This document shows positions 1 through 64,000 of a stretch of 64,000 nt of DNA, piece by piece (the stretch's first letter is position 1; every line of letters begins with the position of its first letter). The stretch covers positions 1 to 64,000 of the forward strand of contig NZ_QQRR01000001.1 of assembly GCF_003439925.1 (NCBI RefSeq), in the 5' to 3' direction. Position numbers and translations under genes: made by a program. The DNA comes from Haloprofundus halophilus. GTDB taxonomy: Archaea > Halobacteriota > Halobacteria > Halobacteriales > Haloferacaceae. The notes beneath the pieces are model-generated. The model worked only from the letters and a program-made list of their open reading frames with translations, ran no database searches and was not told where the DNA came from.

Positions 1-86
1 CTATCCGCTACGAGTCTGAACTCGTACAACTAGCATGGCTAAATCGGACCCCGATAGCAATGACCTCCGGCAGGATCAACCGGAAT
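1..86 (-). rRNA. rrs: 16S ribosomal RNA, 5' end only (gene runs off the window)
   Basis: Read on the minus strand from position 86, the sequence begins ATTCCGGTTGATCCTGCCGG and continues with the GGTCATTGC and TTTAGCCATGC blocks that open archaeal 16S rRNA. Only the first 86 bases are present; the rest lies left of position 1. The exact mature 5' base is inferred from the conserved family start. The gene is transcribed away from tbp, from promoters between about 300 and 550. Confidence 0.97.
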
Positions 87-89
87 GTT

Positions 90-109
90 CCTGACCCGAA
101 TGGGTCAGG
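90..109 (-). other. Leader hairpin just upstream of 16S rRNA
   Basis: A perfect 8-bp inverted repeat (CCTGACCC / GGGTCAGG) with a GAAT loop sits three bases upstream of the mature 16S 5' end. A second 6-bp hairpin (GCTCTC / GAGAGC) lies at 124-139. Such leader structure is expected in pre-rRNA. The bulge-helix-bulge processing stem cannot be seen because its 3' partner is outside the window. Confidence 0.6.
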
Positions 110-301
110 GGGTGGCGGGATTTGCTCTCTGACGAGAGCGAATCACCGTTATAGGTATTGCATGGTCCGAGTTCGGCGACGGGACCGTCGGTCGGTCGGG
201 TGTCACCGAACTACGTTGGCTCACATCAGATTCCGTCTGTACGGCGGACCGCAGGGGCGGAATCCTCATTTCCTTCGGACCTGAACCAATGCGATTGTCG
301 G

Positions 302-317
302 GTATAAACCCGTCGAA
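302..317 (-). promoter_or_regulatory. rRNA operon promoter (proximal)
   Basis: On the minus strand the site reads TTCGACGGGTTTATAC, which resembles the TTCGACG plus TTTAT-type element of haloarchaeal rRNA promoters. It lies about 220 bases upstream of the 16S start. TATA-like core is at 302-308. Confidence 0.7.
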
Positions 318-402
318 TCTCGTTGGCGGTCCGTGATTGGTGACCGGCTTGAACGGCCACCGAACCACACTGCGTCTTGCTGCATTTCTATTGAGTGGAA
401 CG

Positions 403-415
403 TAGAACTTAACGC
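403..415 (-). promoter_or_regulatory. rRNA operon promoter (distal candidate)
   Basis: Minus-strand GCGTTAAGTTC matches the TTAAGT-type box of haloarchaeal rRNA promoters and lies about 100 bases upstream of the proximal promoter. Multiple tandem promoters are usual for haloarchaeal rRNA operons. A third, weaker candidate is the AT-rich GATATTTTTC at about 436-446. Confidence 0.45.
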
Positions 416-602
416 TGTTGATTCACTCCTATCTACGAAAAATATCCACGAATTCGAGTTACCGTTCAACGTGGTACTCACCGGCACGGTACAGATCAGT
501 TCTCAGTCGATGCGACACCGTAGCACTCGGCGGGTGGAGAGCGGATGGACGCGATAGTAATATTATCATTCGCACGCATGTGTGAGACAAGATTCGTGTC
601 GG

Positions 603-610
603 TTTATAAG
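603..610 (+). promoter_or_regulatory. TATA box of tbp
   Basis: TTTATAAG is centred about 31 bases before the tbp ATG, which predicts a leaderless or nearly leaderless transcript. Confidence 0.75.
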
Positions 611-637
611 GCCGGGGCGAGGAAACCAGACCGAACA

Positions 638-1198
638 ATGACGACGCCGGCAGATTCAATCGAGATACAGAACGTAGTCGCATCGACTGGTATTGGACAA
701 GAGCTCGACCTGGAGGCGCTCGCAGAGGACCTTCCCGGGGCGGATTTCAACCCGGATAACTTCCCCGGTCTCGTCTACCGGACGCAGAATCCGAAGGCGG
801 CCGCACTCATCTTCCGCTCCGGGAAGATCGTCTGTACTGGTGCCAAGAGCATCGACGACGTCCACGAGGCGCTCGGGATAATCTTCGAGAAACTCCGTGA
901 CCTGCGTATTCCCGTCGAGGAGAGCCCCGAGATCACCGTCCAGAACATCGTCTCCAGCGCGGACCTCGGCCACAATCTCAACCTCAACGCGCTCGCGATC
1001 GGTCTCGGTCTCGAGGACGTCGAGTACGAACCCGAGCAGTTCCCGGGACTCGTCTACCGTATGGACCACCCGGAGGTCGTCATTCTGCTGTTCGGGAGCG
1101 GGAAAATCGTCATCACGGGCGGCAAACGAACCGACGACGCCGAGACAGCGGTCGAAGAGATCGTCGAACGAATTCAGAACCTCGGTCTACTCGGCTGA
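638..1198 (+). CDS. tbp: TATA-binding protein (TBP)
   Basis: Archaeal TBP, 186 aa, the usual length. It binds the TATA box and recruits TFB (a tfb gene is at 62318-63286) and RNA polymerase. The saddle fold shows as two direct repeats of about 90 residues: IEIQNVVAST with FPGLVYRTQNPKAAALIF and GKIVCTGAKS, then ITVQNIVSSA with FPGLVYRMDHPEVVILLF and GKIVITGGKR. The ATG at 638 is chosen because homology starts there (MTTPADSIEIQN) and the TATA box is about 31 bases upstream; an in-frame ATG at 545 would lie upstream of that promoter. Haloarchaea often carry several TBPs, so which paralogue this is cannot be decided here. It is divergent from the rRNA operon, sharing the roughly 550-base control region. 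Confidence 0.97.
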   Translation: MTTPADSIEIQNVVASTGIGQELDLEALAEDLPGADFNPDNFPGLVYRTQNPKAAALIFRSGKIVCTGAKSIDDVHEALGIIFEKLRDLRIPVEESPEITVQNIVSSADLGHNLNLNALAIGLGLEDVEYEPEQFPGLVYRMDHPEVVILLFGSGKIVITGGKRTDDAETAVEEIVERIQNLGLLG

Positions 1199-1329
1199 CC
1201 GACGACGAACGCGTCGACGACGCTATCACGCGAGACGTGACCGGACCCTGCGAGGCGGCCGGAGGAGGTCGGCCGCAGCATCGTCTCGGACAAAACCGTC
1301 AAATACGGGGGGCAAAAAGAGTCGAGTGG

Positions 1330-2121
1330 ATGACCGCACGCGAGGATATCGCGTTCCTCGTCGGTTCGGCGAGTCGAGTCGCTGTACTCGAACAACTCCA
1401 GCGCACGCCACAGCGACCGATAGAACTCGCGGAGACGTGTCCCTGCACGCGCGAGACCGTTCAGCGCGCCCTCGCGGGGTTCACCGAACGAGGGTGGGTC
1501 GAGAAGCGTTCGCCGCAGTACCATCTCACACTCGGCGGTGAACTCGTGTTGGATCGGTACCACGCGCTCGTCGAAGCGAACGAGGACGCGAGACGCATCG
1601 CTCCGTTCGCCGCGAACGTCTGCGACTCGCTCACCGACCTCTCACACGAGGTGTGCCAGCGCGCGACGATAACCGTCGGAACGTCGGAGGACCCACACGC
1701 GCCCATCCACCGATTTCTCTCCGTGCTCGGCACGGATTCCGTCGGCCGGTTCCGCGGGATGACACCCATCGTAAGCCGAGTGTTCAACGAGGCGGCAGCG
1801 CGAGTCATCGCACCGAACACCGAGATGGAACTGGTCGTCGACACGTCAGTGCTCGAAGCCTCGCCCGCGGTCGACCCGGAGGCGACCGAGCGAGCGGCCG
1901 AACTCGACCAGTTCTCGCTGTATCTATCGCCCTCGCCGATCGACGTCGGCCTCGCGTTGTTCGACGGTTACGCGTGGTTGGGCGCGTACGACACCGGAAA
2001 CCTGGTCGCGTGCCTCGACGGCGACGACCCGGAACTGGTCGAGTGGGTAGAAAGCGAGTACCAGAGTGTCCGCGAAACGGCCAGCGAGGTCGATCCGGTC
2101 TCGACGACACTCTCGGAGTAG
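1330..2121 (+). CDS. FilR1-type winged-helix transcriptional regulator
   Basis: 263 aa. Residues 1-75 form a winged helix-turn-helix (IAFLVGSASRVAVLEQLQ, then CTRETVQRALAGFTERGW). The remaining 180 residues match the layout of the FilR1 middle/C-terminal domain of haloarchaeal HTH regulators, ending in a DVGLALFDGYAWLGAYD segment and a WVESEY tail. A paralogue with the same layout (261 aa) is at 34156-34941. The ATG at 1330 is preferred over one at 1237 because the HTH begins directly after it. The role is presumed DNA-binding regulation; target and ligand are unknown. It converges on orc1. Confidence 0.75.
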   Translation: MTAREDIAFLVGSASRVAVLEQLQRTPQRPIELAETCPCTRETVQRALAGFTERGWVEKRSPQYHLTLGGELVLDRYHALVEANEDARRIAPFAANVCDSLTDLSHEVCQRATITVGTSEDPHAPIHRFLSVLGTDSVGRFRGMTPIVSRVFNEAAARVIAPNTEMELVVDTSVLEASPAVDPEATERAAELDQFSLYLSPSPIDVGLALFDGYAWLGAYDTGNLVACLDGDDPELVEWVESEYQSVRETASEVDPVSTTLSE

Positions 2122-2313
2122 CGGGAGAACGGTTGGCGGAGACGGTGACGTCGGCACCCGAGTCGAGGCCGGTGTGATGGCCCCCGTCACGCGTGATGGT
2201 TTCGGCTACATAGTCAGTGAGAAAATATATAACAGCCTCCGACGACGAGCAAAACGCAGTCACCGTTCGCTGACCAGTTTCGGCCCTCCCACCGATTCAG
2301 AGCGCGGAGACGA

Positions 2314-3519
2314 CTACGAATCGCCGTTTTCGGTCAGAACTTCTTTCACTACTTCGGGATTTTCGAGTAGTTGGTGTTTCGTGTAGCTGCCCTCGGCGCT
2401 GCCGCCGCTGTGTTTCGACTGTTCGATGATGTCGAGAAACGCGTGTTCTTTCAGTAAGTCGCGAACGCGACGAAGCGAGAGGCTGTCCGACCCCTCCTGT
2501 CGACAGATACTCTCGTAAATCTCGTACACGCGACTGGTCCTGAACCCGTCCTTCCGCTGATTCGACAGCGAGAGAACCGCGAGCGCCTGCAGAACGTAGC
2601 GCGAGTGCGGTGTCGACCCGCGGATGAGTTCACGGAAGCGGTCCGTCTCCGCGCGTTCGCGCGCTTGCGTGACGTAGATCTCCTTGACCGTCGGTGCGCC
2701 GTTCGACTGCGCAATCTCACCGGCGTATCGAAGGATGTCGATAGCCTTCCGCGCGTCACCGTGTTCGCGCGCCGCGAGTGCCGCCGCCCGTGGAATCGTC
2801 GACGGGTCGAGGACGCCGTCGCGGAACGCGTCGCTGCGAGCGTCCATGATATCGCGGAGCTGGTTGGCGTCGTACGGCGGAAAGACGAACTCGCGCTCGC
2901 AGAGGCTGCTCTTGACGCGTTCGTCCATCCGGTCTTTGTACTGTATCTTGTTGCTGATGCCGATGACGCCGAGTTTACAGTTCTCGATCTTGCCGGCCTC
3001 GCCCGCACGCGAGAGTTGCATGAGGATGTCGTCGTTCTCCAGTTTGTCTATCTCGTCTAAGATGATGAGGACGACGTCGTACGTCACGTCCAAGATTCGC
3101 CACAGGCGCTTGTAGTACGTCGCCGTGCTGAGGCCCTTGTCGGGGACTTTGATGTCGGTGAGTTCCGACTGGTTGACGCTGTCGGCGATAGTCTGGACCG
3201 CCTGCGTCTCGGTCGTGTCCTGCGCGCAGTCGACGTAGGCGAACGTCGCGTTGACCGCCTCCTCGCTCGCAGTTTCGACGAGTCGTTGGGAGACGTACTT
3301 CGCGCAGAGCGACTTTCCGGTTCCCGTCTTCCCGTAGATGAGGACGTTGCTGGGACTCTGTCCGAAGATGGCGGGGTTTACCGCCGTCGCGAGGTCCGAG
3401 ATCTCGTCGTCGCGGCCGACGATTCGACCCTCACCCGGCAGGTGGCTGATCTCGAGTAGCTCTTTGTTGGCGAATATCGGGTCCTCGCGCGTGAAGAGGT
3501 CGTCCCCTGCGTCCGGCAT
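2314..3519 (-). CDS. orc1: Orc1/Cdc6 replication initiator, origin-linked
   Basis: 401 aa AAA+ ATPase of the archaeal Orc1/Cdc6 family. Walker A is GKTGTGKS (about residues 63-70), Walker B is LIILDEIDKL, sensor 1 is IGISN, followed by the AAA+ lid and a C-terminal winged-helix domain (from about residue 305). The family binds origin recognition boxes and loads MCM. The ATG at 3519 is chosen because MPDAGDDLF begins the conserved protein; the nine recognition boxes start 9 bases upstream of it. The first two boxes overlap the promoter region, so autoregulation by the product is likely (inference). The adjacent origin marks this as an origin-linked initiator rather than one of the many orphan paralogues. 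Confidence 0.95.
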   Translation of the reverse strand: MPDAGDDLFTREDPIFANKELLEISHLPGEGRIVGRDDEISDLATAVNPAIFGQSPSNVLIYGKTGTGKSLCAKYVSQRLVETASEEAVNATFAYVDCAQDTTETQAVQTIADSVNQSELTDIKVPDKGLSTATYYKRLWRILDVTYDVVLIILDEIDKLENDDILMQLSRAGEAGKIENCKLGVIGISNKIQYKDRMDERVKSSLCEREFVFPPYDANQLRDIMDARSDAFRDGVLDPSTIPRAAALAAREHGDARKAIDILRYAGEIAQSNGAPTVKEIYVTQARERAETDRFRELIRGSTPHSRYVLQALAVLSLSNQRKDGFRTSRVYEIYESICRQEGSDSLSLRRVRDLLKEHAFLDIIEQSKHSGGSAEGSYTKHQLLENPEVVKEVLTENGDS

Positions 3520-3527
3520 ACCCGAGC

Positions 3528-3547
3528 ACACCACGTTTCCGGTGAAA
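3528..3547 (-). repeat. Origin recognition box 1
   Basis: Minus-strand copy TTTCACCGGAAACGTGGTGT, 9 bases upstream of the orc1 start codon and 49 bases from box 2. Its position suggests it also controls orc1. Confidence 0.9.
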
Positions 3548-3576
3548 TGGTTTCGGATTTCCGACCGTCGACACAC

Positions 3577-3596
3577 ACACCACGTTTCCGGTGAAC
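3577..3596 (-). repeat. Origin recognition box 2
   Basis: Minus-strand copy GTTCACCGGAAACGTGGTGT, one mismatch to box 1, same orientation. Confidence 0.9.
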
Positions 3597-3640
3597 GGGG
3601 TCAAAGGTGAGGAGAGGGTCCACACGAAACGGGGGTTTCG

Positions 3641-3660
3641 GTTCACCGGAAACGAGGTGA
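3641..3660 (+). repeat. Origin recognition box 3
   Basis: Plus-strand copy GTTCACCGGAAACGAGGTGA. It faces boxes 1 and 2 in inverted orientation and is followed by CCCC. Confidence 0.88.
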
Positions 3661-3806
3661 CCCCTCCCTTCCCGGAAGATTCCAACCGGCGGGGGTCGCG
3701 AACTACAGGTGCAACGACGGAGGTGAACGTTCGGAGGATCGGAGTAAACAGTGAGTACAGGGAACGAGAAACGAGGAGTACAGAATGTGATGGGTTCAGA
3801 CCGGGC

Positions 3807-3871
3807 AACGACTGCGGAGATTAGAACCAACGACTACGGAGTTAGAACTAACGACTACGGAGATTAGAATT
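3807..3871. repeat. 22-bp direct repeats (3 copies) in oriC
   Basis: Three units at 3807-3828, 3829-3849 and 3850-3871 share AACGACTACGGAG followed by ATTAGAA. The tract lies in the relatively AT-rich gap between boxes 3 and 4. Confidence 0.75.
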
Positions 3872-4235
3872 CAACATCTCGGGAGGACGGCCGGAGGCGA
3901 ATCGAACCGTCGAGCCAGCCAGTCCGATGCTCCCTGCACCGGTCGCACACGAAGTGCGTCGTCGGTCTCTGCGGTACGTCGTCGGTCTCTGAGAGTTCTT
4001 CGTAAACTACCCGCAGAACGCTTCACCGACCGTCGATTCATCTGGAACCCGTTCGCAACCTCACTCGATAGAACTACTGCAACCGATTTACTGGACTGTT
4101 GTAGGTTACGTGTGATAAATCAGTAGGTTATCGAAGCGGTTCTCATCGACAGACCACCGGCGAATATCTCCTATAACGACAACCGTCCCTCCCCCTCTCG
4201 TTCGGTGCACCGTTTCTGAGCGACGTTTCTTTCCC

Positions 4236-4255
4236 GTTCACCGGAAACGTGGTGT
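4236..4255 (+). repeat. Origin recognition box 4
   Basis: Plus-strand copy GTTCACCGGAAACGTGGTGT, identical to box 2 in inverse orientation, on the far side of the AT-rich stretch. Confidence 0.9.
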
Positions 4256-4376
4256 GTCCGCGCCCGCCTGGACACTCGTGCACCTATTCCCGTTTAATCG
4301 TAAAACACCACAGTTCGTCCTCCGAACTGTAGAACGTCACCTCTCGTCGGACGCTACGGATTCTTCCTCGATACGC

Positions 4377-4396
4377 TTTCACCGGAAACGTGGTGT
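4377..4396 (+). repeat. Origin recognition box 5
   Basis: Plus-strand copy TTTCACCGGAAACGTGGTGT, identical to box 1. Confidence 0.9.
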
Positions 4397-4410
4397 GCGA
4401 CACTCTGGCT

Positions 4411-4498
4411 TACTCGTACCTACTCGCACCTACTCTTACCTACTCGGACACTCGTGCTTGCTCGTACTTGCCCGCACTTGCCCGCACTTGCCCGCGGA
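4411..4498. repeat. 10-bp phased repeat tract in oriC
   Basis: About nine consecutive 10-base units. The first part follows TACTCGTACC (TACTCGCACC, TACTCTTACC and so on) and grades into CTTGCCCGCA units. The period is close to one helical turn. It sits directly after box 5. Confidence 0.75.
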
Positions 4499-4535
4499 CA
4501 CCCCGTTTCTCACTCTCGCGTGTTCCGTAACGAGT

Positions 4536-4599
4536 CTCTGGTACCGACAACCTCTGGTACTGACAGCCTCTGGTACCGACAACCCCTGGTACCCACAAC
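4536..4599. repeat. 16-bp tandem repeat (4 copies) in oriC
   Basis: Four 16-base units starting at 4536, 4552, 4568 and 4584, consensus CTCTGGTACCGACAAC, with a degenerate fifth. Lies between boxes 5 and 6. Confidence 0.8.
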
Positions 4600-4713
4600 C
4601 TCTGAGTCTACAACGAGTCTGTGACGGACCACTCCAAGTGGATACACTCCACTGTGCGACGCCGTGCGCAGCGTCTCAGAGCGAACATCAGTTCTCGCCG
4701 AGGCGATCTCAGA

Positions 4714-4733
4714 TTTCACCGGAAACAAGGTGT
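4714..4733 (+). repeat. Origin recognition box 6
   Basis: Plus-strand copy TTTCACCGGAAACAAGGTGT. Boxes 6, 7 and 8 are spaced 52 and 50 bases apart. Confidence 0.88.
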
Positions 4734-4765
4734 CTGTCAAACGTAGATACAGAGACTTCCTCGAC

Positions 4766-4785
4766 TTTCACCGGAAACTCGGTGT
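4766..4785 (+). repeat. Origin recognition box 7
   Basis: Plus-strand copy TTTCACCGGAAACTCGGTGT. Confidence 0.88.
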
Positions 4786-4815
4786 CTCTCACACTCTCCC
4801 CGGCATCTACTCGAA

Positions 4816-4835
4816 ATTCACCGGAAATTCGGTGA
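4816..4835 (+). repeat. Origin recognition box 8
   Basis: Plus-strand copy ATTCACCGGAAATTCGGTGA, the most divergent of the nine. Confidence 0.8.
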
Positions 4836-4934
4836 CGATTGACCTTGTACGTGAGAGGTCGATTGTGCGTGAGAGGTCGACTGCGGTGTGGAATCGCGTG
4901 TCCGGGCTTCTACTGCGGTCCGTCACAATCTCAC

Positions 4935-4954
4935 ATTCACCGGAAACGCGGTGT
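4935..4954 (+). repeat. Origin recognition box 9
   Basis: Plus-strand copy ATTCACCGGAAACGCGGTGT. It is the last box, about 140 bases before the origin-adjacent gene at 5096. Confidence 0.88.
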
Positions 4955-5095
4955 GGGACACGCTCGTCGGGCCGCGCCCGTCGCCGCGGTTCTCTACCCA
5001 CAGACACGGAGCCGTACACCGTACTCGTGAACCCTCTCGACGGTGTTTCACTGACTGCCGGTGGGCGTAACAGTCAATATCGGGCGGAGGTATAC

Positions 5096-5674
5096 GTGTC
5101 AACAGTGGCCACTCGACACGGCGGTCAACGCGTCGAATCGCCGAGCATCCGCTCGAAACGAACGCCACACGACCCGCCGCTCAGAGACCCGACTCTCTAC
5201 GCGCTCACCGACCATTTCCGCGAGCGACTGCGACAGCCGGGTCGATACGTCTCACTCTCTACGGTGAGCGACGCCATCGAGTACGGACAGCTTCGGTGGA
5301 ACCGGACCGAGGGGTGGCGATTCGCCCTCGTCCGCAACGGCGTCCGGTTCCTCGTCGTCGTCGGCGACACGGAGACGACCTCGCCGGTCGTGGTCACCGC
5401 GTGGACCGAAATCGACGATTGGGACGAGGCGATGGCCGCAGACCGCTGGACGGCCGACGACGTTCACACGATTCGTCTCAGAGCCGCACTCAGCGAGGAG
5501 TCCGACTGCCGGATTCCGTCACGCATCCGTCCGCGAATCGTCGAACGCCCGTTCGAGATGGGCGAACACCGACTCACGACCGCCGCAGGCGACGGCCACG
5601 TCGAGTGTTGCGACTGCCGAGGTCGGTTCCGGTCGAAACGACAGTTGCTCACGACCGCCTGTCGTCGGGGCTAA
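5096..5674 (+). CDS. Origin-adjacent conserved hypothetical protein
   Basis: 192 aa if started at GTG 5096. I do not recognise a named family. The central region (about residues 38-125) is a compact alpha/beta stretch with RFLVVVGDTETTSPVVVTAW, and the C-terminus carries a Cys cluster (HVECCDCRGRF) and a final Cys. The frame stays open far upstream into oriC, but that part overlaps recognition boxes 6-9. GTG 5096 is chosen because the reading becomes ordered after it and a CAATATC box lies about 20-25 bases before it. It is transcribed away from the origin and flanks it opposite orc1, so a link to replication is possible but only inferred. The start is uncertain. Confidence 0.6.
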   Translation: MSTVATRHGGQRVESPSIRSKRTPHDPPLRDPTLYALTDHFRERLRQPGRYVSLSTVSDAIEYGQLRWNRTEGWRFALVRNGVRFLVVVGDTETTSPVVVTAWTEIDDWDEAMAADRWTADDVHTIRLRAALSEESDCRIPSRIRPRIVERPFEMGEHRLTTAAGDGHVECCDCRGRFRSKRQLLTTACRRG

Positions 5675-5733
5675 GCGCATCCCACAGTTCGCGACCCTGT
5701 CGTCGGGCGTTTACCACGCCGCTGCTTGGACAT

Positions 5734-5793
5734 CGCCGTTTCGACATCTCGACGGTACCGCCGTTTCCACATCCCGACGGTACCGCCATTTCG
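5734..5793. repeat. 25-bp tandem repeat (2.4 copies)
   Basis: Units at 5734-5758 and 5759-5783, each CGCCGTTTC followed by a CATC-CGACGGTAC half, plus a partial third. It lies 60 bases after the preceding gene. The rest of the gap up to 5965 holds a TATA-like AAATATAAC at about 5886 and no gene. Confidence 0.8.
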
Positions 5794-5965
5794 TGCGTTC
5801 GATTGCGCGATCATCCCGACGTTCGAGGATTCAGTATTGTTGACAATCAAGACCCCGAGAGTGTCCGGTGGAGGCTCTACAAGCGGAAATATAACTACTC
5901 AGAGTACGAACGTACGGTATCGTCCGCCGAGGGGAGGATGAGCCTCGGAGGCGGGAGAGCTCACT

Positions 5966-6523
5966 ATGCGAAAACCAGCATTCGGGAGAGCAGCAACACG
6001 AACACGACGGGCAGTGTTGCGAGTCGTCTGGCCGGCCGTCGAGTCGGTTCGCTCGGGAATCGACTGGACCGAGACTCGACTCGCCTCGGAGCGGTCGAGT
6101 CGGTCCTGGCAGCGCGTCTGGCTCACGCGAAACGAGGTACGGTGGCGCAAGGCCGGCACCGTCGTCGAGTGTTTCGGCGTCGCCGACGGCTACCTCGCGA
6201 CCGTCGAGTACACCGACAGGGACGTGACGTGGCAACTCACGAAAGGACCCGTTCCGCTCGCCAGTGCACTGGCCGTCAGCGCCCTCTATCTCCAGTACGG
6301 AGTGACGCCGCACGTCGACACCGACGGTCGGATGTTCGTCGCCGTCGTCGACGGCCGCCCCGTCGAAGCGTTCCGGAACTTCGCGGAGAAACCGTTCGAG
6401 TACAGCTATCTCGACGGCTACAGTTCGCTCGACGAACTCCCGAACTGGGTCGACCGGACCGATATCGAATCCGTCTACAGCCGACTCGAAAAACGGCACC
6501 GACGCGAACTCCCGCCGGAGTGA
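5966..6523 (+). CDS. Hypothetical protein
   Basis: 185 aa, family not recognised. The N-terminus is basic (residues 1-25, RKPAFGRAATRTRRAV). The middle has a strand-rich segment (VWLTRNEVRWRKAGTVVECF) and a hydrophobic helix PLASALAVSALYLQYG around residues 96-111. The C-terminus is charged (RLEKRHRRELPPE). Codon use and acidic/Arg-rich composition resemble its neighbours. No signal peptide is clear. It is flanked by repeat-bearing gaps on both sides and has no evident operon partner. Confidence 0.5.
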   Translation: MRKPAFGRAATRTRRAVLRVVWPAVESVRSGIDWTETRLASERSSRSWQRVWLTRNEVRWRKAGTVVECFGVADGYLATVEYTDRDVTWQLTKGPVPLASALAVSALYLQYGVTPHVDTDGRMFVAVVDGRPVEAFRNFAEKPFEYSYLDGYSSLDELPNWVDRTDIESVYSRLEKRHRRELPPE

Positions 6524-6633
6524 GACCCCCGGTCTGATCGACTGTCGGATATCGTCTATGACTCTCGTCGTGCATCCGATTCCCGAAAAGTCACTTCTCT
6601 CCGAGCGTTGGCGCCAGAAAAATCGCTTCCCCC

Positions 6634-6684
6634 GAACGTCGACCCCAGAAGAACGTCGACCCCAGAAGAACGTCGACTCCAGAA
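6634..6684. repeat. 17-bp tandem repeat (3 copies)
   Basis: Three units at 6634, 6651 and 6668, consensus GAACGTCGACCCCAGAA. The 340-base gap between 6524 and 6863 otherwise holds no gene that I can support. Confidence 0.85.
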
Positions 6685-6863
6685 GGGTCACTCCTTTTCG
6701 AGTGTCGACCCCCGAGTCCCCCGTGTCGGTCACGCCGTCGACCGGCCCGACGACGACACCTTCGGACTCGCGGACGTGAAGTTCCGCCCACGGTGCGCGG
6801 TCATATCGACTCGGTTTCGAGAGAGTCGGAAGCGGTTTTCCGTCGGCGTTCCTACCAGGGACG

Positions 6864-8777
6864 ATGACCGACGACCACGGCGATGAGAGCCGCCGAGACG
6901 CGGTATCGACGCCGCCGAGCGCCGACGGCGCCGACGGTGACAACGAAGACGACTCCGTCACCCTCGACTCCTTCTACGATGCGCTGCAGGCCGAAGGGCG
7001 ACCAGTCGTCACCGCACAGCAGGTCGCTCGCCGACTCGACGTCTCGCAGGCTGACGCCGTCGACGCGCTCGACGCGCTCGCCGGCGCCGGAACCGTCCAG
7101 CGCGTCGACGTCGAGTCCGACCCAGTCGTTTGGTATCCGACGCAGTGGAGCGACGTCGCCGCGCGCGAACGGGTCATCCTCTTCCCCGAACGCCGCGAAA
7201 TCGTCGTCGACCGACCCGAGCAGTACACCCGCGCGCAACTGTCGCAGTTCGCGCACCTCGTCGATACGACCGGCGGCGACACCGACGAACGCGGCTACCT
7301 CTACACGATTCGGACCGAGGACGTCTGGCAGGCCCCCTTCGACGAGTTGGACGGCTTGCTGCGGAGCATGCGGTCGGTGCTGCCGCGGCGCTCGCCGCAC
7401 CTCGAGGAGTGGGTCGAACGGCAGTGGAAACGCGCCCACCAGTTCACCCTCAAAACCCACGAGGACGGCTACGTCGTCCTCGAAGCGGCCAACGAGGACC
7501 TGATGGGTAACGTCGCCCGCGAGAAGCTCACCGAACAGCACCTCCACGCCCCGATCTCCGACACCGAGAGCTGGGTCCGCGAGGGGGAGGAGGCGGCTAT
7601 CAAACGCGTCCTCTACGAGGCCGGCTACCCCGTCACGGACGAGCGCGACCTCGACACCGGCGACCCGCTCGAAATCGAACTCGACGTCGAGTTACGCGAC
7701 TACCAGCAGAACTGGGTCGACCGCTTCGTCGACCAGCGGTCGGGCGTCCTCGTCGGCCCACCTGGCAGCGGCAAGACCATCGCCGGCATGGGGGTGCTCG
7801 CGGCCGTCGGCGGCGAAACCCTGATTCTCGTTCCGAGCCGGGAACTCGCCGGCCAGTGGCGACAGGAACTGCTCGAACACACGACGCTCACAGACGCGCA
7901 GATCGGCGAGTATCACGGCGGGACAAAGGAGATTCGACCGGTCACTATCGCCACCTACCAGACCGCGGGGATGGACCGCCACCGCCAACTGTTCGACTCG
8001 CGCGCGTGGGGACTCATCGTCTACGACGAGGTCCACCACATCCCGAGTCGCGTGTTCAGACGCAGCGCCGACCTCCAGACGAAGCACCGACTCGGGCTGT
8101 CGGCGACGCCGATCCGCGAGGACGACAAGGAAGAGGACATCTTCACGCTCGTCGGCCCGCCCATCGGCACCGACTGGGGGAAACTGTTCGACGCCGGCTT
8201 CGTTCAGGAGCCGGAAGTCGAGATTCGGTACGTCCCGTGGACCGACGAGATGGCCGAAAACGAGTACCGAAGCGCCGACGGCCGCGAGCGCTACAAACTC
8301 GCGGCGCTCAACCCCGCGAAAGTCGACGAGGTTCGCCACCTGCGCGGACAGCATCTGGACGCGAAAGCCCTGATTTTCGTCGATTGGCTCGAACAGGGCG
8401 AGGCGCTCGCAGACGCGCTCGACGCGCCGTTCATCAGCGGCGAGATGCCGCACTACCGCCGCCAACAGCTCCTCCGGCAGTTCCGCGACTCCGACGGGGA
8501 CCTGCGGACGCTCGTCGTCTCCCGCGTCGGCGACGAGGGTATCGACCTCCCGAACGCCGAGGTCGCTATCGTCGCCTCCGGTCTCGGCGGGTCGCGGCGA
8601 CAGGGCGCACAGCGCGCCGGCCGGACGATGCGGCCCGCGGGCAACGCCCTGGTGTACGTGCTCGCCACCCGCGGGTCGCCGGAGGAGGACTTCGCCGAAC
8701 GCCAACTGCGGCATCTCGCGGAGAAAGGAATCCGCGTCCGCGAGTCGGGTGCGTGGCCGACCGGCGGCGAGGAGTAG
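6864..8777 (+). CDS. XPB/Rad25-type superfamily 2 DNA helicase
   Basis: 637 aa. An N-terminal helix-turn-helix region (about residues 33-80) is followed by an XPB-like damage-recognition region and a superfamily 2 helicase core. Walker A is GPPGSGKT (about residues 298-305), the Walker B box is YDEVHHIP (about 387-394), motif III is GLSATPIRED, and motif VI is QRAGRTMRP. The DEVH box and the Q-A-GR-R motif fit archaeal XPB (Rad25) helicases. In archaea these are thought to act in DNA repair or transcription-bubble handling; the exact role is not settled. Haloarchaea usually encode several Rad25 paralogues. It stands alone, not in an operon. Confidence 0.85.
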   Translation: MTDDHGDESRRDAVSTPPSADGADGDNEDDSVTLDSFYDALQAEGRPVVTAQQVARRLDVSQADAVDALDALAGAGTVQRVDVESDPVVWYPTQWSDVAARERVILFPERREIVVDRPEQYTRAQLSQFAHLVDTTGGDTDERGYLYTIRTEDVWQAPFDELDGLLRSMRSVLPRRSPHLEEWVERQWKRAHQFTLKTHEDGYVVLEAANEDLMGNVAREKLTEQHLHAPISDTESWVREGEEAAIKRVLYEAGYPVTDERDLDTGDPLEIELDVELRDYQQNWVDRFVDQRSGVLVGPPGSGKTIAGMGVLAAVGGETLILVPSRELAGQWRQELLEHTTLTDAQIGEYHGGTKEIRPVTIATYQTAGMDRHRQLFDSRAWGLIVYDEVHHIPSRVFRRSADLQTKHRLGLSATPIREDDKEEDIFTLVGPPIGTDWGKLFDAGFVQEPEVEIRYVPWTDEMAENEYRSADGRERYKLAALNPAKVDEVRHLRGQHLDAKALIFVDWLEQGEALADALDAPFISGEMPHYRRQQLLRQFRDSDGDLRTLVVSRVGDEGIDLPNAEVAIVASGLGGSRRQGAQRAGRTMRPAGNALVYVLATRGSPEEDFAERQLRHLAEKGIRVRESGAWPTGGEE

Positions 8778-8928
8778 GACCCCGGCGAACCGACCCGCCG
8801 CGGGTTGTCGTCGCACCACTGATTTCTACCGAGACGCCTCCCGTACCGACCGGGGTCCGACGCTGTCACTTCGCACGACGCAGTTCGAGAATCGAACGGA
8901 GCTATCCGAGCGACTCGCGGCATCCGAG

Positions 8929-9399
8929 TTAGCGTTCCGACGACTCGTCTTCCTCGGCCGAGTCGCAGTCGGTCAGTCCCGATTCGACGTCCTCGTCGTC
9001 CCGCCGTCCCTCGACGTGTTCACTTTCTTCCGCACCGTTCTCGTCTGTCTCGTCTCGGCGTGTGTCCGCTCCGTCTCGTTCGGCGTCACTGAGGGAGATA
9101 TCGATTCGACCTTCGGCCCACACGGTCACTGTCCGTCCATCGAAGTCGAACGTGAGGTGCCCGTTTCGTTCGGCGGTCGTTCTGGAATCCCGCTGGAAAA
9201 TCGTATCTATCGCATCGGGGTCGACCGTCCCGTACAGCGGTTCGATGTCGTTGGTGTCTCTGCCTTCGATTTCCGCTAGCGCGCCGACGAGCACGATGCT
9301 CGGAACGTCCCGCGCTCGGTCGAACTCGACGCTGTACTGGTTCCTCTCGGGGTCGTAGCTGATGTCTCTCTGTCTATCTCCGCCTGACTGCCCGGACAT
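8929..9399 (-). CDS. HalOD1 output-domain protein
   Basis: 156 aa. Residues 12-105 match the haloarchaeal HalOD1 output domain (SVEFDRARDVPSIVLVGALA, DIEPLYGTVDPDAIDTIF, HLTFDFDGRTVTVWAEGRI). The remainder is a highly acidic, low-complexity tail rich in Asp, Glu and Arg. HalOD1 is an output module of haloarchaeal two-component systems and also occurs alone. No sensor kinase or receiver gene is nearby, so the input is unknown. A TATA box at 9440-9449 lies upstream. Confidence 0.85.
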   Translation of the reverse strand: MSGQSGGDRQRDISYDPERNQYSVEFDRARDVPSIVLVGALAEIEGRDTNDIEPLYGTVDPDAIDTIFQRDSRTTAERNGHLTFDFDGRTVTVWAEGRIDISLSDAERDGADTRRDETDENGAEESEHVEGRRDDEDVESGLTDCDSAEEDESSER

Positions 9400-9439
9400 T
9401 TTTATTTCTCAAACCCTCACCTTTACAGAAAGGCTCCAG

Positions 9440-9449
9440 ATATATAACC
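9440..9449 (-). promoter_or_regulatory. TATA box of the HalOD1 gene
   Basis: Minus-strand GGTTATATAT, about 45 bases upstream of the start codon at 9399, which predicts a short leader of about 15-20 bases. Confidence 0.65.
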
Positions 9450-9472
9450 GGAGCGCCTAATCACGCAAATAA

Positions 9473-9496
9473 CGCTCGACCGCTCGACCGCTCGAC
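9473..9496. repeat. 8-bp tandem repeat (3 copies)
   Basis: CGCTCGAC three times in a row, then a partial unit. Part of the 344-base gap 9400-9743. Confidence 0.8.
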
Positions 9497-9652
9497 CGAC
9501 CCTCCTTTTTGGGGACGAATCTATCTTTTCTGCCGACGCCCGCGCCGTTCGCTTTCGTGAGACGGTCAGACGATGAGACAGTCAGATGATCTTATAGTCG
9601 GGTTTTCTGACAGTGGTATAATCTGATGATTAGATGGTCCGATAGTCAGACA

Positions 9653-9735
9653 GTCAACACCCTACGCGAGGGCTGTCCGGTCGACACCCTACACGCGGGG
9701 ACTTTCCGGTTGACACCCTACGCGGGGCTGTGACG
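9653..9735. repeat. 27-29 bp tandem repeat (3 copies)
   Basis: Units at 9653-9679, 9680-9708 and 9709-9735, each GTCGACACCCTAC followed by a CGCGGGG-type block and a TGTCCG-type end. It lies immediately downstream of the stop codon of the aminotransferase at 9744. The segment 9555-9652 in the same gap has repeated AGTCAGA words but no gene. Confidence 0.8.
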
Positions 9736-9743
9736 GTCGATAT

Positions 9744-10808
9744 CTACGAGAGTGCCGCTTCGAGCGCGTCCATCGCTCGGTCGACCTTCTCGATATCCGC
9801 TCCGTGGCCCATGTGGCCAACGCGGATGACGTCGTCGGCGAGGTCACCCAGCCCGGTCGAGAGAATCACGTCGTGTTCCTCGGCCAGCGTGCGTTGCAAC
9901 TCGCTCGCTCGACCCGGGACGTGAAACGCCGTCACCGTCGGCGAGGGCCGTGCGCTGTCGGCGAACAGCTCCAGACTCATCTCCTCTCCGCGCTCGCGAC
10001 ACACCTCCGCGGCGGCGACGTGGCGGTCGTACACCGCGTCTAACCCCTCTTCGAGGAGCAGGTCGACGGCGGCGTCGAGCGCCGCGACGTTCGCGGTCAG
10101 ATGCGTGTAGGGGAACTCCTCGCTCACGTCGCGCCACGGCAGGAAGTTCGTGTACAGCGACGAGGGGTCGCGAGCCTCCATCGCCGCCCACGCCTCGTCG
10201 CTGATGGCGGCCGTCGTCAGCCCCGGCGGCGCGCTGAAGCACTTCTGCGACCCGCCGAGGCACACGTCGATACGCTCCGTCGGGACGGGTGTCCCGCCGA
10301 GCGACGAGACGGCGTCGACGACGGAGAGCACGCCGTGGTCGTCCAGCGCGTCCAACACGGGTTCGAGGTTCGTGAGCGTCCCCGTGGGCGTCTCGCAGTG
10401 AACCATCGTCGCGAACTCGAACGGTTCGTCCAGTTCCTCGCTCCGTTCGAGCGCCGCCTCCACGGCGTCGACGTCGAGCGCCTCCGTGTGTTCGACGCCG
10501 ACGAGCGTCGGTTCTCCGCCGTAGTTCTCCACGAAGTCGGCGAACCCGTCACCGTAGAGTCCGTTCGAGATGCAGAGCACGCGGTCGCCGGGTTCGACGA
10601 GCGAGGCGACGGCGGCTTCCAACCCCAGAATCCCCTCGCCGCCGGGGACGACGACGTCGTGGTCGGCGTCGTACACCTCGGCGAGTTTCTCGCACAGGCC
10701 CTCGTAACGGACGCGGAAGCGCTCCTCCACGTCGGGGTTCGGCTGCTCGCGCGCCATCGCGCGTCGAACGGGTTCCGGAACGGCGGTCGGACCGGGCGTG
10801 AGTAGCAT
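9744..10808 (-). CDS. Class V aminotransferase (serine/alanine-glyoxylate type)
   Basis: 354 aa PLP-dependent aminotransferase of the class V family that includes serine-pyruvate and alanine-glyoxylate aminotransferases. The protein opens with MLLTPGPTAVPEPVRRAMA, typical of this group. The PLP lysine lies in GGSQKCFSAPPG, preceded by the VDAVSSLGG aspartate motif, and the C-terminal RVGHMGHG motif is also typical. The ATG at 10808 is chosen because homology starts there; an upstream reading would translate a tandem repeat tract. The substrate pair is not deducible. A second, more distant member is at 46703-47890. Confidence 0.85.
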   Translation of the reverse strand: MLLTPGPTAVPEPVRRAMAREQPNPDVEERFRVRYEGLCEKLAEVYDADHDVVVPGGEGILGLEAAVASLVEPGDRVLCISNGLYGDGFADFVENYGGEPTLVGVEHTEALDVDAVEAALERSEELDEPFEFATMVHCETPTGTLTNLEPVLDALDDHGVLSVVDAVSSLGGTPVPTERIDVCLGGSQKCFSAPPGLTTAAISDEAWAAMEARDPSSLYTNFLPWRDVSEEFPYTHLTANVAALDAAVDLLLEEGLDAVYDRHVAAAEVCRERGEEMSLELFADSARPSPTVTAFHVPGRASELQRTLAEEHDVILSTGLGDLADDVIRVGHMGHGADIEKVDRAMDALEAALS

Positions 10809-10870
10809 ACTCGTGTCTCCGCGCTTCGGAACTTTAGCCCGTCGGTGGCGGCGGCGATTTCGCCCTCTAC

Positions 10871-11068
10871 TCCGTTCGTTCGTTCTCCCCTCCACTCCGT
10901 TCGTTCGTTCTCCCCTCCACTCCGTTCGTTCGTTCTCCCCTCCACTCCGTTCGTCCGTTCTTTCCTCTACCCTCGTCCGTTCTTCTCCCTGCCCTCGTTC
11001 TTTCCTCTACCCTCGTTCTTTCCTCTACCCTCGTTCTTTCCTCTACCCTCGTCCGTTCTTCCCTCTAC
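10871..11068. repeat. Polypyrimidine tandem repeat array between divergent genes
   Basis: Plus strand is almost only C, T and G with very few A. Four 25-base units (10871, 10896, 10921, 10946; TCCGTTCGTTCGTTCTCC then CCTCCAC) are followed by three identical 18-base units CCTCGTTCTTTCCTCTAC (10993, 11011, 11029) and a variant (11047-11068). It fills the control region between the divergent genes at 10808 and 11127. A TATA-like CTTTAT follows at about 11085. Confidence 0.85.
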
Positions 11069-11126
11069 CCCCGTTCGTCCTCCCTCTTTATCCGCCATCC
11101 TCGCGTCGGCCGCGACGGGAAGACAC

Positions 11127-12131
11127 ATGTCCCGCCCGTTCGCAGAGTGGGCCATGACCGGCAAGTTCACGCCCGACGACCTCGCCGCCTACGTCTTCTC
11201 GCGGACGGGCGCACCGAACGACGACCTACTCGTCGGCCCGGCGTTCGGCGAGGACGCCGCCGCCGTGCGAGTCGGCGGCGAGACGCTCGTCGTCAGCACC
11301 GACCCGATCTCGCTGGCCGCCGAACGAATCGGGACGCTCGGCGTCGCCATCGTCTCCAACGACGTGGCCGCCTGCGGCGGCGTTCCGGAGTGGCTGACCT
11401 GCACGATTCTCCTGCCCGACGACGACCCGGCGCTGCTCGACACCATCACCGCTCAACTCGACGCCGAAGCGAACCGGCTCGGTATCACTATCGTCGGCGG
11501 TCACAGCGAGTCCGTCTCGGCGCTCTCTCGGCCGCTTCTCTCGCTGACCTGCGCCGGCGCCGCCGACCGGTACGTCTCGACCGGCGGCGCGCGACCGGGC
11601 GACCGAGTCCTCCTGACCAAGGCCGCCGGTATCGAGGGAACCGCCGTGCTCGCGTCGGACTTCGCCGACGAGTTCGACCTCCCCGCGGACCTCGTCGCCG
11701 ACGCGACGTCGTTCTTCGACGACCTGAGCGTCATCCCGGACGCGGCGGCGCTCGAACCGTTCGCGGCGGCGATGCACGACCCGACCGAGGGCGGCGTCGC
11801 CGCCGGTCTCACCGAGATGGCCGTCGCCAGCGACGCCGTGCTCTCGGTCGACCCCGGCGACGTTCCCATCCGTCCCGAAACCCGCCGACTCTGCGACGCA
11901 GCGGACGTCGACCCGCTCCGAATTCTCGGGTCGGGCGCACTCGTCGCCACCGTCTCCGAGACAGCCGTCGACGAAGCGCTGGCGGCGCTGAGTGACGCAG
12001 GTGTCGACGCCGCGGAAATCGGCACCGTCGAGCGACCAGAAGACACGGACTACGAAGCGGCTGGACTCCGCCTCGGCGACGAGTTCCTCGCGTCGCCGCC
12101 GGCGGACGACATGTACGCGCTCTGGGACTGA
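11127..12131 (+). CDS. AIR synthase-related (PurM/HypE-like) protein
   Basis: 334 aa of the PurM/AIR synthase superfamily, which includes HypE, SelD, ThiL and PurM. Visible motifs are the FGEDAAAVRVGGETLVVSTDP metal/ATP-binding region near residue 40 and the HDPTEGGVAAGLTEMA motif near residue 217, the latter typical of HypE-like members. No hydrogenase maturation partners are nearby, so a HypE role is unlikely; the actual substrate is unknown. ATG 11127 is chosen with a CTTTAT box about 37 bases upstream; ATG 11154 (MTGKFTPDDLAAYVF) is the alternative. Confidence 0.8.
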   Translation: MSRPFAEWAMTGKFTPDDLAAYVFSRTGAPNDDLLVGPAFGEDAAAVRVGGETLVVSTDPISLAAERIGTLGVAIVSNDVAACGGVPEWLTCTILLPDDDPALLDTITAQLDAEANRLGITIVGGHSESVSALSRPLLSLTCAGAADRYVSTGGARPGDRVLLTKAAGIEGTAVLASDFADEFDLPADLVADATSFFDDLSVIPDAAALEPFAAAMHDPTEGGVAAGLTEMAVASDAVLSVDPGDVPIRPETRRLCDAADVDPLRILGSGALVATVSETAVDEALAALSDAGVDAAEIGTVERPEDTDYEAAGLRLGDEFLASPPADDMYALWD

Positions 12132-12158
12132 GTTCCCGCGGCGCCCGTCCGAATCGAC

Positions 12159-12923
12159 TCAGAACTCCTCGGGTTCCTCCCACCGCGCCTCGGGGTCGAC
12201 CGGTTCGACGGCCCGGCGAATCTGTTCCTCCGTGTAGTCGATGTCGTCTAACACCATGGCGAGGCGCTGCCAGCGCGCGCTCAACTCGCTTTCTCCCTCG
12301 GGGCCGACGCGCGCGCCGCGGGTTTTGAAGAACTCCGTTCCCCGCCCGCGTTTCGATCCCTCGCCGGTGTGACCGTCGAAGACGGCGTCGAACGTCCCGC
12401 CGGCTTCGAGGTCGCCGACCGGGAAGTCGTGGGCGGGGTCCTCGCCGCGTTCGCGTGCCGCCGCCCGCTCCTCGGCGACCTTTCGGAAGTACTCGTCGGC
12501 GTTCGACGCCTCGCGGGTCGACGGGGCGCGCGCGGCCGCCAGCGCGGCGTGGATGGCGCAGAGGCGGCCCTCCCACGAGTCCATCGACCACCGGTCGGTC
12601 GCGAGCTCCTCGTAGCGCTCGATGGTCAGCGCCACCTCGTCGCCCGCGCGGAGGTCCTCGACGACGTAGAGGTTGAGGCGGTCCCAGAGGTTCCAGCCGA
12701 ACCCCGAGCGCGCGAGTTCCCACGCCGCCCACGCGGCGACCTCCTCGTCGGACCGCCTGACGGCCTTCTGGAGCAGGCTCGACACGACGTACCGGCTGTA
12801 GCCGCCGTCGGTCTCGTTCTCCGCTTTCTCCTCGCCGAAGTCGTTTTCCCCGGTCGCTTCCGGCGGCGTGTCCGCCCGGAGGCTCCCGTCGGACCCGAAC
12901 GTCGCCTGTCGCTCGTCGGTCAT
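12159..12923 (-). CDS. Stand-alone RarA/MgsA C-terminal-like protein
   Basis: 254 aa, a conserved haloarchaeal type. After an acidic N-terminal 40 residues comes YVVSSLLQKAVRRSDEEVAA and a WAAWELARSG segment with RLNLYVVEDL. This resembles the C-terminal helical domain of RarA/MgsA clamp-loader-like ATPases (SALQKSIRGSD, LARLLEAGED, IASEDVG). There is no AAA+ ATPase domain here, so the protein would be only the RarA tail. The later part has EEYFRK-type helices and DIDYTEEQIRRAVEPVD near the end. Assignment rests on eye-level similarity. It converges on the gene at 11127, 27 bases apart. Confidence 0.5.
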   Translation of the reverse strand: MTDERQATFGSDGSLRADTPPEATGENDFGEEKAENETDGGYSRYVVSSLLQKAVRRSDEEVAAWAAWELARSGFGWNLWDRLNLYVVEDLRAGDEVALTIERYEELATDRWSMDSWEGRLCAIHAALAAARAPSTREASNADEYFRKVAEERAAARERGEDPAHDFPVGDLEAGGTFDAVFDGHTGEGSKRGRGTEFFKTRGARVGPEGESELSARWQRLAMVLDDIDYTEEQIRRAVEPVDPEARWEEPEEF

Positions 12924-13102
12924 GCTGAACCGACGGCGCGGCGACGTAATCAACGCTCTGCACTCGGGTCGCCCGCGGGAGATTTCGACCGGTGTAACTA
13001 CCGTTAAGTCGCTTCCGCAAGACCGTCCACGAGAACCGTGATTCCCGCCTCGCTCGCCGGGCCCGCGCCGCTTTCGGACCGTCTCTCGCCGGCGCGTCGG
13101 CG

Positions 13103-15373
13103 ATGACCGACCCGATATCGAACGAGACGCTCTTGGAATCCGCCGAGCGACTCTGCGAGACGTACCGAGAGGCGGCGACCGAGCGCCTCCGCGACGGCGA
13201 CGTCGCCGTAGTCGACGCGGCCGAGAGATGGACGGCGTTCGTCCGGCACCACCACGGCGCGGTGTTCGACGCCGCCGACCGAGCGGCCGACGCCGCGGTA
13301 CTCGAGGACCGAGCGGCCGACGCCCCGACGGAACGCACAGTCTTTCTCGACGTTCTCGCCGCAAATTTCGCCGTTTCACGACTCAGACGTGCGGTCGAAT
13401 CCGCGTTCGACGCCGACTGTCGGTCGTCGCCCCCGCCCGATTGCGTCGACGTGAACGCCGACTTCACCACGGCGTTCGACGCCGTCCACCGACTCGTTCG
13501 CGACGATTTCGACGACGAGAGCGCGGCGCGACTCGCACGACTCGAATCTGCAGAGCCGGTCATCCTCGACTCGCTGGAACCGACCGCCGTCGGCCACCTC
13601 TACGAGCGAATCGTCTCCCGGCGCGCGCGACTCTCACTCGGCGAGTACTACACGCCCCGGGGCCTCGCCGAACTGGCGCTCCCGGCCGACTGCGCCGGCG
13701 AGACGGTACTGGACCCCGCGTGCGGTGCCGGCGTCTTCCTCGCCGCGGCCGTCGACCGAAAACGGATGGCGCTTTCGGACCTCACGCCCCGAGAGACGCT
13801 CGACCGAATCACCTCGACCGTCGTCGGCGTCGACCTCAACCCGGTCGCCGTCCGCTGCGCTCGCCTCGCGTATCTCCTGACGCTGACGCCGCTTCTCGCC
13901 GCCGTCGACTCGCCGACGGTCGAACTCCCCGTCTACTTGGGGGATTCGTTGGGCCTCGGCGGGGAGTCGGCCGTTCCCGCCCGGACCGCCTCGCCGACGA
14001 CCGACCTCCGCGCCGACGTGCTCGTCGGGAATCCGCCGTGGCTCACGTGGGAGCGACTCAGCGAACGCGCGCGCTCGCGGTGGCGCGAACACCACATCGA
14101 CCGTTTGGACCTCCTGCCGCGACGAGGTGCCGAACGGCTGCTCGGCCACGCCAACGACGACCTGTCGGTGCCGTTCGTCTGGGTCTGCATCGAGCGCTAT
14201 CTCGAAGAGGGCGGCCGCGCGGCGTTCGTGCTCAAACGCGACCTCCGAAGCGGGCCGGCGGGGCGACTGCTCAGGCAACTCCGCGTCGGCGACCGCCCGC
14301 TCTCGCTGCGCCGCGTCGAGGATTTCGGTGCTCTCGCGCCGTTCGGCGACCAAGTGCGCGCGGCGGCGGCGTTGTACGAGTTCACCGCCGACGCCGACAC
14401 CGAGTTTCCGGTGAGTTTTCGCACGTGGCGAGCACGGAGCGACCCCGACGCCCCCGCCCCGCCCGCGTTCGACAGTCTCGACGCGATGCACCGGACGCTC
14501 GACACCGAGACGACGGGACTCGTCCCCGTCGACGTCGACGACCCCGCGGGCTCCTGGGTCCGCGTCGACGCCGAACGCGCGGCGCTCGGCCCGTGCGCCC
14601 ACGAGATTCGACACGGGCTCAAGGACGACGCGAAGGCGGTGTTCACCGTCGACGACCGACTGGTGTCGGCGCTGGAACTCGACCACCTCTACCCGTACCT
14701 CCGCTCGAAACACGTCGTGAAGTTCGGCCTGTTCGGTCACGACCGTCACCTCGTTCCACAGCGGCGCACGAACGAGGAGAACGAGTCGGAACTCGCCCGC
14801 GACGCGCCCCGGACGTACGACTACCTCGCGAACCACCGCGAAACGCTCGACGGGCGGGCGTCGACGTGGTTCGACGGCGGACCGTTCTACAACCTGTTCG
14901 GACTCGGACCGTACACGTGGGCCGACTACAAGGTCGTCTGGTGCCGCCTCGGATTCAAACCCCACTTCGTCGTCGTCTCGACCGTCGACGACCCCGAACT
15001 GGGCGAGAAGACGGTCGTCCCCGGCGACCACTGCATGTTCGTCGCTACCGACGACCGCCGGGAGGCGCACTTTCTCTGCGGGTTGCTCAACTCCGCGCCG
15101 TACCAGCGCTGCCTGCGCGAACTCGGCGGCGAGGGGAAGGCCAGCCTCTCGAAAGCGGCCGTCTCGAAGCTCTACCTCCCCGAGTGGCGCGATACTCCCC
15201 TCTTTCGCCGCATCGCCGACTGCTCCGAGCGCGCGCACGAAATCGTCCCGGGCCACGTCGACGTGAGCAAGCGCGAGTACAACCGAACGACGATACCCGA
15301 ACTGGAGGTCGTGACGGGGGAACTCGACCGCGCCGTCGAGCGGTTGCTCGCCGAACGGGATGATAATTCTTAA
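13103..15373 (+). CDS. Orphan N6-adenine DNA methyltransferase
   Basis: 756 aa. An N-terminal helical part (residues 1-165) precedes an adenine methyltransferase core: GEYYTPRGLAELAL (about 180), motif I DPACGAGVF (about 204), GVDLNPVAVRCARLAYL, and the catalytic NPPW (about 310). The C-terminal 350 residues look like the target recognition part of Eco57I/type IIG-like enzymes (HIRPYL-like LDHLYPYLRSKHVVKF, CMFVATDDRREAHFLCGLLNSAPY). No PD-(D/E)XK nuclease motif is visible and no restriction gene is adjacent, so it looks like a solitary methylase. It ends 27 bases before tRNA-Tyr, a common insertion point for acquired genes. It could be regulatory or a remnant of a restriction system. Confidence 0.8.
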   Translation: MTDPISNETLLESAERLCETYREAATERLRDGDVAVVDAAERWTAFVRHHHGAVFDAADRAADAAVLEDRAADAPTERTVFLDVLAANFAVSRLRRAVESAFDADCRSSPPPDCVDVNADFTTAFDAVHRLVRDDFDDESAARLARLESAEPVILDSLEPTAVGHLYERIVSRRARLSLGEYYTPRGLAELALPADCAGETVLDPACGAGVFLAAAVDRKRMALSDLTPRETLDRITSTVVGVDLNPVAVRCARLAYLLTLTPLLAAVDSPTVELPVYLGDSLGLGGESAVPARTASPTTDLRADVLVGNPPWLTWERLSERARSRWREHHIDRLDLLPRRGAERLLGHANDDLSVPFVWVCIERYLEEGGRAAFVLKRDLRSGPAGRLLRQLRVGDRPLSLRRVEDFGALAPFGDQVRAAAALYEFTADADTEFPVSFRTWRARSDPDAPAPPAFDSLDAMHRTLDTETTGLVPVDVDDPAGSWVRVDAERAALGPCAHEIRHGLKDDAKAVFTVDDRLVSALELDHLYPYLRSKHVVKFGLFGHDRHLVPQRRTNEENESELARDAPRTYDYLANHRETLDGRASTWFDGGPFYNLFGLGPYTWADYKVVWCRLGFKPHFVVVSTVDDPELGEKTVVPGDHCMFVATDDRREAHFLCGLLNSAPYQRCLRELGGEGKASLSKAAVSKLYLPEWRDTPLFRRIADCSERAHEIVPGHVDVSKREYNRTTIPELEVVTGELDRAVERLLAERDDNS

Positions 15374-15400
15374 GTTCGACAGTCGACCTATCTTCGGGTA

Positions 15401-15474
15401 CCGCTCTTAGCTCAGCCTGGCAGAGCAGCCGACTGTAGATCGGCTTGTCCCCCGTTCAAATCGGGGAGAGCGGA
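15401..15474 (+). tRNA. tRNA-Tyr (GTA anticodon)
   Basis: Cloverleaf folds cleanly: acceptor CCGCTCT (15401-15407) pairs with AGAGCGG (15467-15473), discriminator A at 15474. The anticodon loop CTGTAGA gives anticodon GTA at 15435-15437. The T-arm contains GTTCAAATC. Starts with C1 as in archaeal tRNA-Tyr. No intron. CCA is not encoded. Confidence 0.97.
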
Positions 15475-15676
15475 CTGAACTTCACCACTCGCGAGCGGAG
15501 CGAGCAGTGGTGAATGTGAAGGACTGTTCTCCCCGATTTGGGCCGAGAAGTCGCAGCCCGGGAGCGAACGTACTGAGTGACCCGGAATGCCTTCCGGAGT
15601 TCAGATCACCGCGGCTTCGCTTTCGCTCGCCACGAGCCCTCGTTCACTACGTTCACGAGGACGGGGAGAGCGGACT
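15475..15676. repeat. Hairpin-rich segment with duplicated tRNA-Tyr 3' end (att-like)
   Basis: The last 13 tRNA bases plus two (CGGGGAGAGCGGACT, 15462-15476) recur exactly at 15662-15676, 200 bases downstream. A 13-base inverted copy of the tRNA T-arm/acceptor (TCTCCCCGATTTG) is at 15528-15540. Between them lie stem-loops: 15481-15515 (TTCACCACT / AGTGGTGAA), 15558-15585 (CCGGG / CCCGG) and 15638-15660 (CCTCGT / ACGAGG). Direct repeats of a tRNA 3' end are the hallmark of tyrosine-integrase attachment sites, but no integrase gene is present. Confidence 0.6.
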
Positions 15677-15769
15677 TCTCGACTCCTCTCGGGCGATTTT
15701 GCCTCTCGAACCGTCGCCGACCACCGTCGAATCGCCGTCGTTTACTCGATGGACCGACGAGTGCCCTCG

Positions 15770-16174
15770 ATGACCGACTTCGCCTACGAACACGACATCG
15801 AGGTTCGGTTCCGGGACCTCGACCCGCTCGGCCACGTCAACCACGCCGTCTACGCCAGTTACTGCGAGCAGGCGCGCATCCGCTACCTCCGGGAAGTGCT
15901 CGGCCTCACCGCCGACGACCTGCCGATGGTCGTCGCCAACCTCGAACTGAACTACCGGAAACCCGTCACCTTCGACGACGACCTCACGGCGGCCGTCGCC
16001 GTGACCTCCCTCGGCGAGTCGAGTTTCACGATGACGTACGAACTCCGCGCCGCCGACGTCGTCGCCACCGCCGAGACGACGCAGGTGGTCGTCGACCGCG
16101 AGACCAAGCGCCCGACGGCGGTTCCGACCGAGTGGCGCGAGCGACTACGCGAGTACGAACCGTCGCTGGAGTGA
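15770..16174 (+). CDS. Acyl-CoA thioesterase, 4HBT hotdog family
   Basis: 134 aa single hotdog domain. EVRFRDLDPLGHVNHAVYAS with the Asp-x-x-x-HVNH motif and ARIRYLRE helix are typical of 4-hydroxybenzoyl-CoA thioesterase/YbgC-type enzymes, with the Asp at about residue 17 as the catalytic candidate. It likely hydrolyses acyl-CoA; the chain specificity is unknown. ATG 15770 (MTDFAYEHD) is preferred; ATG 15749 would add seven residues. The gene follows the tRNA-linked repeat segment. Confidence 0.85.
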   Translation: MTDFAYEHDIEVRFRDLDPLGHVNHAVYASYCEQARIRYLREVLGLTADDLPMVVANLELNYRKPVTFDDDLTAAVAVTSLGESSFTMTYELRAADVVATAETTQVVVDRETKRPTAVPTEWRERLREYEPSLE

Positions 16175-16201
16175 GCGCGTTACGCGCCCTCCGAGATTCT
16201 C

Positions 16202-16291
16202 ACAATCCGCACAAATCACACAATCTTTGTGAATTGTACAATTTGTACAAATTGTGCAAACTCTACAAACTTCACAATTTTTAGAATTTGT
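16202..16291. repeat. Ten degenerate 9-bp repeats, AT-rich
   Basis: Ten consecutive 9-base units in register from 16202 (consensus ACAAATTGT; e.g. ACAATTTGT, ACAAATTGT, ACAAACTTC). Two perfect palindromes result: AATTGTACAATT at 16232-16243 and AATTTGTACAAATT at 16240-16253. The tract is strikingly AT-rich for this genome and lies between the thioesterase stop and the queD promoter. Confidence 0.8.
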
Positions 16292-16349
16292 TGACTCTGA
16301 CTTAGCGGCGTCCTCCGTCGAACGACCCGTCGGACGAGCTGACGCCACG

Positions 16350-16358
16350 TATTTATAG
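16350..16358 (+). promoter_or_regulatory. TATA box of the queDEC operon
   Basis: TATTTATAG, about 27 bases upstream of the queD ATG, predicting a leaderless mRNA. It follows the 9-bp repeat tract by about 60 bases. Confidence 0.75.
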
Positions 16359-16379
16359 CCGACACGATATTCTCGAGGT

Positions 16380-16841
16380 ATGACTCGGAGTGCACTCGAA
16401 GACGACTCGGAGACGTTCGCCTCCCGCGCCGGCGAGCGAGTCCTCCACATCGGCCGCGACCGCCCCATCCGAATCAGCGCGGGTCACCGGCTCATGCATC
16501 ACGACGGGAAATGTAGCCGCCCGCACGGTCACAACTACGAGATTTCGGTCCGCCTCGTCGGCGACCTCACCGAGGAGGGGTGGGTCGTCGACAAAGGCGA
16601 GGTTACGGCGGTCATCGACGAGTGGGACCACATGTTCCTGCTCGAAGACGGCGACCCGCTGGTCGAGGCGTTCGCCGACGCCGGCGACGCCGACGCCACC
16701 GTCGTCCTCGACGCGCCGCCGACCGCCGAGGTGATGAGCGTCCTCTTGGAGGAGAAACTCGCTGCAGCGCTGCCCGACACCGTGCGCGACGTCGCCGTCG
16801 AAGTGAGCGAGACGAGCGAACTCTGCGGCGGCGGATACTGA
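16380..16841 (+). CDS. queD: 6-carboxy-5,6,7,8-tetrahydropterin synthase (QueD)
   Basis: 153 aa, PTPS superfamily. It converts dihydroneopterin triphosphate to 6-carboxytetrahydropterin, the first committed step toward preQ0 for archaeosine in tRNA. The zinc histidines and catalytic Cys are in SAGHRLMHHDGKCSRPHGHN; WDHMFLLEDGDP, PTAEVM and EVSETSELC complete the family signature. The Cys in the GKC motif fits QueD rather than pterin-only PTPS enzymes. The stop codon overlaps the queE start by one base (TGATG), so the genes are translationally coupled. A TATA box lies 27 bases upstream. Confidence 0.95.
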   Translation: MTRSALEDDSETFASRAGERVLHIGRDRPIRISAGHRLMHHDGKCSRPHGHNYEISVRLVGDLTEEGWVVDKGEVTAVIDEWDHMFLLEDGDPLVEAFADAGDADATVVLDAPPTAEVMSVLLEEKLAAALPDTVRDVAVEVSETSELCGGGY

Positions 16842-17608
16842 TGCCGGTTTCTTCGCGAGTCGACGGAAACGGGGACGCCCCCGAAGGCGACGCGCTCCCC
16901 ATCAACGAACTGTTCGTCTCGCTGCAGGGCGAGGGGAAACTCGCGGGCGTTCCCAGCATCTTCGTCCGGACCAGCGGTTGTAATCTGCGGTGCTGGTTCT
17001 GCGACTCCTACCACACCTCGTGGGAACCGACACACGCCTGGATGAGTCTCGACGAGGTGCTGGCCGAGATCGAGTCGTTCGACGCCGATCACGTCGTCCT
17101 GACGGGCGGCGAACCCCTGATTCACGACGCGTCGGCGACGCTCCTGCGCGAACTCGCCGACCGTGGCTACCACACGACCGTCGAGACCAACGGCACCATC
17201 GTCCCGGACGCGCCGGTCGACCTGGCGAGTATCAGCCCCAAACTCGAAAGTAGCACGCCGACGTCCGACCGAGACCCGAAAGGCGACGGCGAGTGGGCCG
17301 AGCGCCACGAAGAGCGCCGCATCGACCTCGACGCACTGGCGTCGCTCGTCGACCGCCACAGTTTCCAGTTGAAGTTCGTCGTCACCGGGCCCGACGACAT
17401 GCCCGAAGTCGAGTCGCTCGTCGCCGACGTCCGCGAGACGGCGAACACGCCCGTCTACGACGACGACGTGCTGTTGATGCCGGAAGGACAGACCCGCGAA
17501 CAGTTGGACGGCACGCGCGGCGTCGTCGCCGACCTCGCACTCGAACACGGCTACCGCTACACGCCGCGCGTCCACGTCGACCTGTGGAACGACGCACCCG
17601 AGAAGTAA
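16841..17608 (+). CDS. queE: 7-carboxy-7-deazaguanine synthase (QueE), radical SAM
   Basis: 255 aa. It rearranges 6-carboxytetrahydropterin to 7-carboxy-7-deazaguanine. The radical SAM cluster motif is CNLRCWFC (C-x3-C-x2-C), the SAM-binding loop is TGGEPLI, and INELFVSLQGEGKLAGVPSI is the typical QueE N-terminus. An insertion of polar residues (SSTPTSDRDPKGDGEWAERH) sits after SPKLE, as in other haloarchaeal members. It starts within the queD stop codon and is followed by queC after 27 bases. Confidence 0.95.
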   Translation: MPVSSRVDGNGDAPEGDALPINELFVSLQGEGKLAGVPSIFVRTSGCNLRCWFCDSYHTSWEPTHAWMSLDEVLAEIESFDADHVVLTGGEPLIHDASATLLRELADRGYHTTVETNGTIVPDAPVDLASISPKLESSTPTSDRDPKGDGEWAERHEERRIDLDALASLVDRHSFQLKFVVTGPDDMPEVESLVADVRETANTPVYDDDVLLMPEGQTREQLDGTRGVVADLALEHGYRYTPRVHVDLWNDAPEK

Positions 17609-17635
17609 CTCCACCGACTCCCCCGACGCTCACTC

Positions 17636-18379
17636 ATGACACCCGACAACTCCGAAAACGCGGATGCGACCCCGACAGACGACGAAGCGAACGAAAAACG
17701 CGCCGTCGTGCTCCTCTCCGGCGGGATGGACAGCGCGACGACCGCCTACGAGGCGAAGGAACGCGGCTACGAACTCCACTTCCTGCACACTTCTTACGGG
17801 CAGAAGACCGAGACCAGAGAGTACGACTGCGCGACGAAACTCGCCGAGGAGCTGGGCGCGCGCGACTTTCTCCACATCGAGACCGACCATCTGAAACGCA
17901 TCGGGGCGTCGAGCCTCACCGACGACGCGATGGCCGTCGCCGACGCCGACACCGAAAGCGAGGAGATTCCCGACACCTACGTCCCGTTCCGCAACGCGAA
18001 CCTGTTGTCGATGGCCGTCTCGTACGCCGAGGCCAACGACTGCGAGGCCGTCTTCGTCGGCGCGCACTCCGAGGACTACGCGGGCTACCCCGACTGCCGA
18101 CCCGAGTTCTTCGAGGCGTTCGAGGCGATGGTCGACGTGGGGACGAAACCCGAGACGGAGCTCTCGGTCGAGGTCCCCTTCGTGAACGACTCGAAGACCG
18201 ACATCGCCGAACGCGGCGTCGAACTCGGCGTCCCGTTCGAGCACACGTGGAGTTGCTACCGCGCGGAGGAACCCGCCTGCGGCACCTGCGACTCCTGCGC
18301 CTATCGGCTCGAAGCGTTCCAGAACGTCGGCGTCCGCGACCCCATCGAGTACGCCGAGCGACCGCGGTACGCCGACTGA
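17636..18379 (+). CDS. queC: 7-cyano-7-deazaguanine synthase (QueC)
   Basis: 247 aa. It converts 7-carboxy-7-deazaguanine to preQ0 with ATP and ammonia; preQ0 is then inserted into tRNA by archaeal TGT (not in this window). The PP-loop is LLSGGMDSATT (about residues 26-36), and the C-terminal zinc site is the Cys set in TWSCYRAEEPACGTCDSC. The N-terminal 20 residues are an acidic extension. Last gene of the queD-queE-queC operon. Confidence 0.95.
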   Translation: MTPDNSENADATPTDDEANEKRAVVLLSGGMDSATTAYEAKERGYELHFLHTSYGQKTETREYDCATKLAEELGARDFLHIETDHLKRIGASSLTDDAMAVADADTESEEIPDTYVPFRNANLLSMAVSYAEANDCEAVFVGAHSEDYAGYPDCRPEFFEAFEAMVDVGTKPETELSVEVPFVNDSKTDIAERGVELGVPFEHTWSCYRAEEPACGTCDSCAYRLEAFQNVGVRDPIEYAERPRYAD

Positions 18380-18388
18380 TTTCCCTCG

Positions 18389-18466
18389 TTTCACCCCGCT
18401 CAGTTTCCACCCCGCTCCGTTTCCACCTTGCTCTGTTTTCACCTCGCTCCGTTTCCACCCCGCCGC
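18389..18466. repeat. About 16-bp tandem repeat (5 copies)
   Basis: Five units of TTTCCACCCCGCTCCG type begin 10 bases after the queC stop codon. Plus strand is pyrimidine-rich. Confidence 0.8.
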
Positions 18467-18571
18467 GTCCACGCGTGCACGCGGTGACTCGAATCGATTC
18501 TCTCCGTCGACTCCGGCCCCTCTACCACCCGCCCGTTCCCGAGACCTATCGGTTCTCCGGACTCGGAGAGC

Positions 18572-18578
18572 CCTTATC
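18572..18578 (+). promoter_or_regulatory. TATA box of the small flavoprotein gene
   Basis: CCTTATC about 30 bases before ATG 18603; leaderless start expected. Confidence 0.55.
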
Positions 18579-18602
18579 GTCCTTTGTGACTTCTGTACGC
18601 AC

Positions 18603-19181
18603 ATGACACACGTGGCAGTCGTCGGGGGAGGCCCTGCCGGGCTCAGTGCCGCGCTGTTCGCGGCCAAGAACGGGCTCGAAGTGACCCTGTTCGACGCCGA
18701 CGAGACGCCGATGCATCGCGCACGGCTGTTCAACTACCTCGGCGTCGACGAGGGCGACGGCGTCGACGGCACGACGCTCGTCGAGCGCGCCCGTCGACAG
18801 ACCGACCGCTACGGCGTCGACCGTCGGAACGAGCGCGTGACGGAACTGCTGAAAGACGGTTCGGAGTTCGTCGTCACGACCGACGAGGGCGAGTGTGCGG
18901 CCGACTACCTCGTCCTCGCGTCGGGTCGGGTGCGGGAACTCGCCGCCGACGTGGACTGTGAGCGCGCCGCCGACGGTACCGTGGTCGTCGACACCGATAT
19001 GCGGACGACCACCCCCCGCGTCTACGCCGCCGGATGGGCCGCCCGCGCGGAGAAGATACAAGCGATTATCTCGGCCGGCGACGGCGCGGTCGCCGCGCTC
19101 GACATCCTGAGCGAGGAGACGGGCGAACCGTTCCGCGACTTCGACGTATCCAGCGAGCACGACGCGAACGCGTCCGACTGA
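18603..19181 (+). CDS. Small FAD/NAD(P)-dependent oxidoreductase (thioredoxin-reductase-like)
   Basis: 192 aa. VAVVGGGPAGLSAALFAAKN at the N-terminus is a dinucleotide-binding fold with GxGxxG-type loop, followed by LEVTLFDAD, and the C-terminal TTTPRVYAAGWAA with a VDTDMRT lead is the second FAD motif of thioredoxin-reductase-like proteins. It is about 110 residues shorter than thioredoxin reductase: the NADPH domain with the redox CxxC is absent. Such mini-flavoproteins are common in haloarchaea; the substrate is unknown. Confidence 0.8.
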   Translation: MTHVAVVGGGPAGLSAALFAAKNGLEVTLFDADETPMHRARLFNYLGVDEGDGVDGTTLVERARRQTDRYGVDRRNERVTELLKDGSEFVVTTDEGECAADYLVLASGRVRELAADVDCERAADGTVVVDTDMRTTTPRVYAAGWAARAEKIQAIISAGDGAVAALDILSEETGEPFRDFDVSSEHDANASD

Positions 19182-19250
19182 GTCTCCACCGACCGCCCGC
19201 CGGACGTCGCATCCGCAACCGGTAAACCCTCGGTGTTCGTCGGGCGTCAC

Positions 19251-20183
19251 GTGCGTTCCGCTCCCGAGGCCCGCGTCTCGCCGCTGGCCGGACTCGTCGT
19301 CGCGATTCTGGCGGTCAGCACCAGCGCTATCCTCGTCACGTGGAGCGAAGCGCCGAGCCTCGTCAAGGCGTTCTACCGCGTGCTGTTTACGCTCGCGCTC
19401 GTCGCCCCCGTCGCGTTCACCCGAAACCGCGGCGACTTCGCCCGATTGAGCTCCCGGGACCTGTTCTTCGCTGCGGTGGCGGGCGCGGCGCTGGCGCTGC
19501 ACTTCGCCTCGTGGTTCGAGAGCCTCAACTGGACCTCCGTCGCGGCGAGCGTGACGCTCGTGCAGGCGCAACCGCTGTTCGTCGCCCTCGGCGCGTGGGC
19601 GCTGTTGGACGAGCGCGTCACCGGCCGGACCGTCGTCGGCATCGCTATCGCGCTCGTCGGGATGGTCGTCATGTCGCTCGGCGACTTCCTCACCGGTGCC
19701 GCGGTCGTCGGCGACGACCCCCTCTACGGCAACGCGCTCGCCGTCGTCGGGGCGGTGACCGCCGCTGGCTACGTGCTCGCCGGCCGCTCGATACGACAGC
19801 GCGTCGCGCTGTTTCCGTACGTGACGGTCGTCTACGGCGTCTGTGCGCTCGTTCTCCTCGCGTTGGTCGTCGCCCGCGGCCTCCCGCTTCTCGACTACCC
19901 CCGCCGCGAGTGGCTCCTGTTCGCCGCGATGGCGCTCGGACCGGGGCTGTTCGGCCACACCGTCATCAACTGGGCGCTCGCGCATCTGGAGTCCAGCGTC
20001 GTCAGCGTCTCGCTGCTCGGCGAACCCGTCGGCAGCACGCTCCTGGCGCTCGTGCTGCTCTCGCAGGTGCCGACGCCCGCGACGCTCGCCGGCGGCGTCG
20101 TCGTTCTCGCGGGAATCTACGTCACGACCGGTGCGCGCCGCGCCGACCCGCCCGGCGACGGAGCGAGCGTCGTCGACGACTGA
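19251..20183 (+). CDS. EamA/DMT-family transporter
   Basis: 310 aa integral membrane protein with about ten hydrophobic segments arranged as two EamA repeats (first from about residue 10 to 140, second from 155 to 290). WSEAPSLVKAFYRVLF near the first loop, and LGEPVGSTLLALVLL near the end, are typical of drug/metabolite transporter proteins. Substrate is unknown. The start is uncertain: GTG 19251 is 25-30 bases after a GGTAAACC box, while GTG 19233 would add six residues. The C-terminus is polar and cytoplasmic. Confidence 0.85.
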   Translation: MRSAPEARVSPLAGLVVAILAVSTSAILVTWSEAPSLVKAFYRVLFTLALVAPVAFTRNRGDFARLSSRDLFFAAVAGAALALHFASWFESLNWTSVAASVTLVQAQPLFVALGAWALLDERVTGRTVVGIAIALVGMVVMSLGDFLTGAAVVGDDPLYGNALAVVGAVTAAGYVLAGRSIRQRVALFPYVTVVYGVCALVLLALVVARGLPLLDYPRREWLLFAAMALGPGLFGHTVINWALAHLESSVVSVSLLGEPVGSTLLALVLLSQVPTPATLAGGVVVLAGIYVTTGARRADPPGDGASVVDD

Positions 20184-20211
20184 GCGCGCGCAGAGCGCTC
20201 GGTGTAGTGTA

Positions 20212-20271
20212 ACCGAGTTAGTGCAGTTCCGACCGAGTTGGTGCAGTTTCGACCGAGTTAGTGCAGTTTCA
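20212..20271. repeat. 20-bp tandem repeat (3 copies) overlapping a gene end
   Basis: Units at 20212, 20232 and 20252, consensus ACCGAGTTAGTGCAGTTTCG. The third unit contains the stop and last codons of the minus-strand VOC gene (20258), so the gene end has been duplicated twice downstream. Confidence 0.85.
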
Positions 20272-20662
20272 GTTCGACGCGCCGCCCGTCCGGGTCGCGG
20301 ACGTACGCCGCCCAGTCGCGGCCGTACGCGCCGTATCGCTCGTACGGTTCACCCTCCTCGACTTCGACGCCTTCCTCTCGGAGTTCCGAAAGCAGCGTCT
20401 CGATTTCCGCTTCGGTCTCCATCTCGTTCGAGCGCAGCAGGAGGCAGATGTGCTCGCCGCCGACGTCGATGTCGTCGTCGGTCGGCACGAGGTGGACGTG
20501 CCGTCCGCCGGCGACGACGGCGACGTACGGCACCTCCCCGGACTCGAACCGCTCGCGGTCGCGAACTTCCATCCCCAACAGGTCGCGGTAAAACGAGAGC
20601 GCGCGGTCGATATCCGAGACGCGGATGGCGACGTGGTCGACGTCGACGACGGAGATATCCAT
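20258..20662 (-). CDS. VOC (glyoxalase/bleomycin-resistance) family protein
   Basis: 134 aa, two beta-alpha-beta-beta-beta modules. VDHVAIRVSDIDRALSFYRD with LLGMEV opens the fold; a central GGEHICLLLRS and the C-terminal AAYVRDPDGRRVELKLH follow. Candidate metal ligands are the His of DHVAIRV, the His of GEHICL and the Glu of RVELK. This matches a metal-dependent vicinal oxygen chelate enzyme (glyoxalase I-like), but the substrate is unknown. It ends inside a 20-bp tandem repeat. Confidence 0.85.
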   Translation of the reverse strand: MDISVVDVDHVAIRVSDIDRALSFYRDLLGMEVRDRERFESGEVPYVAVVAGGRHVHLVPTDDDIDVGGEHICLLLRSNEMETEAEIETLLSELREEGVEVEEGEPYERYGAYGRDWAAYVRDPDGRRVELKLH

Positions 20663-20739
20663 ACGAAATCATCGACGCGACCCGACAAAACCGTGCGGGG
20701 ACGGTCGGCGTCGCGTGGCGACGGCGGTGGCGTTCCACA

Positions 20740-21219
20740 CTACTCCAGTAGTTGTTTCGTCTTCCGGTGTCGGTACCGGAACATCGGCTCGAAGCCGACG
20801 CGGCCGAGCGGACTCGCTCTCCGTCCGAGTTCACCGCCCGGAAGTTCGTACTCGACGGTGTCGGAGACGACGGTCTCGTCCCCGTCCCCGTAGAACTCGT
20901 GGGTGTGGACCCACCTCGGGAACGGTCCGCCGATCATCTCGTCGCGGAACCACGGCGAACTGTCCCCCTCTTCGCGGCCGACGACGACGGAGGTCCACCG
21001 CTGCTTCGGCGCGACGCCGAGCGGTTGCATCGCCATCCGAATCTCCGTCCCGGTGTCGAGGACATCGGGGTCCGCCTCCCCGTCGGGGCCGCGGACGGAT
21101 TCGACGCTGAGACCCATCCACCCGGGGGTGAGCGCTTTCAGCCCCTCGATTCGGGAGTAGAACTCCCACACTTCGTCCAGCGGTGCGGCGACACGGACTC
21201 GTCGCTTGTAGACGGCCAT
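20740..21219 (-). CDS. SRPBCC/START-like ligand-binding protein
   Basis: 159 aa. VYKRRVRVAAPLDEVWEFYS at the start and WVHTHEFYGDGDETVVSDTV with a VEYELPGG strand near the end are the typical coenzyme Q-binding/polyketide cyclase-like (SRPBCC) pattern. Function is unknown; these bind hydrophobic ligands. ATG 21219 (MAVYKRR) is chosen over 21249 because the fold begins there. Same strand as the VOC gene, 77 bases upstream of it; the two may be co-transcribed. Confidence 0.75.
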   Translation of the reverse strand: MAVYKRRVRVAAPLDEVWEFYSRIEGLKALTPGWMGLSVESVRGPDGEADPDVLDTGTEIRMAMQPLGVAPKQRWTSVVVGREEGDSSPWFRDEMIGGPFPRWVHTHEFYGDGDETVVSDTVEYELPGGELGRRASPLGRVGFEPMFRYRHRKTKQLLE

Positions 21220-21291
21220 CGGTGTCTGAACTACGGGCGTGAGACGCAAAAGGTCGTCCGTGCCGAAGTGGCCGCCACTCGGGTCTCGCGC

Positions 21292-21537
21292 TCACGCGCG
21301 GGTCGCGCGGTCGAACGCCGTCTCACGGCGACGAGCCGTCTCCGACAGTCGGCGGCGGACGAACGAAACGGCCAGCGTCGTCAGGACGCCGACGACGAAC
21401 ACGGCGGTGAACGCCGCGTACGACAGCGCGACGAATATCGCTAAAGGGGCGACGGCGAGCGCGACGGTGACGCCGAACGTGGGGTCGGCCGCGGTGGTCG
21501 TCTGAGCGGTACTGCGGTGTTGTGACGTGGTGTACAT
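21292..21537 (-). CDS. Small membrane protein
   Basis: 81 aa. A polar N-terminus (about 20 residues) precedes a hydrophobic stretch of about 40 residues that can form two membrane helices (VTVALAVAPLAIFVALSYAA, then VFVVGVLTTLAVSF), and an Arg-rich C-terminus. No family recognised. It lies 72 bases upstream of the SRPBCC gene on the same strand. Confidence 0.5.
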   Translation of the reverse strand: MYTTSQHRSTAQTTTAADPTFGVTVALAVAPLAIFVALSYAAFTAVFVVGVLTTLAVSFVRRRLSETARRRETAFDRATRA

Positions 21538-21700
21538 CGGTTGCTTGTAGTCGTGGTTGGTCGTCGGAGACTGGACGGGGACGCGCCAGCGAGAGCGAAG
21601 CGGAAGTGGGGCCAAAGCAATGCGAGGACCCATTCGAAGACCGGACGTACCGGTCGCTGGTCGCTCTCGAACGGTAGCGCGTCGACGGAGTCGAGCGGGG

Positions 21701-21817
21701 TTAGTTCCCGCGCGGCTCCGTCGGTAGGAGTGAGATGCGGAGGACCCCGACTCGCTCGCCGAACGCGCAGCGCGTGCGCTTTCGGTCGGCGTCGGTCGGG
21801 ATTTCGTAGTTTGGCAT
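21701..21817 (-). CDS. Small 38-aa protein with Shine-Dalgarno site
   Basis: The product starts MPNYEIPTDADRKRTRCAFG and ends ISLLPTEPRGN; one Cys. No family is certain. Support comes from a strong GGAGGAT ribosome binding site 8 bases upstream of ATG 21817 and a TATA-like AGTATAGAG at 21866-21874 about 50 bases upstream, giving a leader of about 25 bases. Such SD-led genes are the minority in haloarchaea. A longer reading from 21883 would start upstream of the TATA box. Confidence 0.45.
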   Translation of the reverse strand: MPNYEIPTDADRKRTRCAFGERVGVLRISLLPTEPRGN

Positions 21818-21980
21818 GGGTCGTATCCTCCGTGTGTAGACGCCAGCGGGGGCGTCGCAGGTTTCTCTATACTGGGTTGTCACTTAACCGTACTCGGAGT
21901 GTGTGACGCATGCCCGCGGTACTGTTAAGTATCCGATCGAATCCGAACGATATTTGTCGTCTGTGGTGAACGTGTCGGTG

Positions 21981-22226
21981 ATGATCCCTCCAACCCCGCT
22001 GTTCGGCGCGTTGCCCGGTGGTCCCGAACTGCTCATCCTCTTCCTCCTGTTCCTGCTCATCCCGGTCGGTATCGGCGGATTCGTCTACAGCGACGCGAAA
22101 CGCAACGGCCTCGACTACGCCCCGGCGTGGGCGCTCGGCGTCGTCGCGCTGTTCTTCGCCGGGTTCTTCCCCGGTCTGCTCGCGCTGGCGGCGTACTTCT
22201 ACGTGCGCGAGAAGGGCGGTCTGTAG
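21981..22226 (+). CDS. Small two-helix membrane protein, copy 1
   Basis: 81 aa. Starts MIPPTPLFGALPGGPELLIL, then two membrane helices separated by YSDAKRNGLDYAPAWALG, ending YFYVREKGGL. Same architecture and most of the sequence as the next gene (36-base gap), so the two are a tandem duplication. Family function unknown. An in-frame GTG three codons upstream is an alternative start. A TATA-like GTTAAGTAT lies at about 21924. Confidence 0.7.
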   Translation: MIPPTPLFGALPGGPELLILFLLFLLIPVGIGGFVYSDAKRNGLDYAPAWALGVVALFFAGFFPGLLALAAYFYVREKGGL

Positions 22227-22262
22227 ACAAGAGTTATTCTCCCGCGCTGTTATTTCGGGAGC

Positions 22263-22538
22263 ATGACCCCTCCAACCCCGCTGTTCGGCGCACTGCCGGG
22301 CGGTCCCGAACTGACGATTATCCTCCTGATACTCGTCATCCCGATAGGCGCCGGCCTGTTCGTCTACTACGACGCGAAGAACCACGGGATGGCGTACGCC
22401 CCGGCGTGGGCGCTCGGGGTGACGGCGCTGTTTTTCGCCGGGTTCCTCCCCGGTATTCCCGCCTTCCTGGCGTACGTCTACGTCCGCGAGAAGCAGACGC
22501 GCGACGCGTCACCGCGGCCCGGCGCAGAGAGCGAGTGA
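22263..22538 (+). CDS. Small two-helix membrane protein, copy 2
   Basis: 91 aa paralogue of the preceding gene: MTPPTPLFGALPGGPELTII, YYDAKNHGMAYAPAWALGVT and LAYVYVREKQ align directly. It has an extra polar tail (TRDASPRPGAESE). The conserved DAKxxG-x-x-YAPAWALG loop between the helices is probably the functional core. Confidence 0.7.
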   Translation: MTPPTPLFGALPGGPELTIILLILVIPIGAGLFVYYDAKNHGMAYAPAWALGVTALFFAGFLPGIPAFLAYVYVREKQTRDASPRPGAESE

Positions 22539-22675
22539 GCGTGAATCCCGGCGGTCCCGACGCGCCGACTCGGTGGCTGGTCTTCGTCGCGCTCGCGTTC
22601 GTCTGTGACCGAGTCGGGAAACTCGTCCCGCAGCGTCGACGCGACGACCGTCGGTGAGAATCGGCGCGCCGCGGC

Positions 22676-25600
22676 TCAGAGCGTGAACCGCTTCACCGTC
22701 GTCCCCGCCGTTTCGAGGTCGGTGTCGGTCGCCGCGGCGACGATTATCTGGTTCTCGCCGTGGGAGATGTCGATCGCCGCCTCGTACGTCCCGTCCTCGG
22801 GTTCGACGAGCGCCGTCCCCTCGCTGGTCCGGACTGCGACGATCGCGGCGTCGGTCTCGCCGCTGACGTGAATCGTGTCGCCGCGGAAGTCGGTGTCGAC
22901 GCGGACCGCCGGCCCCTCGGGTCGCTCGGTTTCGAGGTAGCGCTCGGCGACGACGGTCGGCATCTCGACGGGTCTCCCGGCGTCGATGCCGTGGGCGAGA
23001 CGGACGAACTGCGCCATGCTCCACGCCAGCGGCGTCGCGGAGCCGGTTCCCTCGCCGAACTGCCAGTTGTATTCGGTCTCCTGGTCGCGGTCCCACACCT
23101 GCTCGGCGAGCATCCGCCCGCTGTTGGCGAACGCCGCCATCGTCCGCAGCAGGTTCTCGGGCGCGAGGGGGCCGTCCTCGGTTCCGGCGAGCAGTTCGTA
23201 CTCGCCGCGCTCGCCGGTGAAGATGGGCCACAGCCGACCCTGTCCTTTGGTCTCGATGGACCACGGCGCGCCCTCCTCGTCGCCGCCCTGCTCGCCGTAG
23301 CCGTCGCCGTTGTACCGGTAGAAGGCCGGCCCGTACGGCGTGTCGACGCGGATGGTCTCGTCGACTTCGACCAGCGTGTTCCGAATCACCTCGTCGTCCC
23401 ACGGCTTGATTCCGAGTCGCGCGAGTTCGAGGAACCCGCCGTCGATTATCTCGCGCTCGTCGAGCGTCGGACCGTTGTTCGCCAACGTCCGCAGGTGGCC
23501 CGCCTCGGGGTCGCCGTCGCGCGTCACCCGCACGTAGTACGGCGTGTGGGTGTGTAGCTCGGTCCCCGTCTCGGTGGCGGTCCACGTCTCGACGTTCTCG
23601 GTCCAGTCGTCAGCCAGCGCCAACCAGACGAGCGCGTCGTCGGTCCGCCCCTCGTCGAGCGCGATGGCGGCCGCGCAGACGAGCCCGCCGATTTCGGCGG
23701 CGATAGAGGAGGGCGAGTAACCCGCCTCCTCCTCCCAGCGCTCCTGGGCCGTCGCGGGGCCGTTTCTGGCGACGTAGTCCGCCGAGCGCTTGACGTTGAG
23801 GTAGTCGTAGTCGGTGTCCTCGAAGTCGACGCCGTCCTCGAAGAGCTGGTACGCCATCACCTGCGGGAAGGAGATGTTGTCTATCTGCTCGCCGCCCCAG
23901 CGGGTGCGGCCGTCGAGATAGGAGTTCTGCGGGATGAAGCCGTGGTCGTCCTGCTGGTAGTTGTAGACGTACGACAGCGCGTCCTCGGCCGTCTCGAGGT
24001 CGCCGACCGCCTCGAAGACCGTGAACACCTGATAGAGGTCGCGCGCCCAGACGAAGTTGTAGCCGTACCCCTTCGCCTCCTCGGCGCTGACCGCCTCGCC
24101 CCACGGCACGGACGGCGAGGCGATGCCCGCACCCAGGAACGTCTTGTCCTCGACGGCGCGGAGACCCATCAGACAGCTCTTGTACTGCGCCCTCAGGTCG
24201 TCGTCGTCGACGACGCAGCTCGGCAGCTCCTTCGGTTCGAGGAACCCCTCCCACGAGCCGACGTACGCCGACCGGACCGTCTCGTAGCCGCGAGTCAGCG
24301 CCCCAGCGGCCTCGCCGAGCGCCGCCGCGGTGTCGGCGTTCTCGCCGAAGCCGAGCGCGAGCGTCTCAGCGAGGTCGGTACCGACGCCGACCCGACCGAC
24401 GAGGACGATGTTCTCGTCGTCGACGCGGGAGTGCGAGTCGGGCTGTTCGCCGCCCGAAAAGAGGCCGTGGAGGTACTCCGAGCCGGCGACGCCGACGGTC
24501 GCCCACTCGAAGCGGTGCGCCGCCGCGAGCGCGAGGGCGACGCTGTACGGTTCGCCCTCCTCGTCGGTCAGAAGCGGGTCGCCGACGTCGTACGCGCCGG
24601 CGTCGCGGGCGACGAGGTGGTAGCTGCCGGGCTTGCCGAGTCGCATGCCGCGGTCCTTCGTGCCGGTGTTCGTCAGCGACGTGTCCGCGACGCTGTACAA
24701 CTGGTACTCGTTGTCGTCGAGCGCCTCGAAGTCGACGTCGACGAGCAGCGCGTCGTGCTCGGGGTCGGCGGCGTACTCGACGACGAGTTCCCACTTGTGG
24801 CCGCGGCCGTCGCCCCGCTCGGCGATGGTGTGGCGGAACACCAGCGCGTCCTCCTCGACGATCTCGGCGCGCCGCTCTATCGTCTCGGCGGCGTCGTCGC
24901 GGCGCGTCTCGTTGTACGTTCTGGCCGTGTAGCTCGACTCCTCCTCGGCGTCGACGACGAGGAAGTCCAACGTCCGCAGGTTCATCAGGTCGACGCGGGG
25001 AAACCGAACCTCGGTCAGCGCGCCCTCGGTGAGCGTGAACCAGACGCGGGAGGGGTCCTCGCTGCCGTGGTCGGCGACGGTGCCGACGCCGTACTTCTCG
25101 CCGGTCGTCCACCGCGGCCACTCCTCCGGCCCAGACGGTGCGGGCGTGCTCACCGGGAGCGCGTCGACTTCGCGCAACAGCGCCGTCGTCGCGAGTCGGA
25201 GCGAGTGCGACCACCCCAGCGGGGTGGCGCTGTCGAACGTGCCGTCGTCGAATATCTGTTCGGCCAGATAGCCCGCCTCGGTGGCGAACGGCCCCTCCGG
25301 CAACAGCAGTTCGTACAGCGTTTCCGCGCGGGCGAGGAACGCCTCGCCGTCGTAGCCGAGTCGAGCGAGCAGCGACGCGAGCGTGACCGCGGCGTTGGCC
25401 CCCCACGCCGTCGACACCGACCACACTTTCGAGGGCTCCTGGTCGCCGCGTCGCCAGGTGTCGCCCTCGAAACGGACGAGGCCGGCGACGGGCGTGTCGT
25501 CGGGGTCGCGGTAGAGTCCGTCGAGCGTCGCACCGACGTGGTCGCGCAGTCGGTCGAGTTCGGTCTCGGTCGGCTCTTCGAGGTGACTGTACTCGTCGAA

Positions 25601-27202
25601 TGCGTCGACGAGCGCCAGCGTGCTGGAGTCGAGTCGGTCGTCGAGGCGGCCGCCGTCGAGGCGGAGCGCGTAGTGGCCGTCGTCCTCCGACCAGAGGGCG
25701 TCGAGGCCCTCGGCGACCGCCCCGGCCCGTCTCTCGGCGCGGTCGCGGAGGTCGTCGTCGAGGGGCGCACGCGCGACGGCGGCGTACGCTTCGAGGAACG
25801 TCGCGGCCGTGTGCGTGAACCGTCCGCTCATGTTCTCCCACGCGTTCTGACAGCGAATCGGGAGGCCGTCGTCGTCGAGCGTCTCGTCCATCGCGGTCAC
25901 CGCCCGGCCGACCGCCTCGCGTACGTTCCGCCGCTCGGACGAACTCAGCCGCTCACCGCGCTTTCGCAGGTACGTGGCGAGGTACGTCGTGACGCTCGCG
26001 GTCTGGTCGGCCTGGTACTCGTCGCTGTCGCCGCCCTCGACGCGGCCGTGCGCCCACCCCGGCGCGAGCGACCCGTCGACGGCCCAGACGCGGTGCGGCC
26101 ACGACCCGTCGTCCTCCTGGGTCTCGCAGAGGAAGCCGACGCTCCGCTGGAGCTGGTCGTCCATATCGAGGTCCAGCAGCTCGTCGCTCTCCAGCAGGTT
26201 CGCGGCGACTTCGGCGTCGTCGCGGAACCACGTGTAGCCGTAGCCGCCGGAGTGCGCGTAGAAGGGGTCGAACTCCGGGCCGGCGATGTGCGCACCGGTC
26301 GGCGCGGTGAGAAGCGACAGCGCCCGCAGGTCCGAGCGGACGACGCGGGCGTTCGGCGCGCCGTCGGGGACGTACACCTCGGCGCGCATCCGTCCCGCTT
26401 TCCGCAAATCGTCGGCCGTCGCGTGCGAGAGCGCGCAGTCGCGGAGGTCCGCCAGCGCTTGGTCGCGGGTCAACTCGCCGTGGTCGGAGAGCTGCGTGAC
26501 GAGCGTCGTTCGGGCGGCGCGGCCCTCGCGTTCGAACGGCGCGGAGACGACGATGTCGCCGCTGAGGTGGGTGTCCTCGTACCGGTTCAACACCGCTTCG
26601 CGGGGGAACTCGAAGGAGTCGTCGGAGAGCATCTCCTCGAACCGCTCGGGAATCTGCCCGCGGACGTCGGCCAATCCAGTCGAGGCGGTGACGTAGTCGT
26701 GCTCGGTCCGGTGGAACACCTCGACGGCTTTCGTGCCGTTCGGCCCCGCCGTCTCGTGGATGAGGCGGCCGACGCGCGTCTCTCTCCCTTCGGGTGCGAA
26801 CGTGAGAAACGCCGTCAGGTGCGCGTCCGCGGGAATCGCGCCGCGGAGTTCGACGTGCGTGACGTGCGCCCGGCCCAGCGTGAGGTCGTACTGGTGGACC
26901 GTGTACGCCCCGGCGTCGTACTCGGTCTCGACGACGTTCGTCTCGCGGTAGTAGTGCTGTCGGACGGCTTCCAGTTCGTCGAACCAGCGCGTCCCGTCGT
27001 CGGTCTCGATGCCGAAACGCGACCGGTCGATGCCGTAAAGCCCGGAGAGCGAAGACGAATAGTCCCGGAGGCGTCCGCGGGGGTCGACGTAGACGAGACG
27101 GTCGCCATGCGCCGAAAAGGCCCCGGTCGCGGTCGGACACTCCTCCGGAAAACGCGCGCCACGATTTCTCTTGTAATCGTTCAACGCGGTTCGGAGTCTC
27201 AT
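22676..27202 (-). CDS. Double GH15 glucoamylase-type fusion enzyme
   Basis: 1508 aa, about twice the usual length. Residues 1 to about 685 are a complete haloarchaeal GH15 protein: MRLRTALNDYKRNRGARFP start, GGYGYTWFRDDAEVA, QNAWENMSGRFTHTAA around the catalytic acid, and SATPLGWSHSLRLA at the end. From about residue 690 a second, glucodextranase/bacterial glucoamylase-type GH15 starts: GEKYGVGTVADHG, GYGYNFVWARDLYQVFTVFE, RWEEEAGYSPSSIAAEIGGL with the catalytic acid Glu, GQGRLWPIFTGERGEYEL, GSATPLAWSMAQF, then a C-terminal beta domain. It likely releases glucose from the non-reducing ends of alpha-glucans. No signal peptide is visible, so it is probably intracellular. Divergent from the GH13 gene 129 bases away. 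Confidence 0.88.
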   Translation of the reverse strand: MRLRTALNDYKRNRGARFPEECPTATGAFSAHGDRLVYVDPRGRLRDYSSSLSGLYGIDRSRFGIETDDGTRWFDELEAVRQHYYRETNVVETEYDAGAYTVHQYDLTLGRAHVTHVELRGAIPADAHLTAFLTFAPEGRETRVGRLIHETAGPNGTKAVEVFHRTEHDYVTASTGLADVRGQIPERFEEMLSDDSFEFPREAVLNRYEDTHLSGDIVVSAPFEREGRAARTTLVTQLSDHGELTRDQALADLRDCALSHATADDLRKAGRMRAEVYVPDGAPNARVVRSDLRALSLLTAPTGAHIAGPEFDPFYAHSGGYGYTWFRDDAEVAANLLESDELLDLDMDDQLQRSVGFLCETQEDDGSWPHRVWAVDGSLAPGWAHGRVEGGDSDEYQADQTASVTTYLATYLRKRGERLSSSERRNVREAVGRAVTAMDETLDDDGLPIRCQNAWENMSGRFTHTAATFLEAYAAVARAPLDDDLRDRAERRAGAVAEGLDALWSEDDGHYALRLDGGRLDDRLDSSTLALVDAFDEYSHLEEPTETELDRLRDHVGATLDGLYRDPDDTPVAGLVRFEGDTWRRGDQEPSKVWSVSTAWGANAAVTLASLLARLGYDGEAFLARAETLYELLLPEGPFATEAGYLAEQIFDDGTFDSATPLGWSHSLRLATTALLREVDALPVSTPAPSGPEEWPRWTTGEKYGVGTVADHGSEDPSRVWFTLTEGALTEVRFPRVDLMNLRTLDFLVVDAEEESSYTARTYNETRRDDAAETIERRAEIVEEDALVFRHTIAERGDGRGHKWELVVEYAADPEHDALLVDVDFEALDDNEYQLYSVADTSLTNTGTKDRGMRLGKPGSYHLVARDAGAYDVGDPLLTDEEGEPYSVALALAAAHRFEWATVGVAGSEYLHGLFSGGEQPDSHSRVDDENIVLVGRVGVGTDLAETLALGFGENADTAAALGEAAGALTRGYETVRSAYVGSWEGFLEPKELPSCVVDDDDLRAQYKSCLMGLRAVEDKTFLGAGIASPSVPWGEAVSAEEAKGYGYNFVWARDLYQVFTVFEAVGDLETAEDALSYVYNYQQDDHGFIPQNSYLDGRTRWGGEQIDNISFPQVMAYQLFEDGVDFEDTDYDYLNVKRSADYVARNGPATAQERWEEEAGYSPSSIAAEIGGLVCAAAIALDEGRTDDALVWLALADDWTENVETWTATETGTELHTHTPYYVRVTRDGDPEAGHLRTLANNGPTLDEREIIDGGFLELARLGIKPWDDEVIRNTLVEVDETIRVDTPYGPAFYRYNGDGYGEQGGDEEGAPWSIETKGQGRLWPIFTGERGEYELLAGTEDGPLAPENLLRTMAAFANSGRMLAEQVWDRDQETEYNWQFGEGTGSATPLAWSMAQFVRLAHGIDAGRPVEMPTVVAERYLETERPEGPAVRVDTDFRGDTIHVSGETDAAIVAVRTSEGTALVEPEDGTYEAAIDISHGENQIIVAAATDTDLETAGTTVKRFTL

Positions 27203-27331
27203 GCAGGAGAAGCGAGACGAAATAGCATAAGCGTTGGTGGCGGTCGCTCGCGGCGTCACCGACTCCGTTTCGCGAACGGCAACTGTCCGACGGGGCGTAA
27301 AGTCAATGTGGTGGGATACGATACGACGCCC

Positions 27332-29314
27332 ATGCACCATCCTGGCCCGCCGAGATTCACCGCGACCGGGCGGACGCTCGAACTGGCACCGACCGACCCG
27401 GCCCCCGGGGCGACGTACCGCTGGCGGGTCGAGACCGCGCCGCTCACCAGCCGAGCGTCGGTCGGCGACGACCCCGTCGAGTTCATCGTCCCGGACGTGC
27501 CCGGCACGTACGTCGTCGAACTCGACGCGCCCGACGGAACCCACCGGCAGACGATTCGCGCGTTCCCCGGCGAACTCGCCCCCGAGAGCGCGGCGGGCGG
27601 CGTCAGCGGGATGAGCGGCTTCGCCAGCGGTTCGACCCGACCGACCGGCGAGAGCGGCGGTGTCGGCGGGTCGGGGTCCGGCGCAGGGTCCGGCGGGAGC
27701 GGCGGCGGTCGGCCCCGAATCCAGCTCCACGGAGCCGTCGAAGGCGACGAGGTCGTCGTCCGCGCCGACCCGCAACCGAACCCGAACAGCGACCGACCTC
27801 GCGGTTCGCTCGACGTGGAGTTCCTCGTTGACGACCGCGACGACCTCGGCGGCCGCGACGTGACGATAGACGGCTGGGAGCTCCGCGTCCCCGTCTCGAA
27901 ACTGCCGAAACTCGCCCGCATCCACGCCGTCGCCGTCGGCGAATCGTACAGCGTCCCCGACTCCGTCGCCGTCGAGCGCGGCGAAATCACGTCTTCGGGC
28001 CGGGTCGACGCCGAGGGCCACTCGTCGGCCGACGCGGACGCGAACGTCTCCGTCGTTCGGCTGAACGAACCGCCGGAGTGGTCGACCGAGGCGACGCTGT
28101 ACGAGATCTACGTCCGCGGCTTCGCGTCCGACGACGAGGGCAGCGACAACACGTTCGAGGCGCTGACGAAGCGACTCGACTACCTCGACGAACTGGGCGT
28201 CGACTGCCTCTGGCTCACGCCCGTGCTGCAGAACGACGACGCCCCGCACGGCTACAACATCACCGACTTCTTCTCTATCGCCGAGGACCTCGGCACCCGC
28301 GACGACTACGAGGCGTTCGTCGACGCCGCCCACGACCGCGGGATGAAGGTGCTGTTCGACCTCGTGCTCAACCACTCCGCGCGCCAGCACCCGTTCTTCG
28401 AGGACGCCTACCGGAACCCCGAGTCGGAGTACTACGACTGGTACGAGTGGCAGGAGAGCGGCGAACCCGGCACCTACTTCGACTGGGAGAAGATAGCCAA
28501 CTTCGACTTCCGGAACCTGAACGTCCGCAGACACCTGCTCGACGCGGCGGACACGTGGGCCGAAATCGCCGACGGCTTCCGCTGCGACATGGCGTGGGCC
28601 GTCTCGCGGCCGTTCTGGACCGAACTCCGCGAGCGCCTGAAGGCGCGCGACCCCGAGTTTCTCCTGCTGGACGAGACGATTCCGTACGTCGCGGACTTCC
28701 ACGACCTCGCGTTCGACATGCATTTCGACACGACGCTGTATTTCACGCTCAGACAGGTCGGCCGCGGCGTCGAACCCGCCGAGGCCATCCTCGACGCCGT
28801 CGAACAGCGCACGGAGGTCGGCTTCCCCGACCACGCGTCGTTCATGCTCTACCTCGAAAACCACGACGAGACGAGATACGTCGTCGAGTGCGGCGACGCC
28901 GAGGCGTACGCCGCGGGTGCGGCGCTGTTCACGCTTCCCGGCGTGCCGATGCTGTACGGCGGACAGGAACTCGGGCAGCGAGGTCGACGCGACGCGCTCG
29001 CGTGGGGCCACGCGAACGAGGAACTCCGCGACCACTACCAGTCGCTCATCGAGGCGCGCAACGAGACGGACGCGCTCCGCTACGACGGCGAATTCAGCCG
29101 CGTCGACTACGAGTCCGAGTCGGACCGCGTCGTCGCCTTCGCTCGCGAGGACGGGCAGAGGTACGTCGTCGCGCTGAACTTCGGCGCGGAGCCGGCGCCC
29201 GTCGAGTTCGGCCCGTCGGTCGAGAACCGCGACGTCGTCTCCGGCGAGGCGTTGGAAGCCGACGAACGCGGCCTGTACGTCGACCACGTCGCGGTGCTCC
29301 CGGTGGGCGAGTGA
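27332..29314 (+). CDS. GH13 alpha-amylase-family enzyme, intracellular
   Basis: 660 aa. An N-terminal Ig-like beta domain (1-95), a Gly/Ser linker (about 100-128), a second beta domain (130-235), the GH13 barrel (about 250-580) and a short C-terminal beta domain. Catalytic residues by position: nucleophile D419 in GFRCDMAW, acid/base E448 in LLLDETIP, transition-state D512 in LENHDETR; region I is VLFDLVLNHSAR. No signal peptide, so it likely acts on internal alpha-glucan or maltodextrin, together with the divergent glucoamylase. The N-terminal domains suggest a neopullulanase or glycogen-active relative. ATG 27332 is the first residue before the ordered domain. Confidence 0.9.
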   Translation: MHHPGPPRFTATGRTLELAPTDPAPGATYRWRVETAPLTSRASVGDDPVEFIVPDVPGTYVVELDAPDGTHRQTIRAFPGELAPESAAGGVSGMSGFASGSTRPTGESGGVGGSGSGAGSGGSGGGRPRIQLHGAVEGDEVVVRADPQPNPNSDRPRGSLDVEFLVDDRDDLGGRDVTIDGWELRVPVSKLPKLARIHAVAVGESYSVPDSVAVERGEITSSGRVDAEGHSSADADANVSVVRLNEPPEWSTEATLYEIYVRGFASDDEGSDNTFEALTKRLDYLDELGVDCLWLTPVLQNDDAPHGYNITDFFSIAEDLGTRDDYEAFVDAAHDRGMKVLFDLVLNHSARQHPFFEDAYRNPESEYYDWYEWQESGEPGTYFDWEKIANFDFRNLNVRRHLLDAADTWAEIADGFRCDMAWAVSRPFWTELRERLKARDPEFLLLDETIPYVADFHDLAFDMHFDTTLYFTLRQVGRGVEPAEAILDAVEQRTEVGFPDHASFMLYLENHDETRYVVECGDAEAYAAGAALFTLPGVPMLYGGQELGQRGRRDALAWGHANEELRDHYQSLIEARNETDALRYDGEFSRVDYESESDRVVAFAREDGQRYVVALNFGAEPAPVEFGPSVENRDVVSGEALEADERGLYVDHVAVLPVGE

Positions 29315-29398
29315 CGAGCGATGAGCGAGGTGACGCCCGCGCGACTGCCCGCCGAGGCGGTGGTCTGAACACGGACAGCCCGAATCTTGTCAGAGTAC

Positions 29399-29417
29399 GC
29401 TCCCGAGGTTCGGGAGC
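29399..29417. terminator. Hairpin after the GH13 gene
   Basis: Perfect 8-bp stem GCTCCCGA / TCGGGAGC with a GGT loop, 85 bases after the GH13 stop and before the next promoter. No long T-tract follows, so a terminator role is only a suggestion. Confidence 0.4.
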
Positions 29418-29439
29418 ATCGATCCCCTCAGTCGCCTGA

Positions 29440-29448
29440 AAGTATATC
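29440..29448 (+). promoter_or_regulatory. TATA box of the gene at 29473
   Basis: AAGTATATC about 29 bases before ATG 29473; leaderless start expected. Confidence 0.65.
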
Positions 29449-29472
29449 AGTCGTCCACCCGCCCCTCTCACC

Positions 29473-30132
29473 ATGCCCGGCATCGCGATGGTCGTCTTCT
29501 CACTTCCGACGGTCGACGACGAAGTCCGCCTGCTCCGCAAGCACGTCTTTCCGGCGATGGACCGTCTCGCCGACTCCGACGAACTGGACGCCGAACACCG
29601 AATCCGCGCGCTCCGCTACGGGGCGGACCCCGAGTTACCCGGCGGCGAGGTACGGATGGCTATCGAAGGCGAGTTTGAGGCGGTCGTCGACCACGAACGC
29701 GACCGATGGAACGACCTTCGGGACTCCTCGTTCGTCGACTCGTGGTGCGTCGAAGCCAGCGAGACGGACGCCGAGACCATCGCCGCCGACCGGTTCGCCG
29801 GCGACAGCACCGACATCGCGGCGCACGCCCCGTTTCTCGCCACCAGCGCCGCCAAGGAGTGGTACGAGACGTTCGACGGTCCGGTTCCGGCCGTCGCCGC
29901 CGACGACGCTGCCGTCCCCTCGGGATGGTGGATGTTCGTCCACCTCTTTGCGAACCTCCAGGGCGCGGACTGGGACGACGAGATAGACGCACTGCTTGTC
30001 GCAATCGAGAACCGACTTCGATCGCTCGAATCGTATCGGGGAACTGCCAAATCGCGCGAACGACTCAGCGAGATACGGGCCCGTGTCGACGAGTTCGAGA
30101 CGATGCTCGACGATTCGAATCCCGGAGTTTAG
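29473..30132 (+). CDS. Conserved hypothetical protein
   Basis: 219 aa, no family recognised. It starts MPGIAMVVFSLPTVDDEVRL, has a Trp/Asp-rich middle (RDSSFVDSWCVEASETDAET), a WWMFVHLFANLQGADWDDEI segment around residue 156, and a helical, possibly coiled-coil C-terminus (ENRLRSLESYRGTAKSRERL). No signal peptide or membrane helix. A TATA box at the expected distance supports the start. It follows the GH13 gene but has its own promoter. Confidence 0.65.
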   Translation: MPGIAMVVFSLPTVDDEVRLLRKHVFPAMDRLADSDELDAEHRIRALRYGADPELPGGEVRMAIEGEFEAVVDHERDRWNDLRDSSFVDSWCVEASETDAETIAADRFAGDSTDIAAHAPFLATSAAKEWYETFDGPVPAVAADDAAVPSGWWMFVHLFANLQGADWDDEIDALLVAIENRLRSLESYRGTAKSRERLSEIRARVDEFETMLDDSNPGV

Positions 30133-30460
30133 GAGTTCAAACACACCGTACATCCTGTCTAACTACCGAACTCTCCGTCCGTCCGTGCGGACGTATTCGA
30201 CGGTTATCGCTACTTGTCGAGGTAGATTACGTCAGACGCCGTCAGTTTCCATAAAGACTTATGACTGTTCAGAAGACATGACATTCTGGAGGTCGACAAC
30301 ACCGTTTGTCGTGCCATGCACTCGACAGTCGACGCGTCGGCCTCACCTTTTGACTGCGCGAATCGCCCGAACAGTCACAGATTCGAACGACTGCGTCTCG
30401 ACGGCGTATCTCGCAGCGGCGGCCCGCGACGGCGACGACCCAGCGGTACCGACGGACCCG
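30133..30460. other. Gene-free gap
   Basis: 328 bases between convergent genes. A TATA-like CCATAAAG is at about 30249 and a short frame from ATG 30278 runs into the 3' end of the helicase gene, but it has no ribosome site at the right distance, no family resemblance and low-complexity end. I see no supportable gene. Confidence 0.5.
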
Positions 30461-32800
30461 TCAGCGACGAGAGCGACCTGTGAGCGAGTCGAGTAACAGA
30501 ACCGCCGGCTCTTTCGAGAGCGGTTCGTTCGCGTTGCCGCAGTGCGGCGACTGGACGCACGCCGGGCAGCCGTCGGCGCAGTCGCAGTCGTCGACGAGTC
30601 GCGCGGTGCGCGCCATCAACGTCTCCACTCGGTCGTAGCCGCCGCGTGTGAGCCCCACGCCGCCCGGATAGCCGTCGTAGACGAAGATGGTACTTTTCCC
30701 GGTGTGGGGGTGGTGCGGCGTCGAGAGGCCGCCGATGTCCGCGCGGTCACAGAGCAGCGCGAGCGGAAACAGCGAAATCATCCCGTGTTCGGCGGCGTGG
30801 ATGCCGCCGTTGAATCCCCGGTCGCCCGCCGATTCGCGCATCTCGCGTTCGACGTCGTCGGGGACCGTGAAGTACAGCGCCTTGGTCCGTAGATTCGTCT
30901 CGGGGAGGTCGAGCGCCTCCCGTCCGATTGCTTCCCCGCGCTTGGGGTCGCGGCGCTCGAAGCCGGTTATCTGCTCTGTCATCGTCACGTCGGCGAAGCG
31001 AACTGAGGTGTCGGGTCGTGCCGACAGCGGTTTCTCGACGATATCCTCGTTGACGACGATCTCCTTGTCCGTCAGCACGCGCGTGTAGTAGTCCGCCCAC
31101 GTCGCCTGCAACTCGGCGATATCGCGGTCCAAATCGAGGTCGATTACCTCGTAGGACTGGCCCTGATGGTGGTAGACTGCGCCCGGATGCGCGTCGCGGA
31201 GCGCGTCCGAGAACGACAGCGACGCCACGACTTCGTTTCGGTCGCGAACCACGAGGTCGATTTCCCGGCGCTCGATGGTCCGGAGGCTCATCGAGTGCTG
31301 CGGACTCCCCTCGCCGCTGTGAATCCACCGCGGGCCCTGCGCCGTGTCGCGGCGGTCCAGTCGTCCCGCCGCTTCGAGCCTCGAAACGACGTCCGGATAC
31401 GGCGGCCCGAAAACCCGCTCGTCGTCGACCGAGAGCCAGTTTTCGGCGGCCGCGGAGGCGACGTGGTCGGGCAGCAGCTCGGTGTTCTCGGGGTCCGACG
31501 CCGCTTTTTCGGGGGCACCCTCGAACAGCTCGTCGGGATTCCGCATCAGGTACTGGTCGAGCTGGTCCTCGCCGGCGACGAGGACGACCAGCGCCGCGTC
31601 CGCCCCGCGGCCCGCTCGCCCCGCCTGCTGGAACGTCGACATCCGAGTGCCGGGGTAGCCGTCGAGAACCACGGCGTCCAAGCCGCCCACGTCGACGCCG
31701 AGCTCCAGCGCGTTCGTGCTCCACACGCCCCGCAAATCGCCGTCGTGCAACCGCGACTCGATGTCTCTTCGGGTGTCGTGCTTCAGCGACGCCTGGTACG
31801 CCCGAACCTTCCGCGCGAGGTCGCGCTCGCCGCGCCGTCGAAGTTCTTTGCCGCTGTCGGTCGCGTAGCGTTCGGCGGCCTGTCGAGCGCGGGTGAACGC
31901 CAGCGTCTGGTAGTCGTTCGCCACCAGGTCGACGAACAGGTTCTTCGTCTCTGTGTGGCTGGATTTTCGCCGCCCACTCCCGCCTCCCCGACTGTCGTCT
32001 TCGTACTCCGGCGGGTTCCAGAGCACCCAGTGCTTCTCGCCCGTCGCCGCCGCGTCCTCGTCGACGAGCGCGAACGACGATTCTCTCTGTCCGGTGATGC
32101 GCGCGGCGTGTTCGACGGGATTGCCGATGGTCGCCGAACAACAGACGAACTGCGGGTTCGCGTCGAACCGCTCGCAAATGCGGTTCAGCCGCCGGAGCGT
32201 CAGCGCGACGTGACTCCCGAAGACGCCGCGGTAGCCGTGGACCTCGTCGACGACGACCGTTTCGAGCGACGAGAAGAACCACTCCCAGAGCCGATGAGCG
32301 TGCGGCAGTAGCGCGTAGTGCAGCATATCGGGATTCGACAGCAACACCGTCGGGGCGCGGTCCCGGACCGCCCGTTTCTCGGACTGCGAGAGGCGACCGG
32401 TGTACTGCGCGACGGAGACACGACTGCCGAAGCCGAGGTCCCGGGCCAACTCGCCGAGCGTCTCGGCTTGGTCCGCGACGAGCGCGTTCTGCGGGCCGAG
32501 GTACAGCGTCCGACCGCCGTGGTCCATCGCGCGCTCGAACGCCGGAACCGTGTACGCGAGGCTCTTACCGCTGGCCGTCTGGGTCGCCAGTACGACGTTT
32601 CCCCCGTCTCTGACGGCTTCGACCGCCTGGGCCTGGTGGCGGTAGAGGCGGTCGATGCCCCGCGATTCGAGCGCCGACCCGAGCCTGGGTTCGAGGTCCA
32701 CGTCGGCGAACTCCGGGTCGCGCGCCGGGACCGTCCGGTGGTCGGCTATCTGCCCCCGATAGTACGGTCGGTCCCGAAGCCACGCGATGAACTCGTCCAC
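30461..32800 (-). CDS. Hrq1/YprA-type DEAD/DEAH helicase with DUF1998 zinc domain
   Basis: 779 aa. Superfamily 2 motifs: TQTASGKSLAY (Walker A, about residue 75), VVVDEVHGYRG (motif II), CCSATIGNP (motif III), TNALELGVDVGGLDAVVL, and QQAGRAGRG (motif VI). The C-terminal part is a DUF1998-type zinc module with CDCADGCPACVQSPHCGN (four Cys). This matches archaeal/fungal Hrq1-like RecQ4-related and bacterial MrfA helicases, which act in DNA repair such as crosslink repair. MrfA works with MrfB; no such partner is adjacent here. Confidence 0.9.
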   Translation of the reverse strand: MDEFIAWLRDRPYYRGQIADHRTVPARDPEFADVDLEPRLGSALESRGIDRLYRHQAQAVEAVRDGGNVVLATQTASGKSLAYTVPAFERAMDHGGRTLYLGPQNALVADQAETLGELARDLGFGSRVSVAQYTGRLSQSEKRAVRDRAPTVLLSNPDMLHYALLPHAHRLWEWFFSSLETVVVDEVHGYRGVFGSHVALTLRRLNRICERFDANPQFVCCSATIGNPVEHAARITGQRESSFALVDEDAAATGEKHWVLWNPPEYEDDSRGGGSGRRKSSHTETKNLFVDLVANDYQTLAFTRARQAAERYATDSGKELRRRGERDLARKVRAYQASLKHDTRRDIESRLHDGDLRGVWSTNALELGVDVGGLDAVVLDGYPGTRMSTFQQAGRAGRGADAALVVLVAGEDQLDQYLMRNPDELFEGAPEKAASDPENTELLPDHVASAAAENWLSVDDERVFGPPYPDVVSRLEAAGRLDRRDTAQGPRWIHSGEGSPQHSMSLRTIERREIDLVVRDRNEVVASLSFSDALRDAHPGAVYHHQGQSYEVIDLDLDRDIAELQATWADYYTRVLTDKEIVVNEDIVEKPLSARPDTSVRFADVTMTEQITGFERRDPKRGEAIGREALDLPETNLRTKALYFTVPDDVEREMRESAGDRGFNGGIHAAEHGMISLFPLALLCDRADIGGLSTPHHPHTGKSTIFVYDGYPGGVGLTRGGYDRVETLMARTARLVDDCDCADGCPACVQSPHCGNANEPLSKEPAVLLLDSLTGRSRR

Positions 32801-32981
32801 GTCCGCGTTCGGCAGTGGACGCGCCTAACGGTTGCGGTGGGCCCCCTCCGAGACCGCTGCCCGTACCGCCCGCCGCCGCTCTACGCGGCGCATCCTCGTT
32901 CGAGACGGGGACACGAGGAGAGAGGACCCGTCCGATACGGCGTTCAACGCGGTTTTGTTCGGCTACCGCTAACGGACGCGT

Positions 32982-33419
32982 ATGGCCGACTACGACGCGG
33001 TGCTCGTCTACGACGGCGAGTGTCCGTACTGCTCCGTCGCCGCCCGCGCGCTCCGACGACTCGACGATATCGGCGCGATTTCGTGGTACGACGACGCCGC
33101 GCAGGCGGCGCTGGAGGCGCAGTTCGGCGAGACGCCGTTCGCGATGGTACTCGTCGACGCGCGGCGGGGGCGCGCGTACGCCGGTCGTTCCGCCGCCGAA
33201 GAACTCGCAGACAGAGCGGGGACGCCCGGCATCGTCAGTTCACTCGTCCGCGACAGCTACGACCGCATCGCCGCCGCCGTCGGCGCGGCCAGCGGCCGCG
33301 AGCGGGACCCCGACGACGTTCACGACAGCTATCCGTTGACCGACGCGGCCCGCGAGCAGTTCGACGCGCTCGTCGCGGCGGCGGCGGCCGAACGGCCCGA
33401 AGCGTTGGAGCGGACGTGA
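32982..33419 (+). CDS. DCC-family thiol-disulfide oxidoreductase (DUF393)
   Basis: 145 aa. VLVYDGECPYCSVAARALRR is the DxxCPxC signature of DUF393, a thioredoxin-like fold with a CPYC active site at about residues 14-17. Role in redox chemistry is inferred from the family only. Its stop overlaps the GTG start of the next gene (GTGA), so the two are co-translated. Confidence 0.85.
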   Translation: MADYDAVLVYDGECPYCSVAARALRRLDDIGAISWYDDAAQAALEAQFGETPFAMVLVDARRGRAYAGRSAAEELADRAGTPGIVSSLVRDSYDRIAAAVGAASGRERDPDDVHDSYPLTDAAREQFDALVAAAAAERPEALERT

Positions 33420-33862
33420 CCGCCGACGACAGCGGTGCGGGCGACGAGGGAACGTACACGCTCGTGGTGGAGGTAGCCACCGACACGCGGCTGACCGTCG
33501 GTGCGCTCGGGGCCGTCGAGCTGCTCGCGGGTGGCTACACGTACACCGGCAGCGCGCATGGTCCGGGCGGGTTCGCGCGCGTCGACAGACACCGCGAAGT
33601 CGCCGCCGGCGAGCGAGACGTTCGTCACTGGCACGTCGACTACCTGCTCGGCCATCCGGCGACGACGATACGCGACGTCGTCACGACACCGCGGCTGGAC
33701 GTCGAGTGTGCCGTCGCGGCCGCGCTCGACGACGGCCCGGTACCGGGGTTCGGGTCGTCGGACTGCGGGTGTCGGTCGCATCTCGCGCGCTGGCCGACCG
33801 TCGACGACGCTCGGCGGGCGGCGACGCGAGCACACGACGAAGCGCGCGGCTCGAAGGCGTGA
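33416..33862 (+). CDS. DUF123 GIY-YIG nuclease-like protein
   Basis: 148 aa, starting at GTG 33416 inside the preceding stop codon. GTYTLVVEVATDTRLTVGAL, LLAGGYTYTGSAHGPGGFAR, WHVDYLLGHPAT and PGFGSSDCGCRSHL match DUF123, an archaeal GIY-YIG nuclease-related family sometimes fused to endonuclease III. The GYTYTGSA element stands in for GIY-YIG. DNA-repair role is inferred from the family. Confidence 0.85.
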   Translation: MTADDSGAGDEGTYTLVVEVATDTRLTVGALGAVELLAGGYTYTGSAHGPGGFARVDRHREVAAGERDVRHWHVDYLLGHPATTIRDVVTTPRLDVECAVAAALDDGPVPGFGSSDCGCRSHLARWPTVDDARRAATRAHDEARGSKA

Positions 33863-33892
33863 ATCGATGAGACATCGGGAGAGCCGGTGGCC

Positions 33893-33980
33893 GGCGGACG
33901 GTCCGGGCAGAGCCGTCCGCCGACCGAACCGACGATTCTCCCTCCGTCGGCCACCAGTCCGGGCAGAGCCGGTGGTCGAC
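33893..33980. repeat. Twin hairpins with identical loops
   Basis: Hairpin 1: stem GGCGGACGG (33893-33901) / CCGTCCGCC (33913-33921). Hairpin 2: 10-bp stem 33946-33955 / 33971-33980 with one G-T pair. Both enclose the same 14-base word TCCGGGCAGAGCCG (33902-33915 and 33958-33971) although the stems differ and compensate. The gap 33863-34155 holds no gene otherwise. Confidence 0.75.
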
Positions 33981-34076
33981 GACTGCCGGTTGTCAGAGGC
34001 ACCCCGGCACTGATGAGTACGGGTGGGGGTATCTTTACATCACCTGTCGTCGTCGCTCGCCAACCCCTGACGAAGA

Positions 34077-34103
34077 GTATATAAATCCATCGCACATTTA
34101 TTT
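34077..34103 (+). promoter_or_regulatory. TATA-rich promoter region of the FilR1-type regulator
   Basis: Two TATA-like words, GTATATAAAT (34077-34086) and ACATTTATTT (34094-34103), lie 55-80 bases before ATG 34156, implying a leader of roughly 25-50 bases. Confidence 0.5.
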
Positions 34104-34155
34104 ACGATGTGTCGCATCCGAACGCTTTTGTCCGTCGTCCAGGCTACACTACCTG

Positions 34156-34941
34156 ATGAGTCAGCTGGGTCCCTCTGAGATAATGGCTGCCGTCGCCCGA
34201 CGCGGTAGCACTCTCCGCGCACTCGACGAAGGGACCCGGAAGTCGGACCTCGTCAAACGACTCTCGGTGTCGCGTTCGACGGTCGACAGGGCGATTCGGG
34301 AACTCGAAGGGCAGGGGTTGGTCGAGCGCACCGACGACGGCTACCGGCGGACGCTCGCCGGCGAACTCGTTCTCTCGGAGTACGACTGCTTCACCTCCCG
34401 TCTCGGAGGCATCGTCGAAGCACTCGACGCGCTCGGGACGCTCCATCCGAAAACCGAGTTCGACACGGCGCTTCTCGACGGCGCGGACGTCGTCTACGCC
34501 GAGAAGCACTCGCCGCACGAACCGGTCACGCGACACGGCGAAGTGGTCTCTCGCGCCGAAACCGTCCGTGCGCTCGCCCCGGCAGTTCTCCCGCAGCAGG
34601 TCCAGATATATCACGACCGTCTCATGGACGGCGAGTTGGAAGCGCAACTCGCCCTCTCGGAGGCGGTCGTCGAACGCCTGGTCACCGTCTACGACGACCT
34701 GCTACGGGAGGCGCTCTCGACCGGTCGGGCCCACATCCGACAGACGACGTCGGACCCGCCGTACAGCCTCGTCTGCGCGGAGACGCCGACGGGTCCCGAG
34801 GTGAGTCTGCTGCTGTACGGTGACACCGGCGCCTACGTGTTCATCGGCAACGACAGCCCCGAGGCGGTCGAGTGGGCGGAGTCGATGTTCGCCGAGTGGT
34901 GGACCGACGCGACTCCGCTCCCGATGCGCTCCGACCAGTAG
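34156..34941 (+). CDS. FilR1-type winged-helix transcriptional regulator, paralogue
   Basis: 261 aa, same layout as the regulator at 1330. N-terminal wHTH: LRALDEGTRKSDLVKRLSVS then RSTVDRAIRELEGQGLVER (recognition helix). C-terminal domain ends YSLVCAETPTGPEVSLLLYG and VFIGNDSPEAVEWAES. It sits next to the lactate utilisation cluster (convergent with the dehydrogenase at 35025), so it may control it, but there is no direct evidence. Confidence 0.75.
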   Translation: MSQLGPSEIMAAVARRGSTLRALDEGTRKSDLVKRLSVSRSTVDRAIRELEGQGLVERTDDGYRRTLAGELVLSEYDCFTSRLGGIVEALDALGTLHPKTEFDTALLDGADVVYAEKHSPHEPVTRHGEVVSRAETVRALAPAVLPQQVQIYHDRLMDGELEAQLALSEAVVERLVTVYDDLLREALSTGRAHIRQTTSDPPYSLVCAETPTGPEVSLLLYGDTGAYVFIGNDSPEAVEWAESMFAEWWTDATPLPMRSDQ

Positions 34942-35024
34942 CTCTCTCGGGTGCTCTGCGCGCATCCACGCAGGTGTGCGCCGGAGTCGACGCCCTCGGC
35001 GCGATGCTTACGAGCGGAAACCGG

Positions 35025-38000
35025 TTAGCTCAGCGCCTCGGCCAGTTTCTCGACGGGATGGGGCGGTTCCTCGTCGGTCGCCAAGTCACCGAGTTGCGTC
35101 CGGCAGGACGCTCCCGGCGCGACGACGGTACCGCCGGCGCGTTCGACCTGTTCGACCAGCACCTCGCCGATGGCTTCGCTCATCGAGTAGTGTTCGGCCT
35201 CGTAACCGAACGAGCCGGCCATCCCGCAGCAGCCGGAGTCGAGCGGGTCGACGTCGTAGCCCGCTCGCCGGAGTACGCCGACGGCGTGGTGGTCCTTCTT
35301 CGTCGCCTTCTGGTGACAGTGGCCGTGGTAGGTGAGGAACTCGCGGTGCCCGCCGTCGGCGAACGACATCGACTCGTCGAGGCGGAACGTGTCGACGTAC
35401 TCCAGTATCCCGTAGGTCGCGGCGGCGACGACGCCGACGTCGGTGTCGGGCGTCTCGTCGGGGGCGCGCTCCTCGGCTTTCGTCGGGTCGGTCACCGTCG
35501 CTGGCTCACCCCCGAGCAGGTCGAGGTAGTCCGACTGGAACATCACCGCGTCGGAGGGCTCGACGACGACGACGTCCCAGCCGTCGCGGACTCGCGGGGC
35601 CAGTTCGGCGACGTTCGACTCGGCGGTTTCGTACGCCTCGTCGAGAAACCCCTTCGAGAACGCCGGTCGACCGCTGTCGGCGACGTCGCTCGGCACGCGG
35701 ACGTGGACGCCGGCGGCCTCCAGCACTCTGACGGCCGCCTTACCCGCCTCGGGGTGGTTGAAGTTCGTGTACGTGTCGGGGACCAACAGCGCCTTGCGCG
35801 TCGCCTGCGACTCGGAAACGCGCGACCCGCCGCGACTCTCGAACCACGCCCCGAACGGTTGGGCGTGGAACGTCGGGAGCGTCCGGTCGGAGGCGATGCC
35901 CACGGTCTTTTCTAGCACAGTCCGCGCGCCCGGGACCTTCGTCGCCCAGTTCGAGAGCGGGGCGAACCGCGACCCGAGCGCCGAGAGCGAGGCGACGTTC
36001 GCGAACAGTCGGTCGCGTAGACTCGCACCGTGACGCTCGTGGTGCTCGTGGGTCACCTCGGCTTTGAGTTTCGCCATGTCGACCTCGCTCGGACAGTCGC
36101 GCGCGCAGCCCTTGCAGCCGATGCAGAGCTCCATCACCTCGTGCATGAACTCGACGTCGAACTGCGCTTCCTCGCCGAGGTCGCCGCTCATCGCCTGTCG
36201 GAGCATGTTCGCGCGTCCTCGCGTCGACAGCGACTCCTCGTCGGCGGCGCGGTACGTCGGGCACATCACGCCGCCCACCGTGGACTGCCCGCCGCGACAG
36301 CCCCCGCAGCCGTGACAGAGTTCGACCATCCCCTGAAAGCCGTTCTCGTTCTCCCAGTTCAGCGCCGGGTCGAACCCTGCGTCGAACTCGTAGTCGGGGG
36401 ACAGCCGGAGGTTCTCGGTCATGTCGGCGTCTCCGCAGACGTTCCCCGGGTTCAGAATCCAGTCGGGGTCGTACGCCGACTTCAGGTCGCGGAACGCGTT
36501 CCAGAGACGTTCGCCGTACAGCTTTCGGTTCCACTGCGTCCGCGCGCGGCCGTCGCCGTGCTCGCCCGACACCGACCCGCCGTACTCGACGACGAGATCC
36601 GTCGCGGCGTCGGCGATGGCTTCCATCTCCGCGACCCCTTCTACGGTCTTGGTGTTCGTCAGCGGGCGGATGTGGAGCACGCCTGGCCCGGCGTGGGCGT
36701 AGTAGCTGGCGAACGTGTCGTGTTCGTCGAGAATCTCCTGGAAGTCGGCGACGTAGTCCGGGAGGTTCTCGGCGGGAATCGCGGTGTCCTCGATGTAGGC
36801 GATGTGTTTGGCGTCGGACGTGCGCGACAGCAGGATGGGCAGCCCCGATTTGCGCATCTTCCAGAACTTCGCCATCGTCTCGTCGTCGTGGGCCTCCATC
36901 GCGGTGACGGCGTAGCGTTCTTTCTCGGTCTTGTCGGCCGCGCCCGGCGACGGGTCGGCCGTCGATAGCTCTCTGTTCACTCTGTCGGCGACCAGGTCGG
37001 CGACCCGTTGGCGGCCGTGGTCGCCGTCCTCGGCGTAGAACTCGACGAGCAAGACGGAGTCCGTCCCCTCGGGGAGCAAGCCGACCACGTCGGCGAACTC
37101 GGCGGTGTCGCGGGCCAGCGAGAGCAGCACGTCGTCCATCACTTCGACGGCGGCGGGACCGTGTTCGAGGATGGGCGCGACGTCCTCCATCGCGTCGGCG
37201 ACGCTCTCGTACGTCAGGAGCGCGACCGACTTCGTCTCGGGAATCGGTTCGAGCGAGACGGTCGCCTCGGTGACGACCGCGAGCGTCCCCTCGCTGCCCG
37301 CGAGCAGGCGCGCGAGATTCACGGTCCCCGCCTCGCTCTCGGGGTCGACTCCCGAGTCGTCGGGCGTCCGGCGCTCGCCGCGGGCCTCGTCGACGAGCAT
37401 GTCGAGATTGTACCCCGAGACGTTGCGCTTCAGGTCCGGATAACGGGCGTCTATCTCGTCGGCCGCTTCGTCGAGGACGCGAACGACTTCGGCGTAAATT
37501 CGGGGGAGAAGGTCGCTGTCGGGACCGTCGTCGCCCCACGCCGCCGACGCGGGGTCGGCCTTCTCGCGGAGTTCCGACACCTCGATTTCGCCGAATCTCG
37601 TCACGGTGCCGTCGGCGAGGACGGCCTCGACTTCCTCGACGTAGTAGTCGGTCTTCCCGTACTTCAGCGAGTGCGACCCCGTGGAGTTGTTGCCGATGGC
37701 GCCGCCGATGGCGCTGCGGTCGCCCCACGCCGGGTCGGGCGCGAACTTGAGGCCGTGCGGTGCGAGCTCCTCGTTGAGTTCGCCGAGTATCGTCCCCGCC
37801 TGCGCCGTCGCTTCTCTTCGCTTGGGGTCGATGTCGACGACGCCGTCCATGTACCGGGAGAAATCGAGAACGACCGCCTCGTTGACGGCTTGCCCGGCGA
37901 GACTCGTGCCCCCGCCGCGTGGGAGGACCGGAATCTCGCGCCGGGCGCAGTAGTCGACGACCGCCGTCACGTCGGCCGTCGACGTGGGGAAGACGACGCC

Positions 38001-38219
38001 GACGGGCGTCACCTCGTAGGCGGAGGCGTCGGTCGCGTACAACTGCCGGGTGTACTCGTCGAAGCGCACGTCGCCGTCGACGCGCGACTGGAGGTCGCGG
38101 ACGAGCCCGGGACGGGCCACGTCGCCGCCGACGTAGTCGTAGTTCGCCGCGGCGTCCGTCGCGGGCTCGGCGTCCCCCGACGACTTCGCGGACCCGGCGG
38201 AAGAAGAGTGAGATACCAT
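35025..38219 (-). CDS. FAD-linked, Fe-S D-lactate (2-hydroxyacid) dehydrogenase
   Basis: 1064 aa fusion. Residues 60-300 are a PCMH-type FAD-binding domain (PVLPRGGGTSLAGQAV, SAIGGAIGNNSTGSHSLKYG), followed by the FAD-oxidase C-terminal domain with GSVSGEHGDGRARTQW. Then a 4Fe-4S module (CHGCGGCRGG with VMCPTYR, and CIGCKGCARDCPSEV) and a CCG/HdrD-like domain (YHGHCHQKA, GCCGMAGSFGYEAEHY). This matches Dld-type membrane-associated dehydrogenases of haloarchaea that pass electrons to the respiratory chain. Divergent from the lut-type genes, so D-lactate is the best substrate guess. TATA box 38244-38252 predicts a leaderless mRNA. Confidence 0.88.
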   Translation of the reverse strand: MVSHSSSAGSAKSSGDAEPATDAAANYDYVGGDVARPGLVRDLQSRVDGDVRFDEYTRQLYATDASAYEVTPVGVVFPTSTADVTAVVDYCARREIPVLPRGGGTSLAGQAVNEAVVLDFSRYMDGVVDIDPKRREATAQAGTILGELNEELAPHGLKFAPDPAWGDRSAIGGAIGNNSTGSHSLKYGKTDYYVEEVEAVLADGTVTRFGEIEVSELREKADPASAAWGDDGPDSDLLPRIYAEVVRVLDEAADEIDARYPDLKRNVSGYNLDMLVDEARGERRTPDDSGVDPESEAGTVNLARLLAGSEGTLAVVTEATVSLEPIPETKSVALLTYESVADAMEDVAPILEHGPAAVEVMDDVLLSLARDTAEFADVVGLLPEGTDSVLLVEFYAEDGDHGRQRVADLVADRVNRELSTADPSPGAADKTEKERYAVTAMEAHDDETMAKFWKMRKSGLPILLSRTSDAKHIAYIEDTAIPAENLPDYVADFQEILDEHDTFASYYAHAGPGVLHIRPLTNTKTVEGVAEMEAIADAATDLVVEYGGSVSGEHGDGRARTQWNRKLYGERLWNAFRDLKSAYDPDWILNPGNVCGDADMTENLRLSPDYEFDAGFDPALNWENENGFQGMVELCHGCGGCRGGQSTVGGVMCPTYRAADEESLSTRGRANMLRQAMSGDLGEEAQFDVEFMHEVMELCIGCKGCARDCPSEVDMAKLKAEVTHEHHERHGASLRDRLFANVASLSALGSRFAPLSNWATKVPGARTVLEKTVGIASDRTLPTFHAQPFGAWFESRGGSRVSESQATRKALLVPDTYTNFNHPEAGKAAVRVLEAAGVHVRVPSDVADSGRPAFSKGFLDEAYETAESNVAELAPRVRDGWDVVVVEPSDAVMFQSDYLDLLGGEPATVTDPTKAEERAPDETPDTDVGVVAAATYGILEYVDTFRLDESMSFADGGHREFLTYHGHCHQKATKKDHHAVGVLRRAGYDVDPLDSGCCGMAGSFGYEAEHYSMSEAIGEVLVEQVERAGGTVVAPGASCRTQLGDLATDEEPPHPVEKLAEALS

Positions 38220-38243
38220 CGTCTATGTGTTGTGTGGTATCGT

Positions 38244-38252
38244 ACTATAAAC
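38244..38252 (-). promoter_or_regulatory. TATA box of the D-lactate dehydrogenase-type gene
   Basis: Minus-strand GTTTATAGT about 29 bases upstream of start codon 38219, within the 125-base divergent control region shared with lutC. Confidence 0.75.
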
Positions 38253-38344
38253 GTCCGGACGAGGCAGCGCGAGACGACGCGGTAGTCCGTCGGCTCTCCC
38301 GGCTTTCGGCCGTTCGTTTCACGAGCTCTGCAACCGAAAGCACA

Positions 38345-38869
38345 ATGGCAGACGCCACGCTAAGTGGTGACATGACTACTGCCACACTGTCGACGTTCGA
38401 ACGGTCTCTCGGGCGGCTCGACGTGGAGTCGACTCGAACGAGCGCCGACGAGTTGGGCGAGACGCTCGCGTCGGTCACCCTCGACCCGGTCGTCGGCGCA
38501 CCGCTGCCGTTCGAGAACTACTCGCTGCCCGACTGGATACGGACCGACCCGACACCGGCCGAACTGGAGCAAGCGAAGACGGGCGTCACGGCCGCCGAGA
38601 TGGCCGTCGCCGACTACGGCAGCGTCGTGATTCGCGCGACGCCCGACGCCACAGAGCAGGTGAGCCTCTTCCCGGACGTCCACGTCGCCGTCGTCCGCGC
38701 CGCGGACGTGGTCCCCGGGATGCCCGAGGCGTTCGAGCGACTCGCCGAGTGGACCGCCGAGGGCGACAGCGCCATCGTCGCCACGGGACCGAGCGCGACG
38801 GCCGACATGGGCGCGCTCGTGAAGGGCGCCCACGGTCCCAAAGAAGTGCACGTGGTGGTCGTCGAATGA
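38345..38869 (+). CDS. lutC: LutC-like LUD-domain protein
   Basis: 174 aa. A LUD domain typical of LutC/YkgG: GVTAAEMAVADYGSVVIRAT, VSLFPDVHVAVVRAADVVPG, GPSATADMGALVKGAHGPKE near the C-terminus. Part of the LutABC system for L-lactate oxidation. The stop overlaps the start of the next gene (ATGA), so the two are coupled. Divergent from the D-lactate dehydrogenase gene. Confidence 0.88.
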   Translation: MADATLSGDMTTATLSTFERSLGRLDVESTRTSADELGETLASVTLDPVVGAPLPFENYSLPDWIRTDPTPAELEQAKTGVTAAEMAVADYGSVVIRATPDATEQVSLFPDVHVAVVRAADVVPGMPEAFERLAEWTAEGDSAIVATGPSATADMGALVKGAHGPKEVHVVVVE

Positions 38870-41139
38870 GTTCGACGCGCGACGAGAAGGCGGCGCGAAT
38901 CCGGCACTTCCTCGCCACCGAGGGCGACGCCGTCGCCGAGGGGACCCGCGGCTTCAACGCCGGGCGCTACGAGTCGGTCGCGAGACTCGACGACTACGAG
39001 GAACTGAAAGACCGCGCCCGCGCCATCAAGGAGGACGCCATCGAGCGTCTCCCCGAACTCGTCGACCAGTTGCGGGAGTCGGTCGAAGCCAACGGCGGCA
39101 CCCTCTACGTCGCCGACGACGCCGACGACGCCAACCGCTACATCCGCGAGGTTGCCGAGCGCAAAGACGCCGAAACCCTCGTCAAGAGCAAGTCGATGAC
39201 GACCGAGGAGCTGGAGGTCAACGACGCGCTCCAGTCGGACGGCGTCGACGTGGTCGAGACGGACCTCGGCGAGTGGGTGATCCAACTCGCCGACGAGGCG
39301 CCGTCGCACATCGTCGCACCCGCCATCCACAAGTCGCGGGAGGGCATCGCCGACCTGTTCGAGGCGACGTTCGACACCGAGGAACCGCTCGAAACCGCCG
39401 AGGAACTGACCGCGTTCGCCCGCGAGAAACTGGGCGAGCGCATCGCCGAGGCCGACGTGGGGATGACCGGCGCGAACTTCATCGCCGCCGACTCGGGGAC
39501 GCTGCTGCTCGTCACGAGCGAGGGCAACGCGAGAAAGTCGGCGGTCGTTCCAGACACGCACGTCGCCGTCGCGGGTGTCGAGAAGATCGTCCCCTCGGTC
39601 ACCGACTTCCAGCCGTTCGTCGAACTCATCGGCCGCTCCGGCACCGGTCAGGATATCACCTCGTACATCTCGCTTCTGACGCCGCCGGTCGACTCGCCGA
39701 CCGTCGAGTTCGACGACCCCGACGTGCCGATGACCGCCGGGGGGACGGAGCGCGACGGTAGCTCTGTACCGTCGCGCACTTCTGACCGAGAGTTCCACCT
39801 CGTCCTCGTCGACAACGGGCGGATGGCGATGCGAGAGGACGAGCAGTTGAAGGAGACGCTCTACTGCATCCGGTGTTCGGCGTGCGCCAACTCCTGCGGG
39901 AACTTCCAGAGCGTCGGCGGGCACGCTTTCGGCGGCGAGACGTACTCGGGCGGTATCGCCACGGGCTGGGAGACCGGCATCGAGGGTCTCGACGTGGCCG
40001 CCGAGTTCAACGACCTCTGCACCGGCTGTTCGCGCTGCGTGAACGCCTGTCCGGTCAAAATCGACATCCCGTGGATAAACACGGTCGTCAGAGACCGCAT
40101 CAACCGGGGGGAAGGAGGGAGGCTCGACTTCCTCGTCGAAGGACTGACTCCGGACGCCGAACCCGGCGGGCTGGACCTCGGCAAACGCTTCTTCGGCAAC
40201 TTCTCGACGGTAGCAAAACTCGGGAGCGCCACCGCGCCGGTCTCGAACTGGCTGGCGGGGACGCGCCCCGCGCGGCGGCTGCTGGCCGAGACGGTCGGCG
40301 TCGACCCCCGACGCGAACTCCCCGCGTTTCGGCGCGAGACGTTCCGCGCCTGGTTCGAGCGCCGCGGCGGGTCGGAAGTGCCGCAGGCGAGGGCGAGACG
40401 GGAGGCCGTCGTCTACCCGGACCTCTACACGAACCACGTGCAGGTCGAACGCGGGAAGGCGGCGGTCAAGACGCTCGAAGCGCTCGGCGTCCACGTCGTC
40501 GTTCCCGACGTGCCGTCGAGCGGCCGCGCCCCGCTCTCGCAGGGGATGGTGTCGACCGCCGAGGGTCACGCTCACGAGGTGTACGCGGCGCTGGCCGAGC
40601 ACATCGACGCCGACCGCGACGTCGTCGTCGTCGAGCCCTCGGACCTGGCGATGTTCCGCCGCGAGTACGAGAAGTTCCTCGCGCCCAAGTCGTTCGAGCG
40701 ACTCGATATGCACAGCTACGAGGTGATGGAGTACGTCTACGGGCTGCTCCACGCCGGCGCCGAGTCGACGCTCCTGTCGGCCCCCGACGAGAGAGACGCC
40801 GACGAGAGAGACGCCGACGACGCGGGCGTCGCGTACCACAGTCACTGCCAGCAGCGGACGCTCGGACTCGAATCGTACACCGTCGCCGTGCTCGAGGACC
40901 TCGGCTACGACGTGGTCACCTCCGAGACGGAGTGTTGCGGGATGGCCGGGTCGTTCGGCTACAAACGCGAGTACTACGAACTGAGCATGGACGTCGGCGA
41001 ACCCATCCGCGAACAGTTCGAGGCCGCGGACGCGGCCGACCGGGCCGTCGTCGCCTCGGGGACGTCCTGTCTCGAACAACTGGACGCGTTGCTCTCGCGG
41101 CCGACGCAGCACCCCGTCGAACTCGTCGCCCCGCGCTGA
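38866..41139 (+). CDS. lutB: LutB-LutA-type fusion: LUD, 4Fe-4S and CCG domains
   Basis: 757 aa. Residues 1-330 are a LutB-like LUD domain (VKSKSMTTEELEVNDALQ, EWVIQLADEAPSHIVAPAIH, GMTGANFIAADSGTLLLVTS). Residues about 325-420 carry two 4Fe-4S sites (CIRCSACANSC, CTGCSRCVNACP). The C-terminal 250 residues contain one CCG domain (SHCQQRTLG, ECCGMAGSFGY) as in LutA/GlpC. The three-protein bacterial L-lactate dehydrogenase is therefore reduced to two coupled genes here. A small internal repeat DERDADERDADD sits in a linker near residue 645. Confidence 0.88.
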   Translation: MSSTRDEKAARIRHFLATEGDAVAEGTRGFNAGRYESVARLDDYEELKDRARAIKEDAIERLPELVDQLRESVEANGGTLYVADDADDANRYIREVAERKDAETLVKSKSMTTEELEVNDALQSDGVDVVETDLGEWVIQLADEAPSHIVAPAIHKSREGIADLFEATFDTEEPLETAEELTAFAREKLGERIAEADVGMTGANFIAADSGTLLLVTSEGNARKSAVVPDTHVAVAGVEKIVPSVTDFQPFVELIGRSGTGQDITSYISLLTPPVDSPTVEFDDPDVPMTAGGTERDGSSVPSRTSDREFHLVLVDNGRMAMREDEQLKETLYCIRCSACANSCGNFQSVGGHAFGGETYSGGIATGWETGIEGLDVAAEFNDLCTGCSRCVNACPVKIDIPWINTVVRDRINRGEGGRLDFLVEGLTPDAEPGGLDLGKRFFGNFSTVAKLGSATAPVSNWLAGTRPARRLLAETVGVDPRRELPAFRRETFRAWFERRGGSEVPQARARREAVVYPDLYTNHVQVERGKAAVKTLEALGVHVVVPDVPSSGRAPLSQGMVSTAEGHAHEVYAALAEHIDADRDVVVVEPSDLAMFRREYEKFLAPKSFERLDMHSYEVMEYVYGLLHAGAESTLLSAPDERDADERDADDAGVAYHSHCQQRTLGLESYTVAVLEDLGYDVVTSETECCGMAGSFGYKREYYELSMDVGEPIREQFEAADAADRAVVASGTSCLEQLDALLSRPTQHPVELVAPR

Positions 41140-41176
41140 GCCGCCCCCGTCTTCGAGACTCGGAGCGCGTCGTCGC

Positions 41177-41809
41177 TCACTCTTCGACGACGACGCCGCC
41201 GCGCATCCCCATCGCCCTGTGCGGGGTACAGAAGTACTTCGTCGTTCCCGTCTCGTCGAACGTCCGCTCGAAGGTGTGGCCTTCGTCGGCGACGAGTTCG
41301 CTCTCGAAACTGCCGTCCTCGGCTATCACGTCGTGAGTACCGCCCGCGCCGGTCCACTCCCAGACGACGGTCGTCCCCGGCGAGACGCGAATCGCGGTCG
41401 GTTCGTAGGCGTGCGGACCCTCGATGCCGTCCGCGCCGACCATCACCGTCACCTCGGCCTCGCCGGTTCGGTCGGCGAACCCGTCGTAGTTGTCGGTCGG
41501 CCCGAACCACGACTCCCACTCCTCGTCGGGCGTCTCGGTCTCCGCCGACTCCGTCTGCGCCCCCTCCGTCGTCTCCGTCTGCGCCCCCTCCGCCGACTCC
41601 GTCGGCGCCCCCGTCCGAGTCCCGTTCGACTCGCCGGTGCCACCGGTTTCGCCGTCGGTCGGCGTCGCGTCCGACCCCGCCTCGCCCGTCGAGCAACCGG
41701 CGAGCGCTGTCGCCGTCCCGACGGCGGCCGCACCGGCCGCTCGGAGGGTCTGTCGTCTGGAGAACGTCGGGAGGGAATCTCGTCCGTCACCGGCTCGATT
41801 TCGGGTCAC
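41177..41809 (-). CDS. Halocyanin-type blue copper lipoprotein
   Basis: 210 aa from GTG 41809. A Tat-type signal (TFSRRQTLRAAGAAAVG) ends in a lipobox (ALAGC), so it is probably exported folded and lipid-anchored. A Ser/Thr/Glu-rich spacer with repeated EGAQTE words follows, then a cupredoxin domain (about 110-210) with copper ligands His in GGTHDVI and Cys, His and Met in YFCTPHRAMGM. It likely carries electrons at the outer face of the membrane. GTG 41809 is chosen because a GGTTTTCG box lies about 28 bases upstream and the twin arginine then falls 18 residues from the start; longer starts are possible. Confidence 0.85.
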   Translation of the reverse strand: MTRNRAGDGRDSLPTFSRRQTLRAAGAAAVGTATALAGCSTGEAGSDATPTDGETGGTGESNGTRTGAPTESAEGAQTETTEGAQTESAETETPDEEWESWFGPTDNYDGFADRTGEAEVTVMVGADGIEGPHAYEPTAIRVSPGTTVVWEWTGAGGTHDVIAEDGSFESELVADEGHTFERTFDETGTTKYFCTPHRAMGMRGGVVVEE

Positions 41810-41964
41810 GCCGACGAGGACGACGGCCGCACGAAAACCGTTCACTGCGAGACTCACGTGCTGAGAACTGTCCGGCGGAGAGTGACGGACGGTGAAACGA
41901 CGTCGCGGTCGGTTCGCCCGTCCGCGGTGCGACCGGCGTCCGACGCCGCGCTCGGACTCTACGA

Positions 41965-41973
41965 ACATTAAAG
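41965..41973 (+). promoter_or_regulatory. TATA box of the PRC-barrel gene
   Basis: ACATTAAAG about 29 bases before ATG 41998, which favours that start over ATG 41986. Confidence 0.6.
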
Positions 41974-41997
41974 ACCCGGGCCTCCATGAGGGCGAGT

Positions 41998-42288
41998 ATG
42001 GACGGGACGCCACAAGAAATCACGACGCTCGTCGGCCGAGAGGTGTACTCCAACAACGGGGTGTACGTCGGCGAAGTCGAAGACGTTCGCCTCGACCTCG
42101 ACCAGGAAGTCGTCACGGGACTCGCCCTCGCCGAACTGAACCGAGAGCTGTTCGAAGGCCGCATCGAGCGCGGCAAGGGAGTACTCATCCCGTACCGCTG
42201 GGTTCGCGCCGTCGGCGACGTCGTCCTCATCAACGACGTCATCGAGCGTTTGAAACAACCGGAAGAAGAGTCAGAAATCGCGGTCTAA
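41998..42288 (+). CDS. PRC-barrel domain protein
   Basis: 96 aa. ITTLVGREVYSNNGVYVGEV and EDVRLDLDQEVVTGLAL are the PRC-barrel pattern; the tail is IPYRWVRAVGDVVLINDVIE. Haloarchaea carry many such small proteins; roles may include RNA processing (RimM-like) or CdpB-type cell division. CdpB-like proteins have this length and the YRWVRAVGDVV end, so a CdpB role is possible. It is convergent with the DHH gene (6-base gap). Confidence 0.85.
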   Translation: MDGTPQEITTLVGREVYSNNGVYVGEVEDVRLDLDQEVVTGLALAELNRELFEGRIERGKGVLIPYRWVRAVGDVVLINDVIERLKQPEEESEIAV

Positions 42289-42294
42289 CGCGGC

Positions 42295-43749
42295 TTAACT
42301 ACCGTTTCCGCTCTCGCTACCGTCGACGCCCATCGCCTGGAACAGTTTTCGACGCACCGCCTCCTCGGTCAGCGCCAGCAGCGTGTCGCGGTTGTCCTCG
42401 CTCGTCTCGATGCCGGTGAAGATGCCGAGCGGGATCTCGACGCTCGCCTGCGTGGAGTGGCCGGCCGCCTCGCCGATATCTTTGAACGCGTCCTGGAGGA
42501 TGTTGCCGATGTTCATCCGAATATCCTTCGAGCGTGCGGCGAGGTAGATAGTATCCTCGGCGATGCCGAAGACGGCGGTGGTCGTGATACCTTCCAGATT
42601 CAAGAGATGCTGGGCCGCCTGCGCGAGCGCCTCGCGGTCGCGGATGAACCCCGCGTTCGAGACGAGGTGGCTGCCCTGCACTTCTCGATTTTGGATGGCT
42701 TCGGCGAGCACGTCCAGCGTCTCCGGCGACATCGACGGCGACTCGACCTGTTCGAGCGTGTCGTGGTTGGCGAAGGGGTAGAGGTACGCCGCCGCCGTGA
42801 GGTCGGCGGGGGTTGTGTCGCGCTTGAAGTCGAGCGTCTCCGCACGGATGCCGTACAGCAGCGCGGTGGCGACTTCCTCGCTCGGGCTGAGGTCGAACTC
42901 CTGGATGTACTTCGTGAGGATAGTCGACGTCGAGGAGACGTTGGGTCGGACGTCGGTGAACGTCGCGTCGAACTCCCGGTCGGGTTCGTAGTGGTCGATG
43001 AAGATGTCGATGGGGACCTCGACGTCGAAGTCGCCGGACTTCATGTGGTCGACGAGCGCGACTGCGCCGTACTGCGACAGTGGCTTCGTTTCGTCGCGCG
43101 AGAGCAGGTCGATGCCGAGCAGGTTGACGAACGCCCGGTTCTCCTGGTGGCCGATGTCGCCGTTGTAGAGGATGTCGGCGTCGACGCCGTACTCCTCGGC
43201 GATCTGTCTGAGCGCGACGGCGCTGGCGATGGAGTCGGGGTCGGGGTTGTCGTGCGTCAGGATGGCCAACTCGCCGTCGGTGGCGACGAGCACGTCGGCC
43301 AACTGCCGGGCCTTGTACTCTAACTCGCCGGATTCGAGCGTCCGGAGCGCGGAGTCGGCGATGACCGTCGAGGGGTTGATGACCACGTCCGCGCCGAGTT
43401 CGGTCAGTTCGTCCTCGGAGACGGGGTCCGAGGCGCGCACGACGACGAACTGGTCGCCGCCGCGCTCTCGAATCGTCGAGACGGCCGCCTTGTTCGCCTC
43501 GACGTCCGACGAGAGGATGAGAATGACGTCGCGGTCCTCGACCGCCGACGCGACCTCCGGTTCTCGGATGTCCTGTCTCTGCGCGTTCAGATCTTGGTCG
43601 CGGAGTGCCTCCACCCGACTCTCGTCCTTGTCGAGTATGAGGACGTCTTTACCCCCGGCCGCGAGTTCGTCCGCGACGGCATGCCCGACGCTCCCGCACC
43701 CCAAGATAGCGTACGTAGACATCGAGGAGATGCTGACCTCAGAACTCAT
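42295..43749 (-). CDS. TrkA-N plus DHH/DHHA1 phosphoesterase fusion
   Basis: 484 aa. Residues 10-140 are a Rossmann-like TrkA-N domain (YAILGCGSVGHAVADELA). Residues about 155-330 are a DHH phosphoesterase (LTHDNPDPDSIASAVALRQI, VALVDHMKSG, FIDHYEPDREF with Asp/His metal ligands). The C-terminus has a DHHA1-like GIAEDTIYLAARSKDIRMNI and GGHSTQA-type AGHSTQASVEIPLG. The fold resembles archaeal RecJ-like or nanoRNase/cyclic dinucleotide phosphodiesterases coupled to a nucleotide-sensing domain. Substrate not known. A TGTTAAGTG box lies about 30 bases upstream of 43749. Confidence 0.85.
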   Translation of the reverse strand: MSSEVSISSMSTYAILGCGSVGHAVADELAAGGKDVLILDKDESRVEALRDQDLNAQRQDIREPEVASAVEDRDVILILSSDVEANKAAVSTIRERGGDQFVVVRASDPVSEDELTELGADVVINPSTVIADSALRTLESGELEYKARQLADVLVATDGELAILTHDNPDPDSIASAVALRQIAEEYGVDADILYNGDIGHQENRAFVNLLGIDLLSRDETKPLSQYGAVALVDHMKSGDFDVEVPIDIFIDHYEPDREFDATFTDVRPNVSSTSTILTKYIQEFDLSPSEEVATALLYGIRAETLDFKRDTTPADLTAAAYLYPFANHDTLEQVESPSMSPETLDVLAEAIQNREVQGSHLVSNAGFIRDREALAQAAQHLLNLEGITTTAVFGIAEDTIYLAARSKDIRMNIGNILQDAFKDIGEAAGHSTQASVEIPLGIFTGIETSEDNRDTLLALTEEAVRRKLFQAMGVDGSESGNGS

Positions 43750-44153
43750 CAGTACCTCATGTACCCGCGGACGACACTTAACAGCATTCGTTTCTCTCCC
43801 GAGAGGGCGCTACCGATGCGACGCTCCGGAGACGAGTTCGGCCGCGAGAACTCCGCGGCCCTGACACACCATCGCTCTGTCGCGGCGGTCGTGGCGAGAT
43901 GACGCGGTTACACCGGCGTCACGGCCGTTGCAGAGCGAGCGAACGGACACCCGCTCGCTATCTACATCGTCGGGAGGAGTTCCATTAAACGCTCCAGCTA
44001 AACCGTTTGGTGTGATTCGTGGCAACATGAAACAGGAGTTCGATACCGTACCGCGGGTGAACCGGCTCGGAGAGCCGACACGGTCGGGTTTGCCGCGTTG
44101 CTGCCGTTCCGAAAGGAAACGCCTTTTAGCGTACCCTCGAAAGGTGGTAGTGA
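43750..44153. other. Gene-free gap before tRNA-Lys
   Basis: 404 bases. It contains the promoter of the DHH gene at its left end (TGTTAAGTG on the minus strand near 43780), an AT-richer CCATTAAACG near 43983, and the tRNA promoter CTTTTAGC at about 44122-44130. No frame in between has family resemblance. Confidence 0.55.
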
Positions 44154-44227
44154 GGGCCGGTAGCTCAGTTAGGGAGAGCGACGGACTCTTAATCCGTCGG
44201 TCGGGGGTTCAAATCCCTCCCGGCCCG
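44154..44227 (+). tRNA. tRNA-Lys (CTT anticodon)
   Basis: Acceptor GGGCCGG (44154-44160) pairs with CCGGCCC (44220-44226), discriminator G. Anticodon stem ACGGA / TCCGT encloses loop CTCTTAA with anticodon CTT at 44188-44190. T-arm has GGTTCAAATCC. A TATA-like CTTTTAGC lies about 27 bases upstream. No CCA encoded and no intron. Confidence 0.97.
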
Positions 44228-44395
44228 TTTTCTGCGAACGACGCGAGACCGAAGGTCCCGCAGGCCGTGCAGGCGACTTTTAGGTCGCCCGCAGACAGAG
44301 TGAGCAGTGAAAACGCCACAGAGGAGTAGGAGTAGAGAAGTCGCAGCCTGCGAGCGGAGCGAGCAGGTCCGTCTTCGCGTAGTTCAAATCCCTCC
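44228..44395. repeat. Hairpin-rich segment with partial tRNA-Lys copy
   Basis: The 14-base T-arm/acceptor word GTTCAAATCCCTCC (44207-44220) recurs at 44382-44395. A hairpin GGCGAC / GTCGCC (44272-44289, loop TTTTAG) lies in between. It also holds GAGAAGTCGCAGCC (44335-44348) and GCGAGCGGAGCGAGCAG (44350-44366), both exact matches to words downstream of tRNA-Tyr. Confidence 0.6.
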
Positions 44396-44443
44396 TCGAA
44401 ACTTTTTGTCGCTACTCGCGGACCCCTCCACAGGTGACCGCCC

Positions 44444-45103
44444 GTGTCTGATAGTTCACGCCGCCTCCTGACGCTTCGCCGCCTCGTTGCACTCGCCGGA
44501 CTCGCTTTCGCGGCGACCCTCTACCGACACCTGGTTCGGCCGTGGCACACGTCGTGGGGGGCCACGACGGCCGAACGCCGGTCGTCGCTGCCCGGCGACG
44601 AACTGCTCGACGACGCGCTCGCCCAGTCGACGCGGGCGGTGACCATCGCCGCGCCGCCGGGCGAGGTTTGGTCGTGGCTCGCCCGACCGGGACAGAGCGA
44701 TTTCTACGGCTGTGACTGGTTGGGGAACTTCGTCGGAACCGACGCCCACAGCGCCGACCGGACTCTGCCCGACGAACAGACGCTAACACCGGCCGACACG
44801 GTCCGTCTCGCCCCGACCGAGTACTTCGTCAGTCCGCCGGTGACGACGCTCACCGTTCGAGAACTCGACGCCGAACGCGTGCTCGTCCTGCAGGGGTTCG
44901 ACGGCGGGACGTGGGCGTTCGTGCTCGAACCCATCGCAGCGGAGACGACGCGACTGCTCGTTCGTTCGCGGGCGGCCCCGATTTCGAGCCGGGTCGGTCG
45001 GCTCCTGTACTTTCTGGTCGACGAACCCGCCCACTTCCTGATGGAGCGGGAGATGCTTCTGGGTCTCGAGGCGCGTGCGCGACGGACGCCTCCCGACTCG
45101 TAA
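44444..45103 (+). CDS. SRPBCC-family protein with N-terminal membrane helix
   Basis: 219 aa from GTG 44444. An N-terminal hydrophobic segment (RRLVALAGLAFAATLYRHLV, residues 12-31) likely anchors it. The rest is SRPBCC-like: TRAVTIAAPPGEVWSWLARP, GQSDFYGCDWLGNF, and a strand-rich FVLEPIAAETTRLLVRSRA end. Function unknown. The stop codon lies inside a 20-bp tandem repeat. Confidence 0.75.
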   Translation: MSDSSRRLLTLRRLVALAGLAFAATLYRHLVRPWHTSWGATTAERRSSLPGDELLDDALAQSTRAVTIAAPPGEVWSWLARPGQSDFYGCDWLGNFVGTDAHSADRTLPDEQTLTPADTVRLAPTEYFVSPPVTTLTVRELDAERVLVLQGFDGGTWAFVLEPIAAETTRLLVRSRAAPISSRVGRLLYFLVDEPAHFLMEREMLLGLEARARRTPPDS

Positions 45104-45163
45104 TCGCGTTTATCGACTCGTAATTACGCTTCTCGACCCGCAATCACGTCTATCGACTCGTAA
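45094..45163. repeat. 20-bp tandem repeat (3.5 copies) overlapping a gene end
   Basis: Units at 45094, 45114 and 45134 plus a partial unit at 45154, consensus CGACTCGTAATCACGTTTAT. The first unit contains the stop codon of the SRPBCC gene (45101-45103). Confidence 0.85.
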
Positions 45164-45184
45164 CCCGGCCGTCGAACACGCAGC

Positions 45185-45193
45185 GGTTATAGG
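45185..45193 (+). promoter_or_regulatory. TATA box of the gene at 45218
   Basis: GGTTATAGG about 29 bases before GTG 45218; predicts a leaderless GTG-start mRNA. Confidence 0.65.
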
Positions 45194-45217
45194 GACGACC
45201 CGCCTATCCGCTTCACC

Positions 45218-45934
45218 GTGACCGAGTTCCCCGACGCCGAATCCACCGACGACCTCGTCGCCGACCGCGACGACGTCGTCGCCGAGGTTCGCTCCCACGC
45301 CGGCCAGATCGCCCGCCAACTCGCGCTCCTGCAGGGCGGCGACTACGGCCAGCGGACGTTCAGCACCGACGAGGGCGAGTGGACGCTGAAGTACGAAGCC
45401 GGCGACCTCCAGTACCTCCGCTTCAGCGGGCGCTCCGGAGACGACGTCTACGTCGTCTCGACGAAGCAACCGCCCGAACCGACCGACCTCCACCGCGCGA
45501 TGACCGACTACGACGCGTTCGTCGAATCGTACAACCGCTACGTTCGGTCGCTCGACGGCGTCCTCGACGACGTGCGGAGCGACTTTCCGACCGTGGAGAC
45601 GACCGACTCCGTCGTCTCCGAGCGGAACCGCCTGGTCGAGCGCATCCGGGACGTCGCCGACGCCATCGCTGGCGAACTCCACCGCTACGACGGAACCGAC
45701 TACGGGACGTTCTCCGCCCGGGTCAACGGCGCTCGCTGGGAGTTGAAGCGGGAACAGGCGCGGGTCTCGTACCTCCGCGTCGGCGGACAGAGCGGAACGT
45801 ACCTCGTCTCGCAGTACGAACCGCCGTCGGCGCCGGACGTCCGCGAACACGCCGACGACTTCGTCGCGTTCGTCGACGCCTACAACGACCACGTCGCCGA
45901 CCTGGAGGCGGACCTCTCGGAAATCTCGCTCTGA
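45218..45934 (+). CDS. Duplicated-domain conserved hypothetical protein
   Basis: 238 aa built from two copies of one roughly 110-residue domain. Copy 1: RDDVVAEVRSHAGQIARQLA, GDYGQRTFSTDEGEWTLKYE, GDLQYLRFSG, DDVYVVSTKQPPEPTDL, YDAFVESYNRYV. Copy 2: RNRLVERIRDVADAIAGELH, TDYGTFSARVNGARWELKRE, ARVSYLRVGG, SGTYLVSQYEPPSAPDV, FVAFVDAYNDHV. The family is known to me only as haloarchaeal hypothetical. No membrane segments or signal. GTG start supported by the TATA box. Confidence 0.75.
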   Translation: MTEFPDAESTDDLVADRDDVVAEVRSHAGQIARQLALLQGGDYGQRTFSTDEGEWTLKYEAGDLQYLRFSGRSGDDVYVVSTKQPPEPTDLHRAMTDYDAFVESYNRYVRSLDGVLDDVRSDFPTVETTDSVVSERNRLVERIRDVADAIAGELHRYDGTDYGTFSARVNGARWELKREQARVSYLRVGGQSGTYLVSQYEPPSAPDVREHADDFVAFVDAYNDHVADLEADLSEISL

Positions 45935-46157
45935 ACGTTCTCCGCGTCGGCTGCGCGAACTGTGTTCGTATCCGTCACAGGCAGCAGGTTGATACGTGTG
46001 GCGCGGTGAGGTGGCGACGGAACGCACGATTACACAGTACGCGTCCGTCCGAGCCGATTCGGACAGCGGCCAAAGTCGTCCCACGACACGGCCCGGTCAC
46101 GCTTCCACACGTGGTTCGCTTACAGAGTAACTATGTACTTCTTGGTGAATCACAACG

Positions 46158-46496
46158 ATGTCCAGCGTACGCACTCCGCTCGACGCGGAGAACGAGCCGA
46201 CTCTGACGGAACTGTTCGACGCACTCGCCGACGAGCGACGCCGTCGAATTCTCGACGCGGTCGAGCGAGCCGACCCCCGGCTCCCGGTCGCGTTACTGGC
46301 GAACGCGCTCGCCCCCGACGACGCCGACGAGGACGACGTCCGGACGCTACGCGTCTCGCTCGTCCACTCTCACCTTCCGAGACTCGACGACGTCGGTCTC
46401 CTGTCGTACGACCGCGACGACCGCGTCGTCTCGTCGACTCCGACGACGACGAGAGCGCTCTCCGTCGTCGACGCCGGCCGGGAGGTCCCGCGATGA
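46158..46496 (+). CDS. DUF7344-type HTH protein
   Basis: 112 aa. LTELFDALADERRRRILDAV is the winged-helix opening of the haloarchaeal DUF7344/ArsR-like proteins, followed by LRVSLVHSHLPRLDDVGLLS and YDRDDRVVSSTP wing. Likely a small DNA-binding regulator. Its stop overlaps the next start (ATGA). Confidence 0.8.
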   Translation: MSSVRTPLDAENEPTLTELFDALADERRRRILDAVERADPRLPVALLANALAPDDADEDDVRTLRVSLVHSHLPRLDDVGLLSYDRDDRVVSSTPTTTRALSVVDAGREVPR

Positions 46497-46666
46497 ACCG
46501 GACGCTGTGCCGGTGTCGAGACTGCGAGAGCGTCTACGCCGCCAGAAAACCGACCGACCAGCCGGTCCGGATAATCGGCACCGACGCCGGCTGTCCGTGC
46601 GGCAGCGACGCTCTCTACGAGATGACGAGAGGCAGTTTCAGCAAACTCGACGAGAGCGCGACGTAG
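46493..46666 (+). CDS. Small zinc-finger protein (CxC-x2-C and CPCG)
   Basis: 57 aa. Two Cys knuckles, CRCRDCESVY near the start and GCPCGSDALYEM, resemble the small CPxCG-type zinc-finger micro-proteins of haloarchaea. Translationally coupled to the HTH protein (4-base overlap), so the two probably work together. Function otherwise unknown. Confidence 0.7.
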   Translation: MNRTLCRCRDCESVYAARKPTDQPVRIIGTDAGCPCGSDALYEMTRGSFSKLDESAT

Positions 46667-46702
46667 CGCCGACAGTCACGCGACTCGCCGACCGTCCCGA
46701 AG

Positions 46703-47890
46703 CTACTTCTGCAACTCCGCCGCCGCCGCGTCCAGCGCCTCGTCACCGGAGACGCCGACGTCCTGTGCGTCGAGCGCGTCCGCGAGCGACGCGAGCAGGT
46801 ACGTGACGTTCTTCGGGTTCGCCGAGTGGCCCATGCAGCCGATGCGGAATATCTCGCCGTCGAGGTCGCCGAGTCCGCTGGCGATTTCGAGGTCGTACCG
46901 GTCGAGCAGGTACGAGATGACCGCGCCGTCGTCGACTCCGTCGGGGACGCGAACGGCGTTGAGACTCGGCAGCCAGTAGTCGTCGGCGGCGTTCATCTCC
47001 AGTCCCATCGCCTCGACGCCCGCTTTGAGCGCGCCGGCGACGTGCAGGTGGCGGTCCCAGCGCTCTTCGATGCCTTCCTCGGCGACGAGACGGAGCGCCT
47101 CACGCAGCGCGTAGACGTTCGTGATGGGCGCGGTGTGGTGATACGAGCGGTCGTCGCCCCAGTACCCCTCCAGGAGCGAGAGGTCGAGATACCACGAGCG
47201 CGGCTCCTCCTCCCGCGAGAGCACCTTGTCCATGGCGCGGTCGTTGAGCGTCAGCGGACTCGCGCCCGGCGGACAGGAGAGACACTTCTGCGGGCCCGAG
47301 TACGCCACGTCGACACCCCACTCGTCGGCGCGGAACTCGACGCCGCCCAGAGACGTGACCGTGTCGGCGACGACGTACGCGTCGTGGCTGTGCGCGATGT
47401 CGGTTAGTTCCGAGACGTTCGGTTGGAGCGCGCCCGTGCTCGTCTCGGCGTGGACGAAGCCGAACACGTCGGGCTGGTGTTCGTCGAAGGCGGCCTGTAC
47501 GTCCGCGGGGTCGAGCGGCTCGCCCCACGGTGCCTCGACTTCGACCACGTCGCCGCCCGCGCGCCGGGCCATGCTCGCCATCCGCCCGCCGAAGTAGCCG
47601 TTCGTCGGCACGAGCATCGTGTCGCCGGGTTCGACGAGGTTGCCGATGGCCGCCTCCATCGACGCCGACCCCGTCCCCGAGACGGGAATCGTCCACTGGT
47701 TGTCGGTGCGGAACGTGTAGCGGAGCAGTTCCTGCACCTCGTTCATGATGTCGATGAACGAGGGGTCGAGGTGGCCCACCAACGGCGTGCTCATCGCCCG
47801 CAACACGCGGGGGTGGACGTCGCTCGGTCCGGGACCCATCAGCGTTCGCTGCGGCGGTGTCAGTTCGTCGACGTCGGGCGCGTCGGACAT
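46703..47890 (-). CDS. Alanine/serine-glyoxylate-type aminotransferase
   Basis: 395 aa class V PLP aminotransferase. MGPGPSDVHPRVLRAMSTPL and VGHLDPSFIDIMNEVQELLR open the protein, typical of alanine-glyoxylate/serine-pyruvate aminotransferases; PLP Lys in AYSGPQKCLSCPPGASPL; TVTSLGGVEF holds the PLP-ring Asp region; SGLGDLDGEIFRIGCMGHSA is the C-terminal motif. It lies 84 bases downstream of a FAD/Fe-S 2-hydroxyacid dehydrogenase on the same strand. If that enzyme makes glyoxylate, this one could convert it to glycine (inference). Confidence 0.88.
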   Translation of the reverse strand: MSDAPDVDELTPPQRTLMGPGPSDVHPRVLRAMSTPLVGHLDPSFIDIMNEVQELLRYTFRTDNQWTIPVSGTGSASMEAAIGNLVEPGDTMLVPTNGYFGGRMASMARRAGGDVVEVEAPWGEPLDPADVQAAFDEHQPDVFGFVHAETSTGALQPNVSELTDIAHSHDAYVVADTVTSLGGVEFRADEWGVDVAYSGPQKCLSCPPGASPLTLNDRAMDKVLSREEEPRSWYLDLSLLEGYWGDDRSYHHTAPITNVYALREALRLVAEEGIEERWDRHLHVAGALKAGVEAMGLEMNAADDYWLPSLNAVRVPDGVDDGAVISYLLDRYDLEIASGLGDLDGEIFRIGCMGHSANPKNVTYLLASLADALDAQDVGVSGDEALDAAAAELQK

Positions 47891-47974
47891 GTCCCTCCGT
47901 TTCGCGGACTGCGAGAAAAAGCCATGGGTGTTCGTCGCACGATGCCGGTTTCTCGCGTGCCGACCGCCGCCCGG

Positions 47975-50971
47975 CTACCTCGCCGAGTAGTCGAGCGCGG
48001 CCGCGACGAGTTCGACCGGATGCGCCGGCTCTCTCGCGTCCTCTCGGTCGCCGAGTTGCGTCCGACACGACGCGCCGGGGGCGACGACGGTGTCGCCGCC
48101 GCTCGCGTCCACCTGTTCGACGAGGATGTCCGCGATGGACTGCGAGAGGTCGTAGTGTTCGGCCTCGTAGCCGAACGACCCGGCCATCCCGCAGCAGCCC
48201 GAGTCGAGGTGGTCGACCTCGTAGCCGACGGCGCGGAGCACGTTCGCCGCGTGGTGGTCCTTGTTCAGCGCCTTCTGGTTGCAGTGGCCGTGGTAGGCGA
48301 GGCGCTCGCGGACCGCCCGCGACGGGAGGCGCTCGTCCAACCGATGGGTGTCGAGGTACTCGAGGACGCCGTAGGCGTTCGCGCCCACCGCCAGCACCTC
48401 GTCGCCGTCGAGCAGGTCCGCGTACTCGTCTTGGAGCATCACGGCGTCGGAGGGCTCGACGAAGACGACAGACCACCCACGTTCGACGAACGGATGCAGG
48501 GCGTCGACGTTCCGGCTCGCGCGCTCGCGGGCGAGGTCCAGAAAGCCGCCCGAGTACGCCGCTCGACCGCTCGGCGCGACGCCGGAGGCGAGCTCGACGT
48601 GCACCCCCGCGGCTTCCAGCACCCGGACCGCCGCCCTCCCCGCCTCCGGGTAGACGTAGTTCGTGTACGTGTCGGGGAACAGCAGCACCTTCTCGTCGGC
48701 GTCCGCCGCCGCGACCGTCGCCTCCCGCTCGTCGAACCACCGTTCGAGCGACTGACGGGCGAACGTCGGCAGTTCGCGGTCGGGAGCGAGACCGAGCGCC
48801 CGGTTCAGAAGCGGACGCACGCCGGGAAGCTTCGGCGCGAGATTCGACACCGGTGCCGTGGCGCTGCCGACCGCGGCGAGGCAGTCGATGTTTGCGAACG
48901 CCCGCTCGCGGAGGCCGCTGCCCTCGCGCTCGTGGTACTGGTGTTTGACCTCGGCTTTGAGTTTCGCCAGGTCGACGCCGGTCGGACAGTCGTTCGCACA
49001 GCCCTTGCAGCCGATACAGAGGTCCAACACCTCCGACTGGAACCGATCCGAATAGAGCTCCTCCTCGTCCAACTCGCCGGTGATCGCGGCGCGAAGGAGG
49101 TTCGCTCGCCCGCGGGTCGTCGCCGCCTCGTCGCGCGTCGCCCGGTACGTCGGGCACATCGTGTCGCCGCCGGTCTGTCGGCAGGTACCGCAGCCGTTGC
49201 AGAGTTCGACCAGTTCGGAGAAACTGCCGTGCTCCTCGAAGTCGAGGTTCGTCTCCCACTCCGTCGAGAAGTACTCGGAGCCGTAGCGCAGCGACTGCCG
49301 CATGTCGGTCGGGCTCTCTTCTCGAAAGACGACCTTCCCCGGGTTCATCCGCCAGTCGGGGTCGAACGCCGTCTTCAGTTCCTGAAACGCCGCCCACAAC
49401 TGCGGGCCGTACATCTTCGGGTTGAACTCGGTCCGCGCGAGTCCGTCGCCGTGCTCGCCCGAGAACGAGCCGTGGTGTTCCAACACGAGGTCGGTGACGG
49501 CATCGGAGATAGAGCGCATCGTCTCGATGTCCTCGCCGTCTTTGAGGTTCAAAATCGGCCGGATGTGGAGCGTGCCGACCCCCGCGTGAGCGAAGTACGC
49601 CGCCGACGTACCGTGGTCTTCCAGCACCCGTTCGAACTGCTCGACGTACTCGGCCAACTCCTCGGGCGGAACCGTCGCGTCCTCGATGAACGGATAGGGC
49701 TTCGCGTCGCCCGGCAGCGACATGAGCAACGGAATCGCCGCCTTTCGGAGCTTCCAGAGCCGACCCTGCGCCTCGTCGGTGTACGCCTCGACGACGTCGA
49801 ACGCCTCGCCCTCGGCGAGGAAACGGTCGTTCGTCCGCTCGATAGCCGCCGAGAAGTCGTCGTGCAGTTCGGAGTCGAACTCCAGCATGAGCGCCGCCGC
49901 CGTCCCCTCGGGCATCTGCGCGGCGTACTCGGCGAACTCGCCGGACTCGCGGGCCAGTCGAAACACCTCGTCGTCCATCAGTTCGACGGCGCTCGTGTCG
50001 AACTCCAGCGCCGCCGGCACCGCCGCCATCGCGTCCACCAGATCCGAAAAGCAGTACACCGCCAGCGCCGTCTCCGCCGGCTTGGTGACGAGCGACAGTT
50101 CGGCTTCGACGACCACGCCGAGGGTCCCCTCCGCGCCGACGACGAGTTTCGAGAGGTTCAACACCCGCTCGCCCTCGTCGGTCTCTCTCACGACTTTGTC
50201 CAGGTTGTAGCCCGAGACGTTGCGCTTCAGGTCGGGATACCGGCTCTCTATCTCGTCGGCGTTCTCGTCGACGAGGCGGCGAACCGTGCGGTAGATGTCG
50301 GCTTCGAGGTCGTCTTTCGCCACTATCTCGTCCCACTCGTCGCCGTCGACGACCACGTCCCGCGTGCGAATCAGCGACCCGTCGGCGAGCACCACGTCCA
50401 GTTCCTCGGTGTAGGCGTCGGTGATACCGTAGCGGACCGAGTGCGCGCCCGTCGAGTTGTTGCCGATGCCGCCGCCGACGGTCGCGCGGTTCGACGAGGC
50501 CGGGTCGGGTGCGAACTTCAATCCGGAGGGAGCGAGCGCGTCGTCCAAGTCGTCCTGGACGACGCCGGGCTGCACTCGCGCGCGTTTGGCGTCGGCGTCG
50601 ACGTCGAGAATCTCGTCCATGTACTTCGAGAAGTCGAGGACGACGCAGCCGGGTCCGACCGCCTGCCCCGCCAGCGAAGAACCGGCGCCGCGCGGCAGAA
50701 TCGGCACGTCGTAGTCGGCGGCGATTCGCACCGCCGCCTGCACGTCCTCGACGGTGCGCGGGAGGACGACGCCCGCCGGCCGCGCCCGGTAGATGCTCCC
50801 GTCCGTCGCGTACAACAGTTGACTGTACTCGTCGAATCGGACCTCTCCGGCGACGGCGTCGCGTAACGCCGCCGCGAACGCGGCGTACTCGCTCACGTCC
50901 GTCGCCGCATCCAACTCGGATGCGCGGTACGCCTCGAACGCCTCGACCGTCGGATGTTCGTCGACCGCCAT
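47975..50971 (-). CDS. FAD-linked, Fe-S 2-hydroxyacid dehydrogenase (glycolate/D-lactate type)
   Basis: 998 aa paralogue of the enzyme at 35025. FAD domain PILPRGAGSSLAGQAVGPGC and ATVGGGIGNNSTGAHSVRYG; C-terminal oxidase domain GSFSGEHGDGLARTEF; Fe-S sites CNGCGTCRQTGGDTMCP and CIGCKGCANDCPTGV; CCG domain YHGHCNQKA and GCCGMAGSFGYEAEHYDL. ATG 50971 is chosen because a TATA box (50994-51003) lies about 28 bases upstream. No lut-type genes are near; instead a glyoxylate-type aminotransferase follows, so glycolate is a fair substrate candidate. Confidence 0.88.
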   Translation of the reverse strand: MAVDEHPTVEAFEAYRASELDAATDVSEYAAFAAALRDAVAGEVRFDEYSQLLYATDGSIYRARPAGVVLPRTVEDVQAAVRIAADYDVPILPRGAGSSLAGQAVGPGCVVLDFSKYMDEILDVDADAKRARVQPGVVQDDLDDALAPSGLKFAPDPASSNRATVGGGIGNNSTGAHSVRYGITDAYTEELDVVLADGSLIRTRDVVVDGDEWDEIVAKDDLEADIYRTVRRLVDENADEIESRYPDLKRNVSGYNLDKVVRETDEGERVLNLSKLVVGAEGTLGVVVEAELSLVTKPAETALAVYCFSDLVDAMAAVPAALEFDTSAVELMDDEVFRLARESGEFAEYAAQMPEGTAAALMLEFDSELHDDFSAAIERTNDRFLAEGEAFDVVEAYTDEAQGRLWKLRKAAIPLLMSLPGDAKPYPFIEDATVPPEELAEYVEQFERVLEDHGTSAAYFAHAGVGTLHIRPILNLKDGEDIETMRSISDAVTDLVLEHHGSFSGEHGDGLARTEFNPKMYGPQLWAAFQELKTAFDPDWRMNPGKVVFREESPTDMRQSLRYGSEYFSTEWETNLDFEEHGSFSELVELCNGCGTCRQTGGDTMCPTYRATRDEAATTRGRANLLRAAITGELDEEELYSDRFQSEVLDLCIGCKGCANDCPTGVDLAKLKAEVKHQYHEREGSGLRERAFANIDCLAAVGSATAPVSNLAPKLPGVRPLLNRALGLAPDRELPTFARQSLERWFDEREATVAAADADEKVLLFPDTYTNYVYPEAGRAAVRVLEAAGVHVELASGVAPSGRAAYSGGFLDLARERASRNVDALHPFVERGWSVVFVEPSDAVMLQDEYADLLDGDEVLAVGANAYGVLEYLDTHRLDERLPSRAVRERLAYHGHCNQKALNKDHHAANVLRAVGYEVDHLDSGCCGMAGSFGYEAEHYDLSQSIADILVEQVDASGGDTVVAPGASCRTQLGDREDAREPAHPVELVAAALDYSAR

Positions 50972-50993
50972 TACGCAGCCTACGACCGAGTGG

Positions 50994-51003
50994 GGATAAA
51001 TAG
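50994..51003 (-). promoter_or_regulatory. TATA box of the dehydrogenase-aminotransferase pair
   Basis: Minus-strand CTATTTATCC about 28 bases upstream of start codon 50971; leaderless start expected. Confidence 0.7.
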
Positions 51004-51117
51004 CATGGGTGTAGTTCGCAAGACGCGCGAACGGCGGCGGGGAGGACCGGCGACGAGCGGGCGACGGGGAGCCTACGAACCGAAACCCATTTTCGGGGGA
51101 CCGTCGCATCCCACTCC

Positions 51118-52422
51118 GTGGAATCCAAGCGACTCCAGTTCTACGGGCTCTATCTCACGCGGTTCGCCGAGGGGTTCGGGTTCATCACGCTCATCACGCT
51201 CCTGCCCGAGTACATCGACCTGCTCGACCCGCAGAACTTCGTCCTCCCGCTCGTCGGTATCACGCTCAGCGCCGGGTTCATCATCGGGATGTACACGACG
51301 GGGTTCACGCTCGCTCAGACCGTCGCCGTCGTCCCGTTGGCGTGGGCCGGCGACCGCTACGACAAACGGCTCGTTCTCCTCGGGTCGCTGCTCGTCGGTA
51401 TCGTCGCCTACGCGCTGTTTCCGTTGCTCGACACCGGTGCCTCCGGCGCGAGCCTCCTGTTCATTCTCGGTCGCGCGCTACAGGGCGTCGCCGTCACCGG
51501 CGCGTCGCTGATGTCGCTGTCGCTCGTCGGCGAACTCGCCTCCGGCGGGACGCGCGCGAACCACATCGGCAAGGCCAACGCGTCGAACTTCGCGGCCTCA
51601 GTCGTGGGGAGTATCAGCGCCGGCGCGCTGTACGAGTTCCTCGGGTTCACGCCCATCTTCACGCTCATCGTCGCGTTGCTCTCGGTGGCGACGGGCATCG
51701 TCTGGCTGTTCGTCTCGCCCGACGACACCCGAGTGGAGGGTTTTCCATTCTCGGACCTCGCGCTCAACCGCCGCATCGTCACGGTCTCCAGTTTCCGCGC
51801 GCAGTACGCCGTCGCAGTGACGCTCGTTCGGACGTGGGTGCCCATCTACGCGGGCGTCTCGGCGGCCAGCGGTGGTCTCGCCTACGGTGCGCTCGCGGTG
51901 AGCGTCACCGTCGTCACCGAGAAGTTCTGCAACATGCTGCTACAGCCGTACACGGGCGGCCTCTCGGACCGCTACGGTCGCGCGCTGTTCGTCTTCTTCG
52001 GCGGCGGCCTCTACGGTCTCATCGCGCTCGCGGTGCCGTTCTCGCCCGCAATTGGGGCGGCGCTCGGCGCTCCGACCGACCTCCCGTTTCTCGGCTCGCT
52101 CACCCCGGCGTTCCTTCCGTTGGCGGCGCTTTCGGGGCTGCTCGGCGTCGCCGACAGCTTCCGAGAACCCGCGAGCATGGCGCTGTTCGCCGACGAGGGC
52201 AGCGGCGGCAAGGGCGTGGCGTCGAGCTTCGGCATCCGCGAACTGGTCTGGCGGCCCGGCAGCGTCGTGGGGCCGCTGCTCGGCGGCTGGTTGATGGCGG
52301 AGGTCGGCATGGAGTGGGTGTTCTACGTCGGCGGCGCGTCGGCGATCACGGGCGTGGTCACGATGCTCGGCGTGCTCGTCTACCACAACGGAACCGGCGT
52401 TCGCGCGCTGACGGAGTGGTGA
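51118..52422 (+). CDS. MFS transporter
   Basis: 434 aa from GTG 51118, about 12 membrane helices in two halves. LAWAGDRYDKRLVLLGSLLV is the MFS loop 2-3 motif (G-x3-D-R-x-G-R-like) and GGLSDRYGRALFVFFGG is the matching motif in the second half. Substrate unknown; sugar or drug efflux both possible. Divergent from the dehydrogenase gene at 50971. Confidence 0.88.
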   Translation: MESKRLQFYGLYLTRFAEGFGFITLITLLPEYIDLLDPQNFVLPLVGITLSAGFIIGMYTTGFTLAQTVAVVPLAWAGDRYDKRLVLLGSLLVGIVAYALFPLLDTGASGASLLFILGRALQGVAVTGASLMSLSLVGELASGGTRANHIGKANASNFAASVVGSISAGALYEFLGFTPIFTLIVALLSVATGIVWLFVSPDDTRVEGFPFSDLALNRRIVTVSSFRAQYAVAVTLVRTWVPIYAGVSAASGGLAYGALAVSVTVVTEKFCNMLLQPYTGGLSDRYGRALFVFFGGGLYGLIALAVPFSPAIGAALGAPTDLPFLGSLTPAFLPLAALSGLLGVADSFREPASMALFADEGSGGKGVASSFGIRELVWRPGSVVGPLLGGWLMAEVGMEWVFYVGGASAITGVVTMLGVLVYHNGTGVRALTEW

Positions 52423-52441
52423 GCGACGCCGCGTCGGTCGT

Positions 52442-53536
52442 TCAGTCGTCGCCGAAGACTCGTTTCTGTCCCGACGACGACTCGACTCGGCGATTCGTCT
52501 CCGTCTCCGTCCCCGTTCCCGCTTCTGTCTCCGTTTCCGTCTCCGCCTCCCGGACTCGTTCGACCTCGTCGGGCCGAACGGCCCAGCCGAGCGCGTAGCC
52601 GACGACACCGACGATAAGTCCGGGACCGAGGCCGCTCCCGATACTCACCGCGAGAACGTCGACGAGCGACAACTCCGCCGACCGAACCGCCCAGACGACC
52701 CCGAGGAGTGAGGACACGCCGACGGCGAGGGAGAGGCACGCGAAGACGCGCTCGCCGTGTGCGGAACCGTACGCGACCGCCCCGAGCGTGAGTGTCACGA
52801 CGAGACCGTTCAGAAGCGCCGGGTGGGTGAACTGCGAGAGGTACGCCGCCAACAGGACGGCGACGAGCGAGAGCACGCCCAGCCGGGCGTTCCGTCCCCA
52901 ACCCCGTATCCGAGCGTACACCGCGACGCCGAGGAGCGTACCGATACCGACGGTGTAGATGGCGGTGCTCCACGGAAGCAGCCATCCGGCGACGACGAGC
53001 GCGGCGGTACCGACGACGACGAGCGTTCCGACGACCACGTCGTGGTCGCTCGTCCCGCGGCTACGTCTGACGTCGAGGAGAAACGACAGCGGCGTCACGT
53101 CGCCGCGCGAGACCGAACTCCGGTAGCGTCGGACGGCGACGCCGGCGACGAAGACGAGGCTTCCGACGACTGCCGCGAGACTCCCGGCGTAGCCGAGCGC
53201 TCTGGCGACGGCGGTGGCCGTCGAGACGTCGCCGACGCCGAGCGAGGTACTGAACAGTTGCTGGCCGTGGAGCGACAGCGCGAAGAGAACCGAAAACACC
53301 GCGGTCCACGCGCCGCCGGCACCGCCGCCGCGGACGGCGTAGAACGTCAGTCCCGCGATGCCGGCTGTCACGCCGAGCAGCGTCGGCACCGAAAAGAGCG
53401 TCAGTCGGCGCAGCGCCACCGGGTCGACGAACCCGTAGCTCGCGAGTCCGACCGCGAAGACGACCGACGCGACAGTCACTCGACGAGTCAAAGCTTCGTC
53501 ACTTCCGACGACTGCCGACCGAATACGCTGCGACAC
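52442..53536 (-). CDS. Polytopic membrane protein of unknown function
   Basis: 364 aa with about nine to ten hydrophobic helices from residue 20 to 310 and a low-complexity acidic tail with alternating Glu-Thr (EAETETETEAGTGTETETN). No family recognised. A central cytoplasmic loop (SVSRGDVTPLSFLLDVRRSR) is polar. TATA box at 53560-53568 supports the start. Convergent with the MFS gene (19-base gap). Confidence 0.7.
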   Translation of the reverse strand: MSQRIRSAVVGSDEALTRRVTVASVVFAVGLASYGFVDPVALRRLTLFSVPTLLGVTAGIAGLTFYAVRGGGAGGAWTAVFSVLFALSLHGQQLFSTSLGVGDVSTATAVARALGYAGSLAAVVGSLVFVAGVAVRRYRSSVSRGDVTPLSFLLDVRRSRGTSDHDVVVGTLVVVGTAALVVAGWLLPWSTAIYTVGIGTLLGVAVYARIRGWGRNARLGVLSLVAVLLAAYLSQFTHPALLNGLVVTLTLGAVAYGSAHGERVFACLSLAVGVSSLLGVVWAVRSAELSLVDVLAVSIGSGLGPGLIVGVVGYALGWAVRPDEVERVREAETETETEAGTGTETETNRRVESSSGQKRVFGDD

Positions 53537-53559
53537 GGACCGATAGTAGGGCGACCACT

Positions 53560-53568
53560 ACATATAAC
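53560..53568 (-). promoter_or_regulatory. TATA box of the polytopic membrane protein gene
   Basis: Minus-strand GTTATATGT about 28 bases upstream of 53536. It also separates this gene from thrS, which ends at 53625. Confidence 0.65.
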
Positions 53569-53624
53569 TTAGTCAGACAGTACTCGTATAGGACGAGTCA
53601 GAAAAGGAATCGGTTCGGCGACCG

Positions 53625-55553
53625 TCAGTCGAGGAAGTCGGGCGCGACTCGCTTCTCGTCGCGTTCCTCGCGGAGGTGCGCGCGGAACGCGTCGCGGCTC
53701 ACGTCGTTCTCCTCGCGTTCCTTGCGGTCGCGGACGGAGACGGTGCCGGCGTCCTCCTCGTTGTCGCCGATGATGACCATGTACGGGACGCGGTCGGTGT
53801 GCGTGTCCTGAATCTTCCGACCGATGGTCCACGAGCGGTTCTCGACGCCGACGCGGAGTCCCTCCTCGCGGAGTTCCTCGGCCACCTGCTCGGCGTAGTC
53901 GAGGTTGTCGTCGCTGATGGGGAGTACGCGGACCTGCTCGGGCGCGAGCCACAGCGGGAACTTCCCGTCGAAGTGCTCGATGAGCACCATGAGGAAGCGC
54001 TCGTAGCTGCCGTAGAGCGCGCGGTGGATCATCACCGGGCGGTGGTCCTCGTTGTCCTCGCCCGTGTAGGTGAGGTCGAACCGCTCGGGCATGTTGAAGT
54101 CGAGCTGGACCGTCGGGCCGTCCCAACTGCGGCCGAGCGCGTCTTCGAAGCCGAAGTCGATCTTCGGGCCGTAGAACGCGCCGTCACCCGCCTCCAGGTG
54201 GTAGTCGATGTCGCCGTCGTCGAGCACCGCTTTCAGCTGTTTCTCGGCTCTCTCCCAGATTTCGTCGCTCCCGACGGACTTCTCGGGGCGCGTCGCCAGC
54301 GCCACGTCGGCGTCGAGGTCGAACGTCTCGAACACCGTGAGGATGTTGTCGATGATGAGGTTGATCTCCGCCTCTATCTGGTCGGGGCGGACGAACAGGT
54401 GGCCGTCGTCGATGGTGAACGACCAGACGCGCGAGAGCCCGGAGAGTTCGCCCCGCTGTTCCTTCCGGTACACTTTGCCGTCCTCGAAGTAGCGGACGGG
54501 CAAGTCCCGATAACTCCACGACTTCTGGTCGAAGATGGTCGCGTGACCCGGGCAGTTCATCGGTTTCAACCCGTACTCCTCGTCGTTGACGTCGAGGAGG
54601 AACATGTCGTCGACGTAGTTCTCGTAGTGGCCCGACTTCTTCCACAGTTCCGTGCGGAACAGGTGTGGCGTCTCGACGGGGTCGTAGCCCGCTTCGAGGT
54701 TGAGACTCTTCGCGTAGTCGGCGAGTTCGTCGAGGACGCGCTTGCCGTTGGGGTGGTACAGCGGCAGGCCCGGTCCCGTCACCTCGTCGATGGAGAACAG
54801 GTCGAGCTCGCGGCCGAGTTTGCGGTGGTCGCGTTCGGCGGCCTCCTCGCGCCGCTCGACGAACTCCTCTAGCTCTTTTTCGTCGGCGAACGCCGTGCCG
54901 TAGACGCGCGTCAGCGTCTCGTTCGACTCGTCGCCGCGCCAGTAAGCGGACGAGATGTTGAGAAGTTTGAACGCGCCGATCTCGCCCGTCGACTCGACGT
55001 GCGGTCCCTTACAGAGGTCCTCGAACTCGCCCTGTCGGTAGAAGCTTATCTCCTCCTCGTCTGCGGCCTCGTTGTCGAGGATGTCCTGCTTGAACCGGTT
55101 GTCTTCGTAGTGGTCGAACGCCTCCTCGCGGCTCATCGTGAACCGCTCGATGTCGTAGTCCTCGGCGACGATGTCGGCCATCTCCTCCTCTATCTCGCGG
55201 AGGTCGTCCTCGTCGAGGTCGACGTTCGTCACGTCGTAGTAGAAGCCCTCGTCCGTCCACGGGCCGATGGTCAGCTTCGCCTCGGGGCGGAGTCGGAGCA
55301 GCGCCTGCGCGAAGACGTGCGCCGCCGAGTGGCGGAGCACGTCGAGGTACTCGTCGGAGCCGTCGGTGACGATGACGAGCTCTGCGCCGTCCGCTAGTTC
55401 CGTCGCCTTGTCGACGAGATCACCGTCGACGACGCCGGCCACGGTGTCCTTGCCGAGGCCCGGTCCGATCTCGTAGGCGGCGTCCTCTACCGTGGACCCA
55501 GCCGAGAGCGACAGCTCGGAGCCGTCCGGCAGGGTCACTACGATATCACTCAT
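53625..55553 (-). CDS. thrS: Threonyl-tRNA synthetase
   Basis: 642 aa, full length. Order: TGS domain (1-60), the N2 editing domain ([36 protein letters not shown] with His and Cys ligands), class II catalytic core ([42 protein letters not shown] with zinc Cys, [34 protein letters not shown] motif 3) and the anticodon-binding domain ([20 protein letters not shown]). It has the bacterial-type editing domain, not the DTD-like domain of many other archaea. TATA box 55577-55585 gives a leaderless mRNA. Confidence 0.97.
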
Positions 55554-55576
55554 GAGAGGACGAAACCGGAGGACGG

Positions 55577-55585
55577 GGATAAGTG
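55577..55585 (-). promoter_or_regulatory. TATA box of thrS
   Basis: Minus-strand CACTTATCC about 28 bases upstream of start codon 55553. No T-box-like leader is present. Confidence 0.65.
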
Positions 55586-55650
55586 TTTTTGACCCGCGCT
55601 ACCGGGGTAGCGAAAGGAATTTATCGGCGGCCCGATTCCGCCGGTCCCTA

Positions 55651-55659
55651 CAGTTAAAT
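55651..55659 (+). promoter_or_regulatory. TATA box of malQ
   Basis: CAGTTAAAT about 28 bases before ATG 55683; leaderless start expected. Confidence 0.55.
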
Positions 55660-55682
55660 CGCAGAAGCCGGAACTGTCTGCC

Positions 55683-57173
55683 ATGCGATTCGACCGACAA
55701 AGCGGCGTCTTTCTCCACGTCTCCTCGCTGCCCGGCCCCCACGGCATCGGCGACCTCGGCGACGGCGCGCGAGCCTTCGTCGACTTCCTCGCGGACGCGG
55801 ACCAGTCGCTGTGGCAGTTCTGTCCGCTCGGCCCGACCTCGTCGGCCCACGGCAACTCGCCGTACCAGTCGTTCTCGGCGTTCGCAGGCAACCCGCTGTT
55901 CGTCGACCTCAGGGACCTGCTCGACCGGGGCCTGCTCACCGACGGGGACCTCAAGCCCGTCCCCGAGTTCGACCCGCACGAGACCGACTACCAGCGCGTC
56001 TCGGAGTACAAACGTCCGCTGCTCGAAACGGCGTTCGAGCGGTTCGAGTCCGAAGGGTCGGACGACGAACACGAGGCGTTCGAGGCGTTCCGCGAGCGGG
56101 AGTCGTCGTGGCTCGACGACTACTCCTTCTTCATCTCGCTGAAGGAGGCACACGACCACGTCGCGTGGACCGACTGGCCCGAGGGACTGAAGACGAGAGA
56201 GCCGGACGCGCTCGAACAGGCCCGAGACGACCTCGAAGCCGAGCGTCGATACCACGCGTTCTGCCAGTACCTGTTCGACGAGCAGTGGCGCGACCTCAAG
56301 TCCTACGCGAGCGACCGGGGCATCTCGCTCGTCGGCGACCTGCCCATCTACGTCGCACTCGACAGCGCCGACGTGTGGGCCTCTCCCGAAGCGTTCGACC
56401 TCGACGAGAACAACGAACCGGCGGCCGTCGCGGGCGTCCCGCCGCAGTTCGGCGACAGCGGCCAGCGCTGGGGCAACCCGCTCTACGACTGGGACTACCT
56501 CCGCGAGACGGGCTACGAGTGGTGGCGTCGCCGCTTCTCTCGACTGTTCGACCTCGTCGATGTCGCCCGCCTCGACCACTTCAAGGCGTTCGACGAGTAC
56601 TGGGCGATTCCCGCCGACGCCGACGACCCCGCGGCGGGGTCGTGGCGCGACGCGCCCGGCTACGACTTCTTCGAGACGATAGAGCGCGAGTTCGGCGACC
56701 TGCCGTTCGTCGTCGAGGACCTCGGCTTCATCGACGAACAACTCGTCGCGTTCCGCGACCACTTCGAGTTCCCCGGCATGCGCGTGCCGCACTACGCCGA
56801 CTGGTGCCGCGAGGGCGACATGAACCAGCCGATGCACTACCCCCACGGCAGCATCGGTTACACCGCCACCCACGACACCGACACGACGGTCGGCTACTAC
56901 CGCAGCCTCCCCGACGACCAGACGGACTGCCTGCACTACAACCTCGGCGTCGACGGCAGCGACATCAACTGGTCGCTCATCGAAGCCGTCTGGAACTCAG
57001 AGGCGGTGCTGGCGATGACGACGGTGCCCGACCTTCTCGGACTCGGTTCGGAAGCCCGGTTCAACACGCCTGGAACCGCCGAAGGCAACTGGTCGTGGCG
57101 GTGCACGTACGAGGGGCTCGACGAGAGTGTGGCGGAGCGACTTCGGGACGTGACCGACTTCACGATTCGGTAG
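55683..57173 (+). CDS. malQ: 4-alpha-glucanotransferase (amylomaltase)
   Basis: 496 aa GH77 enzyme that transfers alpha-1,4-glucan segments between maltodextrins. Motifs in order: SGVFLHVSSLPGPHGIGDLG, WQFCPLGPTS with GNSPYQSFSAFAGNP, GDLPIYVALDSADVW (GH77 signature), VARLDHFKAFDEYWAIPA with the catalytic Asp, FVVEDLGFI with the acid/base region, and GYTATHDTDTTVGYY. It works with the GH15 and GH13 enzymes at 22.7-29.3 kb in alpha-glucan use, though not linked to them. Confidence 0.95.
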   Translation: MRFDRQSGVFLHVSSLPGPHGIGDLGDGARAFVDFLADADQSLWQFCPLGPTSSAHGNSPYQSFSAFAGNPLFVDLRDLLDRGLLTDGDLKPVPEFDPHETDYQRVSEYKRPLLETAFERFESEGSDDEHEAFEAFRERESSWLDDYSFFISLKEAHDHVAWTDWPEGLKTREPDALEQARDDLEAERRYHAFCQYLFDEQWRDLKSYASDRGISLVGDLPIYVALDSADVWASPEAFDLDENNEPAAVAGVPPQFGDSGQRWGNPLYDWDYLRETGYEWWRRRFSRLFDLVDVARLDHFKAFDEYWAIPADADDPAAGSWRDAPGYDFFETIEREFGDLPFVVEDLGFIDEQLVAFRDHFEFPGMRVPHYADWCREGDMNQPMHYPHGSIGYTATHDTDTTVGYYRSLPDDQTDCLHYNLGVDGSDINWSLIEAVWNSEAVLAMTTVPDLLGLGSEARFNTPGTAEGNWSWRCTYEGLDESVAERLRDVTDFTIR

Positions 57174-57216
57174 CCACCGAGTCGACTCAGCGTCGGGAAC
57201 TCCTTCTCTCTCGGTC

Positions 57217-58272
57217 TCACCGAAGCTCCCGAAACCCAACCGAGAGGAACAGCGAGCTCAAGCCGCCGACCACCAACAGGAACCAGTACGAACACACTCG
57301 ATAGACCAGCACGGCGGCAGCAGCCGTCTCCAGTCCGACCTCGGCGAGGACGACGACGGCGGCGGTCAACCCCACCTCGGTCCCGCCGAGACCGCCCGGC
57401 GTCGGCAACAGCGTCGCCAACCCGGCCGCGGGGACGACGAACAGCACGAGCGCCAGCGGCAGCGACTGGCCGACGGCGAGCGACCCGAGATAGAGGGGGA
57501 GTGCGAACAACACCCAGCCGACGACGGCGAACGTCGCCGCCCGAATTACCGTACTGCGGTCGCTCGTCGCGCGGTCGAACGTCTCGAAGAACTCGTCGAG
57601 GCCGCGGTCGACCGCCTTCGGGGCGAGACGACCCTGCACTCGCGGCCCGGCCCGGCGAAACACCGCCCGCCCGACCAGCGCGACGCCGTGGACGACGCGC
57701 CGGAACGCCGTCCGGCGTTTGACGAACCCGGCAATCGCGACGGCGACGAGCGCTAAAACGCCGACCAGTCCGAGCGCGACCAGTTCGGTTCCGGAGGCGA
57801 CGCCGTCGGCGACGACGAACCACCCGAAACCGAGCCCGGCGACCGCGAGCGAGGCGACGAAGATGAGCAGTTCGCTCGCGGTGACGGAGGCGAAGGTCCC
57901 GCGGTAGTCGAGGTCCATCTCCTCGGCGAGCACGTACGCCATCAGCGGGACGCCCCCGGCGTGGCCGAACGGGAGAATCTGCTTGGCGAACGTCCCGGTG
58001 AGATACCCGAGTCGGACCCGACCGGTCGACACCGTGGGGTCGACGGTTCGCAGAAACAGCAGCGTCGAACTGCTCCACGCCAGTTGTGCGAGGAGACTCG
58101 CGGCGAGTGCCACCACCAGAAGCAGGGGGTCTATCGTCCGCAACTCCGCGACCACTCCGCTCCAACTCACGCCCGACAGACCGACGAGCGCCGCGAGCGC
58201 GACGATGACGGCGACACCCGCGCCGATACGTCTCCGTATCGCCCCGCCGCGAGTGACCTCCGTCGTACCCAT
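57217..58272 (-). CDS. Lysylphosphatidylglycerol synthase-like (UPF0104) flippase-type membrane protein
   Basis: 351 aa, about eight to nine membrane helices. LLAQLAWSSSTLLFLRTVDP, QILPFGHAGGVPLMAYVLAE and LLPTPGGLGGTEVGLTAAVV are the repeated P-G-G-x-G loops of the LPG_synthase_TM/UPF0104 family. Archaeal relatives such as AglD-linked proteins handle lipid-linked sugars, but the substrate here is unknown. ATG 58272 (MGTTEVTRGG) is chosen over an upstream alternative at 58368. Confidence 0.85.
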   Translation of the reverse strand: MGTTEVTRGGAIRRRIGAGVAVIVALAALVGLSGVSWSGVVAELRTIDPLLLVVALAASLLAQLAWSSSTLLFLRTVDPTVSTGRVRLGYLTGTFAKQILPFGHAGGVPLMAYVLAEEMDLDYRGTFASVTASELLIFVASLAVAGLGFGWFVVADGVASGTELVALGLVGVLALVAVAIAGFVKRRTAFRRVVHGVALVGRAVFRRAGPRVQGRLAPKAVDRGLDEFFETFDRATSDRSTVIRAATFAVVGWVLFALPLYLGSLAVGQSLPLALVLFVVPAAGLATLLPTPGGLGGTEVGLTAAVVVLAEVGLETAAAAVLVYRVCSYWFLLVVGGLSSLFLSVGFRELR

Positions 58273-58393
58273 GCAGAGCGGTAGTCGCACCGAACAGTAT
58301 GAATCTTCTGTCTGTTCGAGAATCGAACGAGTCGGCCGCGCACGGATAGCCGCGGGGGCAAGCCACATACCGTTCTATCGCAACCACTTGTCC

Positions 58394-59650
58394 ATGCAAG
58401 TCGACACGGACCGCCTCCGAGCGGACATCGAAGCGAACGCCGAGTTCGGCGACGTAGCGGCCGAGGAGGGTCGCGGTCGGACCGTCCTCTGCGGAACCGA
58501 GGCGAACAGGCAGGCCCGCGAGTACTTCGTCGAACGACTCGAAGACGCCGGACTGTCGGTCGAAATCGACGCCATCGGTAACATCTCCGGGACGTGGACG
58601 CCCGACTCCGCGGACGGAGACGCCGCGCCCGTCGCCTTCGGCAGCCACCTCGATTCGGTCCCCGAAGGTGGTATCTTCGACGGCCCGCTCGGCGTCTACG
58701 CCGCGCTCGAAAGCGCCCGCGCGATGCAGGACGCGGCCGTCGAACCCGAGCGCCCCGTCGTCGTCGTCTCCTTCACCGAGGAGGAGGGTCAGCGGTTCGC
58801 CGACGGGCTGCTCGGCTCTTCGGTCTCGGTCGGCGAGCGCACAGTCGAGGAGGCGCTCGCGCTCGAAGACAGCGACGGCGTAACCCTCGGAGACGCCCTC
58901 GACGACATCGGCTTCCGCGGTGACGGACTGCTCGACGCGAGCGAGTGGGACGCGTGGTACGAACTCCACATCGAACAGGACACGCAACTCGAACGCGCCG
59001 ACGTCCCGGTGGGCGTCGTGACGACCATCACCGGCATCACCCACTGCGAGGCGACGGTGTTCGGCGAGGCCAACCACGCGGGAGCGACGCCGATGGACGA
59101 GCGGACCGACGCGCTCGCGGCGGCCGCGGAGTTCGTCCTCGACGTGGAGCGCGCGGCCAACGGCGTCGTCGCCGAATCGAGCGACTCCGCCGTGGGGACG
59201 GTCGGCTCGCTCGACGTCTCGCCGAACGCGACGAACGTCGTCCCCGGCCGCGTCGAGATGGGCGTCGACGTCCGCGACGTCGAGTACCAGTCGATGCAGA
59301 CCATCGTCGGCGCGGCCAGAGAGAGCCTCACCCGCCTCGAAACCGAGCGCGGCGTCGACACCGAGTTCGAGCGACCGTTCGACCTCGAACCGACGCCGAT
59401 GGCCGACCGGCTGCGGGAGGCGGCCCACGCGGCCGGCGAGACCGCCGGTATCGAGACGATGGACATGCACTCCGGGGCGGCCCACGACACGATGCACGTC
59501 GCCGACGTGACCGACGCGGCGCTGCTGTTCGCGCCGTCGCGCGACGGCATCTCGCACAACCCCCGCGAGTGGACCGACTGGGACGACTGTGCGGCGGCGA
59601 CGCGCGTGCTCGCCGGTGCCGTCGCCGACGCGGCGGGCGGACGTCTCTGA
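58394..59650 (+). CDS. M20-family amidohydrolase (allantoate / N-carbamoyl amino acid type)
   Basis: 418 aa zinc hydrolase. Metal ligands and motifs: GSHLDSVPEGGIFDGPLGVY, SFTEEEGQRFADGLLGSSVS, ELHIEQDTQLERADVPVGVV, ANHAGATPMDERTDAL, DMHSGAAHDTMHVA and GISHNPREWTDWDD, matching the allantoate amidohydrolase/N-carbamoyl-L-amino-acid hydrolase branch. Substrate undecided; no purine-degradation genes are near. A 61-base gap to the glycosylase gene downstream. Confidence 0.9.
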   Translation: MQVDTDRLRADIEANAEFGDVAAEEGRGRTVLCGTEANRQAREYFVERLEDAGLSVEIDAIGNISGTWTPDSADGDAAPVAFGSHLDSVPEGGIFDGPLGVYAALESARAMQDAAVEPERPVVVVSFTEEEGQRFADGLLGSSVSVGERTVEEALALEDSDGVTLGDALDDIGFRGDGLLDASEWDAWYELHIEQDTQLERADVPVGVVTTITGITHCEATVFGEANHAGATPMDERTDALAAAAEFVLDVERAANGVVAESSDSAVGTVGSLDVSPNATNVVPGRVEMGVDVRDVEYQSMQTIVGAARESLTRLETERGVDTEFERPFDLEPTPMADRLREAAHAAGETAGIETMDMHSGAAHDTMHVADVTDAALLFAPSRDGISHNPREWTDWDDCAAATRVLAGAVADAAGGRL

Positions 59651-59711
59651 CGGACCGGCGTCACGGACGAACATCGAAACCCGCAAGCCCGCGGGAACGA
59701 ACGAAGAGACG

Positions 59712-60647
59712 ATGGAGCGAGGGGCGATTCCGCTCGACGAGTTGGCCGGCGAGTTCGACCTACAGGCGACCGTCGAGAGCGGTCAGTCGTATCTCTGGAA
59801 CCGCGCCGACGGCGGCATGTACGACGAACTGGTCGCCTACGGCGGCGACCACTGGTACGAGACGGTCGTGCCGCGGATAGACGGCGTGAGCGACGAGCAA
59901 GCGGTCTTGCGCGTGCGACAGGTCGGCGACCCGGCGACTGGGCGCTTGGAGTGGGAGTCGAACGTCGACGCCGTGCCGCTTCTGACCCACCTGCTCCGCC
60001 TCGACGACGACCTGGACGCGATTCTCGATGCGACGCCGGACGACCCGCTCCTCCGCCGAGCGTACGACGCCTACCGCGGGATGCGACTCGTCCGCGACCC
60101 GCCGTTCGCCTGTCTCGTCTCCTTCATCTGCTCGGCGCAGATGCGCGTCTCGCGCATCCACGGCATGCAGATGGCGATGGCCCGCGAGTACGGCGACCGA
60201 ATCGAGTTCGACGGCGAGACGTACTACGCCTTCCCGACGCCCGCGCAGTTGGCCGAGCGGACCGAGGACGAACTCCGCGAACTGAGCCTCGGCTACCGCG
60301 CGCCCTACGTCCAGCGGAGCGCGGAGATGGTCGCCTCGGGCGAGGCGCACCCCGACGAGGCGCTCGGCCTCGACTACGAGGACGCCCGCGAGTCGCTGAC
60401 GCGGTTCGTCGGCGTCGGCGACAAGGTAGCCGACTGCGTCCTCCTCTTCTCGCTGGGCTTCCTGGAGGCGGTGCCGCTGGATACGTGGATTCAAACCGCT
60501 ATCTCGGACCACTACCCCGACTGCGAGCGGGGGAACTACCGCGAGACGTCGCGGGCGATACGCGAGCGGTTCGGCGGCGAGTACGCGGGTTACGCCCAGA
60601 CGTACGTCTTCTACTACCTGCGCGCCGGCGGCGACGGCGGCGACTGA
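59712..60647 (+). CDS. ogg: 8-oxoguanine-type DNA glycosylase (HhH-GPD, Ogg-like)
   Basis: 311 aa. An N-terminal beta-rich OGG_N-like domain (DLQATVESGQSYLWNRADGG) and an HhH-GPD domain: LVSFICSAQMRVSRIHGMQM, LTRFVGVGDKVADCVLLFSL and FLEAVPLDTWIQTAI. The Lys in VGDKVADC and the Asp in PLDTW are in place for a bifunctional glycosylase/AP lyase. This fits eukaryotic-like Ogg1 of haloarchaea, which removes oxidised guanine. ATG 59712 begins the homologous region. Confidence 0.88.
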   Translation: MERGAIPLDELAGEFDLQATVESGQSYLWNRADGGMYDELVAYGGDHWYETVVPRIDGVSDEQAVLRVRQVGDPATGRLEWESNVDAVPLLTHLLRLDDDLDAILDATPDDPLLRRAYDAYRGMRLVRDPPFACLVSFICSAQMRVSRIHGMQMAMAREYGDRIEFDGETYYAFPTPAQLAERTEDELRELSLGYRAPYVQRSAEMVASGEAHPDEALGLDYEDARESLTRFVGVGDKVADCVLLFSLGFLEAVPLDTWIQTAISDHYPDCERGNYRETSRAIRERFGGEYAGYAQTYVFYYLRAGGDGGD

Positions 60648-60739
60648 GCCGCCGACTCCGCCTGACAGTCCGTTCGCCGTGACGGACACGTCCTGCCGGG
60701 CGAAACTCTATGCGTTTCGATGGGTTATCACTACCCACT

Positions 60740-61189
60740 ATGGACTGCAGAGTCGTCGTAGAGGCGGCCGTGCCCGTCTACGACGTGGGGACGACGGACG
60801 AAGCGGTCCGCATCGCTATCTCCAAAACCGGCGAGATGCTCAACCCGGACCTCAACTACGTCGAGATAAATATGGGGAGCCGACAGTCGCCGTCCGGCGA
60901 GGAACTCCCGCCGGCGTTCATCGCGGCCGACGAGGCGCTCGTCGCCCTCGAACTGGAGATGACCGTCTTCAACGTCGAGCGCGAGGAACACGCGTCGAGA
61001 ATCGCGAGGAAGGAGATCGGTCAGCGCCTGGAAAACATTCCGCTCAAAGTCCTGGAGGTGGCCGTCATCGCCGACGAGGACGACGAAGAAGACGCGAGCG
61101 AGTCGTCGGAAGAAGACGACGGAGACGACGGGGACGACGAGTTGCTCCCGGAGTTCGAAGAGATAGTCGACGAAGAGAGCGACGGCTGA
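60740..61189 (+). CDS. DUF555 (UPF0212) protein
   Basis: 149 aa, an archaeal conserved family. MDCRVVVEAAVPVYDVGTTD start, MLNPDLNYVEINMG, and the ARKEIGQRLENIPLKVLEVA middle are typical. The C-terminal 35 residues are an acidic run of Asp/Glu/Ser. No biochemical function is known to me. ATG 60740 begins the conserved region. Confidence 0.88.
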   Translation: MDCRVVVEAAVPVYDVGTTDEAVRIAISKTGEMLNPDLNYVEINMGSRQSPSGEELPPAFIAADEALVALELEMTVFNVEREEHASRIARKEIGQRLENIPLKVLEVAVIADEDDEEDASESSEEDDGDDGDDELLPEFEEIVDEESDG

Positions 61190-61225
61190 GCGGTCGTAAC
61201 CTGCGAGAGAACTGCAGTCGACGGT

Positions 61226-61462
61226 TCAGTCGGCTTTCGGCGCGACTGTCTCCGGTTCGGTCTCTTCCATCGAGGCCGTGATTCCCTTTGCGAGTTTGAA
61301 AACGGCGGCCTTGTGGTCGGTCTTCGACTTGTGAATAGATGTCGGACGAACGCCAAGTTCGTTGTATTCGGTCAGGTCGAGTTCGGTGTCTTTCCAGTGT
61401 TCCTGCTGGCTTCGTACCTCTGCAAGCAGGCCGTGAAGGTGAATGAGCTCCTGCTTCTTCAT
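61226..61462 (-). CDS. UPF0058 family protein
   Basis: 78 aa. MKKQELIHLHGLLAEVRSQQ and TEYNELGVRPTSIHKSKTDH are the UPF0058 signature, with conserved His residues that could bind metal. Function unknown. TATA box 61489-61497 lies about 30 bases upstream of ATG 61462. Convergent with DUF555 (36-base gap). Confidence 0.88.
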   Translation of the reverse strand: MKKQELIHLHGLLAEVRSQQEHWKDTELDLTEYNELGVRPTSIHKSKTDHKAAVFKLAKGITASMEETEPETVAPKAD

Positions 61463-61488
61463 GAGCAAATTCTCGTTGATACTCGATG

Positions 61489-61497
61489 CTTATAGTA
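61489..61497 (-). promoter_or_regulatory. TATA box of the UPF0058 gene
   Basis: Minus-strand ACTATAAGC, about 30 bases upstream; leaderless start expected. Confidence 0.7.
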
Positions 61498-61623
61498 CTA
61501 TCTTGAGTCTCGTTAACATAGTGCTGTGTGTGAGACACTCTACCCCTCGATACCTGTACTTCCATGAGGCGATGCAATACCCTGTCGTGAACGTTTTACC
61601 GTCCGCGCGTCGACCCGTGAGAT

Positions 61624-62028
61624 ATGGACTACGACGACCAACTCGAGAAGGCACTTTCGGAGTCTCCCGACATCGAAAGCACCGGTAGTCGGTTCGAGGT
61701 CCCCGACCCGAACGTCCGTCCGGAGGGGAACATGACGGTTTTCGAAAACTTTCAGTCGGTGGTCGCCAAACTCGGCCGCGACGAGTCGGACGTCCTGAAG
61801 TTCCTCCAGACCGAACTGGGGACGAGCGGGCAGATCGACGAGAGCGGACGCGCCCGCCTGACGGGCGACTTCCGCCAGGACCGAATCGCCCGCGCCGTCG
61901 AGGAGTACACGGAGGCGTTCGTCCTCTGTCCGGAGTGCGGGCTTCCGGACACGCGCCTCGTCGACGAACGCGGGACGAGGATGCTGAAGTGCGACGCCTG
62001 CGGTGCGCTGTCGCCGACGGGTCGGTGA
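61624..62028 (+). CDS. eif2b: Translation initiation factor 2 subunit beta (aIF2-beta)
   Basis: 134 aa, normal archaeal length. YDDQLEKALSESPDIEST N-terminus, FQSVVAKLGRDESDVLKFLQ, GDFRQDRIARAVEEYTEAFV, then the C-terminal zinc ribbon CPECGLPDTRL and CDACGALSP. Part of the aIF2 complex that brings initiator tRNA to the ribosome. A GTTTTACC box lies about 30 bases upstream. Confidence 0.95.
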   Translation: MDYDDQLEKALSESPDIESTGSRFEVPDPNVRPEGNMTVFENFQSVVAKLGRDESDVLKFLQTELGTSGQIDESGRARLTGDFRQDRIARAVEEYTEAFVLCPECGLPDTRLVDERGTRMLKCDACGALSPTGR

Positions 62029-62083
62029 CGAAGCGTCGCTCGGCGGACTGCGTTCCGAAAAATCGGCGCGAAAAGAGGGGCCG

Positions 62084-62263
62084 CTACTCGAACTGTTTGA
62101 CGGTGTTCAGGTCCGATTCCGTCCGCATGAACTCGGCCAGCCGGCGCGTCGCGTGACAGTTGGGACAACTGAAGTTCGTGCGATGGCCGGGCAACTCGCT
62201 GGGACCGGACTCCCAGTTTTTTCCACACTCGGGGCACAACAGGCGGACGAACGCTTCGACCAT
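62084..62263 (-). CDS. Small zinc-ribbon protein
   Basis: 59 aa. MVEAFVRLLCPECGKNWESG and FSCPNCHATRRLAEFMRTES: one CPxCG and one CPxC knuckle form a zinc ribbon. Family role unknown; conserved in haloarchaea next to tfb-like genes in my impression only. ATG 62263 begins the ordered part. Same strand as tfb, 54 bases downstream of it in reverse order. Confidence 0.7.
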   Translation of the reverse strand: MVEAFVRLLCPECGKNWESGPSELPGHRTNFSCPNCHATRRLAEFMRTESDLNTVKQFE

Positions 62264-62317
62264 ACGACTGACCGACGGGAGCGACTTCAATAAATGTTTG
62301 TGCCGCTCTCGCACACT

Positions 62318-63286
62318 TTAGGCGAAGAGGCCGGCGTCTTCCGCTTCCAGCAGCTCCTTGTACCGGTTTCGGATGGTGACTTCGCTGATGTTGGCGACGT
62401 CGCTCACCTCGCTCTGGGTCACCTTCTCGTTGGTCAGCAGCGCCGCGGCGTAGACGGCGGCGGCGGCGAGGCCGACCGGCGACTTGCCCGAGTGGATTCC
62501 CTTCTCCTTGGCCGTCTTCAGTAGCTGCCGGGCGCGGCGTTCGGCCTCGTCGGAGAGGTCGAGCGCCGAGGCGAAGCGCGGGACGTACTGCTCGGGGTCG
62601 GCGGGCTGGATTTCGAGCTTCAGTTCGCGGACGATGTAGCGGTACGTCCGGGTGAGCTCCATCTTCTCGACGCGGGAGACGGTCGCGATCTCGTCGAGAC
62701 TGCGGGGCATCCCCGCCTGACGAGCGGCGGCGTACAGACTGGCCGTGGCGACGCCCTCGATGGAGCGGCCGGGGAGCAGGTCCTCGCCGAGCGCACGGCG
62801 GTAGATGACCGAAGCGGTCTCGCGGACGTTCTCGGGGAGGCCGAGCGCCGACGCCATGCGGTCGATCTCGCCGAGCGCCTGTTTGAGGTTGCGCTCTTTC
62901 GAGTCGCGGGTGCGGAAGCGCTCGTTCCACGTTCGCAGTCGCTGCATCTGCTGGCGCTGACGCGACGACAGCGAGTTGCCGTAGGCGTCCTTGTTCTGCC
63001 AGCCGATGTTCGTCGACAGCCCCTTGTCGTGCATCATCTTCGTCGTCGGCGCGCCGACGCGGGACTTCGAGTCGCGCTCCGCGCTGTCGAAGGCGCGCCA
63101 TTCGGGGCCGCGGTCGACGGAGTCTTCCTCGACGACGAGGCCGCAGTCGGTACAGACGGTCTCGCCGTGTTCGGTGTCGCTGACGAGTCGGCCGCCACAC
63201 TCGGGACAGGTGCGCACCGACTCGCTCTCTCGTTCTCGTTCTGGTTCCGTTTCGCCGGTGTACGTACGGATGGTTGTGTCGGTCAT
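62318..63286 (-). CDS. tfb: Transcription initiation factor TFB
   Basis: 322 aa. N-terminal acidic stretch, zinc ribbon (CPECGGRLVSDTEHGETVCT then DCGLVVEED), B-finger region (VDRGPEWRAFD, RVGAPTTKMMHDKGLSTNIG), and two cyclin-like repeats (MASALGLPENVRETASVIYR and ASALDLSDEAERRARQLLKT) that hold TBP and DNA upstream of the TATA box (BRE). Haloarchaea have several TFBs; which one this is cannot be told. Its long promoter region has TATATTTATAAG at 63382-63393, giving a leader of about 65-75 bases. Confidence 0.96.
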   Translation of the reverse strand: MTDTTIRTYTGETEPERERESESVRTCPECGGRLVSDTEHGETVCTDCGLVVEEDSVDRGPEWRAFDSAERDSKSRVGAPTTKMMHDKGLSTNIGWQNKDAYGNSLSSRQRQQMQRLRTWNERFRTRDSKERNLKQALGEIDRMASALGLPENVRETASVIYRRALGEDLLPGRSIEGVATASLYAAARQAGMPRSLDEIATVSRVEKMELTRTYRYIVRELKLEIQPADPEQYVPRFASALDLSDEAERRARQLLKTAKEKGIHSGKSPVGLAAAAVYAAALLTNEKVTQSEVSDVANISEVTIRNRYKELLEAEDAGLFA

Positions 63287-63381
63287 GATGGTCCTCGTGA
63301 TAGTGGCGGACCGCTATCCGGGAGAGGGAGAATATGGAGAAGACTCCGGAGTCGGTCCTTACCCTCAGTAAGGCCGCAAGC

Positions 63382-63393
63382 CTTATAAATATA
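63382..63393 (-). promoter_or_regulatory. TATA box of tfb
   Basis: Minus-strand TATATTTATAAG about 100 bases upstream of the tfb start codon; the leader would be unusually long for a haloarchaeal mRNA. Confidence 0.65.
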
Positions 63394-63399
63394 TCGCCC

Positions 63400-63692
63400 G
63401 CAAAACGCGGGAGGCGCTCTCAAACCGACGAATACGTGAGTATTCATCTTTCGAGAACTTCTGGTGGCTCTATTTGAGTGTATTAAACCTGACGGTAAGT
63501 TCCTCCGCGAGTGCAGCGGTTCGAGTGTGCGGGCTACTATCTCGCGACGACGCCTCAGAAGGCTTTTCGTGCACGCCGAACGGACTTCGGTTTATCGTAC
63601 TCTATCCGCACTAATTGCCTATCGGCTGCTCGTCGACCGCTCGGCGGCCGTCTCGAACGTTCACCTCCGACTCGCCTTCCGTCTCCGACCCG
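63400..63692. other. Gene-free gap upstream of tfb
   Basis: About 290 bases. It holds a palindrome GAATAC-GTGA-GTATTC at 63430-63445, some 40 bases upstream of the tfb TATA box, in a good position for a regulator site. No gene is supportable. Confidence 0.5.
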
Positions 63693-64000
63693 TTAGGCGG
63701 GGTGCTGGACCGACTCGAACAGCGAGACGATGTTCGACTCCTCGTCGCTCATCTGCTGGGGGTAGACGCCGAGTGCGATGACGAAGTCGTCCTCGTGGCG
63801 CACCTTCGTCACGTGGATGAACACGTCTATCTGCTCGCCTTCGACGTTCGTGGTCGCGTCGTACTTCGTCACCTCCGTGTCGGTTCCAAGTAGCGTTAGC
63901 GTCTGTGAACTCGCCTCGCTCACGTTGCTCAGCCCGTCGTACTGGCTCGTCAGCATCTGGACGAGGTCCTCGTTGCCGTAGTCTTTGAGCGGGTTGAACG
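63693..64000 (-). CDS. DUF6517-type haloarchaeal protein, N-terminus beyond the window
   Basis: At least 101 residues; the frame is open to the window edge, so the start is missing. Visible sequence: FNPLKDYGNEDLVQMLTSQY, TLLGTDTEVTKYDATTNV, IDVFIHVTKVRHEDDFVIAL, VYPQQMSDEESNIVSLFESV. This resembles DUF6517 lipoproteins of haloarchaea; the lipobox would be in the missing part. Function unknown. Confidence 0.65.
   Translation of the reverse strand, partial: FNPLKDYGNEDLVQMLTSQYDGLSNVSEASSQTLTLLGTDTEVTKYDATTNVEGEQIDVFIHVTKVRHEDDFVIALGVYPQQMSDEESNIVSLFESVQHPA

Follow-up and report, generated by a model that had tools for sequence, protein, structure and literature searches.

The segment that follows the tRNA-Tyr(GTA) gene of Haloprofundus halophilus belongs to a class of structured non-coding units that occurs across the haloarchaea, at tRNA 3′ ends and joined to copies of the tRNA tail, and it is one damaged, nested example of that larger pattern. 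The features below lie in the window, by which we mean the whole 64,000-nucleotide stretch analysed (contig NZ_QQRR01000001.1, from a genome of 3.47 Mb).

15401–15474, plus strand: tRNA-Tyr(GTA), found by ARAGORN (which sets its end at 15475) and Rfam RF00005; discriminator A73 is 15474
15454–15474, plus strand: the first of the two copies of the 21-nt repeat, covering tRNA positions 53–73, delimited by per-position identity at 53 loci
15475–15526, plus strand: hairpin 1 of the window unit, TGAACTTCA family, from its fold and homologues
15528–15540, minus strand: 13-nt inverted tail copy (TCTCCCCGATTTG), taking in the start of the P1 left arm
15535–15607, plus strand: hairpin 2 of the window unit, matched by covariance model R1 (E=1.7e-11)
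15535–15544, part of hairpin 2: P1 left arm, GATTTGGGC
15549–15556, inside hairpin 2: conserved AGTCGCAG
15599–15607, part of hairpin 2: P1 right arm, GTTCAGATC, which is also the first piece of the second tail copy
15608–15661, minus strand: nested palindromic repeat of 54 bp, splitting the second tail copy
15662–15674, plus strand: remainder of the second tail copy, CGGGGAGAGCGGA, positions 61–73; the 15-nt match extends to 15676
44154–44395, plus strand: second instance in the window, at tRNA-Lys(CTT), whose tRNA starts at 44154
44324–44390, plus strand: hairpin 2 of the tRNA-Lys(CTT) unit
44382–44395, plus strand: 14-nt tail copy of the tRNA-Lys(CTT) unit, GTTCAAATCCCTCC

The original prediction held that a 15-base tRNA end recurs exactly at 15462 and 15662, with a 13-base inverted copy at 15528 and stem-loops in between. 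Both copies of CGGGGAGAGCGGACT are indeed present (15462–15476 and 15662–15676), with no further exact match in the window; when up to three mismatches were allowed, 10 matches were found against 7.4 expected, which is not above chance. The inverted copy occupies 15528–15540 and the hairpins fold as claimed. The extent of the repeat had to be revised, since the 15-base match is real but the true block comprises 21 nt, tRNA positions 53–73 (15454–15474); only 15 bases match between the two copies because the 54-bp palindromic insert splits the second one. Part of this insert matches a repeat that is dispersed elsewhere in the genome (L003–L005), and similar inserts were seen at L002, L008 and L041. 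In Haloprofundus marisrubri both tRNA-Tyr loci (L008/L041 and L179/L194) carry the same kind of nested insert, indicating that it is older than the split of these species. Hairpin 1 of the window folds at −20.9 kcal/mol in the sense and −16.2 in the antisense direction, and the TGAACTTCA family to which it belongs also occurs in tRNA-Tyr units from Haloferax, Halogranum and elsewhere. The genome has another tRNA-Tyr gene (C1:1252822–1253105, minus strand), followed by a segment 91% identical to that of the window. The similarity begins at the tRNA and does not extend past the second tail copy, so that this locus is a tRNA paralogue bearing a unit of the same type.

To follow the pattern across the genome, tRNA loci were located by the Rfam tRNA model and each was retrieved with its flanks (n=46). 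A search at other tRNAs had been proposed, and it was productive: at least 27 of the 46 genes are followed, no more than 500 bp away, by a strong copy of their own 3′ tail, compared to none of the 46 with such a copy upstream, so the tail duplication is not due to chance. Own copies in these 27 loci scored at least 12, with a maximum of 25, while the tails of other tRNAs averaged 6–11 downstream. The tRNA-Pro(CGG) gene, which lies outside the 46-gene set, carries a unit as well. Analysis of 53 tRNA loci from this genome and its relatives showed that the duplicated block extends from G53 in the T-loop to the discriminator base at position 73, with per-position identities of 0.85–1.0 within the block and mostly 0.2–0.5 beyond it, and that both limits are exact for every kind of tRNA examined. 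On average, proximal (first) copies differ from the tRNA at 0.9 of 21 bases and distal (later) copies at 2.5.

Units measure 52–296 bp with a median of 115 (101 distinct units, 32 kinds of tRNA), in agreement with the earlier remark that such a segment is too small for an integrase. They occur singly or in arrays, downstream of the tRNA and co-directional with it, and follow a set order: hairpin 1 straight after the tRNA, a linker, the complement of the T-loop, hairpin 2 and the 53–73 copy. Because the complement spans only positions 53–63 in most units, the 13-nt inverted copy of the window marks the strong end of a general feature, and a long inverted copy as a tRNA-specific trait was rejected on the same grounds. 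Hairpin 2 is conserved at AGTCRCAG and ACCGTCT, one on each side. An alignment of 26 hairpin-2 sequences displayed strong covariation, and R1 is a covariance model of this hairpin. In the 101 distinct sequences, aligned by fitting to the model so that the counts lean towards it, 96.8% of cells pair and 183 cells show two-sided changes, compared to 46 in shuffles (0 of 500 shuffles as high).

The stems of hairpin 2 do not all behave alike. Changes in the left arm of P1 produced G-U at 64 of 413 sites and A-C at 12 of 442; two of the nine P1 positions supply most of these wobble changes, and a weaker bias remains without these two most variable positions (about 18 of 227 versus 11 of 441, counted by hand). 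This excess indicates that the sense strand is the folding one. P2 and P3 are drawn from a small set of interchangeable palindromes, and their pairs show no G-U excess (6 G-U, 9 A-C and 737 Watson-Crick). The sense fold was stabler than the antisense fold in 36 of 48 cases for hairpin 2 and in 34 of 43 for hairpin 1. The evidence is thus mixed, with P1 behaving like an RNA or single-strand DNA stem and P2 and P3 as swapped palindromic modules.

Searches with R1 showed how widely the units are distributed. The model matches 283 of 292 Halobacteria genomes (97%) and 72 of 76 genera; in a phylum-wide sample all 32 matching genomes belong to Halobacteria, with no match in 163 genomes of other classes. 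This genome has 16 matches, 15 of them downstream of a tRNA, tRNA-Pro(CGG) included. Across three genomes, 65 of 87 matches lie on the same strand as a tRNA and no more than 1 kb downstream of it, where about 0.6 would be expected, and those away from tRNAs include displaced units with recognisable tail remnants. One genome (G059) has 15 of its 36 hairpin-2 core matches at non-tRNA sites and contains a dispersed family that has the hairpin-2 core but lacks P1. In the same genome, loci L195–L199, L204, L073 and L074 are tRNA-remote repeats in which a CCTCGTGAGCGAAGCGAACGAGG-type hairpin precedes the hairpin-2 core. Elsewhere, a solitary hairpin-2 core sits between two genes with neither tRNA nor tail copy (L140, G000:C2:632125–632188), and the trailer of a tRNA-Ala(CGC) contains direct and inverted tail copies across roughly 370 bp (L075, G038:C1:771000–774200). 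The nine Halobacteria genomes negative for R1 include one that is probably Haloquadratum walsbyi C23 (G009). The pattern of tail units is not mentioned in the H. walsbyi C23 genome paper (PMC3119063), perhaps because that strain has no R1 matches.

In one genome (G018), arrays contain two to eight units, and that of tRNA-Arg(CCT) reads A B C B B A C′ B. Copies of A are alike, as are copies of B, but C and C′ differ from each other through divergence, which implies that the copying of A and B took place separately from C. Identical tandem units were found at L145 and L147, and mosaic arrays that combine one hairpin 1 with differing hairpins 2 at L146 and L148. Pairs of hairpin-2 cores exceeding 80% identity make up 9.9% of comparisons between tRNAs of one genome and 1.6% of those between genomes. 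The mean within-genome identity of these cores is 0.573, compared to 0.538 after permutation (0 of 300 permutations as high), a resemblance signal that is dominated by G018. At the locus equivalent to that of the window, congeners have a related unit (G002), a different unit (G001), a degenerate unit (G004) or none (G003). As regards the check suggested for the window locus, an empty site in a relative, G003 lacks the unit, but its flank is not alignable, and no precise pair of filled and empty alleles with alignable flanks was found among the congeners and Haloferax.

An orthologous tRNA-Tyr locus is occupied by the same unit in six Haloferax species. Mean identities there are 0.90 for hairpin 1, 0.91 for hairpin 2 and 0.94 for the tail copy, compared to 0.71 on the upstream side of the tRNA and 0.52 beyond the unit. 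The substitution-only drift named beforehand as evidence against integration is thus seen at this one locus, but in H. mucosum and H. marinum the units at this site are different ones. The higher conservation of the hairpins relative to their flanks suggests either constraint or concerted evolution. In Haloferax sulfurifontis, two tRNA-Tyr loci (L174 and L180) have species-specific changes in common in hairpin 1 and not in hairpin 2, a distribution suggestive of gene conversion between paralogous loci.

Units or their hairpins are also found at the far ends of larger tRNA islands, one of them beside an integrase-like gene. Two tRNA-Tyr islands, of about 5 kb (G056) and about 14 kb (G018), have tail copies at a distance, and in both the far copy adjoins an open frame whose start, by eye, resembles a tyrosine integrase. 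Units are also present on the far side of the G056 island, and in two of these the hairpins split the T-loop of an accompanying partial tRNA-Tyr. In L060 (G056:C1:2227700–2235500, about 6330–6690), split partial tRNA-Tyr copies lie by the integrase-like gene and are followed by three consecutive tail copies. The units may move with such islands or be used by them. A viral or plasmid origin was rejected: the window unit had no match in 50,697 phage records, one pattern had none in IMG/VR, and plasmid records yielded two short haloarchaeal matches.

The explanation we tentatively prefer, and to which we give somewhat less than even weight, is that the units are cassettes without autonomy, placed at the T-loop by a putative recombinase acting in trans. 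The copy in the window would then be old and nested, with a counterpart at the other tRNA-Tyr gene of the genome. Array shuffling, the sharing of modules between tRNAs, distal decay and variable occupancy all favour mobile cassettes. They would be moved in trans by a site-specific recombinase, most probably one of the tyrosine type, with strand exchange taking place inside the T-loop (GTTCRAATC); each insertion would then have to bring or leave a full 53–73 tail, thereby keeping the tRNA functional. New units would enter beside the tRNA and displace older tail copies outward, where these would be free to decay, and homologous recombination and gene conversion would subsequently amplify, mix and homogenise the units. 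In favour of such insertion we count the exact limits at 53 and 73, the presence of copies at 27 of 46 genes versus none upstream, the distribution of R1, the reordered arrays, the finding that the same locus is empty, filled or otherwise filled among congeners and in Haloferax, and the occurrence of units or their hairpins at the distant ends of larger tRNA islands. Against it we count that no trans-acting recombinase was found. Two tyrosine recombinases of this genome pass the Pfam cut-off while a third falls short of it, and two clear enzymes are too few for each of at least 27 decorated tRNA genes to have its own, so that one enzyme would have to serve many tRNAs. Further points against are that 52–296 bp is short for a circular intermediate, that six Haloferax species keep the same unit with hairpins above flanks, that a cassette bearing its own tail leaves the spread between different tRNAs unexplained, and the lack of a precise allele pair noted above. 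The cassettes might form a class-wide tRNA-anchored system with a universal T-loop insertion site, a hairpin closing each cassette and arrays recording successive insertions, an extension that we regard as somewhat doubtful; if true, it would be a tRNA-anchored analogue of the integron, run by a putative general recombinase.

The main rival explanation is that the units are functional RNA, with read-through from the tRNA giving a structured trailer whose hairpins and tail copy would have a role in termination, regulation or the processing of the tRNA 3′ end, one option being a T-arm decoy. Hairpin constraint and the strand bias in one stem make this possible, if on balance unlikely, and it would also account for the covariation of hairpin 2, the G-U excess in P1, the stabler sense folds, the near-exclusive placement of units on the tRNA strand and the hairpin conservation in Haloferax. 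However, P2 and P3 have no G-U excess, and their few alternative palindromes suggest that modules were replaced, rather than that an RNA evolved step by step. Most wobble changes in P1 come from just two of its positions, a DNA hairpin formed by the sense strand would yield the same bias, orthologous tRNAs can be without a unit, and Rfam 15 returned no match at gathering score other than tRNA.

An improbable alternative dispenses with dedicated mobility altogether, so that an ancient tail duplication spread solely by unequal crossing-over and gene conversion between trailers. The identical tandem units, the mosaics sharing hairpin 1 and the apparent conversion between the H. sulfurifontis tRNA-Tyr loci are all consistent with such a history, but hairpin 2 is common to tRNAs with otherwise unrelated tails and trailers, and in G059 its core occurs at non-tRNA sites too. 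Least probable, and already disfavoured, is that the units derive from integrative elements or proviruses which used the tRNA 3′ end, lost their interior through later deletion and left their attachment sites as remnants. Tail copies are typical of integrase sites, and the G056 and G018 islands have an integrase-like gene by their far copy. Separate deletions, however, would not yield one conserved hairpin pair with the same inner structure at many tRNAs in 283 of 292 genomes, and this origin is also opposed by there being just two clear tyrosine recombinases in this genome and no match to the window unit in the phage records. A simple two-point integrase remnant was rejected on the genome-wide tail count and the class-wide R1 search. 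The original prediction had left the choice between a remnant and a miniature, trans-mobilised element. The first of these, taken as the remnant of a single integrated element, fails in view of the same structured unit after many tRNAs in 97% of haloarchaeal genomes, while the second gains from the small tRNA-flanked units, the arrays, the exchange between tRNAs and the unit-free congener locus (G003, L017).

Several known systems resemble the units in part. Elements and proviruses with tyrosine integrases, including SNJ2, pNOB8 and related types, insert at tRNA 3′ ends (reviewed in PMC8371274). As in these, a direct repeat of the 3′ part of the tRNA flanks the segment, the tRNA stays intact and, in some genomes, units adjoin real islands; unlike them, the units measure only 52–296 bp, contain conserved hairpins of their own in place of an integrase gene, and occur in arrays at many of the tRNAs in a genome. 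Arrays of integron cassettes (attC/attI; for archaeal integrons see PMC9668308) likewise consist of tandem cassettes at a fixed anchor site, each closed by a hairpin that is conserved in structure, variable in sequence and alike within a genome. The units, in contrast, are without gene cassettes, their anchor is the tRNA gene itself, and the GTTCRAATC at the repeat start and junction does not fit the attC core GTTRRRY / RYYYAAC. IntI (TIGR02249) scored above cut-off in none of 20 genomes, with a control set that was also without a positive, and integron membership was rejected on the core sequence and the lack of IntI. CRISPR arrays share fixed-length direct repeats between units and the decay of older repeats, but the units here vary in length, share conserved hairpins and have a repeat that differs per tRNA; CRISPR-like ruler insertion was rejected on the variable lengths. 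Casposons are known to target tRNA 3′ ends, a likeness shared by the units. REP/BIME palindromes are similar in being extragenic hairpins, as are the dispersed hairpin-2 core of G059 and the palindrome nested in the window copy, but the units are tied to tRNA 3′ ends and tail copies. Haloferax volcanii reportedly possesses tRNA-like elements (t-elements; Hoelzle 2012, as cited in PMC7714728), which are comparable as haloarchaeal tRNA-derived structures outside functional tRNA; the units differ in copying only the 3′ 21 nt, beside their own tRNA, and in having two extra hairpins. A bulge-helix-bulge intron was rejected by eye owing to unfitting internal loops, and the part consulted of a paper on the splicing endonuclease (PMC7714728) makes no mention of such elements.

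The class appears to be absent from Rfam and from the open literature searched; no description was found in open full text, and an earlier one is possible in subscription papers. A structured class that occurs in 97% of sampled haloarchaeal genomes, and in this genome next to more than half of the tRNA genes, is relevant to what makes tRNA 3′ ends hot spots of integration, to archaeal tRNA 3′ processing and to the spread of non-coding cassettes. Since the genus of Haloferax volcanii, a haloarchaeon in standard laboratory use, has tRNA-Tyr units, the question should be directly testable there.

Apart from the units, we observed an AT-rich intergenic run of repeated TTTGTACAATT-like motifs at 16205–16290 of the window, which may be an operator. 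It lies upstream of a queD-like gene (16380) that belongs to a queD/queE/queC-like cluster.
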